Virus record (IMG/VR): IMGVR_UViG_3300048837_000193
Location: 1-42,265 of that record
DNA: 42,265 nucleotides
Strand: one strand, 5' to 3'
DNA from: a virus
Part shown: one piece after another, positions 1-42,265 of the stretch
How positions within the stretch are numbered: position 1 is the first letter of the stretch
How the letters are laid out: every line of letters begins with the position of its first letter
Notes under the pieces: model-generated
The model's database searches: none
Told to the model about the DNA's origin: nothing
Seen by the model: only the letters and a program-made list of their open reading frames with translations
Position numbers and translations under genes: made by a program

Positions 1-127
1 GGTGGCTTCAGTGAGCAGGTAGACCGAGGCCGCCGCGGCGGCGATCACCTTGTTGTCGTCTCCGACCTTGCCGCCCCACCCTGGCCGGTCGGCCAGGCAG
101 TTGTAGGTGGTCACCCACAGCTTCGTG
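1..127. repeat. 127-bp terminal direct repeat, left copy
   Basis: These bases are identical to 42139-42265. An exact overlap of 127 bp equals a common maximum assembler k-mer and lies inside a single coding frame that continues across the joint. It therefore marks a circular assembly (unique length 42138 bp) rather than a biological terminal repeat. A true direct terminal repeat of this exact length is possible but less likely. Confidence 0.93.
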
Positions 128-594
128 ACCTTGCCGGGCTTCGGTGGCGCCGGTGTGGCGCTGGCCAGCCTGAAGCCAGGCAGGCGCCGGATCCCGGCGT
201 AGTACTTGCGGGTCTTCCAGTAGCTGAGCGTGGTGGCCACGACGCCGGATGACTTGCCGCGCGCCTCGATGATCCGCCAGTCACCGTTCGAGAGCTTCTG
301 CGTGAGCACAGCCACATGGCCGATGCCGTTGGAGCGGGCCGGGTTGTTGCGGAGGTAAACACAGTCGCCCACTGCGGGCTCACCCTTGACCGCCTTCGAG
401 CGGTTGTACAGCCCGGCCGCGGTGTCGTCGCCCATCACGAACGCGCCGGTCTGGTTGTTCAGCCAAATGATGAGCCCGCTGCAGTCATGCGCCGAGGGAT
501 TGCCGCCCTTGTAGGGGACGGGCTGGCCGAGGACGTAGCGCTTGCCGACCTGCTGGGCGGCCAGGGCGGCGTACTGCGCGGCGGTGGCGGTCAC
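1..594 (-). CDS. Endolysin, NlpC/P60 peptidase half (gene continues at 41605-42265)
   Basis: This is the N-terminal part of a 375-residue protein split by the window ends. It starts with GTG at 594, in a GTGA overlap with the stop of the upstream 45-aa gene. Residues 1-145 look like an NlpC/P60 (C40) cell-wall peptidase: catalytic Cys38 in HDCSGL, His93 in GIGHVAV, and a probable third polar residue Glu110 in IIEARG. Such enzymes cut peptidoglycan stem peptides. A Pro-rich linker (about 146-158) leads into a nuclease-fold domain encoded at 41605-42265. There is no signal peptide, so export needs a holin, and one is encoded directly downstream at 41331-41591. The gene is intact; it only appears truncated because the circle was opened here. 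Confidence 0.88.
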   Translation of the reverse strand, partial: MTATAAQYAALAAQQVGKRYVLGQPVPYKGGNPSAHDCSGLIIWLNNQTGAFVMGDDTAAGLYNRSKAVKGEPAVGDCVYLRNNPARSNGIGHVAVLTQKLSNGDWRIIEARGKSSGVVATTLSYWKTRKYYAGIRRLPGFRLASATPAPPKPGKVTKLWVTTYNCLADRPGWGGKVGDDNKVIAAAAASVYLLTEAT

Positions 595-728
595 TGGTCC
601 TCCTCGGTCTCGTCGTCGGTCGGCTCTTCCCAGTCGGTGGAGATCTCGACCACGCCGGCGGGAGTGCCGGGGTCGTCGGTGGTCTCACCGAGGTCGGCGT
701 CGAGGGTGCGGTCGGTGTCATCGGGCAT
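591..728 (-). CDS. Small acidic protein of the lysis region (45 aa)
   Basis: ATG at 728 follows the Shine-Dalgarno sequence CTGGAGGA. The TGA overlaps the GTG of the endolysin gene (GTGA), so the two are translationally coupled. The product is very acidic, rich in Asp, Glu and Thr, with no membrane segment or known motif. I do not recognise it. Its position just before the endolysin and after two membrane-protein genes suggests, only by context, an accessory role in lysis. Confidence 0.6.
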   Translation of the reverse strand: MPDDTDRTLDADLGETTDDPGTPAGVVEISTDWEEPTDDETEEDQ

Positions 729-749
729 GGAGTCCTCCAGGAATTGCGA

Positions 750-773
750 AAGCCCCGGACGGTGCCGGGGCTT
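750..773 (-). terminator. Stem-loop upstream of the 45-aa/endolysin pair
   Basis: A perfect 9-bp stem (aagccccgg / ccggggctt) with a 6-base loop lies in the only gap (729-788) of this cluster. No T-run follows, so it may act as a weak terminator, an RNA-processing site or a 3'-end stabiliser between the membrane-protein genes and the endolysin. Confidence 0.5.
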
Positions 774-788
774 GGTGGTTGGTTGGTG

Positions 789-1082
789 TCAGACGCCTGC
801 TGGGCGGGCGGGCGGTGGCGGGGGGAGTTGCTGCCAGATGTGGTGCTCCAGGGTGTCGATGTGGTCGCCCTGGGCGCGCTTGGTTTTGGCGTCCTCCTCG
901 CGTAGTCGCCAGAGTTCCTGCTGGCCTGTCTCCAGGGTCTTGATCCGCTCCATGAGGGTGCCGATCAGTTCGACCTGGCTGCCCTGCTCGGTGGAGCGTC
1001 TACCGGTGCGGGCGGTGTAGATCACCCCGGCGAGCCCGATGAGGCCGATGACGATGGATGGCCATAGCTGGTCCCAGGTCAC
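789..1082 (-). CDS. Membrane protein with one TM helix and a coiled coil (DUF2746-like, holin-type candidate)
   Basis: GTG at 1082 overlaps the TGA of the upstream gene (GTGA) and is preceded by GGGAGGCGGAG. The 97-residue product has one N-terminal TM helix (about residues 6-24), a positive ARTGRRS stretch, a charged coiled coil (about 36-82) and a Pro-rich tail. This architecture is common in actinophage genes near lysis cassettes annotated as DUF2746 or putative holin. A dedicated holin is also present at 41331-41591, so this one may be an antiholin or accessory membrane protein. The longer reading frame upstream of 1082 is only the antisense-like extension through the overlapping gene. 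Confidence 0.7.
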   Translation of the reverse strand: MTWDQLWPSIVIGLIGLAGVIYTARTGRRSTEQGSQVELIGTLMERIKTLETGQQELWRLREEDAKTKRAQGDHIDTLEHHIWQQLPPPPPARPAGV

Positions 1083-1510
1083 CTCCGCCTCCCGGTGAGG
1101 GGTGCGCGGACGCTGGCTGGGATGTGGGCCAGTAGGACGATGAAGGCGACCATGAGGGCGTAGTAGCAGGCCGAGAGCCAGCCTCGTGGGTCGCCTGGGG
1201 GTGGGCCGGGGATCCAGTCCATGGCCCATGCCCATAGGTAGGAGCAGCCCTGGATGACCGGCGGCAGGGTGAGTGCGGCCAGTCCCCAGCGGGATAGCCG
1301 CTCGGAGGGGGCGAGGATTACGGCGATGATCGCGGGTATCCACCACAGCGCGATCCGTACCCAGGCGGGGAAGGCCAGGTGCCAGACCGAGGGTGTCAGG
1401 GTCGGGGAGGGGCCGGTCAGTACGCCCACGCCGACCAGTATCCAGATCGCGGCGGCGAGGATCATGCCCTCGGCGCGGACCCCGATGTGGCGGTGGATGA
1501 GGTGGCGCAT
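1079..1510 (-). CDS. Four-helix integral membrane protein of the lysis region
   Basis: The 143-residue product has four predicted TM segments, at about residues 15-37, 46-66, 75-97 and 112-130, separated by short loops, and an Arg-rich C terminus (GRRR). It is co-transcribed with the DUF2746-like gene, which it overlaps by 4 bp. Actinophage lysis cassettes often hold one such polytopic protein beside a single-TM protein, and the pair may together control membrane permeabilisation. No catalytic motif is visible. Confidence 0.7.
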   Translation of the reverse strand: MRHLIHRHIGVRAEGMILAAAIWILVGVGVLTGPSPTLTPSVWHLAFPAWVRIALWWIPAIIAVILAPSERLSRWGLAALTLPPVIQGCSYLWAWAMDWIPGPPPGDPRGWLSACYYALMVAFIVLLAHIPASVRAPLTGRRR

Positions 1511-1527
1511 GTCAGGTCTCCGGGTGG

Positions 1528-1782
1528 TCAGCGTCGGCGGGTCCTGCCCGGCTCCGGATCGGGGGCCTCGGGCTCGGCCGCGGGGTCCGGGGTGTCGGTC
1601 TGCATCTGGGTGATCTGCGCCTTCAGCTCCTCGACTAGGGCGGTCAGCGCCGATACCCGCGCGCGGGCATCGGTGAGTTGCTGGCCCAGGTCGAAGGCCT
1701 GCTGGGCCAGCTCGACCTCGCGTTGGGTGTGCGCGGCGAGGAGGTGCTCGGCGGGGATCTGCTCGGTCGGGGCCTGAGTCAT
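1528..1782 (-). CDS. Small coiled-coil protein (84 aa)
   Basis: ATG at 1782 follows GGAGAG. Residues about 15-60 form a continuous amphipathic helix rich in Ala, Leu, Gln and Glu, consistent with a coiled coil. The C terminus is Pro/Glu/Asp-rich and ends in an Arg cluster. It sits between the tail-tip gene and the membrane proteins. It could be a minor virion component or a lysis accessory; the sequence does not decide. Confidence 0.6.
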   Translation of the reverse strand: MTQAPTEQIPAEHLLAAHTQREVELAQQAFDLGQQLTDARARVSALTALVEELKAQITQMQTDTPDPAAEPEAPDPEPGRTRRR

Positions 1783-1793
1783 GGTGGTCTCTC

Positions 1794-4700
1794 CTATCGG
1801 GTGGATTCGAGTGCCTGGACGCGTGCGGCGAGGTCGGCGAGGACGGGGTGGATCGCGGCCGTGAGGCGGTCGTAGGCGACGCCGGACAGTACCGGCCCGT
1901 TCGGGGTCTGGTCGTAGGTGCAGTACAGCGGATCGACCGGCTCGACCTCTTCGGCGATGAAGCCGGGGATGCGGCGCAGCCCGGCAGCGATGCAGTCGGA
2001 TTCGGTGGCTGTGTCTGGATCGAGACCGACCGCCTCCATCTCGCTACGGTCGTACCATGTCCGCGGCCGGAGCGCGAGGAACCCGGACGGCGCGGGGGTG
2101 TCCTTGAGCTTGCCGGTCACGGCGTCGGTGATGTGGCGTTTCGCGGCCCGCACCGAGGTAGAGCGGATCAGGCGGCGGCGCCCGGCGGAGGATTGCAGGT
2201 AGGCGTTCGCTGAACTGCTGGTCGTGTCGGGCTCGCTGAACTGAATGCCGGTGCTGGTGACCAGCAGGGACCGCCCCGAGTTCTCGAACAGGCCGACACC
2301 GTCGTCATCTCCGGCGACGAAGCCATGATCGAAGCTCAGCGCCGTGCCATCGAGGAGCCAGTTCGGGGTGACGCCGACGCCCCACCCTCGCAGGCCGACT
2401 GTGTCCATCACGACGCGCGGGCCTGAGGCCGCGGTCTGCACGATCCCGCCGGTGACCGTCTTGCCGTCGATCGCGCCGTCGACGAGCATGTCACCGACGA
2501 TCGCCTTGGTGAGTCTGACGTAGTCCACGGAGATGTAGTCAGCGGGCGCGGTGCCGCTGTAGTTGATCAGCTGGACTTCGGCGTACTTGATGTTGTTGTT
2601 GGCGGGCACTTGGACGATGCCCGACCTCTCGGCCCATCCTGCCGACCCGTTGAGCAGGTCGACCAGGTCGGTGTATCCCTGATCGGTGCCGTCGCTATTG
2701 CGCCAGCGGAGACGGTAGTACAGCCTGGCCGTCGCGGTTGAGAAGTAAGCTGCCATGGACCATGCCAACCGCTCACCAGCGGTGACTGGAACCCACTTGG
2801 CGTTCATGACCGCGGCCTGAGGCGCGCCCGAAGCCCGATTGAGAACCATGTAGAACCCGCCCACGCCGCGGTCGCCCGCCCCCTTGGCGTTGACGTATGT
2901 GCTGTTGCCGCTGCTGTTGCTCGGGATCCACGCGGCCATCCCATCCTCGAACTCGCCGTTGGCGACCGCGTTCATGGTCAGCGCGGCCACGGACAGCTTG
3001 TCCACGGTCGCCGCGCCGGCCGCGAGCATCGGGGTCTGGATCTTCGCGGCCCACAGGTTGGTGCTGACGGTGAGGGCGTCGATCATCGCCTGGTCGACCT
3101 GCATCCAGGGTGCCTTGATCTTCCCCGCCCACAGCGAGTCGACCGCCAGCGCGTTGACCATCGCCTGGTCCACGAACAGTTTCGGGGCGGTCACCGCGCC
3201 GTTCGCGAGGCTGATCGTGCCGGCCGAGCCGGGCACCAGCACCGAATCTGCCGCCAGGCCGTATGGCACGAAGGACGTCCCGTTCCAGATGCGGATCGAT
3301 GTCACCTGATCCTGGGAGGCGTGCTTGACGTACCACTGATCGCCTTGCACCCACCCGCCCGTGGGTGTCGCCGGCTGGGTCGTGGACGTCCGAATGCGGT
3401 TCTTGCCGTCCGCGGTCGTCTGGGCGGTGGCCGCTGCCGCGAGCGCGTTGTTCGCTGCGGTTTGGGCGGTGGCCACAGCGGTGGTCACCCAGGAGGTGAT
3501 CGTGATCGAGGTGATCGGGCCCGGCCCGGTCTGGTTCCCGGCTCGGTCTACCGCCACGCCACGCACATAGACCGTCTGGCCGACATCGCCGGGGATCAGC
3601 CATGACCCCCCGACGGTATGGATCGAGCCTGCCGGGGACCACGGACCAGCAGCCGCCGGCGCGGACAGTACGATGATCCGGTCCATGTGGCCGGGCGGAT
3701 CGACCGGCGCGGCCGGGGGTGCCTGGAGTTTGCCGTCCCAGGTGGCGCGCGCCAGCCCATCACCGGTCGTGAGCGCCAGCGCCGTGGGCGGCAGCAGAGT
3801 GTTGGGTGGGATGGCGGTGGAGATCCCGGCGACACTCGACCAGGCACCCTGCACTCCCTGATCGGAGACCGCGGCGACCTGAATCTGCACAGTGGTCCCG
3901 GTCGGCAGGTCGGCGATCGTCGCCGACGCGGTCGCCGCACTCGCTTCGATGCCGACCGGTGTGACCCGCACCCGGTAGGACGAGACGACAATCGGCTTGC
4001 CCTCGGTGCTCTGGGTGACCGGCGTCCATGTCGCCCCGACCGTCGCGCGGGAGACCCCGTAGTTCCACCAGGCATTCGTGGTCAGCGCGAGGTCGGTCGG
4101 TGCTTTCGGGATGAGCCGCGGGGGCACAGTCGGGATCCGGCCGGTTGCTGCCGGGCTCCCGCCGGTGAGCATCGACAGCCGCCGAGCCACCCGCAGATCG
4201 CCCGGCACCATCCGGTCATTGAGCACCACCGAGCCGCCGAGATTGCCCTGGCCGTCCCTCGACAGCGTGACCTGCTGCACCCGCATCGCCACCAGCTCAG
4301 TGGTGGAGGCCGGAGCAGCCACCACATCACCAGGCACATAGTCGCGCCACGGCAGGACCTGCGCGCCGTGCAGCAGTAGGGTGCGGGTGTACTGGCCAGC
4401 GGCCCGAGCACGGTAGGCCACCTCCCCGGCGACCGCCGACTGCACATCCGCCACCGTGGTCGCCCCACCCACCTTCGAGACGGCCTCCCACACCCCCCAC
4501 ACAGACGGCGCCGCCGCGTCACGAATCGACGTGACCACCGACCCCTCGCCGAAAGCCAGGGTGTAGCCGGCGGCGTCCTCGATCGTCTCCGTCGAGGGCG
4601 CATCACCGATGTCGACACCGAGCCGCAGCTTCACATCGGCGGCCCGGTTCTCGAACTGCGAATCGCGCACCCACAGCTTCAGCATCCGGCCGCGCATCCG

Positions 4701-5312
4701 CCAGTCGCACCACTCCATCGACACCAGACCGGCCAGGATCTCCGCCAAGGTCTTCTCCGGCGGATACGGCACCGCCCGCGGCGGATCGAAGACCGGCCAG
4801 GCCACCGACGCCGAATCCACCGAGGCATCGAAGTCCCAGCCCCACGCGGCCGGCGCGGAGTGCCGCATCAGGTACTCCGCGGCGAAGGTCGCCATGATCT
4901 TGCCCGGGTTCGCGGCCTCGACGAGCCGCTGGCCGGCGAAGTCGCCACCGGTCTCCAGCATTTCGAGGCGACCCGCGTTAGCCTTACCCAGCAGCCAGCC
5001 ATACCCGGGCGCGGTCAGCGTGTGGGTTTCGGACGGATCTGCCGGATTCACATCCCGACGCACCAGAAGGAAGCGGCCCCCATCCGGCTCCTCCCAGCCG
5101 CTGCCGCAGTCGATCTGGACTGCCATGTCCACACCCTGCTCCAGGGTGCGGGACAGCACGTCACCACCCAGCGCCAGCCCGGAGTAAGTCAGTCGAAGGG
5201 CGCTCACATCGTTGTGCGGGAAGCTGGCCTCCCAGGACAGTGGCTCGGGCAGGTGTCGAAGCCGAGTCTCCGTACCGGGGAGGTAGGCCACCAAGCGCGC
5301 ATCGAAGGTCAC
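1794..5312 (-). CDS. Tail tip / minor tail protein with ReqiPepy6 gp37-like, FnIII and S74 chaperone domains
   Basis: 1172 residues. The N-terminal ~370 resemble the Siphovirus ReqiPepy6 gp37-like/Tal baseplate fold. Two fibronectin-III-like modules follow (about 395-500 and 505-605), then a low-complexity helical Ala/Thr stretch and a carbohydrate-binding-like beta domain (about 770-930). The C-terminal ~130 residues resemble the S74 intramolecular chaperone: Ser1053 and Lys1058 (STSVRAAK) have the Ser-x4-Lys spacing of the self-cleaving dyad, followed by GFIAEEV and a terminal helical coil. In this family the chaperone trimerises the fibre and cuts itself off, leaving a mature chain of about 1050 residues. 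The ATG overlaps the stop of the Dit gene. Likely receptor-binding tip. Confidence 0.82.
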   Translation of the reverse strand: MTFDARLVAYLPGTETRLRHLPEPLSWEASFPHNDVSALRLTYSGLALGGDVLSRTLEQGVDMAVQIDCGSGWEEPDGGRFLLVRRDVNPADPSETHTLTAPGYGWLLGKANAGRLEMLETGGDFAGQRLVEAANPGKIMATFAAEYLMRHSAPAAWGWDFDASVDSASVAWPVFDPPRAVPYPPEKTLAEILAGLVSMEWCDWRMRGRMLKLWVRDSQFENRAADVKLRLGVDIGDAPSTETIEDAAGYTLAFGEGSVVTSIRDAAAPSVWGVWEAVSKVGGATTVADVQSAVAGEVAYRARAAGQYTRTLLLHGAQVLPWRDYVPGDVVAAPASTTELVAMRVQQVTLSRDGQGNLGGSVVLNDRMVPGDLRVARRLSMLTGGSPAATGRIPTVPPRLIPKAPTDLALTTNAWWNYGVSRATVGATWTPVTQSTEGKPIVVSSYRVRVTPVGIEASAATASATIADLPTGTTVQIQVAAVSDQGVQGAWSSVAGISTAIPPNTLLPPTALALTTGDGLARATWDGKLQAPPAAPVDPPGHMDRIIVLSAPAAAGPWSPAGSIHTVGGSWLIPGDVGQTVYVRGVAVDRAGNQTGPGPITSITITSWVTTAVATAQTAANNALAAAATAQTTADGKNRIRTSTTQPATPTGGWVQGDQWYVKHASQDQVTSIRIWNGTSFVPYGLAADSVLVPGSAGTISLANGAVTAPKLFVDQAMVNALAVDSLWAGKIKAPWMQVDQAMIDALTVSTNLWAAKIQTPMLAAGAATVDKLSVAALTMNAVANGEFEDGMAAWIPSNSSGNSTYVNAKGAGDRGVGGFYMVLNRASGAPQAAVMNAKWVPVTAGERLAWSMAAYFSTATARLYYRLRWRNSDGTDQGYTDLVDLLNGSAGWAERSGIVQVPANNNIKYAEVQLINYSGTAPADYISVDYVRLTKAIVGDMLVDGAIDGKTVTGGIVQTAASGPRVVMDTVGLRGWGVGVTPNWLLDGTALSFDHGFVAGDDDGVGLFENSGRSLLVTSTGIQFSEPDTTSSSANAYLQSSAGRRRLIRSTSVRAAKRHITDAVTGKLKDTPAPSGFLALRPRTWYDRSEMEAVGLDPDTATESDCIAAGLRRIPGFIAEEVEPVDPLYCTYDQTPNGPVLSGVAYDRLTAAIHPVLADLAARVQALESTR

Positions 5313-6163
5313 AGGAAGCTCCTCCCCGCGTACACCGCCAACTCCGTCGCTGACGTCCGGCCAGACCCACCCGTCGCACCGATCCGCACCCTCGGCTCCG
5401 ACGCCGCAGCGAACGACGCATCACCCACCGCCGGCTCCACCACCGGCCACAACTGCAGAGGGCCAGGACCCGGATAGTCGAGGGTCGCAGACGCGTCCGT
5501 GCCGCCCCCGGCCCAGGCCGAGGCGTTGGCGGAGAACCACGACCGCAAGCGACCTGCGTCCATATACAGGTACTGCGAGTCGGACAGCGACACCGGCGAC
5601 TGAGACAGACCAGTCCCCGTCGCCACATCAGTGATCGAGAAGGCACCGGCGTGCGGACCCTTCAAACGCACGATCGCGTCCGTGATCGGGGCCGATGAGC
5701 CCTGGAGATGAGGCAGCAGAGCGTTGGTCAGGTTCGCCGAGAAAGCCAGCGGGGTGCCGGCCGAGGGCGGTCCGGAGAGCATCCCCGCAGGGATTGCCAG
5801 CACGGCAGTCATCTCTTGCCAGACGCTCGGAGCGTGTCGTCCAGGCGAGATCGATACCAGGCGCGCTGGCCCCGAGGCCGAGAAGCCACCCGCGACGCGA
5901 GTGATCACGATCGACGGCCCGCTCAGTAGCGCGTTGAGCTTGGCAATCGCTGCCTCGACGGCGGCCTGGGATCCGGCTGTGGTCTCAATGGTCAGGGTGA
6001 TCAGGGTCTCGGCGAATTGCGGCAGACCCTGATCGACCACCCCATGCCGCCCGGGGATATCGATTGGCGACCTGCGTGTAGAGACGCTCGCGCGCGGCGA
6101 CGACACCCGAGCGATCGGCGGCAGGTCGATGCCGTTGATCCGCCATGAGATGTACGGAGCCAT
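5309..6163 (-). CDS. Distal tail (Dit)-like protein
   Basis: 284 residues, encoded between tape measure and tail-tip genes with short overlaps at both ends, which is the usual position of Dit. The N terminus (SWRINGIDLPPIARV and the following DIPGRHGVV) is typical of siphovirus tail component proteins that form the hexameric hub between tail tube and tip. The C-terminal half is beta-rich and may hold a carbohydrate-binding insertion. The assignment rests on synteny and N-terminal pattern; no catalytic residues are expected. Confidence 0.75.
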   Translation of the reverse strand: MAPYISWRINGIDLPPIARVSSPRASVSTRRSPIDIPGRHGVVDQGLPQFAETLITLTIETTAGSQAAVEAAIAKLNALLSGPSIVITRVAGGFSASGPARLVSISPGRHAPSVWQEMTAVLAIPAGMLSGPPSAGTPLAFSANLTNALLPHLQGSSAPITDAIVRLKGPHAGAFSITDVATGTGLSQSPVSLSDSQYLYMDAGRLRSWFSANASAWAGGGTDASATLDYPGPGPLQLWPVVEPAVGDASFAAASEPRVRIGATGGSGRTSATELAVYAGRSFL

Positions 6164-9100
6164 CAGACACCCACCCCGATCTGCGCGGCGTACTGGAGAG
6201 CCCTGTTCACCGTCTCGCTGGGCTTCTCGGCCTGGGGGTTGACCGTGGTGACGTTGACGGTGACCGCGGCCTTCTCCCCGGCCAGCGCTCCGAGTGCCTC
6301 CATGCCGGACTGAGCCATCGCTATCTTGTCGTAAGCGTCGTTCGCGCCCTGGATCGCCGCCGGCTTGGCCAGGTAGGCGTCAGCCACCCGCGAGCCTTCT
6401 ACGGGGCCCAGCGCGAGGATGTCGTCGACCAGGCGCTTCGGGGCGCCCATCTGCCGAAGTTTGTCGATTTTGACCAGGAAGGCCAGCGCGGCGTCGCCCT
6501 CGGCAGACCTTTGCCTATTCAGCGCGTCCACATCCACGGCGCTCGATCCGCTGTACCAAGTGTTTCCGGCGGCGTCGCGGTGCGCCTTCCACGAGCCGGA
6601 CAGCGCGCTGCCGAAGCTGCCCTTGCCGAGCGCCGCGGCGGCGGACTGCCAGGACGCGGCGGCATCCTCGGCGAGCTTCTGCTGGGTCTCGTAGCGGGCG
6701 ATCTGCTCGGCGATAGTCCCGGACGTGCTGGCGTTGACCTTCGCGGCATCCTTCGCCAGACGCAGCTGCTCCTCAGCCTCCTTCAGTTCCAGCTGGGCCT
6801 CGGTGCGCTCCAGGTCGCGGAGCTTGTACCGCTTCTTCTTCTTGCGCTTCTTGCCCTTGCCGGTGTAGTAGGTCTCCTTCTCGGCCAGGTTGGCCTTCAA
6901 GTCCTTGATTCGGATCTGCAGCCGGGTGGACTCCAGATCGGTGAGCAGGTAGTCATCCCACCAGTCCAGCGAGTGGCCCTTGTAGGTCGGCATCACCGGC
7001 CCGCCGGATGCGTACTTGCCGGCGAAGGCCTCGCGCGGGATCCGGCCCTGGTTGATGGCGTCCATCACCGCTGGGCCGTAGTAGCGGGCCGACTTCTCCT
7101 TGATCACCCACTCGCCATTCGAGGCGAGGATCGGCACATCATCGGAGGTGCCCGTGCCAGGCCCGCGGATCGCGCCGCCAGCCGCTTTGAGGGTCGGCCC
7201 GGTTGAGGAGATGCGGACCTGTGTGCCCCTCCACTTCACATCGACCGTCAAGGCGACGGTCTTCGACTTGACCAGGCCCAGCTTCTCGGCGAGGTCCTCG
7301 GCCTCCTCCGCACCGACGCCCAGCTTCTCCGCGAGCTTCAGAAACTCCTCGCGCCCGCGCTCCGCCCGCTCGGCCGCCTTGCCGGACGCGATATCTAGGT
7401 CGGTCATTCCCGCCATTGCGGCAAGGGTGGTGTCAGCGATGGCGTGCAGCGCCTCTTCATTCTTGCGCCCGGCCTCAGTGTTGATGTCCAGCGCCTCGCC
7501 CGACGCGATGGCCGCCTTGACTTCCTTGTTCGCGCGCTTCTCGGCCTGCTTTCCGGCCTCCTCGTCAGAGATCTTGCGACCCTTCGCCGCAGCGGTCGCC
7601 TTGATCTCCTCCTCGTACTTCTTGGTGAGTTCGGCGGTCCACTCAGCGATCCGCTCGGCCCCCTCGTCGATCGCCGCCTCGGCAGCACGCTCGGAGCCGG
7701 CCAGCTTGAGCTGGGCGTTGTAGCTGCCGTTGATCGCCTTCGTGTATTCCTCGAAGGTCATCTTCGCGGTGGCAGTCGTGGTGATCTGGGTGGACTGCTT
7801 GCGTTCTGCCTCGTCGGCGGCAGTAGCCATCTGGCGCTGCTTCTCGACCGCCTGCTGTAGCTCGGTTGATGTCCGGCCTAGTGCATCCTCCAATATCCCT
7901 GCCGACTGTTCGGCGCTGGACATCGAGAGATCCATGCCGCCGGTGGCGGCTATGGCCTCGACCTCTGCCTGGCGGACCTCGGCGAGGCGGTCGCCGACCT
8001 CCTTCATGGCGTCAGCGTTGCCGAGGGCAGCCTGCGTCATGGTGCCCAGGTTGATATTCAGATCCTCGGCCGCCGAGATAGCACCGCGGTCCATGAGCAG
8101 CTTCTGCGCGATCTTCGAGATGTTGGTGTCGAGCGCGCCATTGCTGGCCTCCAGCGCCTCGGTGAACTCGTCCACGGCGATGGCGGACTCAGTGTTCCGT
8201 TGCGCAAAGACGCCATACACGACCGCCGCGGCGGTGAGTGCGATACCGATCGCACCCGCTGAGGCTGTGGCCACACGCGCCTTGGTGGACATCTGCGCAT
8301 AGGCGTCGCCGAGACCCTGGATCATCACCCGGGCGGCCTTTATGGCCTCCACTCCCTTGGCGACGGCCACGAATCCGCCGATGGCGGCGGTAGCCAGACC
8401 GACCGTCGCGACCAGCGGGACGAGGCGCTCCTGATTGTCGGTCACCCAGCGCAGGAAGGTGATCCCTGCCTTCTGGGCCGACACGATCGCGGGGGCGAGC
8501 TTCTCTCCGATGTCGATGCTGAGATTCGCCGACTCCGCGGCCAGGCGCTTCTGGACATTCGCGGTCGAGTCGGCGTTGCGCAGGTAATCACCCTGCGCGT
8601 CAGTGGTCTGCTTGAGGATCTCGGCCTGGGCAGCGAGGACGCGCTGTTGGGGGGTGAGCCCTTCCTTGACGCTCTCGATCAGGCCCATTTTCAGCGCCTG
8701 CTGGCGGAGGGTCATGTCGTCGAGCAGCACGCCGTAGCGGCGGATCGGCTCGGATTCGCCACGCAGCGCGGCGCCCACTGCGAGGATTGCTTCCTCCGGA
8801 GATCCGCCTTTGAAGCTCGACAGGTCCGCCGCCACGGAGGTCATCTGCGTCGAGAATCCAGCCAGATCGTCGCCTGCGAGATCGGCGCTCTTGCCGAGGG
8901 TGCCGAAGGTGTTGCTGGCGTCGATGACCTGGGCCTTGTTCATGCCCATGGTAGCGGCGGCGGAGTTCGCCTGCGCCATGATCGACTTCATCGAGTCACC
9001 GAAGACCACCTTGGCCGCCTCGGCAGCGTCCTCATACTCTGAGAATGCATCGACCGACTTCCGGACAAATCCCGAGACGGCGCTGATCCCGCCGAGCACA

Positions 9101-9306
9101 AGGGCTCCAGTGACCACGCTCTTGAAGGCGGTCCCGACCTTGCTCGCGGACTGCTTGACGCCGTGATCGAGGCCGTCACCGACTTGCTTCCCCGCTGACC
9201 TGCCAGCCTGCGCCGCACCCTTGCCCACGGCCGCGTTGATCTCGGACGAGAATCCGGTGGCGATCTTCGGCGCGATCGTCACGTAGCGGACGGCAATTTC
9301 GGTCAC
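6163..9306 (-). CDS. Tape measure protein
   Basis: About 1047 residues from GTG at 9306, preceded by GGGAGG; the frame extends further upstream but without a ribosome site. It is long, Ala-rich and mostly helical, with a Gly/Lys-rich start, two hydrophobic stretches (around 285-310 and 345-370) and long Glu/Lys coiled-coil stretches. The DDVPILASNGEWVIKEKSA segment near residue 720 is a recurrent feature of actinophage tape measures. Tape measure proteins set tail length and pass into the host envelope during injection. It follows the frameshifted chaperone gene as expected, but with a plus-strand gene inserted between them. Confidence 0.92.
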   Translation of the reverse strand: MTEIAVRYVTIAPKIATGFSSEINAAVGKGAAQAGRSAGKQVGDGLDHGVKQSASKVGTAFKSVVTGALVLGGISAVSGFVRKSVDAFSEYEDAAEAAKVVFGDSMKSIMAQANSAAATMGMNKAQVIDASNTFGTLGKSADLAGDDLAGFSTQMTSVAADLSSFKGGSPEEAILAVGAALRGESEPIRRYGVLLDDMTLRQQALKMGLIESVKEGLTPQQRVLAAQAEILKQTTDAQGDYLRNADSTANVQKRLAAESANLSIDIGEKLAPAIVSAQKAGITFLRWVTDNQERLVPLVATVGLATAAIGGFVAVAKGVEAIKAARVMIQGLGDAYAQMSTKARVATASAGAIGIALTAAAVVYGVFAQRNTESAIAVDEFTEALEASNGALDTNISKIAQKLLMDRGAISAAEDLNINLGTMTQAALGNADAMKEVGDRLAEVRQAEVEAIAATGGMDLSMSSAEQSAGILEDALGRTSTELQQAVEKQRQMATAADEAERKQSTQITTTATAKMTFEEYTKAINGSYNAQLKLAGSERAAEAAIDEGAERIAEWTAELTKKYEEEIKATAAAKGRKISDEEAGKQAEKRANKEVKAAIASGEALDINTEAGRKNEEALHAIADTTLAAMAGMTDLDIASGKAAERAERGREEFLKLAEKLGVGAEEAEDLAEKLGLVKSKTVALTVDVKWRGTQVRISSTGPTLKAAGGAIRGPGTGTSDDVPILASNGEWVIKEKSARYYGPAVMDAINQGRIPREAFAGKYASGGPVMPTYKGHSLDWWDDYLLTDLESTRLQIRIKDLKANLAEKETYYTGKGKKRKKKKRYKLRDLERTEAQLELKEAEEQLRLAKDAAKVNASTSGTIAEQIARYETQQKLAEDAAASWQSAAAALGKGSFGSALSGSWKAHRDAAGNTWYSGSSAVDVDALNRQRSAEGDAALAFLVKIDKLRQMGAPKRLVDDILALGPVEGSRVADAYLAKPAAIQGANDAYDKIAMAQSGMEALGALAGEKAAVTVNVTTVNPQAEKPSETVNRALQYAAQIGVGV

Positions 9307-9325
9307 GCGCGACACCTCCCGTCTG

Positions 9326-9331
9326 TACGCT
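9326..9331 (+). promoter_or_regulatory. -10 box (TANNNT) for the plus-strand moron
   Basis: TACGCT lies exactly six bases before the ATG at 9338, the spacing of leaderless actinobacterial transcripts. The same geometry occurs at both divergent promoters of the immunity switch (36176-36181 and 36260-36265). No good -35 hexamer is visible. Confidence 0.5.
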
Positions 9332-9337
9332 GTGGGG

Positions 9338-9601
9338 ATGACTCGCCCGTCACTGTTGAAGCTGGGCGCTGGCCTGGTGGTGGTCGGCCTGATCTGCATC
9401 GCGTTCGCGCGACAGGCCTACAGCCATGCCGAGTCCGTTGAGATGTTCAGCGCCGCCCTTCAGGGGGCGAGCATGTCTGCCGCCGAAGCCGCCGGGGCGA
9501 TGGCAGGCATGCAGGCGGCGATACTCCCTGGAGCGCTTGCCGCGATCTCAATCCTCGTCGGCGTGGCGCTACTGATCGCTGCCGCAGTCCGGAAGTCCTA
9601 G
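9338..9601 (+). CDS. Two-TM membrane protein on the opposite strand, probable prophage-expressed moron
   Basis: 87 residues from ATG at 9338 (an upstream in-frame GTG at 9332 is less likely). Two hydrophobic segments, residues about 7-26 and 61-83, flank a small Ala/Gly/Met-rich loop; the C terminus is positive (VRKS). The gene fills the 291-bp gap between chaperone and tape measure genes, overlapping the chaperone stop by 4 bp, and is the only convincing plus-strand gene in the structural region. With its own TANNNT box it could be expressed from the prophage. Small two-helix proteins of this type are sometimes superinfection-exclusion factors, but the function is unknown. Confidence 0.7.
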   Translation: MTRPSLLKLGAGLVVVGLICIAFARQAYSHAESVEMFSAALQGASMSAAEAAGAMAGMQAAILPGALAAISILVGVALLIAAAVRKS

Positions 9602-10178
9602 AGCCCGTACCGCTTCCGGTAGTCGGCCATGGTCTCGTCAGTGGCTTGCTGCTGCTCACTGCTGACCGGTGTGGGTAGCGAGGCGAGCGCTCGGGCTAGC
9701 CGGGTGTCGCCGGCGAGCAGTTCGGTGACCAGCAGCTCGGCCTCGTCGTAGGCGATCGGCTGCCACAGGGAGATTCCGAGTGCCCGCAGGTCGTGGACGA
9801 GCGGACCTCGGAACTCTGCCCAGCAGCCGATCAGGAGAGGGCTTTTCCCAGCCTCACGTCGAGACCGAGTGCCCACTGGCGGGCCAGGGCGAAACCGGCG
9901 GCGAAGTCCTTCTCCGCCTCCTTGTCGATGGCCTCCACGACCTCGGCGGGCATGACCTGGGACTTCCACGCGGCGATCTGGTCGGGCCACTGGGTGGCGT
10001 CCGCGTTGATGTCGAGGAAGGCCTGGTAGCGGGCCATGGGGATGACCAGGGACAGGCGCAGGTCGCCGTAGGTGTGGCAGACCAGCTCATCGCCGATGAC
10101 CTCGAAGTCGGGGCGGGCGGGGGCGTCCCCGGCGGCAGCCTTGGCCGCCGCCGGGGTGCGCCTGCGGGTCGCCGCCAT
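9598..10178 (-). CDS. Tail assembly chaperone, frameshifted long form (gpGT-like)
   Basis: Programmed -1 frameshift product of about 193 residues. Ribosomes start at ATG 10178, read 112 codons to the slippery heptamer GGGAAAA (9849 to 9843 on the minus strand, in phase G GGA AAA), slip back one base and continue for 81 codons to 9598. The extension contains GCWAEFRGPLVHDLRAL and an acidic helix. This matches lambda G/GT and the near-universal siphovirus arrangement upstream of the tape measure gene; the long form binds the tape measure protein during tail assembly and is absent from virions. Confidence 0.88.
9831..10178 (-). CDS. Tail assembly chaperone, short form (gpG-like)
   Basis: 115 residues, ATG at 10178, touching the stop of the major tail gene. 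A basic Ala-rich N terminus precedes a DFEVIGDELVCHTYGDLRL core. The frame ends 12 bases after the slippery GGGAAAA, at codon 116. The normal frame yields the abundant short chaperone and the slip yields the long form. A position directly after the major tail gene is standard. Confidence 0.88.
   Translation of the reverse strand: MAATRRRTPAAAKAAAGDAPARPDFEVIGDELVCHTYGDLRLSLVIPMARYQAFLDINADATQWPDQIAAWKSQVMPAEVVEAIDKEAEKDFAAGFALARQWALGLDVRLGKALS
9843..9849 (-). promoter_or_regulatory. Slippery heptamer GGGAAAA for -1 frameshifting
   Basis: Read on the minus strand, G GGA AAA lies in the correct phase (after codon CTG's last G) near the end of the short chaperone frame. Re-pairing as GGG AAA moves into the frame that runs to 9598. 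It matches the X XXY YYZ rule. Confidence 0.88.
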
Positions 10179-10990
10179 CAGACGCCGACCGTGTAGGTGT
10201 AGGGCTCGCTGGTGCCGTCCGTGGTGGTGACGATCACCTCGGCCTCGCCGACCGAGCTGGCCGGGATGGTCGCGACGATCATGTCGTCACCGGCCAGGAT
10301 CGGCGACACCACCGCGTTGCCGTCGATCGTCACGCCGGACATGCCGGTGAAGTGGCGACCGGAGATGACGACCTGCTCACCGATCGCCTGACCCGCCGGG
10401 GTGACGGCCAGGATGACCGGCTCGGGGGTGTCGTCGGCGTCAACGATCGCGTGCCGGTAGTGGGCACGCCTCTCCAACTCGTCGGAGCGGTCGGCGGTGA
10501 TGGTGATCGGCCGGTTGGCCATCGACCCGCGCGCCTTCTGATTCGAGGTCAGGCCGGTGACGGTGGCCAGCGGCGCCATGTAGCGCTCCAGCTTGTCGCC
10601 GGTCTTGGTGCGCAGCCGGTCCTCGGTGTAGACCTTGCACTCCACGATGCGGTCGATGTCGATGTCGGCCACACCGTCGACGTAGGTGACGCCGCGGAGC
10701 AGGCTCAGCACGGCCAGATTCTGCTCGACCAGCGTCTGGGTGCAGGAGACCGAGCCGTTCTGCGGGGAGAACTTGTAGCCCTCCTCGTAGGTCTCCTCGG
10801 GGGTGGCCGGCTCCTCGTTCCACTGCGGTCCGCCATCGGCGGCGCGCAGGCCGACGACCAGCCAGCCGGGGAGGCTGGTGATCGCGAAGTTCGGGTCGGC
10901 CATCTGGATCTTGCTGGGGCTCGCCGCGCTGCGCAGAGCGATCGCGGTGATTCCGCCGGTCGGGTAACCGACGTCGTTGGGGTTCGCCAT
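10178..10990 (-). CDS. Major tail protein with C-terminal IPT/TIG-like Ig domain
   Basis: 270 residues. The first ~180 form the tail-tube-type domain, with a pattern (PSKIQMADPNFAITSL, then GYKFSPQNGSVSCTQT and later a Lys/Arg-rich segment) seen in actinophage tube proteins. Residues about 183-270 form an Ig-like IPT/TIG module (PVILAVTPAGQAIGEQVVI, GRHFTGMSGVTIDG), which decorates the tube surface in many siphoviruses and can bind cell-surface sugars. The position between tail terminator and tail assembly chaperone agrees. RBS GAAAGGA lies before ATG 10990. Confidence 0.85.
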   Translation of the reverse strand: MANPNDVGYPTGGITAIALRSAASPSKIQMADPNFAITSLPGWLVVGLRAADGGPQWNEEPATPEETYEEGYKFSPQNGSVSCTQTLVEQNLAVLSLLRGVTYVDGVADIDIDRIVECKVYTEDRLRTKTGDKLERYMAPLATVTGLTSNQKARGSMANRPITITADRSDELERRAHYRHAIVDADDTPEPVILAVTPAGQAIGEQVVISGRHFTGMSGVTIDGNAVVSPILAGDDMIVATIPASSVGEAEVIVTTTDGTSEPYTYTVGV

Positions 10991-11006
10991 GGTGGCGTCC
11001 TTTCTG

Positions 11007-11447
11007 TTACCCGACGACCACGAGGTCGGCGGTGGTGTGAAATTCGGGTGGGTTGTCCACCACGCTCAGGGGGCCGCGGATGGTGGTCACTGCGGCGATG
11101 GGGAGCCCGTCCTGCACGGCGAGGGCGGACAGGCGGGAGGCGACCCAGACGGCCAGGGCGCGGGTCGCTGAGTAGTCGGCGTCGCGGGCACCGAGTACGA
11201 TGGCGCTCAGCGTCCGGTTCGGCCACGGTCCGCCGTCGTCGCGGATCACCACGGCGGCGGTGTAGGTGGTGCCGGAGAGAGCGAAGGGCAGCGCGAGGGG
11301 CTTGCCGGTCAGTGGATCCTTCATCGCGCTGGGGAACTGGCGGCCGATCAGCGTGCCCGGGCGGGTGTTGACGCTGCGGAGGTGGGCGGCGATCAGCATC
11401 TCCAGGTCGGGAGGCTCGATCGGCAGCGGCTCGTAGGTGACCGACAT
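11007..11447 (-). CDS. Tail terminator-like protein
   Basis: 146 residues, just upstream of the major tail gene. The alternating helix-strand pattern (LEMLIAAHLRSV at the N terminus, a beta-rich core with ATRALAVWVASRLSAL, and a C-terminal strand) and length match siphovirus tail terminators (lambda gpU-like), which cap the tube at the neck. The assignment is mostly from synteny. Confidence 0.6.
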   Translation of the reverse strand: MSVTYEPLPIEPPDLEMLIAAHLRSVNTRPGTLIGRQFPSAMKDPLTGKPLALPFALSGTTYTAAVVIRDDGGPWPNRTLSAIVLGARDADYSATRALAVWVASRLSALAVQDGLPIAAVTTIRGPLSVVDNPPEFHTTADLVVVG

Positions 11448-11448
11448 G

Positions 11449-11697
11449 TCAGCCCTCCTCGTCGCCGAAGTCGGTGGGGCTCAGCCAGCGTTCGAGCAGC
11501 ACCGCGAGGCCGACGCTTGCGTGGTAGGGCTGGCCGGGCATGGTCTCGTAGTGGTAGCTGGCGCCACCGTTGCCCACCTGGTCGCCATTGACTGCGGACC
11601 CGATGAGCAGCCAGCCGGAGCACATGCGCCCGCCGAGTTCGTCGGAGATGTGCGCCGCCAGTGCTTCCGCCAGGGCTGCCCCGGTCTCCGCGGACAT
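11449..11697 (-). CDS. Small head-tail region protein (82 aa), unknown
   Basis: Lies between the HK97 gp10-like and tail terminator genes, with a 1-2 bp gap on each side. It starts with a helix (TGAALAEALAAHISDEL) followed by a beta-rich segment. No recognised motif. Its place in the neck module suggests a minor connector protein; I cannot name it. Confidence 0.6.
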   Translation of the reverse strand: MSAETGAALAEALAAHISDELGGRMCSGWLLIGSAVNGDQVGNGGASYHYETMPGQPYHASVGLAVLLERWLSPTDFGDEEG

Positions 11698-11698
11698 G

Positions 11699-11986
11699 TC
11701 AGCCCGCCGAGTTCAGGGCGCGCAGCAGCGTCCCCGTCCGGGCTTCCACGTAGCCGGCGTGCGGGGCGTCGGCGACCACGTAGGCGTGCGCCCAGTCGTT
11801 CTCGCTGGTGCGCTTGTCGGTCTCGACATGGATGGATGCCTTGTAGTCGCCGTCCGCGACCGGTGCCGTGCTGCGGGCGGTGTCGGCGACCTTCTTGGCC
11901 AGCGGGATGCAGTCGGCTTCGAGCACCTCGTTGGAGAGGTCGATCAGCCCGGCCATGTTCCACTCGAAGCGGTCACCGCGCGCCAT
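11699..11986 (-). CDS. HK97 gp10-like head-tail connector protein
   Basis: 95 residues with the sequence course of HK97 gp10 family proteins: an N-terminal helix ending in KKVADTARSTAPVADGDYKASI, then a beta hairpin and a short C-terminal helix. The TARxxxPxxxGxYxxS pattern is typical. It overlaps the end of the 41-aa gene by 14 bp. Members connect the neck to the tail tube. Confidence 0.72.
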   Translation of the reverse strand: MARGDRFEWNMAGLIDLSNEVLEADCIPLAKKVADTARSTAPVADGDYKASIHVETDKRTSENDWAHAYVVADAPHAGYVEARTGTLLRALNSAG

Positions 11987-12098
11987 CGTCCGCTCGCTTC
12001 TGGGCGATCTCGGCGGCGATGGCCAGGGCCGCCGTCTTGGGATCGACGGGGGCAGGCTGGGTGCGCGGCTTGCGGGCGCGGGGCTTGCGGTCGGCCAT
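11973..12098 (-). CDS. Small basic protein (41 aa) in the neck module
   Basis: ATG at 12098 follows GAGGGAGGG and stops at 11973 inside the start of the gp10-like gene (14-bp overlap), closing an otherwise empty 110-bp gap. The N terminus is Lys/Arg/Pro-rich (ADRKPRARKPRTQPAP) and the C-terminal half an Ala-rich helix. Similar tiny basic proteins occur here in other actinophages; function unknown. Confidence 0.6.
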   Translation of the reverse strand: MADRKPRARKPRTQPAPVDPKTAALAIAAEIAQKRADDGAR

Positions 12099-12101
12099 GG
12101 G

Positions 12102-12461
12102 TCAGCCCTCCCTCAGGGTCAGGTTCCAGACGGTCCCGGCGTCGGGGCCGTCGATCAGGCCGACGCCGAGTAGGTCGATGTACTCCTCGGTCATGGCGTG
12201 ACTGGTGACGTCCCAGTCGTGGCCCTTGGCGCGGATTCGGTCGGTGGTAAGCACCTCGACCAGCGGGACTCCACCGGGCCGGACGAGGCGAGCCTGCGAG
12301 GCCAGCTCGTCGCGGTTCACGGTGGGGTTCTCGGCGGAGGTCTGCCAGCCGACCGCGTAGCCGGGGAGATCGGTGACGGTCGGGTTGGACCAGTCGGGGC
12401 CGGCGGGCAGGCCGCTGTAGGGGTCGGTCTTGGTGCCGGGGCGGAGGCGCTGGACGGTCAC
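12102..12461 (-). CDS. Head closure / head-to-tail stopper protein
   Basis: 119 residues from GTG 12461 in a GTGA overlap with the adaptor gene. The beta-rich sequence (TKTDPYSGLPAGPDW, YAVGWQTSAENP, HDWDVTSHAM) and position after the adaptor fit the SPP1 gp16/HK97-type stopper that seals the portal channel after packaging. The assignment rests mainly on size and order. Confidence 0.62.
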   Translation of the reverse strand: MTVQRLRPGTKTDPYSGLPAGPDWSNPTVTDLPGYAVGWQTSAENPTVNRDELASQARLVRPGGVPLVEVLTTDRIRAKGHDWDVTSHAMTEEYIDLLGVGLIDGPDAGTVWNLTLREG

Positions 12462-12865
12462 TGGTCGTCCCCGCAGTGAAGATCGACCGGGGAGCCGAGC
12501 GGGATCGTCCGCGGCATGGCGGGGTACATCCGCCGCAGCTCGGCCATCTCGCCGGAGTCGAGACCGGACTTGGCCTTCCACGCGTCCCAGCCGTAGGTCA
12601 CGCCCTGCTGGAATTGCGAGGAGGTCTGCTGCTTCTGCTGCTGGCCTTCGAGGACCGCCTTGGGTATCGAGGCGAGGCGCTGGGCGATGGCGCAGGTCAG
12701 ATCGATCAGGCCGTCCGGCACCGGGTCGGGGTCTTGGTAGCCGACGCTGCGCAGGTAGTTGCGGATCCGGATCGATGCCTTGGTGAGGCTGGCGGCTGTG
12801 ACGGTGTAGCCGAGGGTGATGGCGTCCTCCGTGGTGGCGAAGGGCGGGTCGAAAGTGTGGGCCAT
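12458..12865 (-). CDS. Head-to-tail adaptor protein
   Basis: 135 residues. Residues 9-30 (ATTEDAITLGYTVTAASLTKA) and the following helix IRIRNYLRSVG resemble phage gp6/YqbG-like adaptors, which bind below the portal. RBS GGAGGTG precedes ATG 12865. A 17-bp hairpin lies just upstream, so its level may be set separately from the major capsid protein. Confidence 0.65.
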   Translation of the reverse strand: MAHTFDPPFATTEDAITLGYTVTAASLTKASIRIRNYLRSVGYQDPDPVPDGLIDLTCAIAQRLASIPKAVLEGQQQKQQTSSQFQQGVTYGWDAWKAKSGLDSGEMAELRRMYPAMPRTIPLGSPVDLHCGDDQ

Positions 12866-12886
12866 GGCACCTCCTCGGCGTGGGGG

Positions 12887-12923
12887 TCAGCACCCGCCCG
12901 GCGACTCGCCGGGCGGGTGCTGA
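12887..12923 (-). terminator. Perfect 17-bp stem-loop after the major capsid gene
   Basis: Bases 12887-12903 and 12907-12923 are perfect reverse complements around a 3-base loop (act). It lies 10 bp after the capsid stop and 22 bp before the next start. No U-tract follows, so partial termination or mRNA 3'-end protection that raises capsid output is more likely than full termination, since the downstream genes must still be expressed. Confidence 0.75.
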
Positions 12924-12932
12924 GGTTGGGGG

Positions 12933-14120
12933 TTAGAGCGCGAGGCCGCGGAGCACGCCGTGCGCGAACGGGTTGCCGTAAGCCAGCCCGATCTCGCCGT
13001 AGATCTGCGTCTTCTCGGCCGCGCCGGTCTTCGCCAGCGCCTCCTCGAAGAGCACGCCCTTGCCGGGGATGGACAGGAACACCGGGCTCAACTGCTCGGC
13101 GGACGAGATCACGATCGCATCGGCAGGCAGCGCCCGCTCGATGACCACGTTGAGCAGCCCGAAGTCGGTCTGAAGGGTCTGGAGGTTCAGACCGGCGACG
13201 TTGCGGGTGCCGGCGTAGGTGTTCGCCTTGCCGTACAGCGCAGCGTAGACCGCGGTCAGCTTCGCCTTCTGCGTGGACGACACGAACATGGTCGCGGTGT
13301 CGCCCTCGGAGATGCCGCCGTTGTCGAAGATCGCCTGCGCCAGCTGGTTGATGAGCGTGTCGGTCAGGGCGGTCGCCGCCTTGATGTAGGCGATCCCCGA
13401 CTGACCAGTGCCCACGGTGAGCGCGGTGCCGCCCTGGGTGAGCGCGACCTTGAACGAGTCGGTCGCCTTGTTCACGACGTAGTAGGCCACGTCGTGCCGC
13501 AGTTCGGCCGGGGGCGCGGTGAACACGATCCGGTCATTGTTGGCGAGCCCGGTGGCGGTCTCCGAGATGATGTCCGAAGCACCGGTGGACAGGCCGCTCA
13601 CTACGGTCCCGCCGAACTTGTTCCCGGCAGGGATGACCGACAGCAGGCCGCCCATCTTGCGGGCGACGGTGTTGTCACTCGGCGAGTTCTTCACCGAATG
13701 CCACATGGCGTAGTTCACATCACGGGCGATGGTCTTCAGCGCCAGCTCGACCTGGTGCGCGTGCTCGTCCACGACCGGGTTCGCGGAGCCGTCCACGTTC
13801 GCGGTCGCGTACTGAGCGGTTGCGGCCTGCTTGGTGTAGCTGGTCGCGACCTGCTCCTGGAAGATCTGGCACTGGTTGACGTAGTTCGCACGCACCCGAG
13901 CCTCAGCGTCGGGCGCGTCGGCGCCCTCCAGTCGGGCACGGATCGCAGGGGCGCGGAGATCCTCGGCCTGCCACTCGAAAGCGGCCGCCTTAGTCTCCTT
14001 GCCGCCAGCGATGCCGCCGGCGAGCGACAGCAGCGGGGTGTCGTAGGGGGTGAGCCCGATCAGCTCGCCGTGGTAGTTCGGCAGCGACCAAGTCGTGCCG
14101 ATTCCGGTGATTCCGGACAT
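12933..14120 (-). CDS. Major capsid protein (HK97 fold, DUF5309/SU10-like)
   Basis: 395 residues. The start (NYHGELIGLTPYDTPLLSL) and the segment KAAAFEWQAEDLRAP are characteristic of SU10/DUF5309-type capsid proteins. A Gly/Thr-rich insertion at about 168-248 (including YYVVNKATDSFKVALTQGG) probably forms an extra surface domain. The C terminus IYGEIGLAYGNPFAHGVLRGL is the final strand of the fold. It is preceded by a scaffold gene and followed by a strong hairpin and the connectors. No protease gene is visible, so maturation may not need one. Confidence 0.88.
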   Translation of the reverse strand: MSGITGIGTTWSLPNYHGELIGLTPYDTPLLSLAGGIAGGKETKAAAFEWQAEDLRAPAIRARLEGADAPDAEARVRANYVNQCQIFQEQVATSYTKQAATAQYATANVDGSANPVVDEHAHQVELALKTIARDVNYAMWHSVKNSPSDNTVARKMGGLLSVIPAGNKFGGTVVSGLSTGASDIISETATGLANNDRIVFTAPPAELRHDVAYYVVNKATDSFKVALTQGGTALTVGTGQSGIAYIKAATALTDTLINQLAQAIFDNGGISEGDTATMFVSSTQKAKLTAVYAALYGKANTYAGTRNVAGLNLQTLQTDFGLLNVVIERALPADAIVISSAEQLSPVFLSIPGKGVLFEEALAKTGAAEKTQIYGEIGLAYGNPFAHGVLRGLAL

Positions 14121-14145
14121 GATGGTTTCCTCTCAGAGGGTGGGA

Positions 14146-14712
14146 TCAGGTGGTCTTCTGCGCAGCGGCCTTGCGCTGCTTCAGGGCGATCGCGAGAGTG
14201 AAGTTCCTCGACTTCTCGGCCTCGGCGATCTGTGCATCGATGTCCCCCGGCGTGCCTGCCGGTGCGCCGTTGTTGCCGGCCGCGTGGACGGTCGGGGTGG
14301 CGGGCGGGGTCGCGGGCGGTTCGGCCTGCTTGCCCTTCCACTCCAGCGCTGCGGTGGCGGACGCCTCCCACTCCTCCGGCGTGGAGCCGGAGACCATCGA
14401 GGGCAGCACACCCTTGGTGGCGGCGAAGGCTTCGCGCTTGGCGACGAGGGCAGCCTTCTCGGCAGCCTCGGCGCGCTCGGTGGCCTTCTGCAGCTCGGTC
14501 TTCGCGGCCTCCTCGGCCTCATCGAACTTCGAGGCCTTCGCCTTCACGTCGTCGTAGTCGCGGTACTTCTCCAGCCGCTTCTGGATGATCTGATCCAGCT
14601 CGGCCTGGGTGAAGGTGCGCGGCTCGGCGGGTGGGGCCGGCTTGGGAGCCTCGACGGGCTTGGGGTCGGCGGCGGGAGCGGTGGTGGTGGGTTCGGTCGG
14701 CGTGGTGGACAT
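14146..14712 (-). CDS. Capsid scaffolding protein
   Basis: 188 residues, directly upstream of the capsid gene. A Pro/Thr/Ala-rich N terminus is followed by a long charged coiled coil (about 33-100, with AELDQIIQKRLEKYRDYDD, typical of phage minor structural GP20/scaffold proteins), a Pro-rich linker and a basic C-terminal helix that would contact capsid subunits. Low complexity and lack of a folded domain are normal for scaffolds. Confidence 0.8.
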   Translation of the reverse strand: MSTTPTEPTTTAPAADPKPVEAPKPAPPAEPRTFTQAELDQIIQKRLEKYRDYDDVKAKASKFDEAEEAAKTELQKATERAEAAEKAALVAKREAFAATKGVLPSMVSGSTPEEWEASATAALEWKGKQAEPPATPPATPTVHAAGNNGAPAGTPGDIDAQIAEAEKSRNFTLAIALKQRKAAAQKTT

Positions 14713-14756
14713 TCGATTGCCTCCTGGTGGAGTGGTGCCCGCGAGATCCCCGGAAT

Positions 14757-14778
14757 CACCCCGGCGCGGTCCGGGGTG
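14757..14778 (-). terminator. Stem-loop between MuF-like and scaffold genes
   Basis: Arms caccccgg (14757-14764) and ccggggtg (14771-14778) with a 6-base loop, in a 75-bp gap upstream of the scaffold start. Probably a weak terminator or processing site; no U-tract. Confidence 0.45.
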
Positions 14779-14787
14779 CGGGTAGGT

Positions 14788-15696
14788 CTATTCGGCGGTG
14801 CCGTTGAGGCGGGCGCGCTCGGCGGCGGTGCGGTCGAGCACCTCGCGGGCGGCGGCGGCCTTCTCCTGGTCGTCACCGGCGCGGGCTAGCCGCTTCTTGG
14901 CCGCGTCCCTCTCGGCGGTGATGCGCTGACGCTCGGCCCACGCCTGCGCGGATTGGTCGCGGCGGCGAGACTGGCGGGTCTTGGGGCCGGGGGTCTTGTG
15001 GCCTGCCTCGCGGCGGGCCTCTCGCCGGTCCCAGCGCTCACGGTCCCGGCGGCCGATCTCGCGGAAGTACTCGGTGGGGTGGTAGTCGTCGGGCCAGTCC
15101 TCGTCGCTGGCGACGATCACGACCCTGCACCGGCAATTTTCGTGCGGCTTGGTCTGGAATCCCTCGCGCTGCGCCTGGCTGCGAAAGTCCGAGTACGAGC
15201 CGTAACTGGCGCGGCGCAAGCAATAGCTGCACACATTCAGCCCGGACGGCTGCCAGAGCACTTCGGCCTTGGCGTCCTCGGCCACGTCGATGATCGCCTC
15301 TGCATTGGCGTCCATCAGGTGGCCGTCGATCTGCGCCAGCAGGGCACCGGCCCAGTCGTCCTGCCCGAGCGCGAAGGTCAGCGCGACCGACGCCGCCTGC
15401 TCGTCCCGGATGCCCTGGATGGTGCGCAGAGTCGGTGTCCGGCGGCCGATCGAGTCCAGCATCAGCGACGCCTGAGCCTGACCGAGCGCCGCCGCCATGG
15501 TGCCGAACTGCTCGGCGACCATCCACCAGCGATCGCGGATCAGCTTGTAGAGGTCCGATACCTGATCGGCCGACATCCTCGCGATGTGCTCGGGGGTCGG
15601 GACGTCGGCGAGCATCTGCCGCATAGCCGCCTGTGCGTGCTCACTCAGAGCTGACAGCGCCTCGCGAGCCTGCGCGACCTCGGCTGAGGTGGCCAT
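14788..15696 (-). CDS. MuF-like minor capsid protein
   Basis: 302 residues after the portal gene. A helical N terminus is followed by a Cys/His cluster, CSYC at about residue 153 and HENCRCRV about 35 residues later, the signature of the phage Mu F/VG-type head-morphogenesis domain. The C-terminal ~90 residues are a highly charged Arg/Glu/Ala helix. MuF proteins sit inside the portal region and can be injected with DNA. No toxin domain is visible at the C terminus. Confidence 0.78.
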   Translation of the reverse strand: MATSAEVAQAREALSALSEHAQAAMRQMLADVPTPEHIARMSADQVSDLYKLIRDRWWMVAEQFGTMAAALGQAQASLMLDSIGRRTPTLRTIQGIRDEQAASVALTFALGQDDWAGALLAQIDGHLMDANAEAIIDVAEDAKAEVLWQPSGLNVCSYCLRRASYGSYSDFRSQAQREGFQTKPHENCRCRVVIVASDEDWPDDYHPTEYFREIGRRDRERWDRREARREAGHKTPGPKTRQSRRRDQSAQAWAERQRITAERDAAKKRLARAGDDQEKAAAAREVLDRTAAERARLNGTAE

Positions 15697-15699
15697 GGG

Positions 15700-17088
15700 C
15701 TACACCGCGACGGGAGCCTCGGCAGGCTGCTGGGGAGCCGGCCGAGTGAGGGATGCCATGACCGACATGGCTTGAGTGCGGGCGCGGTTCGACCGGTCCT
15801 CATCGATCTGCTCCTGCGACCAGCCGAGAATGTCACGCTGCGCCGACTCCTCCGACATGCCGGAAGCGATCGCCTTACTGTAGGCGTCCATCTTCTCCGC
15901 GAGGGTGACCCAGCGCGGATTCTCGAAGTCGGCCTCGATGGTGTCCTCGACCTGGAAGCCTTGCCGCTCCAGCGCGTCGAGGATGCGCGCCTCGACACCC
16001 AGCCGGATTCGGTCGATGTCGGAGTCGCAGGCGTCGGCCTGCTGGGCGGTGGTCGCCGCTGCGCCGGCCGCGGTCTGGTTAGCGTTGTCCGGCTGGAGCA
16101 TCGCCATGGGGGTGCCGACCACGGCGCCGAAGTCGCGGGCGTCCGCCTTCTCGCCGTCCAAGATCGGCCTAATGTCGGTTGTCTGCGATTCCCAGATGTC
16201 GATGCCCTCGGGAAGATCCCACAGTGCGCCAGGTGCGGGCTCGAAGACCTTCTCCCAGTCGATCTTCTCGCCGGTCTTGGGGTCGATTTCCGGCAGCGGC
16301 GGCGATCCGGGCGCGACCTTGAGTGCCCGCTGGCGAAAGACCTGGATCGCGGTGATACAGAGCCTCTGGAGCTTGCCGAGATTGATCCGGTCGAGGACAT
16401 CGGTGTGCGGCTCGATCAGCCCGAGTCCGTCATCGCGGTCGAAGATCGAGATCGGCGGGTGATCCCAGCCCGGCGTCTGCTCGGGGCTGCCGACCGGCCA
16501 CCACGCACCGGACGCGCTGATCAGCGCCGGGAAGGCCGAGCCCTGCCGCACGAACTCCTGGTGCCAGGGGCCGCACCACACCATGGCGTGGTCAATCTGG
16601 GCGATATCGTCGCGCCACGCTTTGATGCCGGCACGGGCGCGCCACGGACGCACCGGGTCAGGCTCGGCATAGAAGCCCTCCGGCTCCTCGGACTGGATCA
16701 GCGGGGAGCCGTCCTCATCCACATAGCCGACCAAGTACCCGACCGAGACCGCCACCATGTTCCGCACGGCGGCGCGGATCTGCATCGGCAGCCGGTTGTC
16801 GCGGGCGATCTTGCGGGCGGCGACCGCCACGTCCGACTTGGAGTCGTCGCCCACCCGGACGCCGCGGAAGCGGATCCGGTTGACGTGGGATCGGACCGCG
16901 ATGCCGCCGAAGTCGGTCCGGGCCTTCTTCTGGAAGGCGATCCAGGTCGCGCGGGTGTTCGCGCCCATCTCGGGAAGCGGCGCGTTGCCGGTGGTGTAGT
17001 CGCGCAGTCGCTTGATGCGGGGGCGGCGGGCTTCGAGGCGCTTGGCCAGGATCGGCAGCCACTCCTCGGGGGTGGTCGGAACCGTCAC
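15700..17088 (-). CDS. Portal protein (SPP1 gp6-like)
   Basis: 462 residues, normal for the family. The order is terminase, portal, MuF. Typical pieces include EEWLPILAKRLEARRPRI, LRDYTTGNAPLP, NMVAVSVGYLVGYVDEDG, a DVLDRINLGKLQRL helix and GVVGTPMAMLQPD-like (AVVGTPMAMLQPDNANQTA) near residue 350, all recurrent in actinophage portals. It forms the dodecameric gate for DNA packaging. An 11-bp gap separates it from the terminase stop. Confidence 0.92.
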   Translation of the reverse strand: MTVPTTPEEWLPILAKRLEARRPRIKRLRDYTTGNAPLPEMGANTRATWIAFQKKARTDFGGIAVRSHVNRIRFRGVRVGDDSKSDVAVAARKIARDNRLPMQIRAAVRNMVAVSVGYLVGYVDEDGSPLIQSEEPEGFYAEPDPVRPWRARAGIKAWRDDIAQIDHAMVWCGPWHQEFVRQGSAFPALISASGAWWPVGSPEQTPGWDHPPISIFDRDDGLGLIEPHTDVLDRINLGKLQRLCITAIQVFRQRALKVAPGSPPLPEIDPKTGEKIDWEKVFEPAPGALWDLPEGIDIWESQTTDIRPILDGEKADARDFGAVVGTPMAMLQPDNANQTAAGAAATTAQQADACDSDIDRIRLGVEARILDALERQGFQVEDTIEADFENPRWVTLAEKMDAYSKAIASGMSEESAQRDILGWSQEQIDEDRSNRARTQAMSVMASLTRPAPQQPAEAPVAV

Positions 17089-17099
17089 CGTGCCCCCTC

Positions 17100-18566
17100 T
17101 CAGTAGAGCCTTCTCGGCATCGCGGCCGGTTTACGAACCTTCGTCGTTCCCCAGACCGCCAGCGCGGCAGCCTCGGCGGGCACCTCGTCGCCCTCGCCGA
17201 TCGGTTCCATGCCCCAGCCGCCGGCGGTGCCGATCTTGCGTTTGGTGACCGCGGCCATCGAGGCGTTGAGTCCGGGCTGGTTGGCGTGGGTGAGGGTCGC
17301 GTCCTCGATGGACGTGAGGTAGGTGGCGTTCGCGGCGATCACCTGGTCGACGGTCGGCAGGACCACCAGCCGCTGCGGGATTCGGGCTCGGAGGAGGGCC
17401 GGAGCGAGCACGTCGCGGCCCGCCTTGCCGTCGATGACGATCAGGCCGAGCCTGCGCCACTGGGTGGTCAGCAGGGTCTCGAGGACGCCCAGACCCTCAG
17501 TCAGCGGCCACTCGCCGAGCGTCTCGACGTGCGGGCCGTGGGAATCGGGCTTGCGGGCTGCGCAGGCAGCCACCCGGGTGCCGTCGAGGCTGAACTTGAT
17601 GCCGACTGCGATGCCGCCATTGGCGGGGATCGGCTCTGTGGCCTTGCGCGCTTTCCAGTCGGCCGGCTTCACCAGTGGTGACGGGCCGGAGTCGTCATCC
17701 CAGATGCCGTAGCCCTCGCGCCAGAAGGACGCGGCGCCGAGGTTCTTCCACATGCGCAGGATGGCCGCGCGAGGCGTGTGGGTCGGGAAGCTGGGGTTGG
17801 CCCTCTCGACCTGTGTCCAGTCGATTCGGTCCCGTGGGGTGGCGTCCTTGTCGGCGCTGAACTCCACATAGAGCAGGTCGTCGGAGGTGCCGCTGAGCGC
17901 CTCGATCCGCTTTCGCAGGAAGACTTCGCCCGAGTCGGTTGGCCGGGGCGGGGTGCCGACGATAAAGAAGAGCGGATTCTTGGCCCGGTTCTGCGTCGGC
18001 AGCATGTCGTCCAGCGCCTTGTCGCTGAGCCGCTGCCCCTCATCGAAGACGATCACGTCGACGTTGGCGAAGCCGAGTCCGAAGCCGAACTCGCGGGCGC
18101 CGAACATGATCCGGCTGCCGTTGACGAACTCGATCTCTCCCTCGCCGTTCGCCAGCCTGACGCTGGCGATGAAGGGTTTGATGGCCTTCCGTCGCGCGAA
18201 GCCCTGCATGGTCCGCAGGGTCTCTTTGGTGGTGCGCAGCTGGTGGGACGTCCAGAGCGCTGTCAGGCCGGGGAAGATCAGGCAGAGCGCGAAGAGTAGG
18301 CCGCCCAGCATGAAGGTCTTGCCGACCTGTCGCGGGATCGAGAGGACCACGCCGCCGACCCCAGCGGCGTAGAGCCCGTCCCCCCGCTTCGCGAGCGCCA
18401 GCTTGGCGATCGCCTCTTGGAACCAATCGAAGACGATGCCGAGGATGGTCAGCCAGCGGTGAACCTCGGGCCAACCGGTGGTGACAATCCCGGACGGGTA
18501 GGCGACCTTCGCGCGCTCAGATAGCCGCGGGGTCGAGGGCTTCGTCGGGGGCGGGCTGCTCGCCAT
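17100..18566 (-). CDS. Terminase large subunit
   Basis: 488 residues. ATPase: Walker A SIPRQVGKT (76-84), Walker B VIVFDE (171-176) and coupling motif VGTPPRPT (203-210). Nuclease: probable metal ligand Asp379 in LIVIDGKAGRD. The N terminus overlaps the small subunit gene by 50 bp. It cuts concatemeric DNA and drives packaging through the portal. Later starts cannot be excluded because the first ~20 residues are Pro/Ser-rich and poorly structured. Confidence 0.93.
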   Translation of the reverse strand: MASSPPPTKPSTPRLSERAKVAYPSGIVTTGWPEVHRWLTILGIVFDWFQEAIAKLALAKRGDGLYAAGVGGVVLSIPRQVGKTFMLGGLLFALCLIFPGLTALWTSHQLRTTKETLRTMQGFARRKAIKPFIASVRLANGEGEIEFVNGSRIMFGAREFGFGLGFANVDVIVFDEGQRLSDKALDDMLPTQNRAKNPLFFIVGTPPRPTDSGEVFLRKRIEALSGTSDDLLYVEFSADKDATPRDRIDWTQVERANPSFPTHTPRAAILRMWKNLGAASFWREGYGIWDDDSGPSPLVKPADWKARKATEPIPANGGIAVGIKFSLDGTRVAACAARKPDSHGPHVETLGEWPLTEGLGVLETLLTTQWRRLGLIVIDGKAGRDVLAPALLRARIPQRLVVLPTVDQVIAANATYLTSIEDATLTHANQPGLNASMAAVTKRKIGTAGGWGMEPIGEGDEVPAEAAALAVWGTTKVRKPAAMPRRLY

Positions 18567-18834
18567 TGCCGCCCTCCTGTCGAGCCAGCGCCTTCAACTC
18601 CTCGATCTCCTTGCCGACCTCGATCAGCCGGCGGGTCAGTGAGGCGAGGTCGCGCGCCGGGGTCTTGGGGTTCTGCACGGCGCCGGCCAGGATCAGGCGC
18701 ATCGCCTGAAGTTCGGCCAGGCGATCCCCGTCGCGAGCGGCTTCTGTGATGGTACGAGGGGTCTTGGCGGCCTCTTCGGCGGCCTTGATGTCGTCGGGGG
18801 TTACCGCTCGGATGGGGGAAGTGCGAGCCATCAT
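18517..18834 (-). CDS. Terminase small subunit (probable)
   Basis: 105 residues (ATG at 18834, another at 18831), immediately before the large subunit and overlapping it. It is charged and helical: a TPDDIKAAEEAAK start, a RDGDRLAELQAMRLILAGAV helix and an ARDLASLTRRLIEVGKEIEELKALA coiled coil, as in actinophage small terminases that recognise the packaging site. Assigned on position and helical pattern. Confidence 0.65.
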   Translation of the reverse strand: MMARTSPIRAVTPDDIKAAEEAAKTPRTITEAARDGDRLAELQAMRLILAGAVQNPKTPARDLASLTRRLIEVGKEIEELKALARQEGGNGEQPAPDEALDPAAI

Positions 18835-18943
18835 CGCCCCCTGGGTGGTGTGGAAAATCCGTGGGGAGAGATGAACCCTGTGCCAGGGAAATAGACGAGG
18901 CCCCCGGCACGGGGTGGTGGCCAGGGGGGTGGCGCGCCTTCGC

Positions 18944-19324
18944 TCACTCTGCCCGGAGTGAGTCGAAGATCCCGCCCCAGCAGTCGGTCAGTGGGAACAG
19001 TTCGACGGGCATTGGCTCGGGCTTCCGTCCGGCCCCTTTCGCGCGGTTGCATCGGCGGTGACTCAGGTGGGCGTTGCTCCGGTCGTACGGGTTGCCGCCC
19101 TTGCTGATGGGTGTGATGTGATCGACTTCGGCTCGCATTGGGTGCGGCACGCAGCCTGGGCAGCCGTCGCCCTTGCAGCGCTTGCCGTGCTTGCCCCAGT
19201 CCCACGTCAGGGTCTTGTCGACGGGTTCGCCGCACAGGTGGCAGTCGGTCTCCTCGGCGAGCACCTGCCGCCGGAGTGCCTTCCCCCGTGCCTCGGTGCG
19301 GGGGTTGTTGGACGTCGCCGGCAT
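18944..19324 (-). CDS. HNH endonuclease
   Basis: 126 residues. Zinc ligands in CHLCGE and CPGC flank the HNH core: EVDHITPISKGG, then NAHLSHRRCNRAKG. An HNH protein next to the small terminase is common in cos-type siphoviruses (HK97 gp74-like), where it assists terminase cutting. The 109-bp gap to the small terminase gene and the tRNA-rich leader upstream are noncoding and could hold the packaging site. Confidence 0.88.
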   Translation of the reverse strand: MPATSNNPRTEARGKALRRQVLAEETDCHLCGEPVDKTLTWDWGKHGKRCKGDGCPGCVPHPMRAEVDHITPISKGGNPYDRSNAHLSHRRCNRAKGAGRKPEPMPVELFPLTDCWGGIFDSLRAE

Positions 19325-19483
19325 GAGATCACTCCCATCGCAGGCATCTGCTGAGCGGTCGCCGTGCGCTGACTGGGCGACGGCCCCTCGGGTCTAGCAC
19401 CCCCGCCCCACCCGGCCGGAGTCCGACCGCCGGGGTGCTCGTGGGGACGGCATGGGCGGGGGTGGTCTGTGGTTGCCGACCCG

Positions 19484-19566
19484 CGGAAGATGAGGGAATC
19501 GAACCCCCGAGCGGTTTCCCGCCAGCCGTTTTCGAGACGGTGTCCTCGACCAACCGGACATCTTCC
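19484..19566 (-). tRNA. tRNA-Ser(CGA)
   Basis: Acceptor GGAAGAT/ATCTTCC, D arm, anticodon loop CTCGAAA (anticodon CGA, reads UCG), long variable arm with hairpin GCGG-gaaa-CCGC as in class II tRNAs, T loop TTCGATT, discriminator G. No CCA is encoded. The anticodon stem has one A-C mismatch at its base. Confidence 0.88.
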
Positions 19567-19570
19567 AGAG

Positions 19571-19654
19571 CGGAGAGCAAGGGACTCGAACCCCTGAGCG
19601 CCGGAGCGCCACACCGCTTAGCAAGCGGGCTCCTCGACCAGCCGGTCGCTCTCC
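19571..19654 (-). tRNA. tRNA-Ser(GCT)
   Basis: Acceptor GGAGAGC/GCTCTCC, anticodon loop TTGCTAA on stem CCGC/GCGG (anticodon GCT, reads AGC/AGU), long variable arm GCGC-tccg-GCGC, T arm AGGGG-TTCGAGT-CCCTT, discriminator G, no encoded CCA. It is four bases upstream of the CGA tRNA, so both are probably cut from one late transcript. Confidence 0.9.
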
Positions 19655-19670
19655 ATGCTCGGTGAAGGTC

Positions 19671-19742
19671 TTGCTCCCGGCGGTCTACGTCCAGTCGATG
19701 CGCTGAGCGAGTGGTGTAGCTGGCGAGCCGCCGGGAAGAGCA
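19671..19742 (-). ncRNA. Structured leader element between late promoter and tRNAs
   Basis: A long imperfect inverted repeat: ttgctcccggcgg at 19671-19683 pairs with ccgccgggaagagcaa at 19728-19743 (8-bp and 5-bp helices with a 3-base bulge). An inner ctac/gtag and cca/tgg pairing encloses a small loop. It resembles a tRNA in size but lacks a T loop and anticodon stem, so I call it a structured RNA of unknown role: leader, processing signal or degenerate tRNA. Confidence 0.4.
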
Positions 19743-19743
19743 A

Positions 19744-19771
19744 ATGCCCCGACCTGAGCGGCTCGGGGCAT
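19744..19771 (-). terminator. Stem-loop just downstream of the late promoter
   Basis: Arms atgccccga (19744-19752) and tcggggcat (19763-19771), loop of 10. On the minus strand it is followed by TTTGCTCTT. It could end the early operon, but it also lies about 8 bases after the expected start of the late promoter and so would be in the 5' end of that transcript. An attenuator role is possible. Confidence 0.6.
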
Positions 19772-19785
19772 AGTTATCTACCCGG

Positions 19786-19814
19786 AGTATTTCGGACATG
19801 CCGCACGATGTCAA
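19786..19814 (-). promoter_or_regulatory. Promoter, probable start of the late (tRNA/structural) operon
   Basis: Minus strand: perfect TTGACA (19814 to 19809), a 17-base spacer, then AATACT (19791 to 19786, 4 of 6 matches to TATAAT). It overlaps the last codons of the small HTH gene and faces the tRNAs, HNH and terminase genes. It is the best sigma70-like promoter I found. Confidence 0.7.
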
Positions 19815-20047
19815 GCACCCAGCCACTGCTCGGCGAGCTGCTGCAGCCTGCCTCGCTCGCTCTCTGATCGCTGGCGATACTCCACCTCGGCGACCGCCAG
19901 GAGGTCGAACTGCTGCGGCGGGCGGCCAGCGGGTAGCCGCCCTCGAAGCCCCGGCAGCGGATTGAGTGCGCCCAGCGCAGCGAGCCGGCGGACGTGTCGG
20001 TCGCTGCAGCCGAGCACCTCCGCGGCTTCGATGGTGGTGAGACTCAC
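19811..20047 (-). CDS. Small HTH DNA-binding protein at the end of the early operon
   Basis: 78 residues with an N-terminal MerR/excisionase-type helix-turn-helix: TTIEAAEVLGCSDRHVRRLAALGAL, a short wing (LRGRLPAGRPPQQFDL) and a charged C-terminal helix. The -35 box of the late promoter lies in its last codons, so it is a good candidate for a late-operon or autoregulatory factor. The ATG overlaps the stop of the zinc-ribbon gene (ATGA). Confidence 0.75.
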   Translation of the reverse strand: MSLTTIEAAEVLGCSDRHVRRLAALGALNPLPGLRGRLPAGRPPQQFDLLAVAEVEYRQRSESERGRLQQLAEQWLGA

Positions 20048-20799
20048 GCGCCCTCCTCGATCATCCGTGTCCAGATCCCGAATCGATCATCGCTGATGGT
20101 CGCGTGGCAGGTCAGGCACGACACGTAGCTGTTCCCGCCGAACTGCATCAGGGTCTTGCGCTGGCAGTGCGGGCACGGGATCAGACCTTCCCGTCCACCC
20201 ACCTTGGTCGCGGTCGCCCTCCAGGGCGCGACTCGGTGCGCCTGCCCTACGGCGTCCTGGAATCTGGCGTAGATCATCGCCGTCAGGTCGCGGTGGCGCT
20301 CGATGCGGAACAGGTGGTTGCGCAGCCATGCGACCGATTCGGCGAAGTCGAAGGGCGGCAGGTCGGCCAGTGGCTCCCCGAACACCTGCCGGGCCCGCTC
20401 GTCGGCGATGAACACTCGATCCTCGATCAGCTGGCGCGCGTCGTAGATGGTCTCGCTCATCGCAGATGGCAGATCGAGAGCGACGCCGGGCCGACGCATG
20501 TCGTCCGCGACGACGGTCAGGCTGGGCTGCAGCCGGAAGGTGAGCCATCGGTGAATCCACAGCAGCGAGTGGGTGGCGCCGTCCGCGAGCCACTCGGCCA
20601 GGTAGCGGTGGCACGTCTCGCACAGCCATCCGCCGCCCTCGACCAGCCGTGGCTGGCACCCACGGCATTCCTCGCCGTCGCAACTCTCGACGTGACTGCC
20701 GAAGGTGACGCAGGGAATCGTCGCGGCGCCCTCAGCCTCGACCGCCCAGCGTCCACCGACGCACTGGTGGATGGCGCCGATCAGGTGGTGCTTGCCCAT
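20044..20799 (-). CDS. Cys-rich zinc-binding protein (251 aa), unknown
   Basis: ATG at 20799 (TGATG with the upstream stop). N-terminal CDGEECRGC and CETCHRY, and C-terminal CPHC with CLTCH about 18 residues later, form two likely zinc sites around a helical middle (residues 75-190). Such proteins are frequent in early regions of actinophages and may bind DNA. The long frame upstream of 20799 runs antisense-like through the neighbouring gene and is not used. Confidence 0.7.
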   Translation of the reverse strand: MGKHHLIGAIHQCVGGRWAVEAEGAATIPCVTFGSHVESCDGEECRGCQPRLVEGGGWLCETCHRYLAEWLADGATHSLLWIHRWLTFRLQPSLTVVADDMRRPGVALDLPSAMSETIYDARQLIEDRVFIADERARQVFGEPLADLPPFDFAESVAWLRNHLFRIERHRDLTAMIYARFQDAVGQAHRVAPWRATATKVGGREGLIPCPHCQRKTLMQFGGNSYVSCLTCHATISDDRFGIWTRMIEEGA

Positions 20800-21167
20800 C
20801 AGTCGGTCTCCTCGGTCGATCGGTAGAATCCTTGCGCCCAGAGGCTCGTGGGCCACTGGAGCGCCTCGCAGTCCTCGCCCCGTCCAGATGTACCCCCGGC
20901 CCCTGCTAGGCCGTCCTGCGCCAACGTCGGGCCAGTGGTGGGCATCGTGGGGTCTGCGGGCGGCGAGGGAATCACATGGTTGTAGTCCGCGATACGCCGG
21001 GCGGTCGTGATGCCGTCCCGCAGTCCGTCGAGGTAGGCCTCCTTGGTGACCTCGGCGAACCACCGGTCGAACTCGGCGAGATGCTCCGGGATGACGCGGG
21101 TGGCGCAGGTGGTCGTCGGCCAGGTCGCGTACCAGCGGCGGACGGCCTCGGTGGTGATCTCGGTCAC
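20799..21167 (-). CDS. Hypothetical protein (122 aa)
   Basis: GTG at 21167 in a GTGA overlap with the release-factor-like gene. The N-terminal helix TTEAVRRWYATWP and a middle YLDGLRDGITTARRIADYNHV are well formed; the C-terminal part is Gly/Pro-rich and probably flexible. No recognised family. Confidence 0.6.
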   Translation of the reverse strand: MTEITTEAVRRWYATWPTTTCATRVIPEHLAEFDRWFAEVTKEAYLDGLRDGITTARRIADYNHVIPSPPADPTMPTTGPTLAQDGLAGAGGTSGRGEDCEALQWPTSLWAQGFYRSTEETD

Positions 21168-21514
21168 TGGTCCTCCTCGGTCCATCGTCCGTCCGCGTCC
21201 TTGACCTCAACGCGGAGGTTGCTCGGCTGCATGGCGCGCTCGACCTGCTCACGGATCAGCGCGTCGCGGCCTCCCTGCATCCGCAGCCACGTCCGGAATG
21301 CCGGAGTGCCCACCATCCGGACGAACGCCGCGCGCTTGTTCTGGAGCTGGCTGCGTTCCTCTCGGCTCTCACCGCGAGCGCCGGACGGGTGGTGGATCAC
21401 CCGCACCCCGGTGTCGCGTTTGTTCTGGTTCTGGCCGCCCTTGCCGCCGCTGCGGAAGGTCTGCACCTCGCAGTCGGCGAGCGTCACGGTCAGCCACGGC
21501 TTGCGATCACTCAT
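21164..21514 (-). CDS. RF-1 (GGQ) domain peptidyl-tRNA hydrolase-like protein
   Basis: 116 residues with the catalytic core of class I release factors: FRSGGKGGQNQNKRDTGVR (GGQ at 26-28) followed by VIHHPSGARGESREERSQ and the LQNKRAA helix. It lacks the codon-recognition domain, as do ArfB/ICT1 rescue factors and some phage homologues, and has no long basic C-terminal tail. It probably hydrolyses peptidyl-tRNA on stalled ribosomes, or modifies termination. ATG overlaps the upstream stop. Confidence 0.88.
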   Translation of the reverse strand: MSDRKPWLTVTLADCEVQTFRSGGKGGQNQNKRDTGVRVIHHPSGARGESREERSQLQNKRAAFVRMVGTPAFRTWLRMQGGRDALIREQVERAMQPSNLRVEVKDADGRWTEEDQ

Positions 21515-21645
21515 CAGCCCTCCTCGGTCTCAATCTCAGGTCGGTCCCGCCGCTCCCGGTTTCGGGCGGCGACTCCCTGCCAGTCGCGGATCTCGCGCCG
21601 GCGCTTGGCTTCACGGACGCGCTGGTTGGGATTCGGGCGGGTCAT
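21514..21645 (-). CDS. Small highly charged protein (43 aa)
   Basis: ATG at 21645 in an ATGA overlap with the upstream gene; stop touches the start of the GGQ gene. The sequence is strongly basic (QRVREAKRRREIRDWQGVAARNRERR) with an acidic tail (EIETEEG). It directly precedes the ribosome-rescue protein and may bind RNA, but that is only context. Confidence 0.6.
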   Translation of the reverse strand: MTRPNPNQRVREAKRRREIRDWQGVAARNRERRDRPEIETEEG

Positions 21646-21872
21646 CGGTGCACTCCCGTCAGCACTCCGCAGCGGCGGATGGTCTCGGGCCGCACCACGC
21701 GCCACGGCTCGGGCTTCGGTGGCTTGGCGACGGCCCGGAGGATCAGCCGCTGGGCCTCGTCGGGGGTGCAGCGCAGGAACGCGGCGAGATCGTCGATGAG
21801 TTCGGCGGTGCGGGCCAGTCGTCGCAGCCCGTCCCGGCCCTGATCGGTGTCGAGGTCGTAGCGGATGCTCAT
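21642..21872 (-). CDS. Hypothetical protein (76 aa)
   Basis: ATG at 21872 overlaps the stop of the 37-aa Cys-rich gene. Helical, with DDLAAFLRCTPDEAQRLILRAV resembling a small HTH-like pair of helices, and a basic C terminus. No known family. Confidence 0.6.
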   Translation of the reverse strand: MSIRYDLDTDQGRDGLRRLARTAELIDDLAAFLRCTPDEAQRLILRAVAKPPKPEPWRVVRPETIRRCGVLTGVHR

Positions 21873-21982
21873 CGGTCGCACTCCCCGCCGTGCACCAGCC
21901 AGCACCTCGGGCAGGCACTCTCGCCCGCGCTCAGCTCGCTGCCGTCGTCGGGGCAGGCCATCCCGTCGTACACCTCAGGCAT
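21869..21982 (-). CDS. Cys-rich mini zinc-ribbon (37 aa)
   Basis: ATG at 21982, overlapping the Ea22-like stop by 8 bp and the next start by 4 bp. It contains ACPDDG and ACPRCW plus a final Cys (GGECDR), the spacing of a single zinc ribbon. Too short to assign further. Confidence 0.55.
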   Translation of the reverse strand: MPEVYDGMACPDDGSELSAGESACPRCWLVHGGECDR

Positions 21983-22586
21983 CCGGCTCACTCCCGTCGA
22001 GCGCGGCCAGCAGTTTGTGCGCGGTGTGGTGCCAGACGTCAGCGGCCCGGTCGCCCAGGTCTCGGCTGATGCTGTTCGCCTGCCAGTCCGCGACCAGCGC
22101 CCGCACCCGCTCGATCGTCGCCTCGGCCTTCTCGGCGCGGGTGATGTCTGGCCATCCGCTCAGCGTGGAGAGATCCACCAGAGGCTCGGCGTCCGAGTAG
22201 GGCATAGGCCCGTACGCCACGCCCGCTGGATACTCGGGCTCGTGCACACCGCGCTGCACCAGCCAGCCGTTGATGATCTCCAGGTCGTCCAGCGGCTCCC
22301 GCAGCCGCTTCACCTCGCGGATCAGCCACAGCACGGTGGACGGGTCAGCAGCCGCGACGTAGGCGGCGAGGACCTCGGCTTCGCGCCGGTTGGCGGCCAT
22401 ATCTGACGAGCCACCCGACGTCGTGATGCACATGAACGGTCCGCGATCCTCGATCGGCTGCACATCCTCGGCCCACGCCTTCGGCATGACGTTCACCATG
22501 TGCCACGGAGCCTGCCGCCATGGTCCCGGTGTCGCAGCCTCGGCGAGTGCTTCCAGCGCGGCGAGGTCGGGAGTCTGGTCGGTCAT
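21975..22586 (-). CDS. Ead/Ea22-like protein
   Basis: 203 residues. ALAEAATPGPWR and later DMAANRREAEVLAAYVAAADPSTVLWLI are the hallmark pattern of Ead/Ea22-like proteins of phage early regions (P22 Ead, lambda Ea22). In lambda Ea22 favours the lysogenic path; whether that holds here is unknown. Gene ends overlap both neighbours. Confidence 0.75.
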   Translation of the reverse strand: MTDQTPDLAALEALAEAATPGPWRQAPWHMVNVMPKAWAEDVQPIEDRGPFMCITTSGGSSDMAANRREAEVLAAYVAAADPSTVLWLIREVKRLREPLDDLEIINGWLVQRGVHEPEYPAGVAYGPMPYSDAEPLVDLSTLSGWPDITRAEKAEATIERVRALVADWQANSISRDLGDRAADVWHHTAHKLLAALDGSEPDA

Positions 22587-22795
22587 CGGAGCCCTCCCGC
22601 GATCCAGGCATTGATCGCCGCGAGGTAGTCCGGCGGGATGTCACCCACCCGCGGCGCCGGCCGATTCCGCGTGTAGGCGTCATGGCCGTCGCGGGTGATG
22701 GTCAGCGTGAGCGAGGTGGGCTTGAGGTCGAAGGCGCTCACCTTGGTGGCTTTGGGGTCGTCTGTGGCGCTGGGCGGGTTCTCGAAGTCGGTCAT
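22583..22795 (-). CDS. Hypothetical protein (70 aa)
   Basis: ATG at 22795 in an ATGA overlap. An acidic N terminus, a central beta hairpin (TSLTLTITRDGHDAYT) and a C-terminal helix (DYLAAINAWIAGGL). No recognised family. Confidence 0.6.
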   Translation of the reverse strand: MTDFENPPSATDDPKATKVSAFDLKPTSLTLTITRDGHDAYTRNRPAPRVGDIPPDYLAAINAWIAGGLR

Positions 22796-23004
22796 CGGTC
22801 GGTCCCTTCGGTGATCTGGTGGCTGGTGCGGAGGTAGCGGGCGAGTCGGTCGGCGAAGGCCATAGCGTCGTCCCAGGTCGGGAAGCTGTGGGTCAGCAGG
22901 TACTCGCCGGCCGCGTTGACCGTGCATGCCATCGCGTGAGGTGTGTCGGGGGTGAGCCAGTTGATGCAGGCGACCTTGACGCGGACGGGGCGGTCGGGAT
23001 TCAC
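22792..23004 (-). CDS. Hypothetical protein (70 aa)
   Basis: GTG at 23004 follows GAGGAGG at the proper distance and overlaps the upstream stop (GTGA); an ATG at 23028 would overlap more. The beta-beta-helix-type sequence (VACINWLTPDTPHAM, GEYLLTHSFPTWDDAMAFADRLARYL) resembles a small RNA/DNA-binding or regulator fold but is not identifiable. Confidence 0.6.
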   Translation of the reverse strand: MNPDRPVRVKVACINWLTPDTPHAMACTVNAAGEYLLTHSFPTWDDAMAFADRLARYLRTSHQITEGTDR

Positions 23005-23555
23005 GATGCCTCCTCGGTGGCCAGCCATGCGACGATCGCGTGAGTGGCCGCGATCAGCGGTGCCTCGCCGCAGCCCTGTAGATGGGCGGCCATTCGCCGG
23101 GCGCGGGCCAGATACTCGACCGGAAGTCCCCAGTAGCCATCAACGGCGGCCTTCGTGAAGCCGACCATTTCGCCGTCGCGGACGAGTGCATGGATGTCGG
23201 GATAGTCGCTGTCCGCCAACTCCAGCTCGGGCATCCGCGCGAGGAGCTCCATCGTGCGACTACCGATGAGGCCGGTCGCTGGCCCCGTCGCCCGAGTCGG
23301 GAAGGGGAACTGGGTGTCGCCCGATGGGGTGATCACTTCGGCGGGGATGTCGGTCAGGAGCGCGGTGTCAAGGCACACGAACTTGTCGCTGAGCCATTCA
23401 CGGCCGATATGGGTGAACCGGATCAGCTTGCTGATCGGGGCGCCCTCGTAGTCCGATTCTGGGCAGTAGCCGGCGCAGCAGTCGCAGCACAGTCCGGCGT
23501 GGATCTCGTCCCAGCCGAAAGCGTGAGCGGCGGTGGTCTTGGGCGTGGTGGTCAC
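23001..23555 (-). CDS. Hypothetical protein with N-terminal Cys cluster (184 aa)
   Basis: GTG at 23555 in a GTGA overlap. The N-terminal CCDCCAGYC cluster is probably metal-binding. The rest is mixed alpha/beta with GYWGLPVEYLARARRMAAHL near the C terminus. No known family; it belongs to the run of overlapping accessory genes. Confidence 0.62.
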   Translation of the reverse strand: MTTTPKTTAAHAFGWDEIHAGLCCDCCAGYCPESDYEGAPISKLIRFTHIGREWLSDKFVCLDTALLTDIPAEVITPSGDTQFPFPTRATGPATGLIGSRTMELLARMPELELADSDYPDIHALVRDGEMVGFTKAAVDGYWGLPVEYLARARRMAAHLQGCGEAPLIAATHAIVAWLATEEAS

Positions 23556-23956
23556 GATGCCTCCTCGGCTTGTCGGATGGATTGGCGGATGGCCGCGATG
23601 TGCTCGGCGGCTCGGTCTGGCGTGGCGTCGGTCTCGGCACGGCGCTGGCGGTCGCAGGTCAGGCAGGGCAGGGGCTCGCGGTGCTGGTCGCAGCGGCGCT
23701 CTGGTGCCCGTCCGGTGCCCTCGCGGCCCGTCATGCGGTCGAGGGCCGACCAGTGCTCGCCGTCCATGGCGATGACGGCGGGGCTGCGCTGGTCGTGGCG
23801 GTAGGTGGCGCAGTGGATGGCGGCGGCTGCGACCTGGGCCAGTGGTCGCTCGGAGCATCGACGGAGCGCTGCCAGGACGCCGTGCTCGTCCCACTCCTCG
23901 CGGATCTCGTGGACGGTGGCGGCCAGTGCGCGCTCGGCTCGGGTGCGGTCGGTCAT
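23552..23956 (-). CDS. Hypothetical protein with Cys/His motif (134 aa)
   Basis: ATG at 23956, in an ATGA overlap with the replication initiator stop. A helical N terminus (RALAATVHEIREEWDEHG) is followed by a possible zinc site (RRCDQHREPLPCLTC) and a C-terminal helix. Function unknown; coupling to the initiator gene hints at a replication role. Confidence 0.62.
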   Translation of the reverse strand: MTDRTRAERALAATVHEIREEWDEHGVLAALRRCSERPLAQVAAAAIHCATYRHDQRSPAVIAMDGEHWSALDRMTGREGTGRAPERRCDQHREPLPCLTCDRQRRAETDATPDRAAEHIAAIRQSIRQAEEAS

Positions 23957-24492
23957 GCCGTCCTCCCCGGCATGGCATCGGCTCGCGCGTCTGGGTCTGT
24001 AGATGCCATGCCAGACGTGACCACGTATATACCGGGTCGGGTCGGGTCGGGTCGGGTCGGGTCGGGGTGCTGTGACTCACGCGTGACAGACGCGTGACTC
24101 ACGCGTGAGTCACGCTGTGACACATCCTCATGACTAGGGATATCGTCAGGATTCAGACCCGCGCGACGCATGCGACTGCGACGCTGTCGCTCTCGGGACG
24201 CCTCGCGCTTGGCCTCCAACTCGGCGTGAGACGGGTTGTAATCGAGGTAATCGTGGATAACCCAGCCCCTCGGAACGACCTCCCAAAGCCCCGCGAGGAC
24301 GAGCGAATCGACGTACTTCCGGAGCCGCGGGCCGTGCTTCATCTCGGCGATATCGACCTCCGTCACCAGCCCGTCCGTCTCGTCTCTCGCGCACGCGCAC
24401 ATGGCCGTGTGGTGGAGTCGATAGGCGCCGTCCGAGAGGTTCCGGACCTTCCGGTGCTCGGGGTACCTGTCATCGGTCTTCAGCCACGTCAT
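23953..24492 (-). CDS. Winged-helix replication initiator-like protein
   Basis: 179 residues. The start (MTWLKTDDRYPEHRKVRNLSDGAYRL), the KYVDSLVLAGLWE helix and GWVIHDYLDYNPSHAE, followed by an Arg/Lys/Glu helix (EAKREASRERQRRSRMRR), match the winged-helix DNA-binding proteins that start replication in many actinophages. The second half is low in complexity and is encoded by repeats (24033-24115) that look like an origin, as in lambda O. No polymerase or primase is encoded, so host enzymes must be recruited. Confidence 0.78.
   Translation of the reverse strand: MTWLKTDDRYPEHRKVRNLSDGAYRLHHTAMCACARDETDGLVTEVDIAEMKHGPRLRKYVDSLVLAGLWEVVPRGWVIHDYLDYNPSHAELEAKREASRERQRRSRMRRAGLNPDDIPSHEDVSQRDSRVSHASVTRESQHPDPTRPDPTRPGIYVVTSGMASTDPDARADAMPGRTA
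24033..24121. repeat. Origin-like repeat cluster inside the initiator gene
   Basis: Six tandem copies of cgggt (24033-24062) are followed by a direct repeat gtgactcacgcgtga (24072-24086 and 24094-24108, spacing 22 bp), a perfect 24-bp palindrome (24092-24115), and gctgtgac at both edges (24069-24076, 24114-24121). An AT-rich gtatatac lies beside it (24024-24031). Iterons plus palindrome within an initiator gene is the lambda-type origin layout. Confidence 0.6.
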
Positions 24493-24789
24493 TTAGGCCG
24501 CCTCCAGCTCTCTGAGTCGTCGCCATAGGTCGTCCTCGCCGGCGCGGTGAAGCACTCGGTAAAGCGTCAACTCAGGCTTGCCGCGACGGCTCCGGTACCC
24601 GAGGCGGGTGGCGATGCCGCGCAGTGAGTCGCTGCCCATCAGCGTCCGGATCTCCGAGATGGTCTCGCTGATCGGCCGCCCGCGGTCCTCCGTGGGGAGC
24701 CCTGCCCTGACTGCGCGCTTGTAGTGGCGGCGACACATGCCTCGCGCCTGGTGTGGGTCGCTGCAATCTGGATGGGTGCAGGTCTTCAC
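24493..24789 (-). CDS. Small Cys/His-rich DNA-binding-like protein (98 aa)
   Basis: GTG at 24789 follows AGGAGGAG; the stop abuts the initiator start. The N terminus CTHPDCSDPHQARGMCRRHY is the four-ligand zinc motif common in small actinophage proteins. The rest (TISEIRTLMGSDSLRGIATRLGY, KPELTLYRVLHRAG) looks like an HTH. It could act with the initiator. Confidence 0.7.
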   Translation of the reverse strand: MKTCTHPDCSDPHQARGMCRRHYKRAVRAGLPTEDRGRPISETISEIRTLMGSDSLRGIATRLGYRSRRGKPELTLYRVLHRAGEDDLWRRLRELEAA

Positions 24790-24910
24790 GGTCTCCTCCT
24801 GGGGTGTCCCTGGTCGGCGCAGGCGCACTGCCGGCGCTCGGCTGGGACGCTGGGTCTGGTGGTGATGCAGGCGGTGTGGTGAGATGTCAGACACCATCCA
24901 CAGGGGGTGC
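24790..24910. other. 121-bp intergenic leader
   Basis: No supported gene. The minus strand carries an imperfect fold closed by GTCCC/GGGAC, followed by ACACCCCAGGAGGAG and the start of the Cys/His-rich gene. The same GGGACACCCCA string occurs before the helicase-methyltransferase gene. Confidence 0.4.
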
Positions 24911-25384
24911 TCACGGCTGCTCACCTCCGATGATCTTGTGGATCCTCTCGACCGTCTCCCACCAGCACCCGCCACAGTCCGGTTCGCCCTCGTTATCGGG
25001 GTGGCCGTTGTGATCAACCCGGCCCGTGTCCAGCGCTACCGCCATCGCGAGGGACGCCTGTCGGAGTCGCTCTATGGCAGCGTTCCGTTCACGCCAGATC
25101 TCGCCGCATTCGCACTGGACGGACGTGACACCCATCGTCTGCCACCGGTGGACGTTGAGCACCTCGGCCACCGCTTCGACGCTGGGTTGCACGGTCGGCT
25201 GCGCGGGGCGGTCTGGGCGCACCAAGACCATCGCGGGCAGGTGGCAGGGTGCTGGCTCGTCGTTTTCGGAGCGCAAATGCCACTGGCCATCCGCGCCCTT
25301 GGTCATGATGTCGTGGTCTCCGTCCAGCACGGTTGTGCCCTCAGGCAGAGCGTCGAGTTCGGCGGCGGTGGTGATTTCAGACAT
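24911..25384 (-). CDS. Hypothetical protein, paralogue of the gene at 26427-26936
   Basis: 157 residues from ATG 25384. The N-terminal ITTAAELDALPEGTTVLDGD and middle VLVRPDRPAQPTVQPSVEAVAEVL match the sister protein (ITTAAERDAL..., VLYRPDQPTPTVKPSVEGIIEAL). The C terminus has CECGE and CGGC, a probable zinc site. The N-terminal part resembles domains found in many actinophage early proteins; function unknown. Confidence 0.65.
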   Translation of the reverse strand: MSEITTAAELDALPEGTTVLDGDHDIMTKGADGQWHLRSENDEPAPCHLPAMVLVRPDRPAQPTVQPSVEAVAEVLNVHRWQTMGVTSVQCECGEIWRERNAAIERLRQASLAMAVALDTGRVDHNGHPDNEGEPDCGGCWWETVERIHKIIGGEQP

Positions 25385-25788
25385 CAGTACGCCTTCCCAT
25401 GCTTGTGCTCTCGGCCGGCGTTGTAGGCCATCTTCCGAGCCACCACGCCGTCGATATCGACACCGAGGGAGTGCATCGTGTCGAGGGTGCGGATTAGGCA
25501 ATCAGCGAGCTCGACGGCCACACCCTCGGGCTTGCATCGGCCCGTGCAGAGCACGATCCGGGCGTAGTCGGGCCGGTCGTCCGGAAGGCCGTCGCTCGAC
25601 GCAGGGCATCCCTGCTGGTGGACCGGCACGTACTCGTCGGGTCGCCCCGCCCGGTGTTCCTCCAGCGCCTCCGACAGCTCGGAGTGCATCAGGGCGATCT
25701 GCTCACCGAAGTTCCGGTCGTCCTCCCAGAAGCCGTGATCGACGGCGGTCTGGTGGATCTCGGCAGCGAGAGCGTTTAGGTCAGTCAT
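25384..25788 (-). CDS. MazG-like nucleotide pyrophosphohydrolase
   Basis: 134 residues, all-alpha. The EQIALMHSELSEALEEHRAG segment supplies the ExxE of the metal site and VAVELADCLIRTLDTMHSLG supplies ExxD (E-L-A-D). The C-terminal KMAYNAGREHKHGKAY is typical of phage MazG-like proteins. These hydrolyse NTP/dNTPs, and perhaps (p)ppGpp, altering nucleotide pools during infection. ATG overlaps the upstream stop. Confidence 0.85.
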   Translation of the reverse strand: MTDLNALAAEIHQTAVDHGFWEDDRNFGEQIALMHSELSEALEEHRAGRPDEYVPVHQQGCPASSDGLPDDRPDYARIVLCTGRCKPEGVAVELADCLIRTLDTMHSLGVDIDGVVARKMAYNAGREHKHGKAY

Positions 25789-26206
25789 GGCTCAGTTCTC
25801 CTCGGATTTCGGCGGTCAGCCGGCGGGTGGGGCAGGGGTAGTCGTCGGACTCCAGTGGCATGTGGTCCTGCTCTCCACACTCGCCGCAGATCGGGTATCG
25901 GTCGTACTCGGCCCAGCATCCGCATGGGTGGGTCCCCGCCTTGCCGTGACAGTCTGCGCAGATGGGGGTGCGGTCGAAGTTGCGGTTCGCCGGGTAGTGC
26001 AGCGCTTCGATCGGTTCGAGGATCGCGTCCAGGGCGACCGACAGGGCGGCTGCTGCCTGGTGGTGCCAGACCGTCCCTCGCTCACGGCTGTAGTCAGTGC
26101 TCTTGACGATCAGCCACTCGATGTCCCGGTCGAGCGGATCGACATCGCGGTACTCGGCGTCGAAGATCGCCCGCGCCATGGCCTCGACCAGTTCTTCGCG
26201 GATCAC
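25781..26206 (-). CDS. Hypothetical zinc-binding protein (141 aa)
   Basis: An N-terminal helical half (REELVEAMARAIFDAEY, QAAAALSVALDAI) is the pattern of small phage proteins of unknown role; the C-terminal half has three Cys pairs (CADCH, CGCW, CGECG), suggesting two zinc sites. Overlaps both neighbours by 4-8 bp. Confidence 0.62.
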   Translation of the reverse strand: MIREELVEAMARAIFDAEYRDVDPLDRDIEWLIVKSTDYSRERGTVWHHQAAAALSVALDAILEPIEALHYPANRNFDRTPICADCHGKAGTHPCGCWAEYDRYPICGECGEQDHMPLESDDYPCPTRRLTAEIRGELSHD

Positions 26207-26430
26207 GATTCACCGCCTGCCTTGGTGGCGCGCAGTGCTCGGTGACCAACACCGCCGACGAGGCCGCCGAGGATGGCGCCGCAGTCGCAGCGCTTGCCAC
26301 TGCCAGCGAGACTCCATGTTCGGGCCTGCACCACGCAGTCGCAGAAGGGGCAGCGAACATCGGCAGTGGTGCGGCCGTTGCTGCGGGGGTTGTACGAGAC
26401 CAGCTCAGCGAGGCGTGTTTCCTCCATCAC
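26203..26430 (-). CDS. Small zinc-ribbon protein (75 aa)
   Basis: CPFCDC and CDCGA, about 20 residues apart, form a zinc ribbon, followed by a Gly-rich segment (ILGGLVGGVGH). Starts at ATG 26430 (second Met codon follows) in an overlap with the previous gene. Function unknown. Confidence 0.6.
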   Translation of the reverse strand: MMEETRLAELVSYNPRSNGRTTADVRCPFCDCVVQARTWSLAGSGKRCDCGAILGGLVGGVGHRALRATKAGGES

Positions 26431-26936
26431 TCACCGCCTGCCAGGTAGTCGGCCAGCGCCTCGTCCCCGTCGACACCGGAGCGCAGGCAGCAGGATTCCC
26501 ACGCCGCACGCCAGACCTCATCGACCGTCCGGCCGGGGAGCAGTGCGAGGACGGCGCGGGCGTAGGGGCCTGCGCTCGCACGGATGTCCGCAGCTTTCGA
26601 CTCACTCCAGGTCACGCCCCGTTCGGCGTACACCTCAGGAGCGGCCGAGACGAGCGCTTCGATGATGCCCTCCACGCTCGGCTTGACGGTGGGGGTCGGC
26701 TGGTCGGGGCGGTAGAGGACGGTCAGCGGCATCTCCAGCGCCTCGGCCATCTTCCAGTTGTGAACGTCGGGGTAGTCCTCGTGGGGGTAGCTCCAGGCGA
26801 TGAAGTCGCCGCCGTCGTTCTCGACGATGAGCCACGTGTCGCCGTATCGATCCTCGACGCAGGCGGCGCGTGCATTCTCACCGACAGCCATGAGGAGCGC
26901 GTCTCGCTCGGCCGCGGTGGTGATGGTCTCGGTCAT
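26427..26936 (-). CDS. Hypothetical protein (169 aa), paralogue of 24911-25384
   Basis: The N terminus (TETITTAAERDALLMAVGE, then DTWLIVENDGG) and the VLYRPDQPTPTVKPSVEGI segment align with the 157-aa protein. The C-terminal half is different and helical (ARAVLALLPGRTVDEVWRAAW). The two genes are separated by three others, so this is a duplication with divergence or domain reuse. No catalytic motif. Confidence 0.65.
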   Translation of the reverse strand: MTETITTAAERDALLMAVGENARAACVEDRYGDTWLIVENDGGDFIAWSYPHEDYPDVHNWKMAEALEMPLTVLYRPDQPTPTVKPSVEGIIEALVSAAPEVYAERGVTWSESKAADIRASAGPYARAVLALLPGRTVDEVWRAAWESCCLRSGVDGDEALADYLAGGE

Positions 26937-27127
26937 GGCTTGCTCCTGGGTAGGCAGTAGGTGGCGTGCTGGATGGCCTCGGGCTCCTGGAGGAATCGAT
27001 CCCCGCAGTTGAGGCAGCGGTAGTCCCTTGGCTGGCTGGGCTGGCCGGGTCTGCGGCGTCGCAGGTGGGCTGCGAGGACGAGGAGGATGGCGAGACCGGC
27101 GGCGATCGCGAGGACGGTGGCGGTCAC
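26933..27127 (-). CDS. Small membrane-anchored zinc-ribbon protein (64 aa)
   Basis: GTG at 27127 overlaps the stop of the helicase-methyltransferase gene (GTGA). An N-terminal TM helix (residues 4-21) and HLRRRR stop-transfer stretch are followed by a Cys2-His-Cys finger (CLNCGD, then HATYC). The finger would face the cytoplasm. Unknown function. Confidence 0.62.
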   Translation of the reverse strand: MTATVLAIAAGLAILLVLAAHLRRRRPGQPSQPRDYRCLNCGDRFLQEPEAIQHATYCLPRSKP

Positions 27128-29622
27128 GCCACGTCCAGATCGAAGAGCGATGGCATGTCCTGTGCTCGTTCCTCGGCTTCGAGGTACTTCACCGAGTCGA
27201 GGAAGTAGTCGGGGTTGAGTTCGACGCCCCGGCCGCGGCGTCCCATGCGGAGCGCGATCAGCGGCACCGTGCCGAGGCCGGCGAAGGGGTCATAGACCAG
27301 GTCGCCGTCGTTGGAGTAGCGGCGGATCAGCCGCTCGACGATGTCGGTCTGGAGTGGGCAGACGTGGAGTTGGCGTGCCTTCTGGGACTGCTCGCCGTTG
27401 AGGGTGAGCATCCGGTTGATGTCGTGCCACACCTCGGGATGCCACGAGCCGGGAGCCAGGGACATGAAGGTCGCCGGCAGTGCGCCCTTGCCTTCGAGGG
27501 TCTCACCGATCTTGATGTGCGACTCGTAGTCGTAGACCGTGCGGAGGGTCTGCTCGGTGAACAGCCGGCTGCGCTCATCGACTGGCAGCGCGGCCAGTTC
27601 GTCCGGGGTCAGCAGCCGGTCGCCGGACGACCGCCAGAACGCATGCGCGTCGACCTGCCAGCGGGCTCGGGTGTAGGTGGCCTTGTCCTTGGTGACGGGA
27701 GTGTCGGCGTAGCCCTTCGACCGGTCGGTTTGTGGCTTGTGGAAGATCAGGATGTACTCCGGTGAGCCGACGCCCATCTTGGTGGAGTCCTTGGAGTTCT
27801 CAGTCCAGCCCAGGCGGTAGGTCTGGTTGTTCTCGCGGACGACATCGGTGACGACGGTGATCATGCCGAGGTAGTCGAAGCCGTGCTGTTGGCCGTGGAA
27901 CAGCGCCTCGGCGTGGAACGGGCTCACGGTCGGCACGCCGGCGCCGGTGACGTTGCCGAACAGGATCCGGTCCTTGACGTGGCAGGCGTAGATCCGGCCC
28001 GGCGCGAGCACTCGGAACAGTTCGGGCGTCAGGTAGTCCATCTGGGCCCAGAAGTGCGCGTTGTCGTCGGTGTGGCCGAAGTCGTTGTAGCTGGGGGTGT
28101 ACTCGTAGTGGTTGGCGAACGGGATGCTGGTGACGATCAGGTCGACGGAGTTGCTGGGCATCCCGGCCGTCTCGGGCACGGTGTCGTTGTTCGCCAGCAG
28201 CCAGCCCTGCCCGGAGGCTTCGACGCGTTCGATGCCGAGGGAGCGTTCCAGGGCGGCGGCGATATCGGCTCGGGCGAGTCCGTAGGTTTCGATGATTTCG
28301 GTCATGGTGGCGACCAGCTCCTTGTGGCGGGACCACTTCTCGCGGATCGTTTGCACGACCTCGCGTTCGGTGTCGGTGTGGATCAGGTGGATGTGGCAGG
28401 TGCGGGTCTGCCCGAACCGCTGGACGCGGTGGATGGACTGGATCAGGTCGTTGAACTTGAAGGTGAGCCCCACGTAGACGGCCTTGTTGCACTGCTGGAA
28501 GTTCATGCCCTGGCCGAGCATCACCGGCTTGCCGATCAGGGCGACCGTCTCCCGGTTTCGCCAGGCGTGGAGCCGGCGCTCTACCTCGTCGTCGTCCAGC
28601 GAGCCGTACACGGACGAGTAGGTGATGCCGCGTGCCCGGAGCGCCTGCTCGATCGCGGCCTGCTCGGCGTTGAGGTCGCACCACAGGATCACCTGATCCA
28701 GATCGGTGCCGTACCCGTCGAGGATGGCCATAGCTTCGGTGACCCGCTCCGTGATCGACTCCCGCTTCTCGCGGGCGGCGTCCGGGAGCCCCATGGAGAC
28801 GCCGCGGAACAGATGGCCCTGGCCGTCGCGGTCGGTCGGGGTGTCGCCGGGGTTGAAGATGACCTCGTGCCACTCCAGGTCGAGGTCGGGCAGCACGTAG
28901 CCGGCGTCATCGAAGCCGAGGTCGGCCGGCGACTGGAGGAAGATCGACCATGTGTTGAGCCACAGCCAGAACTCGCGGGTCTTGTGCGGATACAGCGTGA
29001 GGTTGTTGGCCTTGGTGGAATCGCGTTGGAACCACCGCGTCAAGGCTGCGCCGGTGTCCATGATGCCGAGGTAGCCGGCGTAGTGGATCAACTCCTTGTG
29101 CCTATTCGGCGACGGGGTCGCGGTTGCGACGAACCGGTACGGCACCCGATCGAACAGCCCAAGGAACTCCTGGTAAGTCTTCGAGCCGTACGACCGCAGC
29201 ACCGACGCCTCATCCAGCGACACCGCGGTGAACCCGTCCACGTCCAGCTTCCGGTCGCGCACCGAGGGATAGGTGGTGAGGTAGATGCCGTCACCGTCGA
29301 GCTGGTCAGTGTGGCGGATGAACCGCACGCCGATGCCGAGCATGGCGGCGTCGTGGGCGAACTCTAGCCGGACGCCGAGCGGCATCACGATCAGCGCCCG
29401 GCCACCCTCGCGGGCCAGGATGAGCCGCAGGGTCTCCAGCTGGATCAGCGTCTTGCCGAGGCCGAACGCCGCGAAGATCGCACGACGGCCACCCTCGACC
29501 GCCCACTTCACGATCGCGCGCTGGTGATCCTTGAGGATCGGGCTGATCTGGTGCGCGTCACATGCGAATCCGAAGCGCTGCGCGATTGGCTTCTTCGCGC
29601 GGCAGAAGTCGAGATAGTCCAC
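27124..29622 (-). CDS. SNF2-type helicase fused to a DNA methyltransferase
   Basis: 832 residues from GTG 29622 (RBS GAGGAGG). Residues 20-440 form a SNF2/SF2 ATPase: motif I AAFGLGKT (51-58), motif II LDEAS (136-140), motif III ATATPSPN (166-173), motif VI QSIHRVQRFGQT (395-406). Residues 480-820 form a permuted (beta-class-like) amino-methyltransferase: motif IV DLIVTSIPF (494-502), SAM-binding DPFAGLGT (778-785) and GRGVELNPDYF. Motif IV is SIPF rather than the usual (D/N/S)PP(Y/F). It probably translocates on DNA and methylates adenine or N4-cytosine, protecting phage DNA or aiding replication. No nuclease domain is visible. The C terminus MPSLFDLD loosely resembles a clamp-binding motif. 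Confidence 0.88.
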   Translation of the reverse strand: MDYLDFCRAKKPIAQRFGFACDAHQISPILKDHQRAIVKWAVEGGRRAIFAAFGLGKTLIQLETLRLILAREGGRALIVMPLGVRLEFAHDAAMLGIGVRFIRHTDQLDGDGIYLTTYPSVRDRKLDVDGFTAVSLDEASVLRSYGSKTYQEFLGLFDRVPYRFVATATPSPNRHKELIHYAGYLGIMDTGAALTRWFQRDSTKANNLTLYPHKTREFWLWLNTWSIFLQSPADLGFDDAGYVLPDLDLEWHEVIFNPGDTPTDRDGQGHLFRGVSMGLPDAAREKRESITERVTEAMAILDGYGTDLDQVILWCDLNAEQAAIEQALRARGITYSSVYGSLDDDEVERRLHAWRNRETVALIGKPVMLGQGMNFQQCNKAVYVGLTFKFNDLIQSIHRVQRFGQTRTCHIHLIHTDTEREVVQTIREKWSRHKELVATMTEIIETYGLARADIAAALERSLGIERVEASGQGWLLANNDTVPETAGMPSNSVDLIVTSIPFANHYEYTPSYNDFGHTDDNAHFWAQMDYLTPELFRVLAPGRIYACHVKDRILFGNVTGAGVPTVSPFHAEALFHGQQHGFDYLGMITVVTDVVRENNQTYRLGWTENSKDSTKMGVGSPEYILIFHKPQTDRSKGYADTPVTKDKATYTRARWQVDAHAFWRSSGDRLLTPDELAALPVDERSRLFTEQTLRTVYDYESHIKIGETLEGKGALPATFMSLAPGSWHPEVWHDINRMLTLNGEQSQKARQLHVCPLQTDIVERLIRRYSNDGDLVYDPFAGLGTVPLIALRMGRRGRGVELNPDYFLDSVKYLEAEERAQDMPSLFDLDVA

Positions 29623-29648
29623 GTCCTGCCTCCTCTCTGATTTGGGGT

Positions 29649-29685
29649 GTCCCGGTGCGCAACCCCCCCAGCAGCACACCGGGAC
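29649..29685 (-). terminator. Stem-loop upstream of the helicase-methyltransferase gene
   Basis: Arms gtcccggtg (29649-29657) and caccgggac (29677-29685), a 9-bp perfect stem with a 19-base loop containing accccccca. It lies 27 bp before the GTG start. Possible attenuator between the recombination genes and the large gene. Confidence 0.5.
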
Positions 29686-29696
29686 GGGATGGGTGG

Positions 29697-30590
29697 TCAG
29701 GTGGTGCTCTGGTCGAGCAGGGATTCGCCGGACTGGGGCCAGGGGTCGGGGCCTTCGGTAGTGGGAGCGGTGACCATCGGGCCGTCTGCGGCGGCTTGAG
29801 CTTCGAGGGATGCCAGGGTGTCGTCCGCGACCGTCTCTGAGCGGTAGGCGTCAGGGTCTTCCTTGCGTGAGATGTAGACCCGGCTGCCGCCGTCGATATT
29901 CAGCGAGCGGAGGAAGCCGTCGAGATTGAATCCGGCTTGGTCCTTGGGGACGATGCCACCGGCCGGCACATTGAAGGCGACGGTGCGCACTCCGGTCACG
30001 ACGGGTCGTCGCGGCTCGCGCAGTTCGATCACTCCGTCGACCTCGTAGGCCAGATCCTTCTCTGCGCGCACCTTCCACGCCTTATCGGTGGTCGGCTTGC
30101 CGTCCTTCATCACCGTCACCTCGTCGTAGCGGGCGGTGAGGATGACCGGGCCGGTGTGGGCGCGGAGGGTGTCGATGATCTTGCGCCACCGCTTCTTCGC
30201 AGCGTTCCACTGGTCCATCGTGATGGTGCCCTTGCCGCGCTTGGAGGCGATCGACTGCTGCTCATCGCCGAGCAGCCCCCACAGCTCCGAGACGGAGTCA
30301 AGGACGATGGCATGCGGCCTGCCGGACATCGGTTCGGCTACTGCAGCCTCGCAGGCGGCGAGGATTCCGGCGTAGCTGCCATCGTGCTCGACGATCTCGT
30401 AGCGGGCACCGGGTAGCGCCCCGTACTGGTCCGCCGATCCCTCGCCGACCTCGATGTAGAGGGTGCGGTCGATGAGATCGGACGCCGAGAATGCCGCGCA
30501 GGCGTACGACTTCCCGGACTTCTGCACGCCGGCGATCAGCAGCATCGGCCACGGGGCCTTCCCGGTCGGCTTCCTTGTGCGCAGGGCCAT
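29697..30590 (-). CDS. RecA-fold ATPase, Sak4-like recombinase
   Basis: 297 residues from ATG 30590 (a GTG at 30593 is the alternative). Walker A GVQKSGKS (about 21-28), Walker B AIVLDSVSELW (about 95-105), and an LTARYDE sensor strand fit the phage AAA_24/Sak4 single-strand annealing ATPases. It directly follows a PDDEXK exonuclease gene, the usual two-component recombination pair. The C-terminal tail is acidic and Pro-rich, as in SSB-binding proteins. Confidence 0.82.
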   Translation of the reverse strand: MALRTRKPTGKAPWPMLLIAGVQKSGKSYACAAFSASDLIDRTLYIEVGEGSADQYGALPGARYEIVEHDGSYAGILAACEAAVAEPMSGRPHAIVLDSVSELWGLLGDEQQSIASKRGKGTITMDQWNAAKKRWRKIIDTLRAHTGPVILTARYDEVTVMKDGKPTTDKAWKVRAEKDLAYEVDGVIELREPRRPVVTGVRTVAFNVPAGGIVPKDQAGFNLDGFLRSLNIDGGSRVYISRKEDPDAYRSETVADDTLASLEAQAAADGPMVTAPTTEGPDPWPQSGESLLDQSTT

Positions 30591-31660
30591 CACTTCTCTC
30601 CTTCTTCTTCGTCGGCCAACGCGGCCTCTTCACGGGCTCGCATGCTCCACGGAGGCAGCGAGACGCGGTTGATGCGATTCGGGTAGCCCGGCCACTCATT
30701 GGCCGCGAGGCAGCGTGCGAACCGGCGCACAGCTACGCCGTGGGCCTCCCTGGCGAGTTTCATGTCGGCTGTGTGAAACTCGTGGACGGCGACGAGGTAG
30801 GGCGGGGTCTTCTCGACCACGGCGAAGATCACGATCACCGTCCTTGCGAGGCCCAGCCGCTTCACCAGATACTCGTAGCCGGCTGCTTGGACGTCGTAGC
30901 CGAGATCCCCGGCGGCCCTGGCGAACGAGTCCTCGTCCGCGTCCTTGCCGGTCTTGAGGTCGGTCACGACCAGGCGACCTCCGGCACCCTCTGCGAGGTA
31001 GTCGACCTTCCCTCGCAGCCATGTCCCGGTCTCCTCATGCTGGGCGAACATCGCCCGCTCGGGTGCGCCGCCGGTGAGCCCGAGTCGGACGATCGGATGC
31101 TCACGGAGCGCTCTGGCCATCGCGTGGGCGGCCGGCACGTCTTTGGCCAGGATCGGTGCGGTGTCGCCGTCCGGATCGTGCTCGGCGAGGAACGCGGCCC
31201 CCGACTTGCTGTCCCACGATGCGCCGTCGAAGACGGCCAGCTCGGCGGTGTCGAGAGTGACCGCATGGGTCGCGCCGCCCAGGATCATGTCCGCGGTCGG
31301 GCGCTTCGGGTGATCGATGTGCCAGCGGTAGTGCGCCGGTGTGGACGGCGGCAGCAGCCGATATGCGCTCGACGCGCTCAGCGACTCGGCGCCGTAGGCG
31401 CGCAGTGGGTCGCGGTGGTAGATCGAGTCTGGCAGGTCATAGACACCGGCGACGGGATCAGTCTCCCCAATGGCAGGTGCAGTGGCCACCGCCGTGATCG
31501 CGGTGGCACTGGTAGGGTCCGGCCCCACCACCGTGGGCTTGCGGGCGACCATCGCCGCCACCTCGTCGGCGCGCTTTCGATCCCTGCAGATCCCGCACTC
31601 CTCGCCCGTGGCCACGAAGTGCCCACAGGACCGAAGCGACGGGGCGGGCTTTCGGCTCAT
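30590..31660 (-). CDS. PDDEXK (Cas4/RecE-like) exonuclease
   Basis: 356 residues from ATG 31660. A small N-terminal Cys motif (CGHFVATGEECGIC) precedes a PDDEXK nuclease: an N-terminal SLSASSAYRLLPPSTPAHYRW helix region, GGATHAVTLD, then KVDYLAEG and VTDLKTGKDADEDSFARAAGDLGYDVQAAGYEYL with the D...(D)xK and downstream QAAxY residues. This pattern is the PF12684-type phage exonuclease that resects DNA for annealing. It overlaps the ATPase genes on both sides. Confidence 0.85.
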   Translation of the reverse strand: MSRKPAPSLRSCGHFVATGEECGICRDRKRADEVAAMVARKPTVVGPDPTSATAITAVATAPAIGETDPVAGVYDLPDSIYHRDPLRAYGAESLSASSAYRLLPPSTPAHYRWHIDHPKRPTADMILGGATHAVTLDTAELAVFDGASWDSKSGAAFLAEHDPDGDTAPILAKDVPAAHAMARALREHPIVRLGLTGGAPERAMFAQHEETGTWLRGKVDYLAEGAGGRLVVTDLKTGKDADEDSFARAAGDLGYDVQAAGYEYLVKRLGLARTVIVIFAVVEKTPPYLVAVHEFHTADMKLAREAHGVAVRRFARCLAANEWPGYPNRINRVSLPPWSMRAREEAALADEEEGEK

Positions 31661-32901
31661 CGGGACACCACCGACCCGTCCTCGATCACGACCGCTGCCG
31701 GGTCGTCGCCGCCGTCGCCGACCACCTCCAGGAATACCTGCATGTCGTACTCCTCTGCGGCGGCACGGACCAGCGCCATCGAGTCGGAGTCGAGCAGCGA
31801 CCCATCCATGATGCGGATCACCCGCAGCGTCGGATTCAGCGCGCACGCCATGCCCAGCGAGACCCGGATCTGCTCCGCGGCCGAGGCCTGCGCGAAGGGC
31901 ACGCCACCGAAGGTCACCCCGGACTCGTCGAAGCCGAGGCCCTCGACGGGCATCTCCGCGGCGGCGATGGCCTTGGCCTTGGCGTTGTCGATCGCACTGA
32001 TCTGACGGCCGAGGTCGGTGTACTCCTCCTCCAGTGCCTGCTGCTGCTCGCGAGCCTGCGCGATCCGCTGATTCTCGCGGGCCGCAGCGTTGTGGTCCTC
32101 GACCTGGGCCAGTTCGCCCTCCAGTGCGCCCATGTCCTCTTGCGGTGGGAGGGCCGCAATCTCGGCCTGGGTCTCGGTGATGGCCTCGCTGTGGCCGGTG
32201 CTCTCAGCCTCCAGTGCCGTGATCTCGTCGCGCAGCGCGTCCAGTCGCCGATGGATGTGCGCGATTCGATCCTCGCGCTCGCGCACCTGGTGACGCAGCG
32301 CGCTCTCCTGCTGCCGGATTCGATTGGACTCCCTGAGTCGGTCGATGATGTCGCCGGACGACTTCTCGACCAGCGGCGCGCCCTTGTCGAGCTTCGGCAG
32401 ATCACCGAAGGCGTGCATCCGTCGGCCCGTGTCGAGCCGCACATCGTAGAGCCGCTGGCGCTCGGCATCCTGGGCGGCGAAGTCCAGCCCCAGTAGATCC
32501 AGCAGCGCGTCGCGCTGCTCGCGGGCCGACAGCCGGGTGAACGCCAGCGGGTCGAAGCTGAGCTTCCCGACCATCTGATCGAGCAGGGCCTGCGGCGACT
32601 TGTAGACCGCGCCGTCCGGAGCCTTGACGGTGAGCGTGGTCCTCCCGTGCTCATCCCACGTCCGGGTCACGATCAGATCACCGAGGTCCAGCTGCACCTC
32701 GGCGTGATCCTCACCCTCACGGATGGGCTTGGCGATGCCGCGGGAAGCAGCACCGCCACCGAGGGCGAGCCAGAGTGCATTCAGCAGCGACGACTTCCCG
32801 GCGCCGTTCTTGCCGGCGACGATCTGGACCGTGCCGGACGGCTCGATCTCGACGGCGCGGAGGCGCATCACATTGGATGCAGAGAGACGGATGATCTTCA
32901 T
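31657..32901 (-). CDS. SbcC/Rad50-like ABC ATPase (compact)
   Basis: 414 residues. Walker A AGKNGAGKSS (about 29-38), a coiled coil from about 175 to 310 with no CxxC zinc hook, an ABC signature-like ASAAEQIRVSLG, and a Walker B region LRVIRIMDGSLLDSD. It is a shortened relative of Rad50/SbcC. Encoded just before a PDDEXK exonuclease (in place of Mre11/SbcD) and a Sak4-like ATPase, it probably helps process DNA ends in phage recombination. Confidence 0.85.
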   Translation of the reverse strand: MKIIRLSASNVMRLRAVEIEPSGTVQIVAGKNGAGKSSLLNALWLALGGGAASRGIAKPIREGEDHAEVQLDLGDLIVTRTWDEHGRTTLTVKAPDGAVYKSPQALLDQMVGKLSFDPLAFTRLSAREQRDALLDLLGLDFAAQDAERQRLYDVRLDTGRRMHAFGDLPKLDKGAPLVEKSSGDIIDRLRESNRIRQQESALRHQVREREDRIAHIHRRLDALRDEITALEAESTGHSEAITETQAEIAALPPQEDMGALEGELAQVEDHNAAARENQRIAQAREQQQALEEEYTDLGRQISAIDNAKAKAIAAAEMPVEGLGFDESGVTFGGVPFAQASAAEQIRVSLGMACALNPTLRVIRIMDGSLLDSDSMALVRAAAEEYDMQVFLEVVGDGGDDPAAVVIEDGSVVSR

Positions 32902-33059
32902 GAGGTGGACTCCTTGCTCGGCTTGACCCCTAGTCGGGTCAGGGCTGAATCGACGTACTCGGTGATGCGCGTGGCGGCGGCGTGGTAGTAGCCGCGGTCA
33001 ATCCACTGGCCGATCCGGTACCGCTCGATGGCGCAGGTCAGCGCTGCCCAGAGGCTCAT
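32898..33059 (-). CDS. Hypothetical protein (53 aa)
   Basis: ATG at 33059 after GGAGGCGGAG and in an overlap with the TM-peptide gene stop; its stop overlaps the SbcC-like start. Amphipathic helices (ALTCAIERYRIGQWIDRGYYHAA). No family recognised. Confidence 0.6.
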   Translation of the reverse strand: MSLWAALTCAIERYRIGQWIDRGYYHAAATRITEYVDSALTRLGVKPSKESTS

Positions 33060-33166
33060 CTCCGCCTCCCGTCCAGGCCGTGCACGGCGATGCTCAGAGC
33101 GGCCAGGCCGGCCACGACGAGCGCCGCGGTGGCCAGCAGCGCGGGGATCAGGATTCGGAGGATCAT
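33056..33166 (-). CDS. Single-TM micropeptide (36 aa)
   Basis: ATG at 33166 to TGA 33056, overlapping genes on both sides by 4 bp. One hydrophobic helix fills residues 5-27, with a basic end (GLDGRRR). The overlaps and absence of other coding capacity support it. Function unknown. Confidence 0.55.
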   Translation of the reverse strand: MILRILIPALLATAALVVAGLAALSIAVHGLDGRRR

Positions 33167-33462
33167 GCGTCAGCCCGCCGATCTGCCTCGTAGTCATCGC
33201 GGCCACGCTGGATCGAGCGCTCAGGAGACGGCAGGCAGTGATCGACATGCCGCTGGATCTCATCCTCGGTCGGCGTGCGATCAGAGCACCGAGGACAGCG
33301 CCAGGCGCTTGGATCAGGGGTGACGGTCAGCGGCAGGCTCGGCAGCAGGGTGCAGCCGAGACGCTGAGCCACCAGAGACAGCTGGTCGGCGTCATCGAGT
33401 CGGCCAGCCTGGACTGCTTGGCGGATCTCGTCGGCCAGGATCGTGGTGAGCGTGGTGGTCAT
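33163..33462 (-). CDS. Hypothetical zinc-finger protein (99 aa)
   Basis: ATG at 33462, overlapping both neighbours. Helical N terminus (TTILADEIRQAVQAGRLDDAD) and a finger CPRCSDRTPTEDEIQRHVDHC (Cys2-His-His/Cys type). It may bind DNA. No known family. Confidence 0.6.
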   Translation of the reverse strand: MTTTLTTILADEIRQAVQAGRLDDADQLSLVAQRLGCTLLPSLPLTVTPDPSAWRCPRCSDRTPTEDEIQRHVDHCLPSPERSIQRGRDDYEADRRADA

Positions 33463-33803
33463 GCCGACACCGCCTCGACCTCGACCAGGGAGGCGGCGAA
33501 CTCGATCGCGGGAATGTCCCAGCCGGCGGGCAGCGGAGGCAGCCAGTAGGCCAGGCCCTCCAATATCGCGACCCCGCTCTCGCCATGCACCGAGGTCGAG
33601 TACCGCCACCCATACCGGTCGCCGACGCAGTCGATGATGCCGTGGTCGCCGACGGCATGCTCTGTCTCGATGGTCTGATCGGTGAGCGTGTAGTGGATTC
33701 GGGCGGTCACGGTCTCCGTAGCCCCGGTCTCGGGGTCGAGGACGGCCTCCACGCTGCGGCCTCTGATCCGCATCGCGGGCTTGATGGTGTCGGTGGTGGT
33801 CAT
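33459..33803 (-). CDS. Hypothetical protein (114 aa)
   Basis: ATG at 33803 after AGAGGAG. Beta-rich (SVEAVLDPETGATETVTARIHYT, YGWRYSTSVHGESGVAILEG) with a C-terminal helix. First gene after a 215-bp intergenic region with three hairpins. I do not recognise it. Confidence 0.6.
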   Translation of the reverse strand: MTTTDTIKPAMRIRGRSVEAVLDPETGATETVTARIHYTLTDQTIETEHAVGDHGIIDCVGDRYGWRYSTSVHGESGVAILEGLAYWLPPLPAGWDIPAIEFAASLVEVEAVSA

Positions 33804-33832
33804 GGCAATGGACTCCTCTGTGTCTGTTGGGT

Positions 33833-33865
33833 GGAGCCGCCCCGCCCCCCAGCAGGGGCGGCTCC
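33833..33865 (-). terminator. 11-bp stem-loop in the 33.8-34.0 kb gap
   Basis: ggagccgcccc (33833-33843) pairs perfectly with ggggcggctcc (33855-33865), loop 11 with CCCCCCAGC. It lies 30 bp upstream of the next start. Confidence 0.6.
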
Positions 33866-33911
33866 GGTGATGCCCGCCAGCCCATCCCTCCCAGGCGGCG
33901 GGGCGTTGTGG

Positions 33912-33969
33912 GCCAGTGGTGGCGGTGACCCTGGTGGGCCGTGGGGGAACAACTGCCGCCACCACTGGC
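33912..33969. repeat. 14-bp inverted repeat with a 30-base loop
   Basis: gccagtggtggcgg (33912-33925) and ccgccaccactggc (33956-33969) are perfect complements. This is noncoding on both strands. Could be a regulator-binding pair of half-sites or a structured RNA. Confidence 0.55.
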
Positions 33970-33979
33970 GGATGGTGTG

Positions 33980-34014
33980 GCTGCCCGGCGATGCCCCCCA
34001 GCGGGCCGGGCAGC
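33980..34014 (-). terminator. 10-bp stem-loop after the excisionase-like gene
   Basis: gctgcccggc (33980-33989) pairs with gccgggcagc (34005-34014), loop 15, just after the stop at 34019. Third hairpin in the 215-bp gap; probably reduces read-through from the regulatory genes. Confidence 0.55.
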
Positions 34015-34018
34015 CTGG

Positions 34019-34225
34019 TCATGGGCGCCGGTTGCGGCCGGCGGTGTGGGCGTCGATGTAGGCCTCCAGGTCGGAGAGCCGCACGCGCCAGCGACCGCGG
34101 ATCTTGGCGGCGATCAGGCGCTCGCGGCCTGTGGAGCCGATCGCGCGGCGGACTGTGCGCTCGTCGAAGCCGGTGGCCTCCACGACCTCGGCCAGGGTGA
34201 GCAGGCGGGGCGGATCGGCGGGCAT
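34019..34225 (-). CDS. Excisionase-like / MerR-type HTH protein (68 aa)
   Basis: ATG at 34225 (TGATG with the upstream stop). LLTLAEVVEATGFDERTVRRAIG, a short turn, then GRWRVRLSDLEAYI are the helix-turn-helix and wing of the HTH_17/excisionase family. With an integrase encoded nearby it is the best candidate for the recombination directionality factor, though it could be a transcription regulator. Confidence 0.75.
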   Translation of the reverse strand: MPADPPRLLTLAEVVEATGFDERTVRRAIGSTGRERLIAAKIRGRWRVRLSDLEAYIDAHTAGRNRRP

Positions 34226-35067
34226 CAGGCGGCCTTCGGTCCGGCGAGGGCGACTGGCTCGACTCGGCAGGCCGGCATGGAGAAGGACTTGACCCGCTTG
34301 CCAGTGCGCCACAGGTTCCAGGTCTTGAACAGGTAGTCGATGAACACCACGCGCTGGGCGTCGGAGAGCGACCGACTGCTGCGCGTCCGGGCGATGTGAT
34401 TGCGGGCCACCAGGATCGGCGACGACAGCGGCAGCCCGGCGCCGGTCAGCAGCGCCTCGAAGAACTCCTGCGCGGCGTCGGGGTCAATCTGGCTGAGCCG
34501 GTAGTGCGCGACCCCGTAGGCGGCGGTCGAGCCGTGGATGACCTGGGCGATGGAGCGGCCCATCCGGGCGCCCTCGTGGAACGCCTCGGCGTGGTCCTCG
34601 CAGTGGGCGCGGACGGTCGGCTTGGACGGGTTGGTGAGGCCGTCATAGATCAGGTCCAGCCGGGCCACCGCGGCGATCCCGTTGCCGTCCGCGATGCCCT
34701 TGATCTGGAGCTGGTTACCGACCGACCGGGTTCTGCCGATGTCGATGTAGTCGCGCGTCTCGGTCTCGACGCCGACGACCACCAGCCAATCCAGGGTGAC
34801 CCCGGCCTTGATCTGCGCGGTGAGTCGGTGCTGGCCGTCGATCAGCCACCCCTTGGCGTCGAACACCATCGGCTGCCCGGTGAATACCCACTTGCCCGCG
34901 GTCATGTCGGAGGCGTACTGGTCCACGGTGTGCTGCGACAGCGTGCGGTTGCCGTGGTTGCGGGCGATCCACTTCGCGGCCGTGGTCGGGGTGACCTTGA
35001 CGCGCTGGGTTGAGATCTGGCCGGCGAGGTCTCGCAGTCCGAGGTCGGGCAGGATAGAGTTCGTCAC
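34225..35067 (-). CDS. ParB-like (GQHR motif) DNA-binding protein
   Basis: 280 residues. The WLIDGQHRLTAQIKAG segment (about 73-90) is the ParB/sulfiredoxin nucleotide-binding motif, followed by strands VVVGVETETRDYIDIG. Proteins of this type occur in many actinophage early regions. No ParA is encoded, so a plasmid-partition role is unlikely; a regulatory or nuclease-related role is possible. Overlaps the next gene by 4 bp. Confidence 0.72.
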   Translation of the reverse strand: MTNSILPDLGLRDLAGQISTQRVKVTPTTAAKWIARNHGNRTLSQHTVDQYASDMTAGKWVFTGQPMVFDAKGWLIDGQHRLTAQIKAGVTLDWLVVVGVETETRDYIDIGRTRSVGNQLQIKGIADGNGIAAVARLDLIYDGLTNPSKPTVRAHCEDHAEAFHEGARMGRSIAQVIHGSTAAYGVAHYRLSQIDPDAAQEFFEALLTGAGLPLSSPILVARNHIARTRSSRSLSDAQRVVFIDYLFKTWNLWRTGKRVKSFSMPACRVEPVALAGPKAA

Positions 35068-35948
35068 GAGATATTCCTTTCGGGGAGCTTCGCCACCACG
35101 CCGGACAGGGCGTCGATGGCACGGATGAGGTCGCTGCGGTTCGCCGTGGCGACCTTTTCTGCGTTCGCCGTGAACCGGTCGTCCTCGGCGAGTCGGACGA
35201 TGGCCTGCACCTTGTCGGTGAGGGCGAGGGTGGCCGTGAGGAACTGCTCGGGCAGGGCCTTGCGACGGGGAATGGAGGGCTCGGGACGGGTGTACTGCTT
35301 CCCGTCGAGTCCGGTGACCTTTCGGGGTTCCGCGACGACGGGGGCTTCCCCTCCGCCCGTCGTCGCGGAAGTCAGGTGATGGGCCACGCTCGTCCTACTG
35401 AGGTCGCCATCGGCTCGGGCAGCCGCGAGGGCGTCCTCGAACTGCTCCTTGGTGGAGTCCGCGGCGATCTCCATGAACTCGACCTCGTCCATGTCGAGGA
35501 CCTCGCCGGTCGCCGGGTCGATGCGCTCGAACTCCGGGTCGTGGAGGTCGTAGACGGTCGGCCCGGGGTCAGGCTCAGGTGGGACATCGTGGGTCACCTC
35601 AGGTGTCCGGATTCGGACACCTGACAGATCATCATGGATCGTGCTCTTGGCCTCGCCAAGGATGCCCGCGATCCCGCGGACGCTGACGCCCTCGCCGGCG
35701 AGCAACTCGACATAGGGTCGGCGCTGGTCGCGTTCGAGTCGCATCGGCTGATCGCCTACGACGTCCGCCAGGTAGGCCGTCCACGATGGGAAGCCGAGGA
35801 CCTCCCAGGCTCGCCCGGTCCGGGCTTGCTCGACCAGCTCGCGGAGTCGATCCATGCCCTCGGCGACGGTGAGCACCTTCGCGCGGATGCGCTCGGTGAG
35901 TCGGCGGGCCTCGTGCTCGGTGAGCAGCTCGGGAGTCTGGACGGTCAT
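35064..35948 (-). CDS. ParB-like / HTH DNA-binding protein
   Basis: 294 residues. N-terminal helices (EARRLTERIRAKVLTVAEG, AWEVLGFPSWTAYLADVVG) and a central HTH (YVELLAGEGVSVRGIAGILGEAKSTIHDDLSGV) are the pattern of actinophage ParB-like or replication-regulator proteins. The second half is acidic, then a helical C terminus. It is the second gene of the leftward operon after Cro and overlaps it by 4 bp. Confidence 0.7.
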   Translation of the reverse strand: MTVQTPELLTEHEARRLTERIRAKVLTVAEGMDRLRELVEQARTGRAWEVLGFPSWTAYLADVVGDQPMRLERDQRRPYVELLAGEGVSVRGIAGILGEAKSTIHDDLSGVRIRTPEVTHDVPPEPDPGPTVYDLHDPEFERIDPATGEVLDMDEVEFMEIAADSTKEQFEDALAAARADGDLSRTSVAHHLTSATTGGGEAPVVAEPRKVTGLDGKQYTRPEPSIPRRKALPEQFLTATLALTDKVQAIVRLAEDDRFTANAEKVATANRSDLIRAIDALSGVVAKLPERNIS

Positions 35949-36169
35949 GCCGCATCCCGGAACTCAGGCGGCAGCAGGCTAGACGGAGAGACGCCGAGCG
36001 CGTCCGCGATCGACGCAACCTCGCCGGTCGTGAAGTCGCGGGTGCCCCGCAGCTTTCGGCGCAGCGTGGACGGTGCCATGCCCGCCTTCTCCGCCACCCA
36101 TGAAACGGAGCGCTCGGCGCGCTCCAGGGCCTCCGCGATCAGCGAGGCCGTGGTCTGGTTGGTGGTCAT
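35945..36169 (-). CDS. Cro-like XRE-family HTH regulator
   Basis: 74 residues, ATG at 36169. HTH: SVSWVAEKAGMAPSTLRRKLRG, then TTGEVASIADALGVSPSSLL, the XRE five-helix domain. First gene of the leftward early operon, divergent from the repressor; its TANNNT box ends 6 bases upstream so the transcript is probably leaderless. Whether it is Cro or a second repressor cannot be decided by sequence; orientation favours Cro. Confidence 0.8.
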   Translation of the reverse strand: MTTNQTTASLIAEALERAERSVSWVAEKAGMAPSTLRRKLRGTRDFTTGEVASIADALGVSPSSLLPPEFRDAA

Positions 36170-36198
36170 ACGGAGACCATAGACCACAAATGACCACC
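36161..36198. promoter_or_regulatory. Operator-like repeats at the cro promoter
   Basis: GACCAT at 36175-36180 and GACCAC at 36182-36187 and 36192-36197 are direct repeats. ggtggtcat (36161-36169) and atgaccacc (36190-36198) form a 9-bp inverted repeat 29 bp apart, about three helical turns. They overlap the -10, spacer and start codon, as operator sites should. Confidence 0.5.
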
Positions 36199-36204
36199 GC
36201 GCAA
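36176..36204 (-). promoter_or_regulatory. Leftward early promoter (cro), leaderless
   Basis: Minus strand TTGCGC (36204 to 36199), 17-base spacer, TATGGT (36181 to 36176), then six bases to ATG 36169. The start site would fall at or next to the A of ATG. Confidence 0.65.
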
Positions 36205-36234
36205 GCCATGCGGCACAAATAGTTGCCCAAACGT

Positions 36235-36265
36235 CTACCCTCGGTAGTCGTACGGCTGCTATCGT
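36235..36265 (+). promoter_or_regulatory. Repressor promoter region with TANNNT box
   Basis: TATCGT (36260-36265) ends six bases before ATG 36272, implying a leaderless repressor transcript. A dyad ctacc-ctc-ggtag (36235-36247) lies about where the -35 would be and may be an operator; no clear -35 hexamer. Confidence 0.55.
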
Positions 36266-36271
36266 GGGGTC

Positions 36272-36517
36272 ATGGGTGAATACGGAGACCTCTTCAACGC
36301 GGCCGTCGCGGCTGAACTGCGGGCGCAACGGGCACGTGCCCGCGTCACCTTCGACGACCTCGCGGCCGGCGCTGGGATCTCAAAGAGCGCGGCGCTGAAC
36401 TACCTCAACGGCAAGCGCGACATCCCCATGCCGATCTTCGCCGAGATTTGCCGGACTCTCGGCGTCACCCGCCGGGCGATCTTCGACGCCGCCGAGCGCT
36501 CGATCCAGGAACGCTGA
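36272..36517 (+). CDS. Immunity repressor, XRE-family HTH (probable)
   Basis: 81 residues, plus strand, divergent from the Cro-like gene. HTH: VTFDDLAAGAGISKSAALNYLNGKRDIPMPIFAEICRTLGVTRRAIF. It has only a DNA-binding domain and no peptidase or large dimer domain. The divergent arrangement next to an integrase makes it the likely repressor that keeps lysogeny and gives immunity. It would turn down the leftward early promoter. Confidence 0.8.
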   Translation: MGEYGDLFNAAVAAELRAQRARARVTFDDLAAGAGISKSAALNYLNGKRDIPMPIFAEICRTLGVTRRAIFDAAERSIQER

Positions 36518-36670
36518 CGGGCTCATCCCGCACGCCCTGGCCAACTCCGCGAACTCCCCCACAGTCACAGCATCCTGCATTTTGTCTCGGCCTCCCGATA
36601 AGCCCGGCATCGTCGCCGGTGAGACGAGGGTGGAGGCTGACGCCGACAGTCTCGACCACGGATCGAGGGT
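36518..36670. other. 153-bp convergent gap between repressor and integrase
   Basis: No intact gene. On the minus strand 36515-36580 encodes a stretch (VTVGEFAELARACGMSPSAF) that resembles the last helices of an XRE domain, possibly a remnant. No strong terminator hairpin is seen. Confidence 0.4.
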
Positions 36671-37882
36671 CTACCCGCCCCGCCGTATCCGCCTGATCTT
36701 CATCGCGCGCCTGCCCTCGGTCGGCGCGTCGAGCATGCCCAGCCGCTCGACCACTCCGGCCATGTGCGCGCTGGCCACCTCCTGGTAGCGCATCGCCATC
36801 GCCGGGGTGGTGTGGCCGGCCATCGCCTGTAGCTCGCGGATCGTGGCTCCCGCGGTCGCTGCGTAGGTGAGCCCGGTGTGCCGCAGGTCGTGGAACCGGA
36901 AGCTGGGGTGCCCGATCTTGCGACGGGCGCGGTCCCAGGCCCGCCACCACGTCCCGTCGTGGATGTGTCCGCCGTCGGTGGCTGAGACCAGCAGTCCGTC
37001 AGGGCCTGGCCGGGCGTGGTCGTCGAGATGTGCGCGCAGGCGGGCGACCATCGGCGCCGACAGCAGGATCGTCCGCATCCCCGCGTCGGTCTTGGTCTTG
37101 GTGGTCTGGAGTTTGCCCTCGGCCCTGACGACGGCCTGCCGGACGCGGATCACGGGCGGGGTCGCGTCGAGCAGCACGTCGCGGCGCCGCAGCTCGCGGA
37201 CCTCGCCGGACCGCAGCGCGCACCACGCGCCGAGATGGACGCCGATGGCCCACTGCTCGGGCATCGCGCGGGCAGCGGCATTGATCTCGGCCGGGGTCAG
37301 CGGCTCGATGGACCGCTCGGCACCGGTGCCGCCCGCGCCCTTGATGTGGCACGGATTGGCCGCGATCACGCCGTCGTCCACCGCGAAATTGAGCATCGCA
37401 CGCAGAGACTGGTAGGCCAGGTCGCAGGCCCGCTCGTGGTCGTGGTCGAGCTTGTGCCACCACGCCCGGATCTTCTTGTCGGTGAGGTCGGCCACCTTGA
37501 TGTCGCCGAGGGCGGGCGAGCCGTCGAAGTCGAGCACCCTCATCCTCATTGCCTGCCGGTACTTCTCCGCGGTCGTGGCGGTGATGTCGCGGGTGGCGCG
37601 CTTGGTCGCGATCCAGTGGTCGGCGTACTCCCGCACGGTGCGCTTGTCGCGGACGGCCTTCGGTGCAGCCTCGGCGCGGACCTTCGGCGGCTTCCACGCC
37701 TCGACTCCGACGAGGGCGAGGTAGCGGCGCTCGTCTCGCAGCCAGCCCTCGGCGTCCTCGCGGCGGTCGTAGGTCAGCGGCGAGGAGTGCCGGTCGCCGT
37801 CCGGGCCGAGATAGCTGGCCCCGTAGCGGCCGGACCGCCACCGCCTGATCTTGCCGAAGTCCCGCCGATCCTGGTCTGCCAT
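36671..37882 (-). CDS. int: Tyrosine recombinase integrase
   Basis: 403 residues from ATG 37882 (RBS GGGGGAGGG; an upstream in-frame GTG at 37912 is less likely). N-terminal arm-type DNA-binding domain (RRWRSGRYGASYLGPDG), SAM-like core domain (TVREYADHWIATKR onwards), and catalytic domain with Arg in CALRSGEVRELRRRDV, HxxR in HDLRHTGL, His/Trp position in AGHTTPAMAM and nucleophile Tyr in MRYQE. Active sites complete. attP lies right upstream (37911-38129), the standard position. Confidence 0.95.
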   Translation of the reverse strand: MADQDRRDFGKIRRWRSGRYGASYLGPDGDRHSSPLTYDRREDAEGWLRDERRYLALVGVEAWKPPKVRAEAAPKAVRDKRTVREYADHWIATKRATRDITATTAEKYRQAMRMRVLDFDGSPALGDIKVADLTDKKIRAWWHKLDHDHERACDLAYQSLRAMLNFAVDDGVIAANPCHIKGAGGTGAERSIEPLTPAEINAAARAMPEQWAIGVHLGAWCALRSGEVRELRRRDVLLDATPPVIRVRQAVVRAEGKLQTTKTKTDAGMRTILLSAPMVARLRAHLDDHARPGPDGLLVSATDGGHIHDGTWWRAWDRARRKIGHPSFRFHDLRHTGLTYAATAGATIRELQAMAGHTTPAMAMRYQEVASAHMAGVVERLGMLDAPTEGRRAMKIRRIRRGG

Positions 37883-37910
37883 GCCACCCTCCCCCGATTT
37901 TGCACCCCCC

Positions 37911-38129
37911 ATGCACCCCTAGCGGTGCATATTGGAGTCCGATTCTGCCCGGTTCCGCCCGACCCTCCGACCGGTGTATGCCCTAGTCAGTGAGCGGTAA
38001 ATGCCTAGTGGGAGCGAGTTTACACCCGCCCGGTGGAGGGAGATTCAAGTCCTCTCTCGGACACCGTATTATGCCTAGCCAGAGGCAAGTCTCGGGCAAG
38101 TCGGCGGACCTGCACCCCTAATGCACCCC
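37911..38129. other. attP region: tRNA-like core with arm-type repeats
   Basis: Core: ttcaagtcctctctcggac at 38044-38062 followed by accg has the layout of a tRNA T loop, T stem 3' strand, acceptor 3' strand and ACC end. Around it are repeats of atgcc(c)tag at 37978-37986, 38001-38008 and 38071-38078; tgcaccccta at 37912-37921 and 38111-38120, with partial copies at 37901 and 38122; and a dyad at 37911-37930. These resemble integrase arm sites. Core target should be the 3' end of a host tRNA whose acceptor starts GTCCGAG. Confidence 0.72.
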
Positions 38130-38262
38130 AGCGCCCGCCAGCGCCCGCCGCAGTCCGGTCCTGACCTACCGCAATTCGAACGCTCGTTCTATCCTGTGTC
38201 GATTCGGGTGGAGGCGGTGGAGCGGCTGGTGGCCGAGGCTCTGGCGACCCCTAGACGCAGCA
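38130..38262. other. Noncoding stretch between attP and terminator
   Basis: No convincing gene. It holds tandem gcgcccgcca/gcgcccgccg, a dyad gaacg-ct-cgttc (38179-38190) and a TATCCT that could be a plus-strand -10, but no start codon suits it. Confidence 0.4.
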
Positions 38263-38307
38263 AAACAGCGCCCCCGCTCACCAGATCGGTGAGCGGGGGC
38301 GCTGTTT
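38263..38307. terminator. Strong bidirectional terminator, 20-bp perfect stem
   Basis: Bases 38263-38282 and 38288-38307 are perfect reverse complements with a 5-base loop (agatc). A-rich and T-rich flanks (caaaac...gttt) give a U-tract in either direction. It ends the leftward late operon after the fiber-tail adaptor gene and insulates attP and the integrase. Confidence 0.92.
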
Positions 38308-38320
38308 GCGTGCCGAGGTG

Positions 38321-38614
38321 TCAGCGGTCGGTGATGTAGAGCCGCAGCGTGCGCTCGTCGGTGCGTCCCTGGCTGGTGGTGATCCGGCAGGTGATGCGCG
38401 CCAGCTGTCCAGCGACGCCGCCGGAGAGCCATACGGTGACGCTGGTGTCGTCGTGGGTGGTCGCGCCGACGACGATGGCGGGCTCGGTGCTGCCGGTGGT
38501 GTCGGTGGCGGTCGCGGTGGTGATGGTGTCGCCGTCTGTGAGCCAGTCATGCCAGTCGATGCAGTAGTCGAGGGTGGCGTCGGGGTCGATGACGGCGGTG
38601 TCGGTCTCTCTCAT
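38321..38614 (-). CDS. Fiber-tail adaptor-like protein
   Basis: 97 residues, ATG at 38614 overlapping the fibre gene stop. DPDATLDYCIDWHDWLTDGDTI is the characteristic start of phage fiber-tail adaptor proteins, followed by an Ig-like beta sandwich (GSTEPAIVVG, VTVWLSGGVAGQLARITCRI). It would link the fibre to the tail. Last gene before the terminator. Confidence 0.72.
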   Translation of the reverse strand: MRETDTAVIDPDATLDYCIDWHDWLTDGDTITTATATDTTGSTEPAIVVGATTHDDTSVTVWLSGGVAGQLARITCRITTSQGRTDERTLRLYITDR

Positions 38615-40062
38615 ACTGCTCCGATCGTGATGGTGCGGTCCTCGTAGGCGACATGCAGCGTGCGGTCGTCGGCGGCGATGTGGAGGGTGCGCTCGGGCGG
38701 GGGTGGTCCGGCGGTCGCTTGGGCCATCGCGGGGGTGTGGATGGTGACCACCGGCAGGCTGGCGTCGAGCGCTCCCGTGGTGGCGGCCGGCAGGGTGCTG
38801 GCACCGGTCCATGTGGCGAGGGGTGTGACTACCAGGGCGTGGGGGGTGTCGGTGTCGAGGAGGCCGGAGTAGATCGGCGCGGCGGTCCCGCCGGTCCAGG
38901 CGACTGCGGGTGTGCCGATCAGGGCTGTCGGCAGGACGGCGGCCAGGATGCCGTCGCCTTCGGGGATGGTAGTGGCTCCAGCCCAGGCTGAGGTCGGGGT
39001 GGTGATCGCGACGGTGGGTAGCGCGCCGGCCAGTGAGCCGGTGGATTCGGGGATGGTGGCCGCGCCCGCCCATGCGAGGGTCGGGACCGCGATGGTGGCC
39101 GCGGGGGTCGTGGTGGTCAGGGTGCCTGCGGCGCCGGGTGTCTGAGTGGTGCCCGACCATGCGGACAGCGGCACCTCGATGGTGATGGCGTCGAGGTCGG
39201 GCTCGATGTCGAGGCTGCCCCCGTAGCTGGGGACGGTGGCGGTCCCGGTCCAGGTGGCGGTGGGGGCGGCGATGCTGGTCGCGGGGGTGGCGCTGGTGAG
39301 GGCGCCGGTGGTTTCGGGGAGTCCGGAGGTGGTGCCGGACCATGCCACGGTGGGGGTGGTGATCGTGCCGGTCGGGGTGGTCGAGTCCAGCGCGCCGGTG
39401 ACCGTGGGGCCGGATGGTGTCCAGCCGGGGATCAGGTCGGTGGCGGCTGGGTCGTAGGCCCAGGACAGGATGTATAGCGGGCCGGTGCCGGCCACGGAGG
39501 CGGCTTTGCGGCCGACCCGGATCCGGTCGATGCTGGCCTGGGTGTCGATGCCGGAGATGGTGCCGGAGTCTCCCTGTGGCACCGTGTCGGAGACGCTCAG
39601 GTCGTACCACTGGGCGCGCAGCGTGCCGGCGGTCGCCGAGCAGGTCGCGTACAGCGAGATCCTCAGCACGGTATCGGTCGGCAGCGTGGCGGAGGTCCAG
39701 TGGACCGTGCTGCCGTTGCCCAGCATCCGCAGTGTCCCGCCGGTGCGGAGCAGAATGCCAGCCGAGCGGGCGGACGCGGTCGGACCGGCCCACAGGATGT
39801 AGCTGTCGGTGGTGGGGTAGCTGGGGATCACGACGTAGGCGTCGATGGCGTAGCTGTCGCTGGTGAGGCCCTCGATCGCCCACCACAGGTGTCCGGATCC
39901 GACGCCGGTCATCAGGGCTGCGAGGCCGGTGCCGTCCAGGCTGTGGTCGTCGGACAGTACGCCGGTGCCGCCGCCCAGGTTGATCGTGTCGGCGCCGGCC
40001 AGGGCGGCGGTCAGCGTGTCGCCGTCGCCGCCGTCACCGAAGAGCCATCGGGTCGCAGCCAC
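38611..40062 (-). CDS. Repeat-rich tail fibre-like protein
   Basis: 483 residues from GTG 40062 after AGGAGGTG. Residues 1-215 look like a concanavalin/LamG-type lectin sandwich (TRWLFGDGG, GGTLRMLGNGSTVHW, LYILSWAYDPAATD). Residues about 221-450 hold eight imperfect repeats of 28-31 residues with the pattern G-x-L-x5-P-x5-TP-x3-W-x-G-x3-P. The C terminus has a three-fold RT(L/I)-(H/T)-(I/V) motif. Likely an elongated sugar-binding surface fibre; no hydrolase motif. Confidence 0.7.
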   Translation of the reverse strand: MAATRWLFGDGGDGDTLTAALAGADTINLGGGTGVLSDDHSLDGTGLAALMTGVGSGHLWWAIEGLTSDSYAIDAYVVIPSYPTTDSYILWAGPTASARSAGILLRTGGTLRMLGNGSTVHWTSATLPTDTVLRISLYATCSATAGTLRAQWYDLSVSDTVPQGDSGTISGIDTQASIDRIRVGRKAASVAGTGPLYILSWAYDPAATDLIPGWTPSGPTVTGALDSTTPTGTITTPTVAWSGTTSGLPETTGALTSATPATSIAAPTATWTGTATVPSYGGSLDIEPDLDAITIEVPLSAWSGTTQTPGAAGTLTTTTPAATIAVPTLAWAGAATIPESTGSLAGALPTVAITTPTSAWAGATTIPEGDGILAAVLPTALIGTPAVAWTGGTAAPIYSGLLDTDTPHALVVTPLATWTGASTLPAATTGALDASLPVVTIHTPAMAQATAGPPPPERTLHIAADDRTLHVAYEDRTITIGAV

Positions 40063-40076
40063 CAGTCCACCTCCTG

Positions 40077-40745
40077 TCAGAGTCCGGCGAGGATTAGCAG
40101 CAGCGGGGTGGCCGCGGTCTTGCGGCCGATGCTGTCGGGACCGGAGATGTGCTCTTGGTCGGCGGAGGCGTATCCGCTGTAGAGGTGCTCGACCGTTTGC
40201 CCGGAGACCACCGTGGTGACCCGGTTGCCCTCGGGGTCGGTGGACAGTGCGCGGGCGATGTCCCACAGTCGGCCGGTGGGGCCGTACTTGGCGCGGACCA
40301 GTTCGTTGTAGGCCATCCGCAGAGTGTTCGCGGGGCCGTCCTCATCGACCTCCATGACGATGGTCTCGGTCGCCGGGATGAAGGTCTTGGCCGGGTAGTC
40401 GGCGATCAGCCCATCGATCACGGTCTCATAGGCGGCGAAGAGCTGCGCCGGGGTGTAGCCCGAGGTCGCCCGCAAGTCGGCGTAGCAGAATTTCAGCACG
40501 AAGACATCGGCGTCGGCGTGCAGCCCGCCGCGGATCATCGAGTCGAATTCCGTGATCTTGCCGAGCCCGTCGCCGTTCTCCCACACGTACCAGTGGCCCA
40601 GGTAGCCGCCGGTCGGTGGGATGGTGCCGGTCTCGACATCGATCACCAGCGGGTCGGGCTGGCCCAGGTCGTCGGCGAGGGCGTTGGTGCCCTGGATGAC
40701 CTGCCAGCCGACCGACTGGTGCGCGAAGATCGTGCGCTGGGACAT
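40077..40745 (-). CDS. SGNH hydrolase-like protein
   Basis: 222 residues from ATG 40745. FAHQSVGWQVIQG near the N terminus and FVLKFCYADLRATSG in the middle are the paired motifs of one SGNH-hydrolase family, with TFIPATETI as a later strand. Could deacetylate or cleave cell-surface glycan esters in the host coat. No RBS precedes the ATG, and family-like sequence (ELDAAAFAAA) continues upstream in frame to a stop at 40803; the real start may be CTG at 40772. Confidence 0.68.
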   Translation of the reverse strand: MSQRTIFAHQSVGWQVIQGTNALADDLGQPDPLVIDVETGTIPPTGGYLGHWYVWENGDGLGKITEFDSMIRGGLHADADVFVLKFCYADLRATSGYTPAQLFAAYETVIDGLIADYPAKTFIPATETIVMEVDEDGPANTLRMAYNELVRAKYGPTGRLWDIARALSTDPEGNRVTTVVSGQTVEHLYSGYASADQEHISGPDSIGRKTAATPLLLILAGL

Positions 40746-40802
40746 CGCGGCTGCGAACGCCGCGGCGTCCAGTTCAGTCGCGGGTGCCCCTGGCCCAGCC
40801 CT

Positions 40803-41240
40803 TCAAGCGACGTTCGCGGTGACCGGGATGGTCAGCGTCGGAGCTCCGAGGTCCAGGCTGCCGGACGCCACCAGGTCGGCGTCGTCCAGGATCAGGTCGG
40901 CGCCGGAGCCGGACTCGCCCACCGACCCGTCCAGCAGCGCGGTGCCGCCGGAGGTCTTGAGCCGGAAGTGCCCGGCGGTCCCGGTCGCGGCGATCGTCAC
41001 CGCGGCCGGATTGCCGGCGGTGACATTGCCGGAGCCGTCCGAGGTGCCCGTCCACGACCCGACCGTGACCGTGGCCAGCAGGGTGCCGGTCGCGGTGGTC
41101 TCCGGGGTCGCGGGGGCGGCGCCGGTGCGGATCTCCAGCGTGGTGCCCGCCCCGGCGGTCGAGGCGAAAGCGGTGGTCGCCGCATTGGTCGCGGCGGTGT
41201 CGATAGCAGCGGCCAGCGCCGCGGTGATCTTGGTAGCCAT
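40803..41240 (-). CDS. Minor tail / appendage protein (145 aa)
   Basis: A helical Ala/Thr-rich N terminus (ITAALAAAIDTAATNAATTAF) precedes a Gly/Thr-rich beta sandwich (LEIRTGAAPATPETTATGTLL, GHFRLKTSGGTALLDGSVGE, ADLILDDADLVASGSL). This matches small actinophage structural proteins seen beside fibre genes. No known enzyme motif. Confidence 0.65.
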   Translation of the reverse strand: MATKITAALAAAIDTAATNAATTAFASTAGAGTTLEIRTGAAPATPETTATGTLLATVTVGSWTGTSDGSGNVTAGNPAAVTIAATGTAGHFRLKTSGGTALLDGSVGESGSGADLILDDADLVASGSLDLGAPTLTIPVTANVA

Positions 41241-41252
41241 CAGGGTCTCCGA

Positions 41253-41327
41253 TCAGTAGATGATGAGCATGAGCAGGGCAATGACCAGCCAGGCCGCCAC
41301 GATCAGCGCGACGACCCGGCGGGACAT
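41253..41327 (-). CDS. Single-TM micropeptide (24 aa)
   Basis: ATG at 41327 immediately after the holin gene (3 bp gap). Sequence is MSRR followed by one TM helix over residues 5-24. The holin-adjacent place suggests an antiholin or holin partner, but at 24 residues this may not be translated. Confidence 0.4.
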   Translation of the reverse strand: MSRRVVALIVAAWLVIALLMLIIY

Positions 41328-41330
41328 GGG

Positions 41331-41591
41331 TCAGTCCTCGGCGATTCCGGCGGCGATGTACTCCTCGGGGACGCCCTTGGAGATGATCGACAGGTACGAC
41401 GCGGCGCCGGCCAGCAGGGCGGTGACGATGCCGCCCGCGAGGCCGAGGCCGAGGCCGAGCGCCCAGTCTCCGGAGAGGGTGACGGCGATCGCGGAGGTGG
41501 GGATGGCGGCGGACAGCGACTGGGCGGCGGTGCGGACGAAGCCACGCTTGGCGGCGATCCGGGTGGCGGTGGGGACAATCTCGGTGGACAT
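41331..41591 (-). CDS. Holin
   Basis: 86 residues from ATG 41591, following the endolysin stop by 13 bp, RBS AGGAGG. A basic amphipathic N terminus (TRIAAKRGFVRTAAQSL), two hydrophobic segments (about 26-40 and 43-70, the second Gly/Leu-rich) and an acidic end (PEEYIAAGIAED) are the layout of an actinophage holin. It would form pores for endolysin export. Confidence 0.78.
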   Translation of the reverse strand: MSTEIVPTATRIAAKRGFVRTAAQSLSAAIPTSAIAVTLSGDWALGLGLGLAGGIVTALLAGAASYLSIISKGVPEEYIAAGIAED

Positions 41592-41604
41592 GTGAGCCTC
41601 CTGC

Positions 41605-42265
41605 TCAGGTGGTGGGAATCGCGGGGATGGCGGCGTGGGCCCGGACCGCGAGGTGATCCGAGGCGGTGCCGGGGTTGTGGATCTCGGTCTTGGTCCAGGA
41701 GCCGCCACGGATCAGCAGGTAGTCGAGGCGCCGGCCATGATCGGTGGTGGCCTTGGTGCTGGCGGCCGTGAAGCCGTACGGCTTGGCCCAGGCCTCGACC
41801 GATTCGGAGTTGAAGTCGCCGCCGATGATCACTGGCAGGGTCTTGTCGATCTCGCCCATGAGCTTCACGAATGCCTTCTTGCGCGAGGCCTCGTCGGCGA
41901 GCTTCTTGGGCTGCAGGTGCACGGTGACAAACTGGATCTTCTGCCCGGTGACGCGGTGGGTCAGGATCGCCAGCACTGCGCCGTGATAGCCGCCGAGGCT
42001 GATTGCGTCCTTGGTGGTGTGGGCCTGCTTGGTGCGGTCGAATAGGATGGTCTGGTCGTGGTCGTCGGTGCGGTTCCACACCAGCCAGCGGGCCGCGCCG
42101 CCCTTCTTGGCTTTGCGGATCGCGTTGCGTATCCGCTTGGTGGCTTCAGTGAGCAGGTAGACCGAGGCCGCCGCGGCGGCGATCACCTTGTTGTCGTCTC
42201 CGACCTTGCCGCCCCACCCTGGCCGGTCGGCCAGGCAGTTGTAGGTGGTCACCCACAGCTTCGTG
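41605..42265 (-). CDS. Endolysin, C-terminal endonuclease/exonuclease/phosphatase (EEP) domain (continues from 1-594)
   Basis: Residues about 161-375 of the fused protein carry all recognisable EEP (DNase I-like) motifs: Asn165 in TTYN, Glu196 in LLTEA, His272 in VTVHLQ, Asp306 and Asn308 in GGDFNS, Asp337 in RLDYLL, and Asp359-His360 in ASDH. The active site therefore seems complete. EEP enzymes cleave phosphodiester or phosphomonoester bonds in DNA, RNA, inositol phosphates or sphingomyelin-type lipids; the substrate cannot be told here. Fusion to a peptidoglycan peptidase suggests either DNA clearance at lysis or attack on a phosphate-containing envelope polymer or lipid. The frame is continuous with bases 1-594 through the repeat. 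The holin gene follows at 41591. Confidence 0.85.
   Translation of the reverse strand, partial: TKLWVTTYNCLADRPGWGGKVGDDNKVIAAAAASVYLLTEATKRIRNAIRKAKKGGAARWLVWNRTDDHDQTILFDRTKQAHTTKDAISLGGYHGAVLAILTHRVTGQKIQFVTVHLQPKKLADEASRKKAFVKLMGEIDKTLPVIIGGDFNSESVEAWAKPYGFTAASTKATTDHGRRLDYLLIRGGSWTKTEIHNPGTASDHLAVRAHAAIPAIPTT
42139..42265. repeat. 127-bp terminal direct repeat, right copy
   Basis: Exact copy of bases 1-127. Joining the two copies restores one uninterrupted 375-codon endolysin frame (594 down to 1, then 42138 down to 41605), which supports circular closure. Confidence 0.93.

Follow-up and report, generated by a model that had tools for sequence, protein, structure and literature searches.

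A predicted two-enzyme phage endolysin joining an NlpC/P60 peptidase to an EEP phosphoesterase domain, and the recurrence of the EEP module in other wall hydrolases

The window analyzed here is the whole 42,265-nt viral record IMGVR_UViG_3300048837_000193, whose ends carry an exact 127-bp repeat (Table 1) showing that the genome is circular (or terminally redundant). When the circle is closed, a single minus-strand open reading frame of 375 codons plus a stop runs over the linear contig end (594→1, then 42138→41605); window positions 1–594 cover residues 1–198 of its product only. The encoded protein joins an N-terminal NlpC/P60 peptidase to a C-terminal EEP domain, and both domains score above the curated Pfam cut-offs (NLPC_P60, residues 24–129; Exo_endo_phos, PF03372, residues 185–360, E 5.7e-8, 33.2 bits vs a cut-off of 24.5). 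The 375-residue fusion proposed in an earlier note on this DNA was thereby confirmed, and all ten residues that the note had named were found in place.

Table 1. Features of the lysis locus in the window (42,265 nt).
Feature	Position	Strand	Basis or remark
End repeat, copy 1	1..127	.	Identical to 42139-42265
EEP domain part 1, residues 155-198 (Asn165, Glu196)	1..132	-	Pfam PF03372; residue alignment
Flexible Ala/Pro linker, residues 147-154	133..156	-	AF2 pLDDT <50 at 147-154; sequence
NlpC/P60 (C40) peptidase domain, residues 1-146 (Cys38, His93)	157..594	-	Pfam PF00877, E 6.5e-8; AF2 block pLDDT mostly 84-96
45-aa acidic protein; stop overlaps lysin start (GTGA)	591..728	-	Sequence
Ribosome-binding site GAGGAGG, 4 bases 5' of lysin GTG start	599..605	-	Sequence
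97-aa protein, one N-terminal membrane helix	789..1082	-	Same type at L033 4992-5300
143-aa protein, three membrane helices	1079..1510	-	Same type at L033 4567-4995
86-aa putative holin, immediately downstream of fused lysin	41331..41591	-	One strong hydrophobic helix; position
EEP domain part 2, residues 199-375 + stop (His272, Asp306/Asn308, Asp337, Asp359/His360)	41605..42138	-	Pfam PF03372; VIA-align
End repeat, copy 2	42139..42265	.	Identical to 1-127

An assembly artefact joining two separate genes would fit the position of the fused gene across the contig end as well as the repeat length, 127 being a common assembly k-mer. However, the IMG/VR relatives L002, L003/L004, and L033 (three distinct relatives, L003 and L004 being the same gene in two contigs) carry both domains on other contigs in one uninterrupted frame across the equivalent point, at 53–59% full-length identity to the window protein. 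Thus, the fusion is real, and end-joining is an extremely improbable explanation that is, for practical purposes, already refuted. The same three relatives dispose of the reservation in the earlier note that homologues might always be two separate genes; in the prophage copy L077 (5511–6943), the Amidase_2 part and the EEP part are read from two frames that overlap, reflecting split genes, a frameshift, or a sequencing error.

The fused gene occupies a lysis-cassette position beside membrane-protein genes. The putative holin was assigned from its hydrophobicity and position only, its r1t-holin Pfam match being sub-threshold, and the 97-aa protein is likely an accessory of the lysis cassette. 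In L033 and L002, too, a small acidic ORF of similar type comes before the fused gene, and the gene order in L033 is a three-TM protein, a one-TM protein, an acidic small ORF, the fused lysin, and a two-TM protein. A 24-aa strongly hydrophobic peptide, possibly a small membrane peptide, is encoded on the minus strand in the interval that separates the putative holin from the gene after it (41253–41327).

The catalytic Cys38 and His93 of the peptidase half are invariant across 23 sequences. The closest matches to this half are the NlpC/P60 domains of Propionicimonas/Micropruina-type wall hydrolases (up to 79% identical), which suggests, on sequence grounds, that the host of the phage belongs to the Micropruina/Propionicimonas type. 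These secreted-type host proteins have a Glucosaminidase + NlpC/P60 + PG_binding + Ig-repeat architecture (e.g., L005), so that PG_binding and Ig repeats follow the NlpC/P60 domain where the window lysin has the EEP domain. In the NlpC tree, phage domains interleave with host wall-hydrolase domains, and L033 lies across a well-supported branch (100/99) from the window protein, L002, and L003; the NlpC half thus appears to derive from the host or to be exchanged with it. A weak NCBIfam match to EntFM (33 of the 720 bits needed) reflects the shared NlpC domain only and was rejected.

For the second half, the full active-site set of the EEP superfamily (Asn, Glu, His, Asp-x-Asn, Asp, Asp-His) is present in the window protein. 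Asn165, Glu196, His272, Asp306, Asp337, Asp359, and His360 are kept in all 12 intact fused copies, with Asn308 replaced by Ser, Val, or Ala in four of them and Ser358 by Thr in one; the active site is lost in L044 only, where most catalytic residues are gone and the domain is still present in its genome. Since the site is kept though pairwise identities drop below 30%, this conservation argues for selection on catalysis. An AF2 model built from 23 sequences (mean pLDDT 82, pTM 0.58), which supersedes an earlier model from 3 sequences (pLDDT 59), has a low-confidence linker at residues 147–154, which is the expected picture for two tethered domains. The modeled EEP half matches the Bacteroides EEP 3g6s with Z 23.8 and rmsd 2.5 over 208 residues (VIA-align), Tdp2 with Z 23.1, the mannosyl-6-phosphatase Bt3783 with 22.4, Nocturnin with 22.2, CNOT6L with 21.9, neutral sphingomyelinase with 20.2, and B. 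cereus sphingomyelinase with 18.6. The closest of the listed structural matches are uncharacterised EEPs from bacteria together with Tdp2, a sugar phosphatase, and Nocturnin; the second domain is predicted to adopt the standard EEP phosphoesterase fold, an alpha/beta sandwich. Together with the Pfam match and the active-site set, the model bears out the claim that the lysis enzyme carries a complete second catalytic domain. The window domain shares with the PF03372 superfamily the fold (Z 18–24) and the N/E/H/D/D/SDH active site, whereas sequence identity to these proteins is only 14–21%, and the Gln usual before the catalytic Glu is Thr, Cys, Ser, Asn, or Val in most fused copies. The nearest sequence matches are generic, and a phmmer comparison of the EEP half with PDB sequences gave helical chance matches only. 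The modeled fold by itself fits a nucleic acid, a sugar phosphate, or a lipid as substrate and gives no preference for any of them.

A search with the EEP half alone revealed C-terminal EEP domains also on Amidase_2 and VanY/M15 lysins in Micropruina/Propionicimonas-type genomes, which brings the peptidoglycan hydrolase types carrying the module to three, NlpC/P60 included. The amidase type comprises Amidase_2+PG_binding+EEP proteins (L042 from Micropruina glycogenica, L075, and L076) and an Amidase_2+EEP protein (L080); the VanY/M15+PG_binding+EEP type was recognized by Pfam in L043 and L089 (the VanY score of L089 being just below the cut-off) and by reading in L088 and L078, and L044 is a decayed M15-type copy with EEP. 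PF03372 scores lie above the curated cut-off in L003, L033, and L042 and below it in L002 and L076. L043 and L089 are located in clear prophages with head and/or tape-measure genes. L042, L044, and L076 stand alone in the chromosome near tRNA genes; in two genomes, the Amidase_2+PG_binding+EEP genes (L042 9715–11499 and L076 6545–8339) directly adjoin tRNA-Met without an evident prophage, and these copies are possibly domesticated lysins or element remnants. Because of this isolated location and the lost active site of L044, not every EEP-fused copy need be a working phage lysin.

At E ≤ 1e-12, an EEP profile matched 9 of 198 genomes in the family to which M. glycogenica belongs, whereas a class-wide sample of 394 further genomes (7 candidates per genome scored) gave no match. 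The matches include non-lysins, such as a host Ig-repeat protein with an EEP domain (L090, a contig-end fragment), and the weaker ones (L051–L074) proved mostly to be ordinary secreted EEP proteins and were set aside. A protein of ~1,041 aa with two EEP domains (PF03372), a C-terminal M23 peptidase, and, by eye, a transglycosylase-like stretch is encoded at L082 2162–5296 and L083 2372–5494, where, as shown for L083, it immediately follows a VirB4-like conjugal ATPase; it is a parallel EEP-wall hydrolase fusion in a likely conjugative element. In the EEP tree, M15-type domains do not form a single group: one pair clusters with the amidase types and another with the NlpC types. The EEP domains of L003 and L033 are sisters (92/88), while their NlpC halves belong to different clades. 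The modules thus appear to be shuffled between lysins, with moderate tree support. Contig scans for viral relatives with L035-type and L089-type proteins found none.

The same two-domain order was thus found in L002, L003/L004, and L033. In tblastn searches of 50,697 phage records with the full protein and three EEP types, no record matched the EEP domain, the single hit being insignificant (E 0.4). An Amidase_2+EEP query recovered Streptomyces and Arthrobacter endolysins, with alignments confined almost entirely to the amidase part; the longest such match, Geonosis, has Amidase_2 and PG_binding domains and no EEP by Pfam. Streptomyces phage Yosif has a stand-alone EEP protein, and the 20 kb around the endolysin of that phage contain no gene of matching length. 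The EEP half matched no PHROGs family convincingly. The usual description of an endolysin is a peptidoglycan hydrolase with a binding domain, and modular actinophage endolysins (NlpC/P60, Amidase_2, or M15, often with a binding domain) share with the window lysin the hydrolase domain and the adjacent small membrane-protein genes; the window lysin differs in its C-terminal EEP phosphoesterase domain with an intact active site. In the main text of a survey covering 2,628 endolysins of uncultured viruses, neither a nuclease nor a phosphatase is mentioned (PMC5968864), and the open-access main texts searched gave no description of an EEP endolysin, which may still be annotated elsewhere. The suspicion in the earlier note that this is not a standard endolysin design was therefore well founded, and the design is recurring and apparently undescribed.

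We consider it very probable that the window protein is a genuine endolysin with a catalytically competent EEP domain. Because of the gene position, the wall hydrolase partner, and the intact EEP site, a two-enzyme endolysin is the best reading. The holin would open the membrane first, and the NlpC/P60 half would then cut peptidoglycan peptides, as its family suggests; the C-terminal EEP half, as a metal-dependent phosphoesterase on a flexible linker, would cut a phosphate bond of the host envelope, for which a wall polymer containing phosphate, a lipoglycan, or a phospholipid is the likeliest carrier, and the envelope would be taken apart more completely. Here we infer both the EEP activity and the envelope location of its substrate. 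An envelope substrate, to which we give about an even chance, is favored over DNA because the EEP domain is joined to wall-associated proteins (phage lysins, the host Ig-repeat protein L090, and the double-EEP/M23 protein by the VirB4-like ATPase), because its net charge in fused lysins ranges from −2 to +17 and is not uniformly basic, and because a 720-aa tail-type protein encoded downstream of the lysin in L003 (7966–10128) carries a GDPD (glycerophosphodiester phosphodiesterase) domain (PF03009, E 1.2e-11), which hints that the host surface bears phosphodiester polymers.

Alternatively, the EEP half may be a DNase that degrades host DNA spilled at lysis, lowers viscosity, and lets the progeny disperse, with packaged phage DNA safe in capsids; we regard this as possible and distinctly less probable than even. 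Many secreted EEP proteins are DNases, which speaks against an envelope target, as does the basic character of four NlpC-type EEPs (pI 9.6–9.9), which would suit DNA; the NlpC half is equally basic. The structural neighbors include the DNA/RNA enzymes Tdp2 and CNOT6L, and secreted DNases such as Xds belong to PF03372 (PMC12833820). However, the EEP domains of several fused relatives are neutral to acidic, and the double-EEP wall hydrolase is linked to conjugation, where a DNase beside a VirB4-like ATPase could endanger the transferred DNA; moreover, no DNase I or exonuclease III chain occurs among the 50 structural matches listed, an absence that does not amount to exclusion. In another explanation, which we consider improbable, the EEP fold is a wall-binding domain with incidental enzymatic residues: it sits C-terminally, in the usual place of a binding domain, the NlpC type has no other such domain, and L044 retains the domain despite the loss of most active-site residues. 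Against this, none of the 12 intact fused copies has lost the active site, although pairwise identities drop below 30%, and the amidase and M15 types already have a PG_binding_1 domain besides EEP. Of the two substrates that the earlier note had considered for the EEP half, DNA and an envelope phosphodiester, the comparative evidence leans toward the latter.

The comparison with LysB in that note is weak. The inferred hosts, of the Micropruina/Propionicimonas type, are not known to make mycolates. LysB cleaves the esters of mycolic acids, and phages whose hosts are mycolate-free, such as those of Arthrobacter, normally lack it (PMC5513430); a literal LysB replacement is therefore unlikely. The mycobacteriophage LysB, a mycolylarabinogalactan esterase, resembles the window lysin in concept, as a further activity that degrades the envelope at lysis; however, it is a separate esterase gene acting on mycolates, whereas the window protein has a phosphoesterase fold fused to the endolysin, its second domain being EEP and not a serine-esterase (cutinase-like) domain. 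That no LysB-like gene is present holds only in the strict sense; close to the lysis genes, a 222-aa protein (40077–40745, minus strand) with HQSVG near its N-terminus and DQEH near its C-terminus is SGNH-esterase-like by motif and is a candidate esterase; in PHROGs it matches a lysophospholipase L1-like esterase only weakly (E 0.008), and it has no Pfam match.

Somewhat more tentatively, at a little short of an even chance, we propose a family of dual-enzyme endolysins in Propionibacteriales phages, in which an EEP domain shuffled among at least three hydrolase types would break a phosphate-linked wall polymer or lipid; lysis would need a second type of bond to be cut, in a role analogous to that of LysB in hosts without mycolates. 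If a second enzyme of other chemistry is conserved and shuffled, some phages would have to break a phosphate bond (or DNA) as well in order to exit, which would point to a barrier, hitherto unrecognised, in the envelope of this actinobacterial group. For the window lysin, the catalytic residues and the relatives are named, so that its target, whether wall polymer, lipid, or DNA, is now testable.

Elsewhere in the window, minus-strand genes at 12933–14120 and 36671–37882 encode an SU10-type major capsid protein (PF17236, E 4.6e-78) and a phage integrase (PF00589), a combination from which the phage is probably temperate. Two tRNA-Ser genes (CGA and GCT) lie side by side on the minus strand at 19483–19654.
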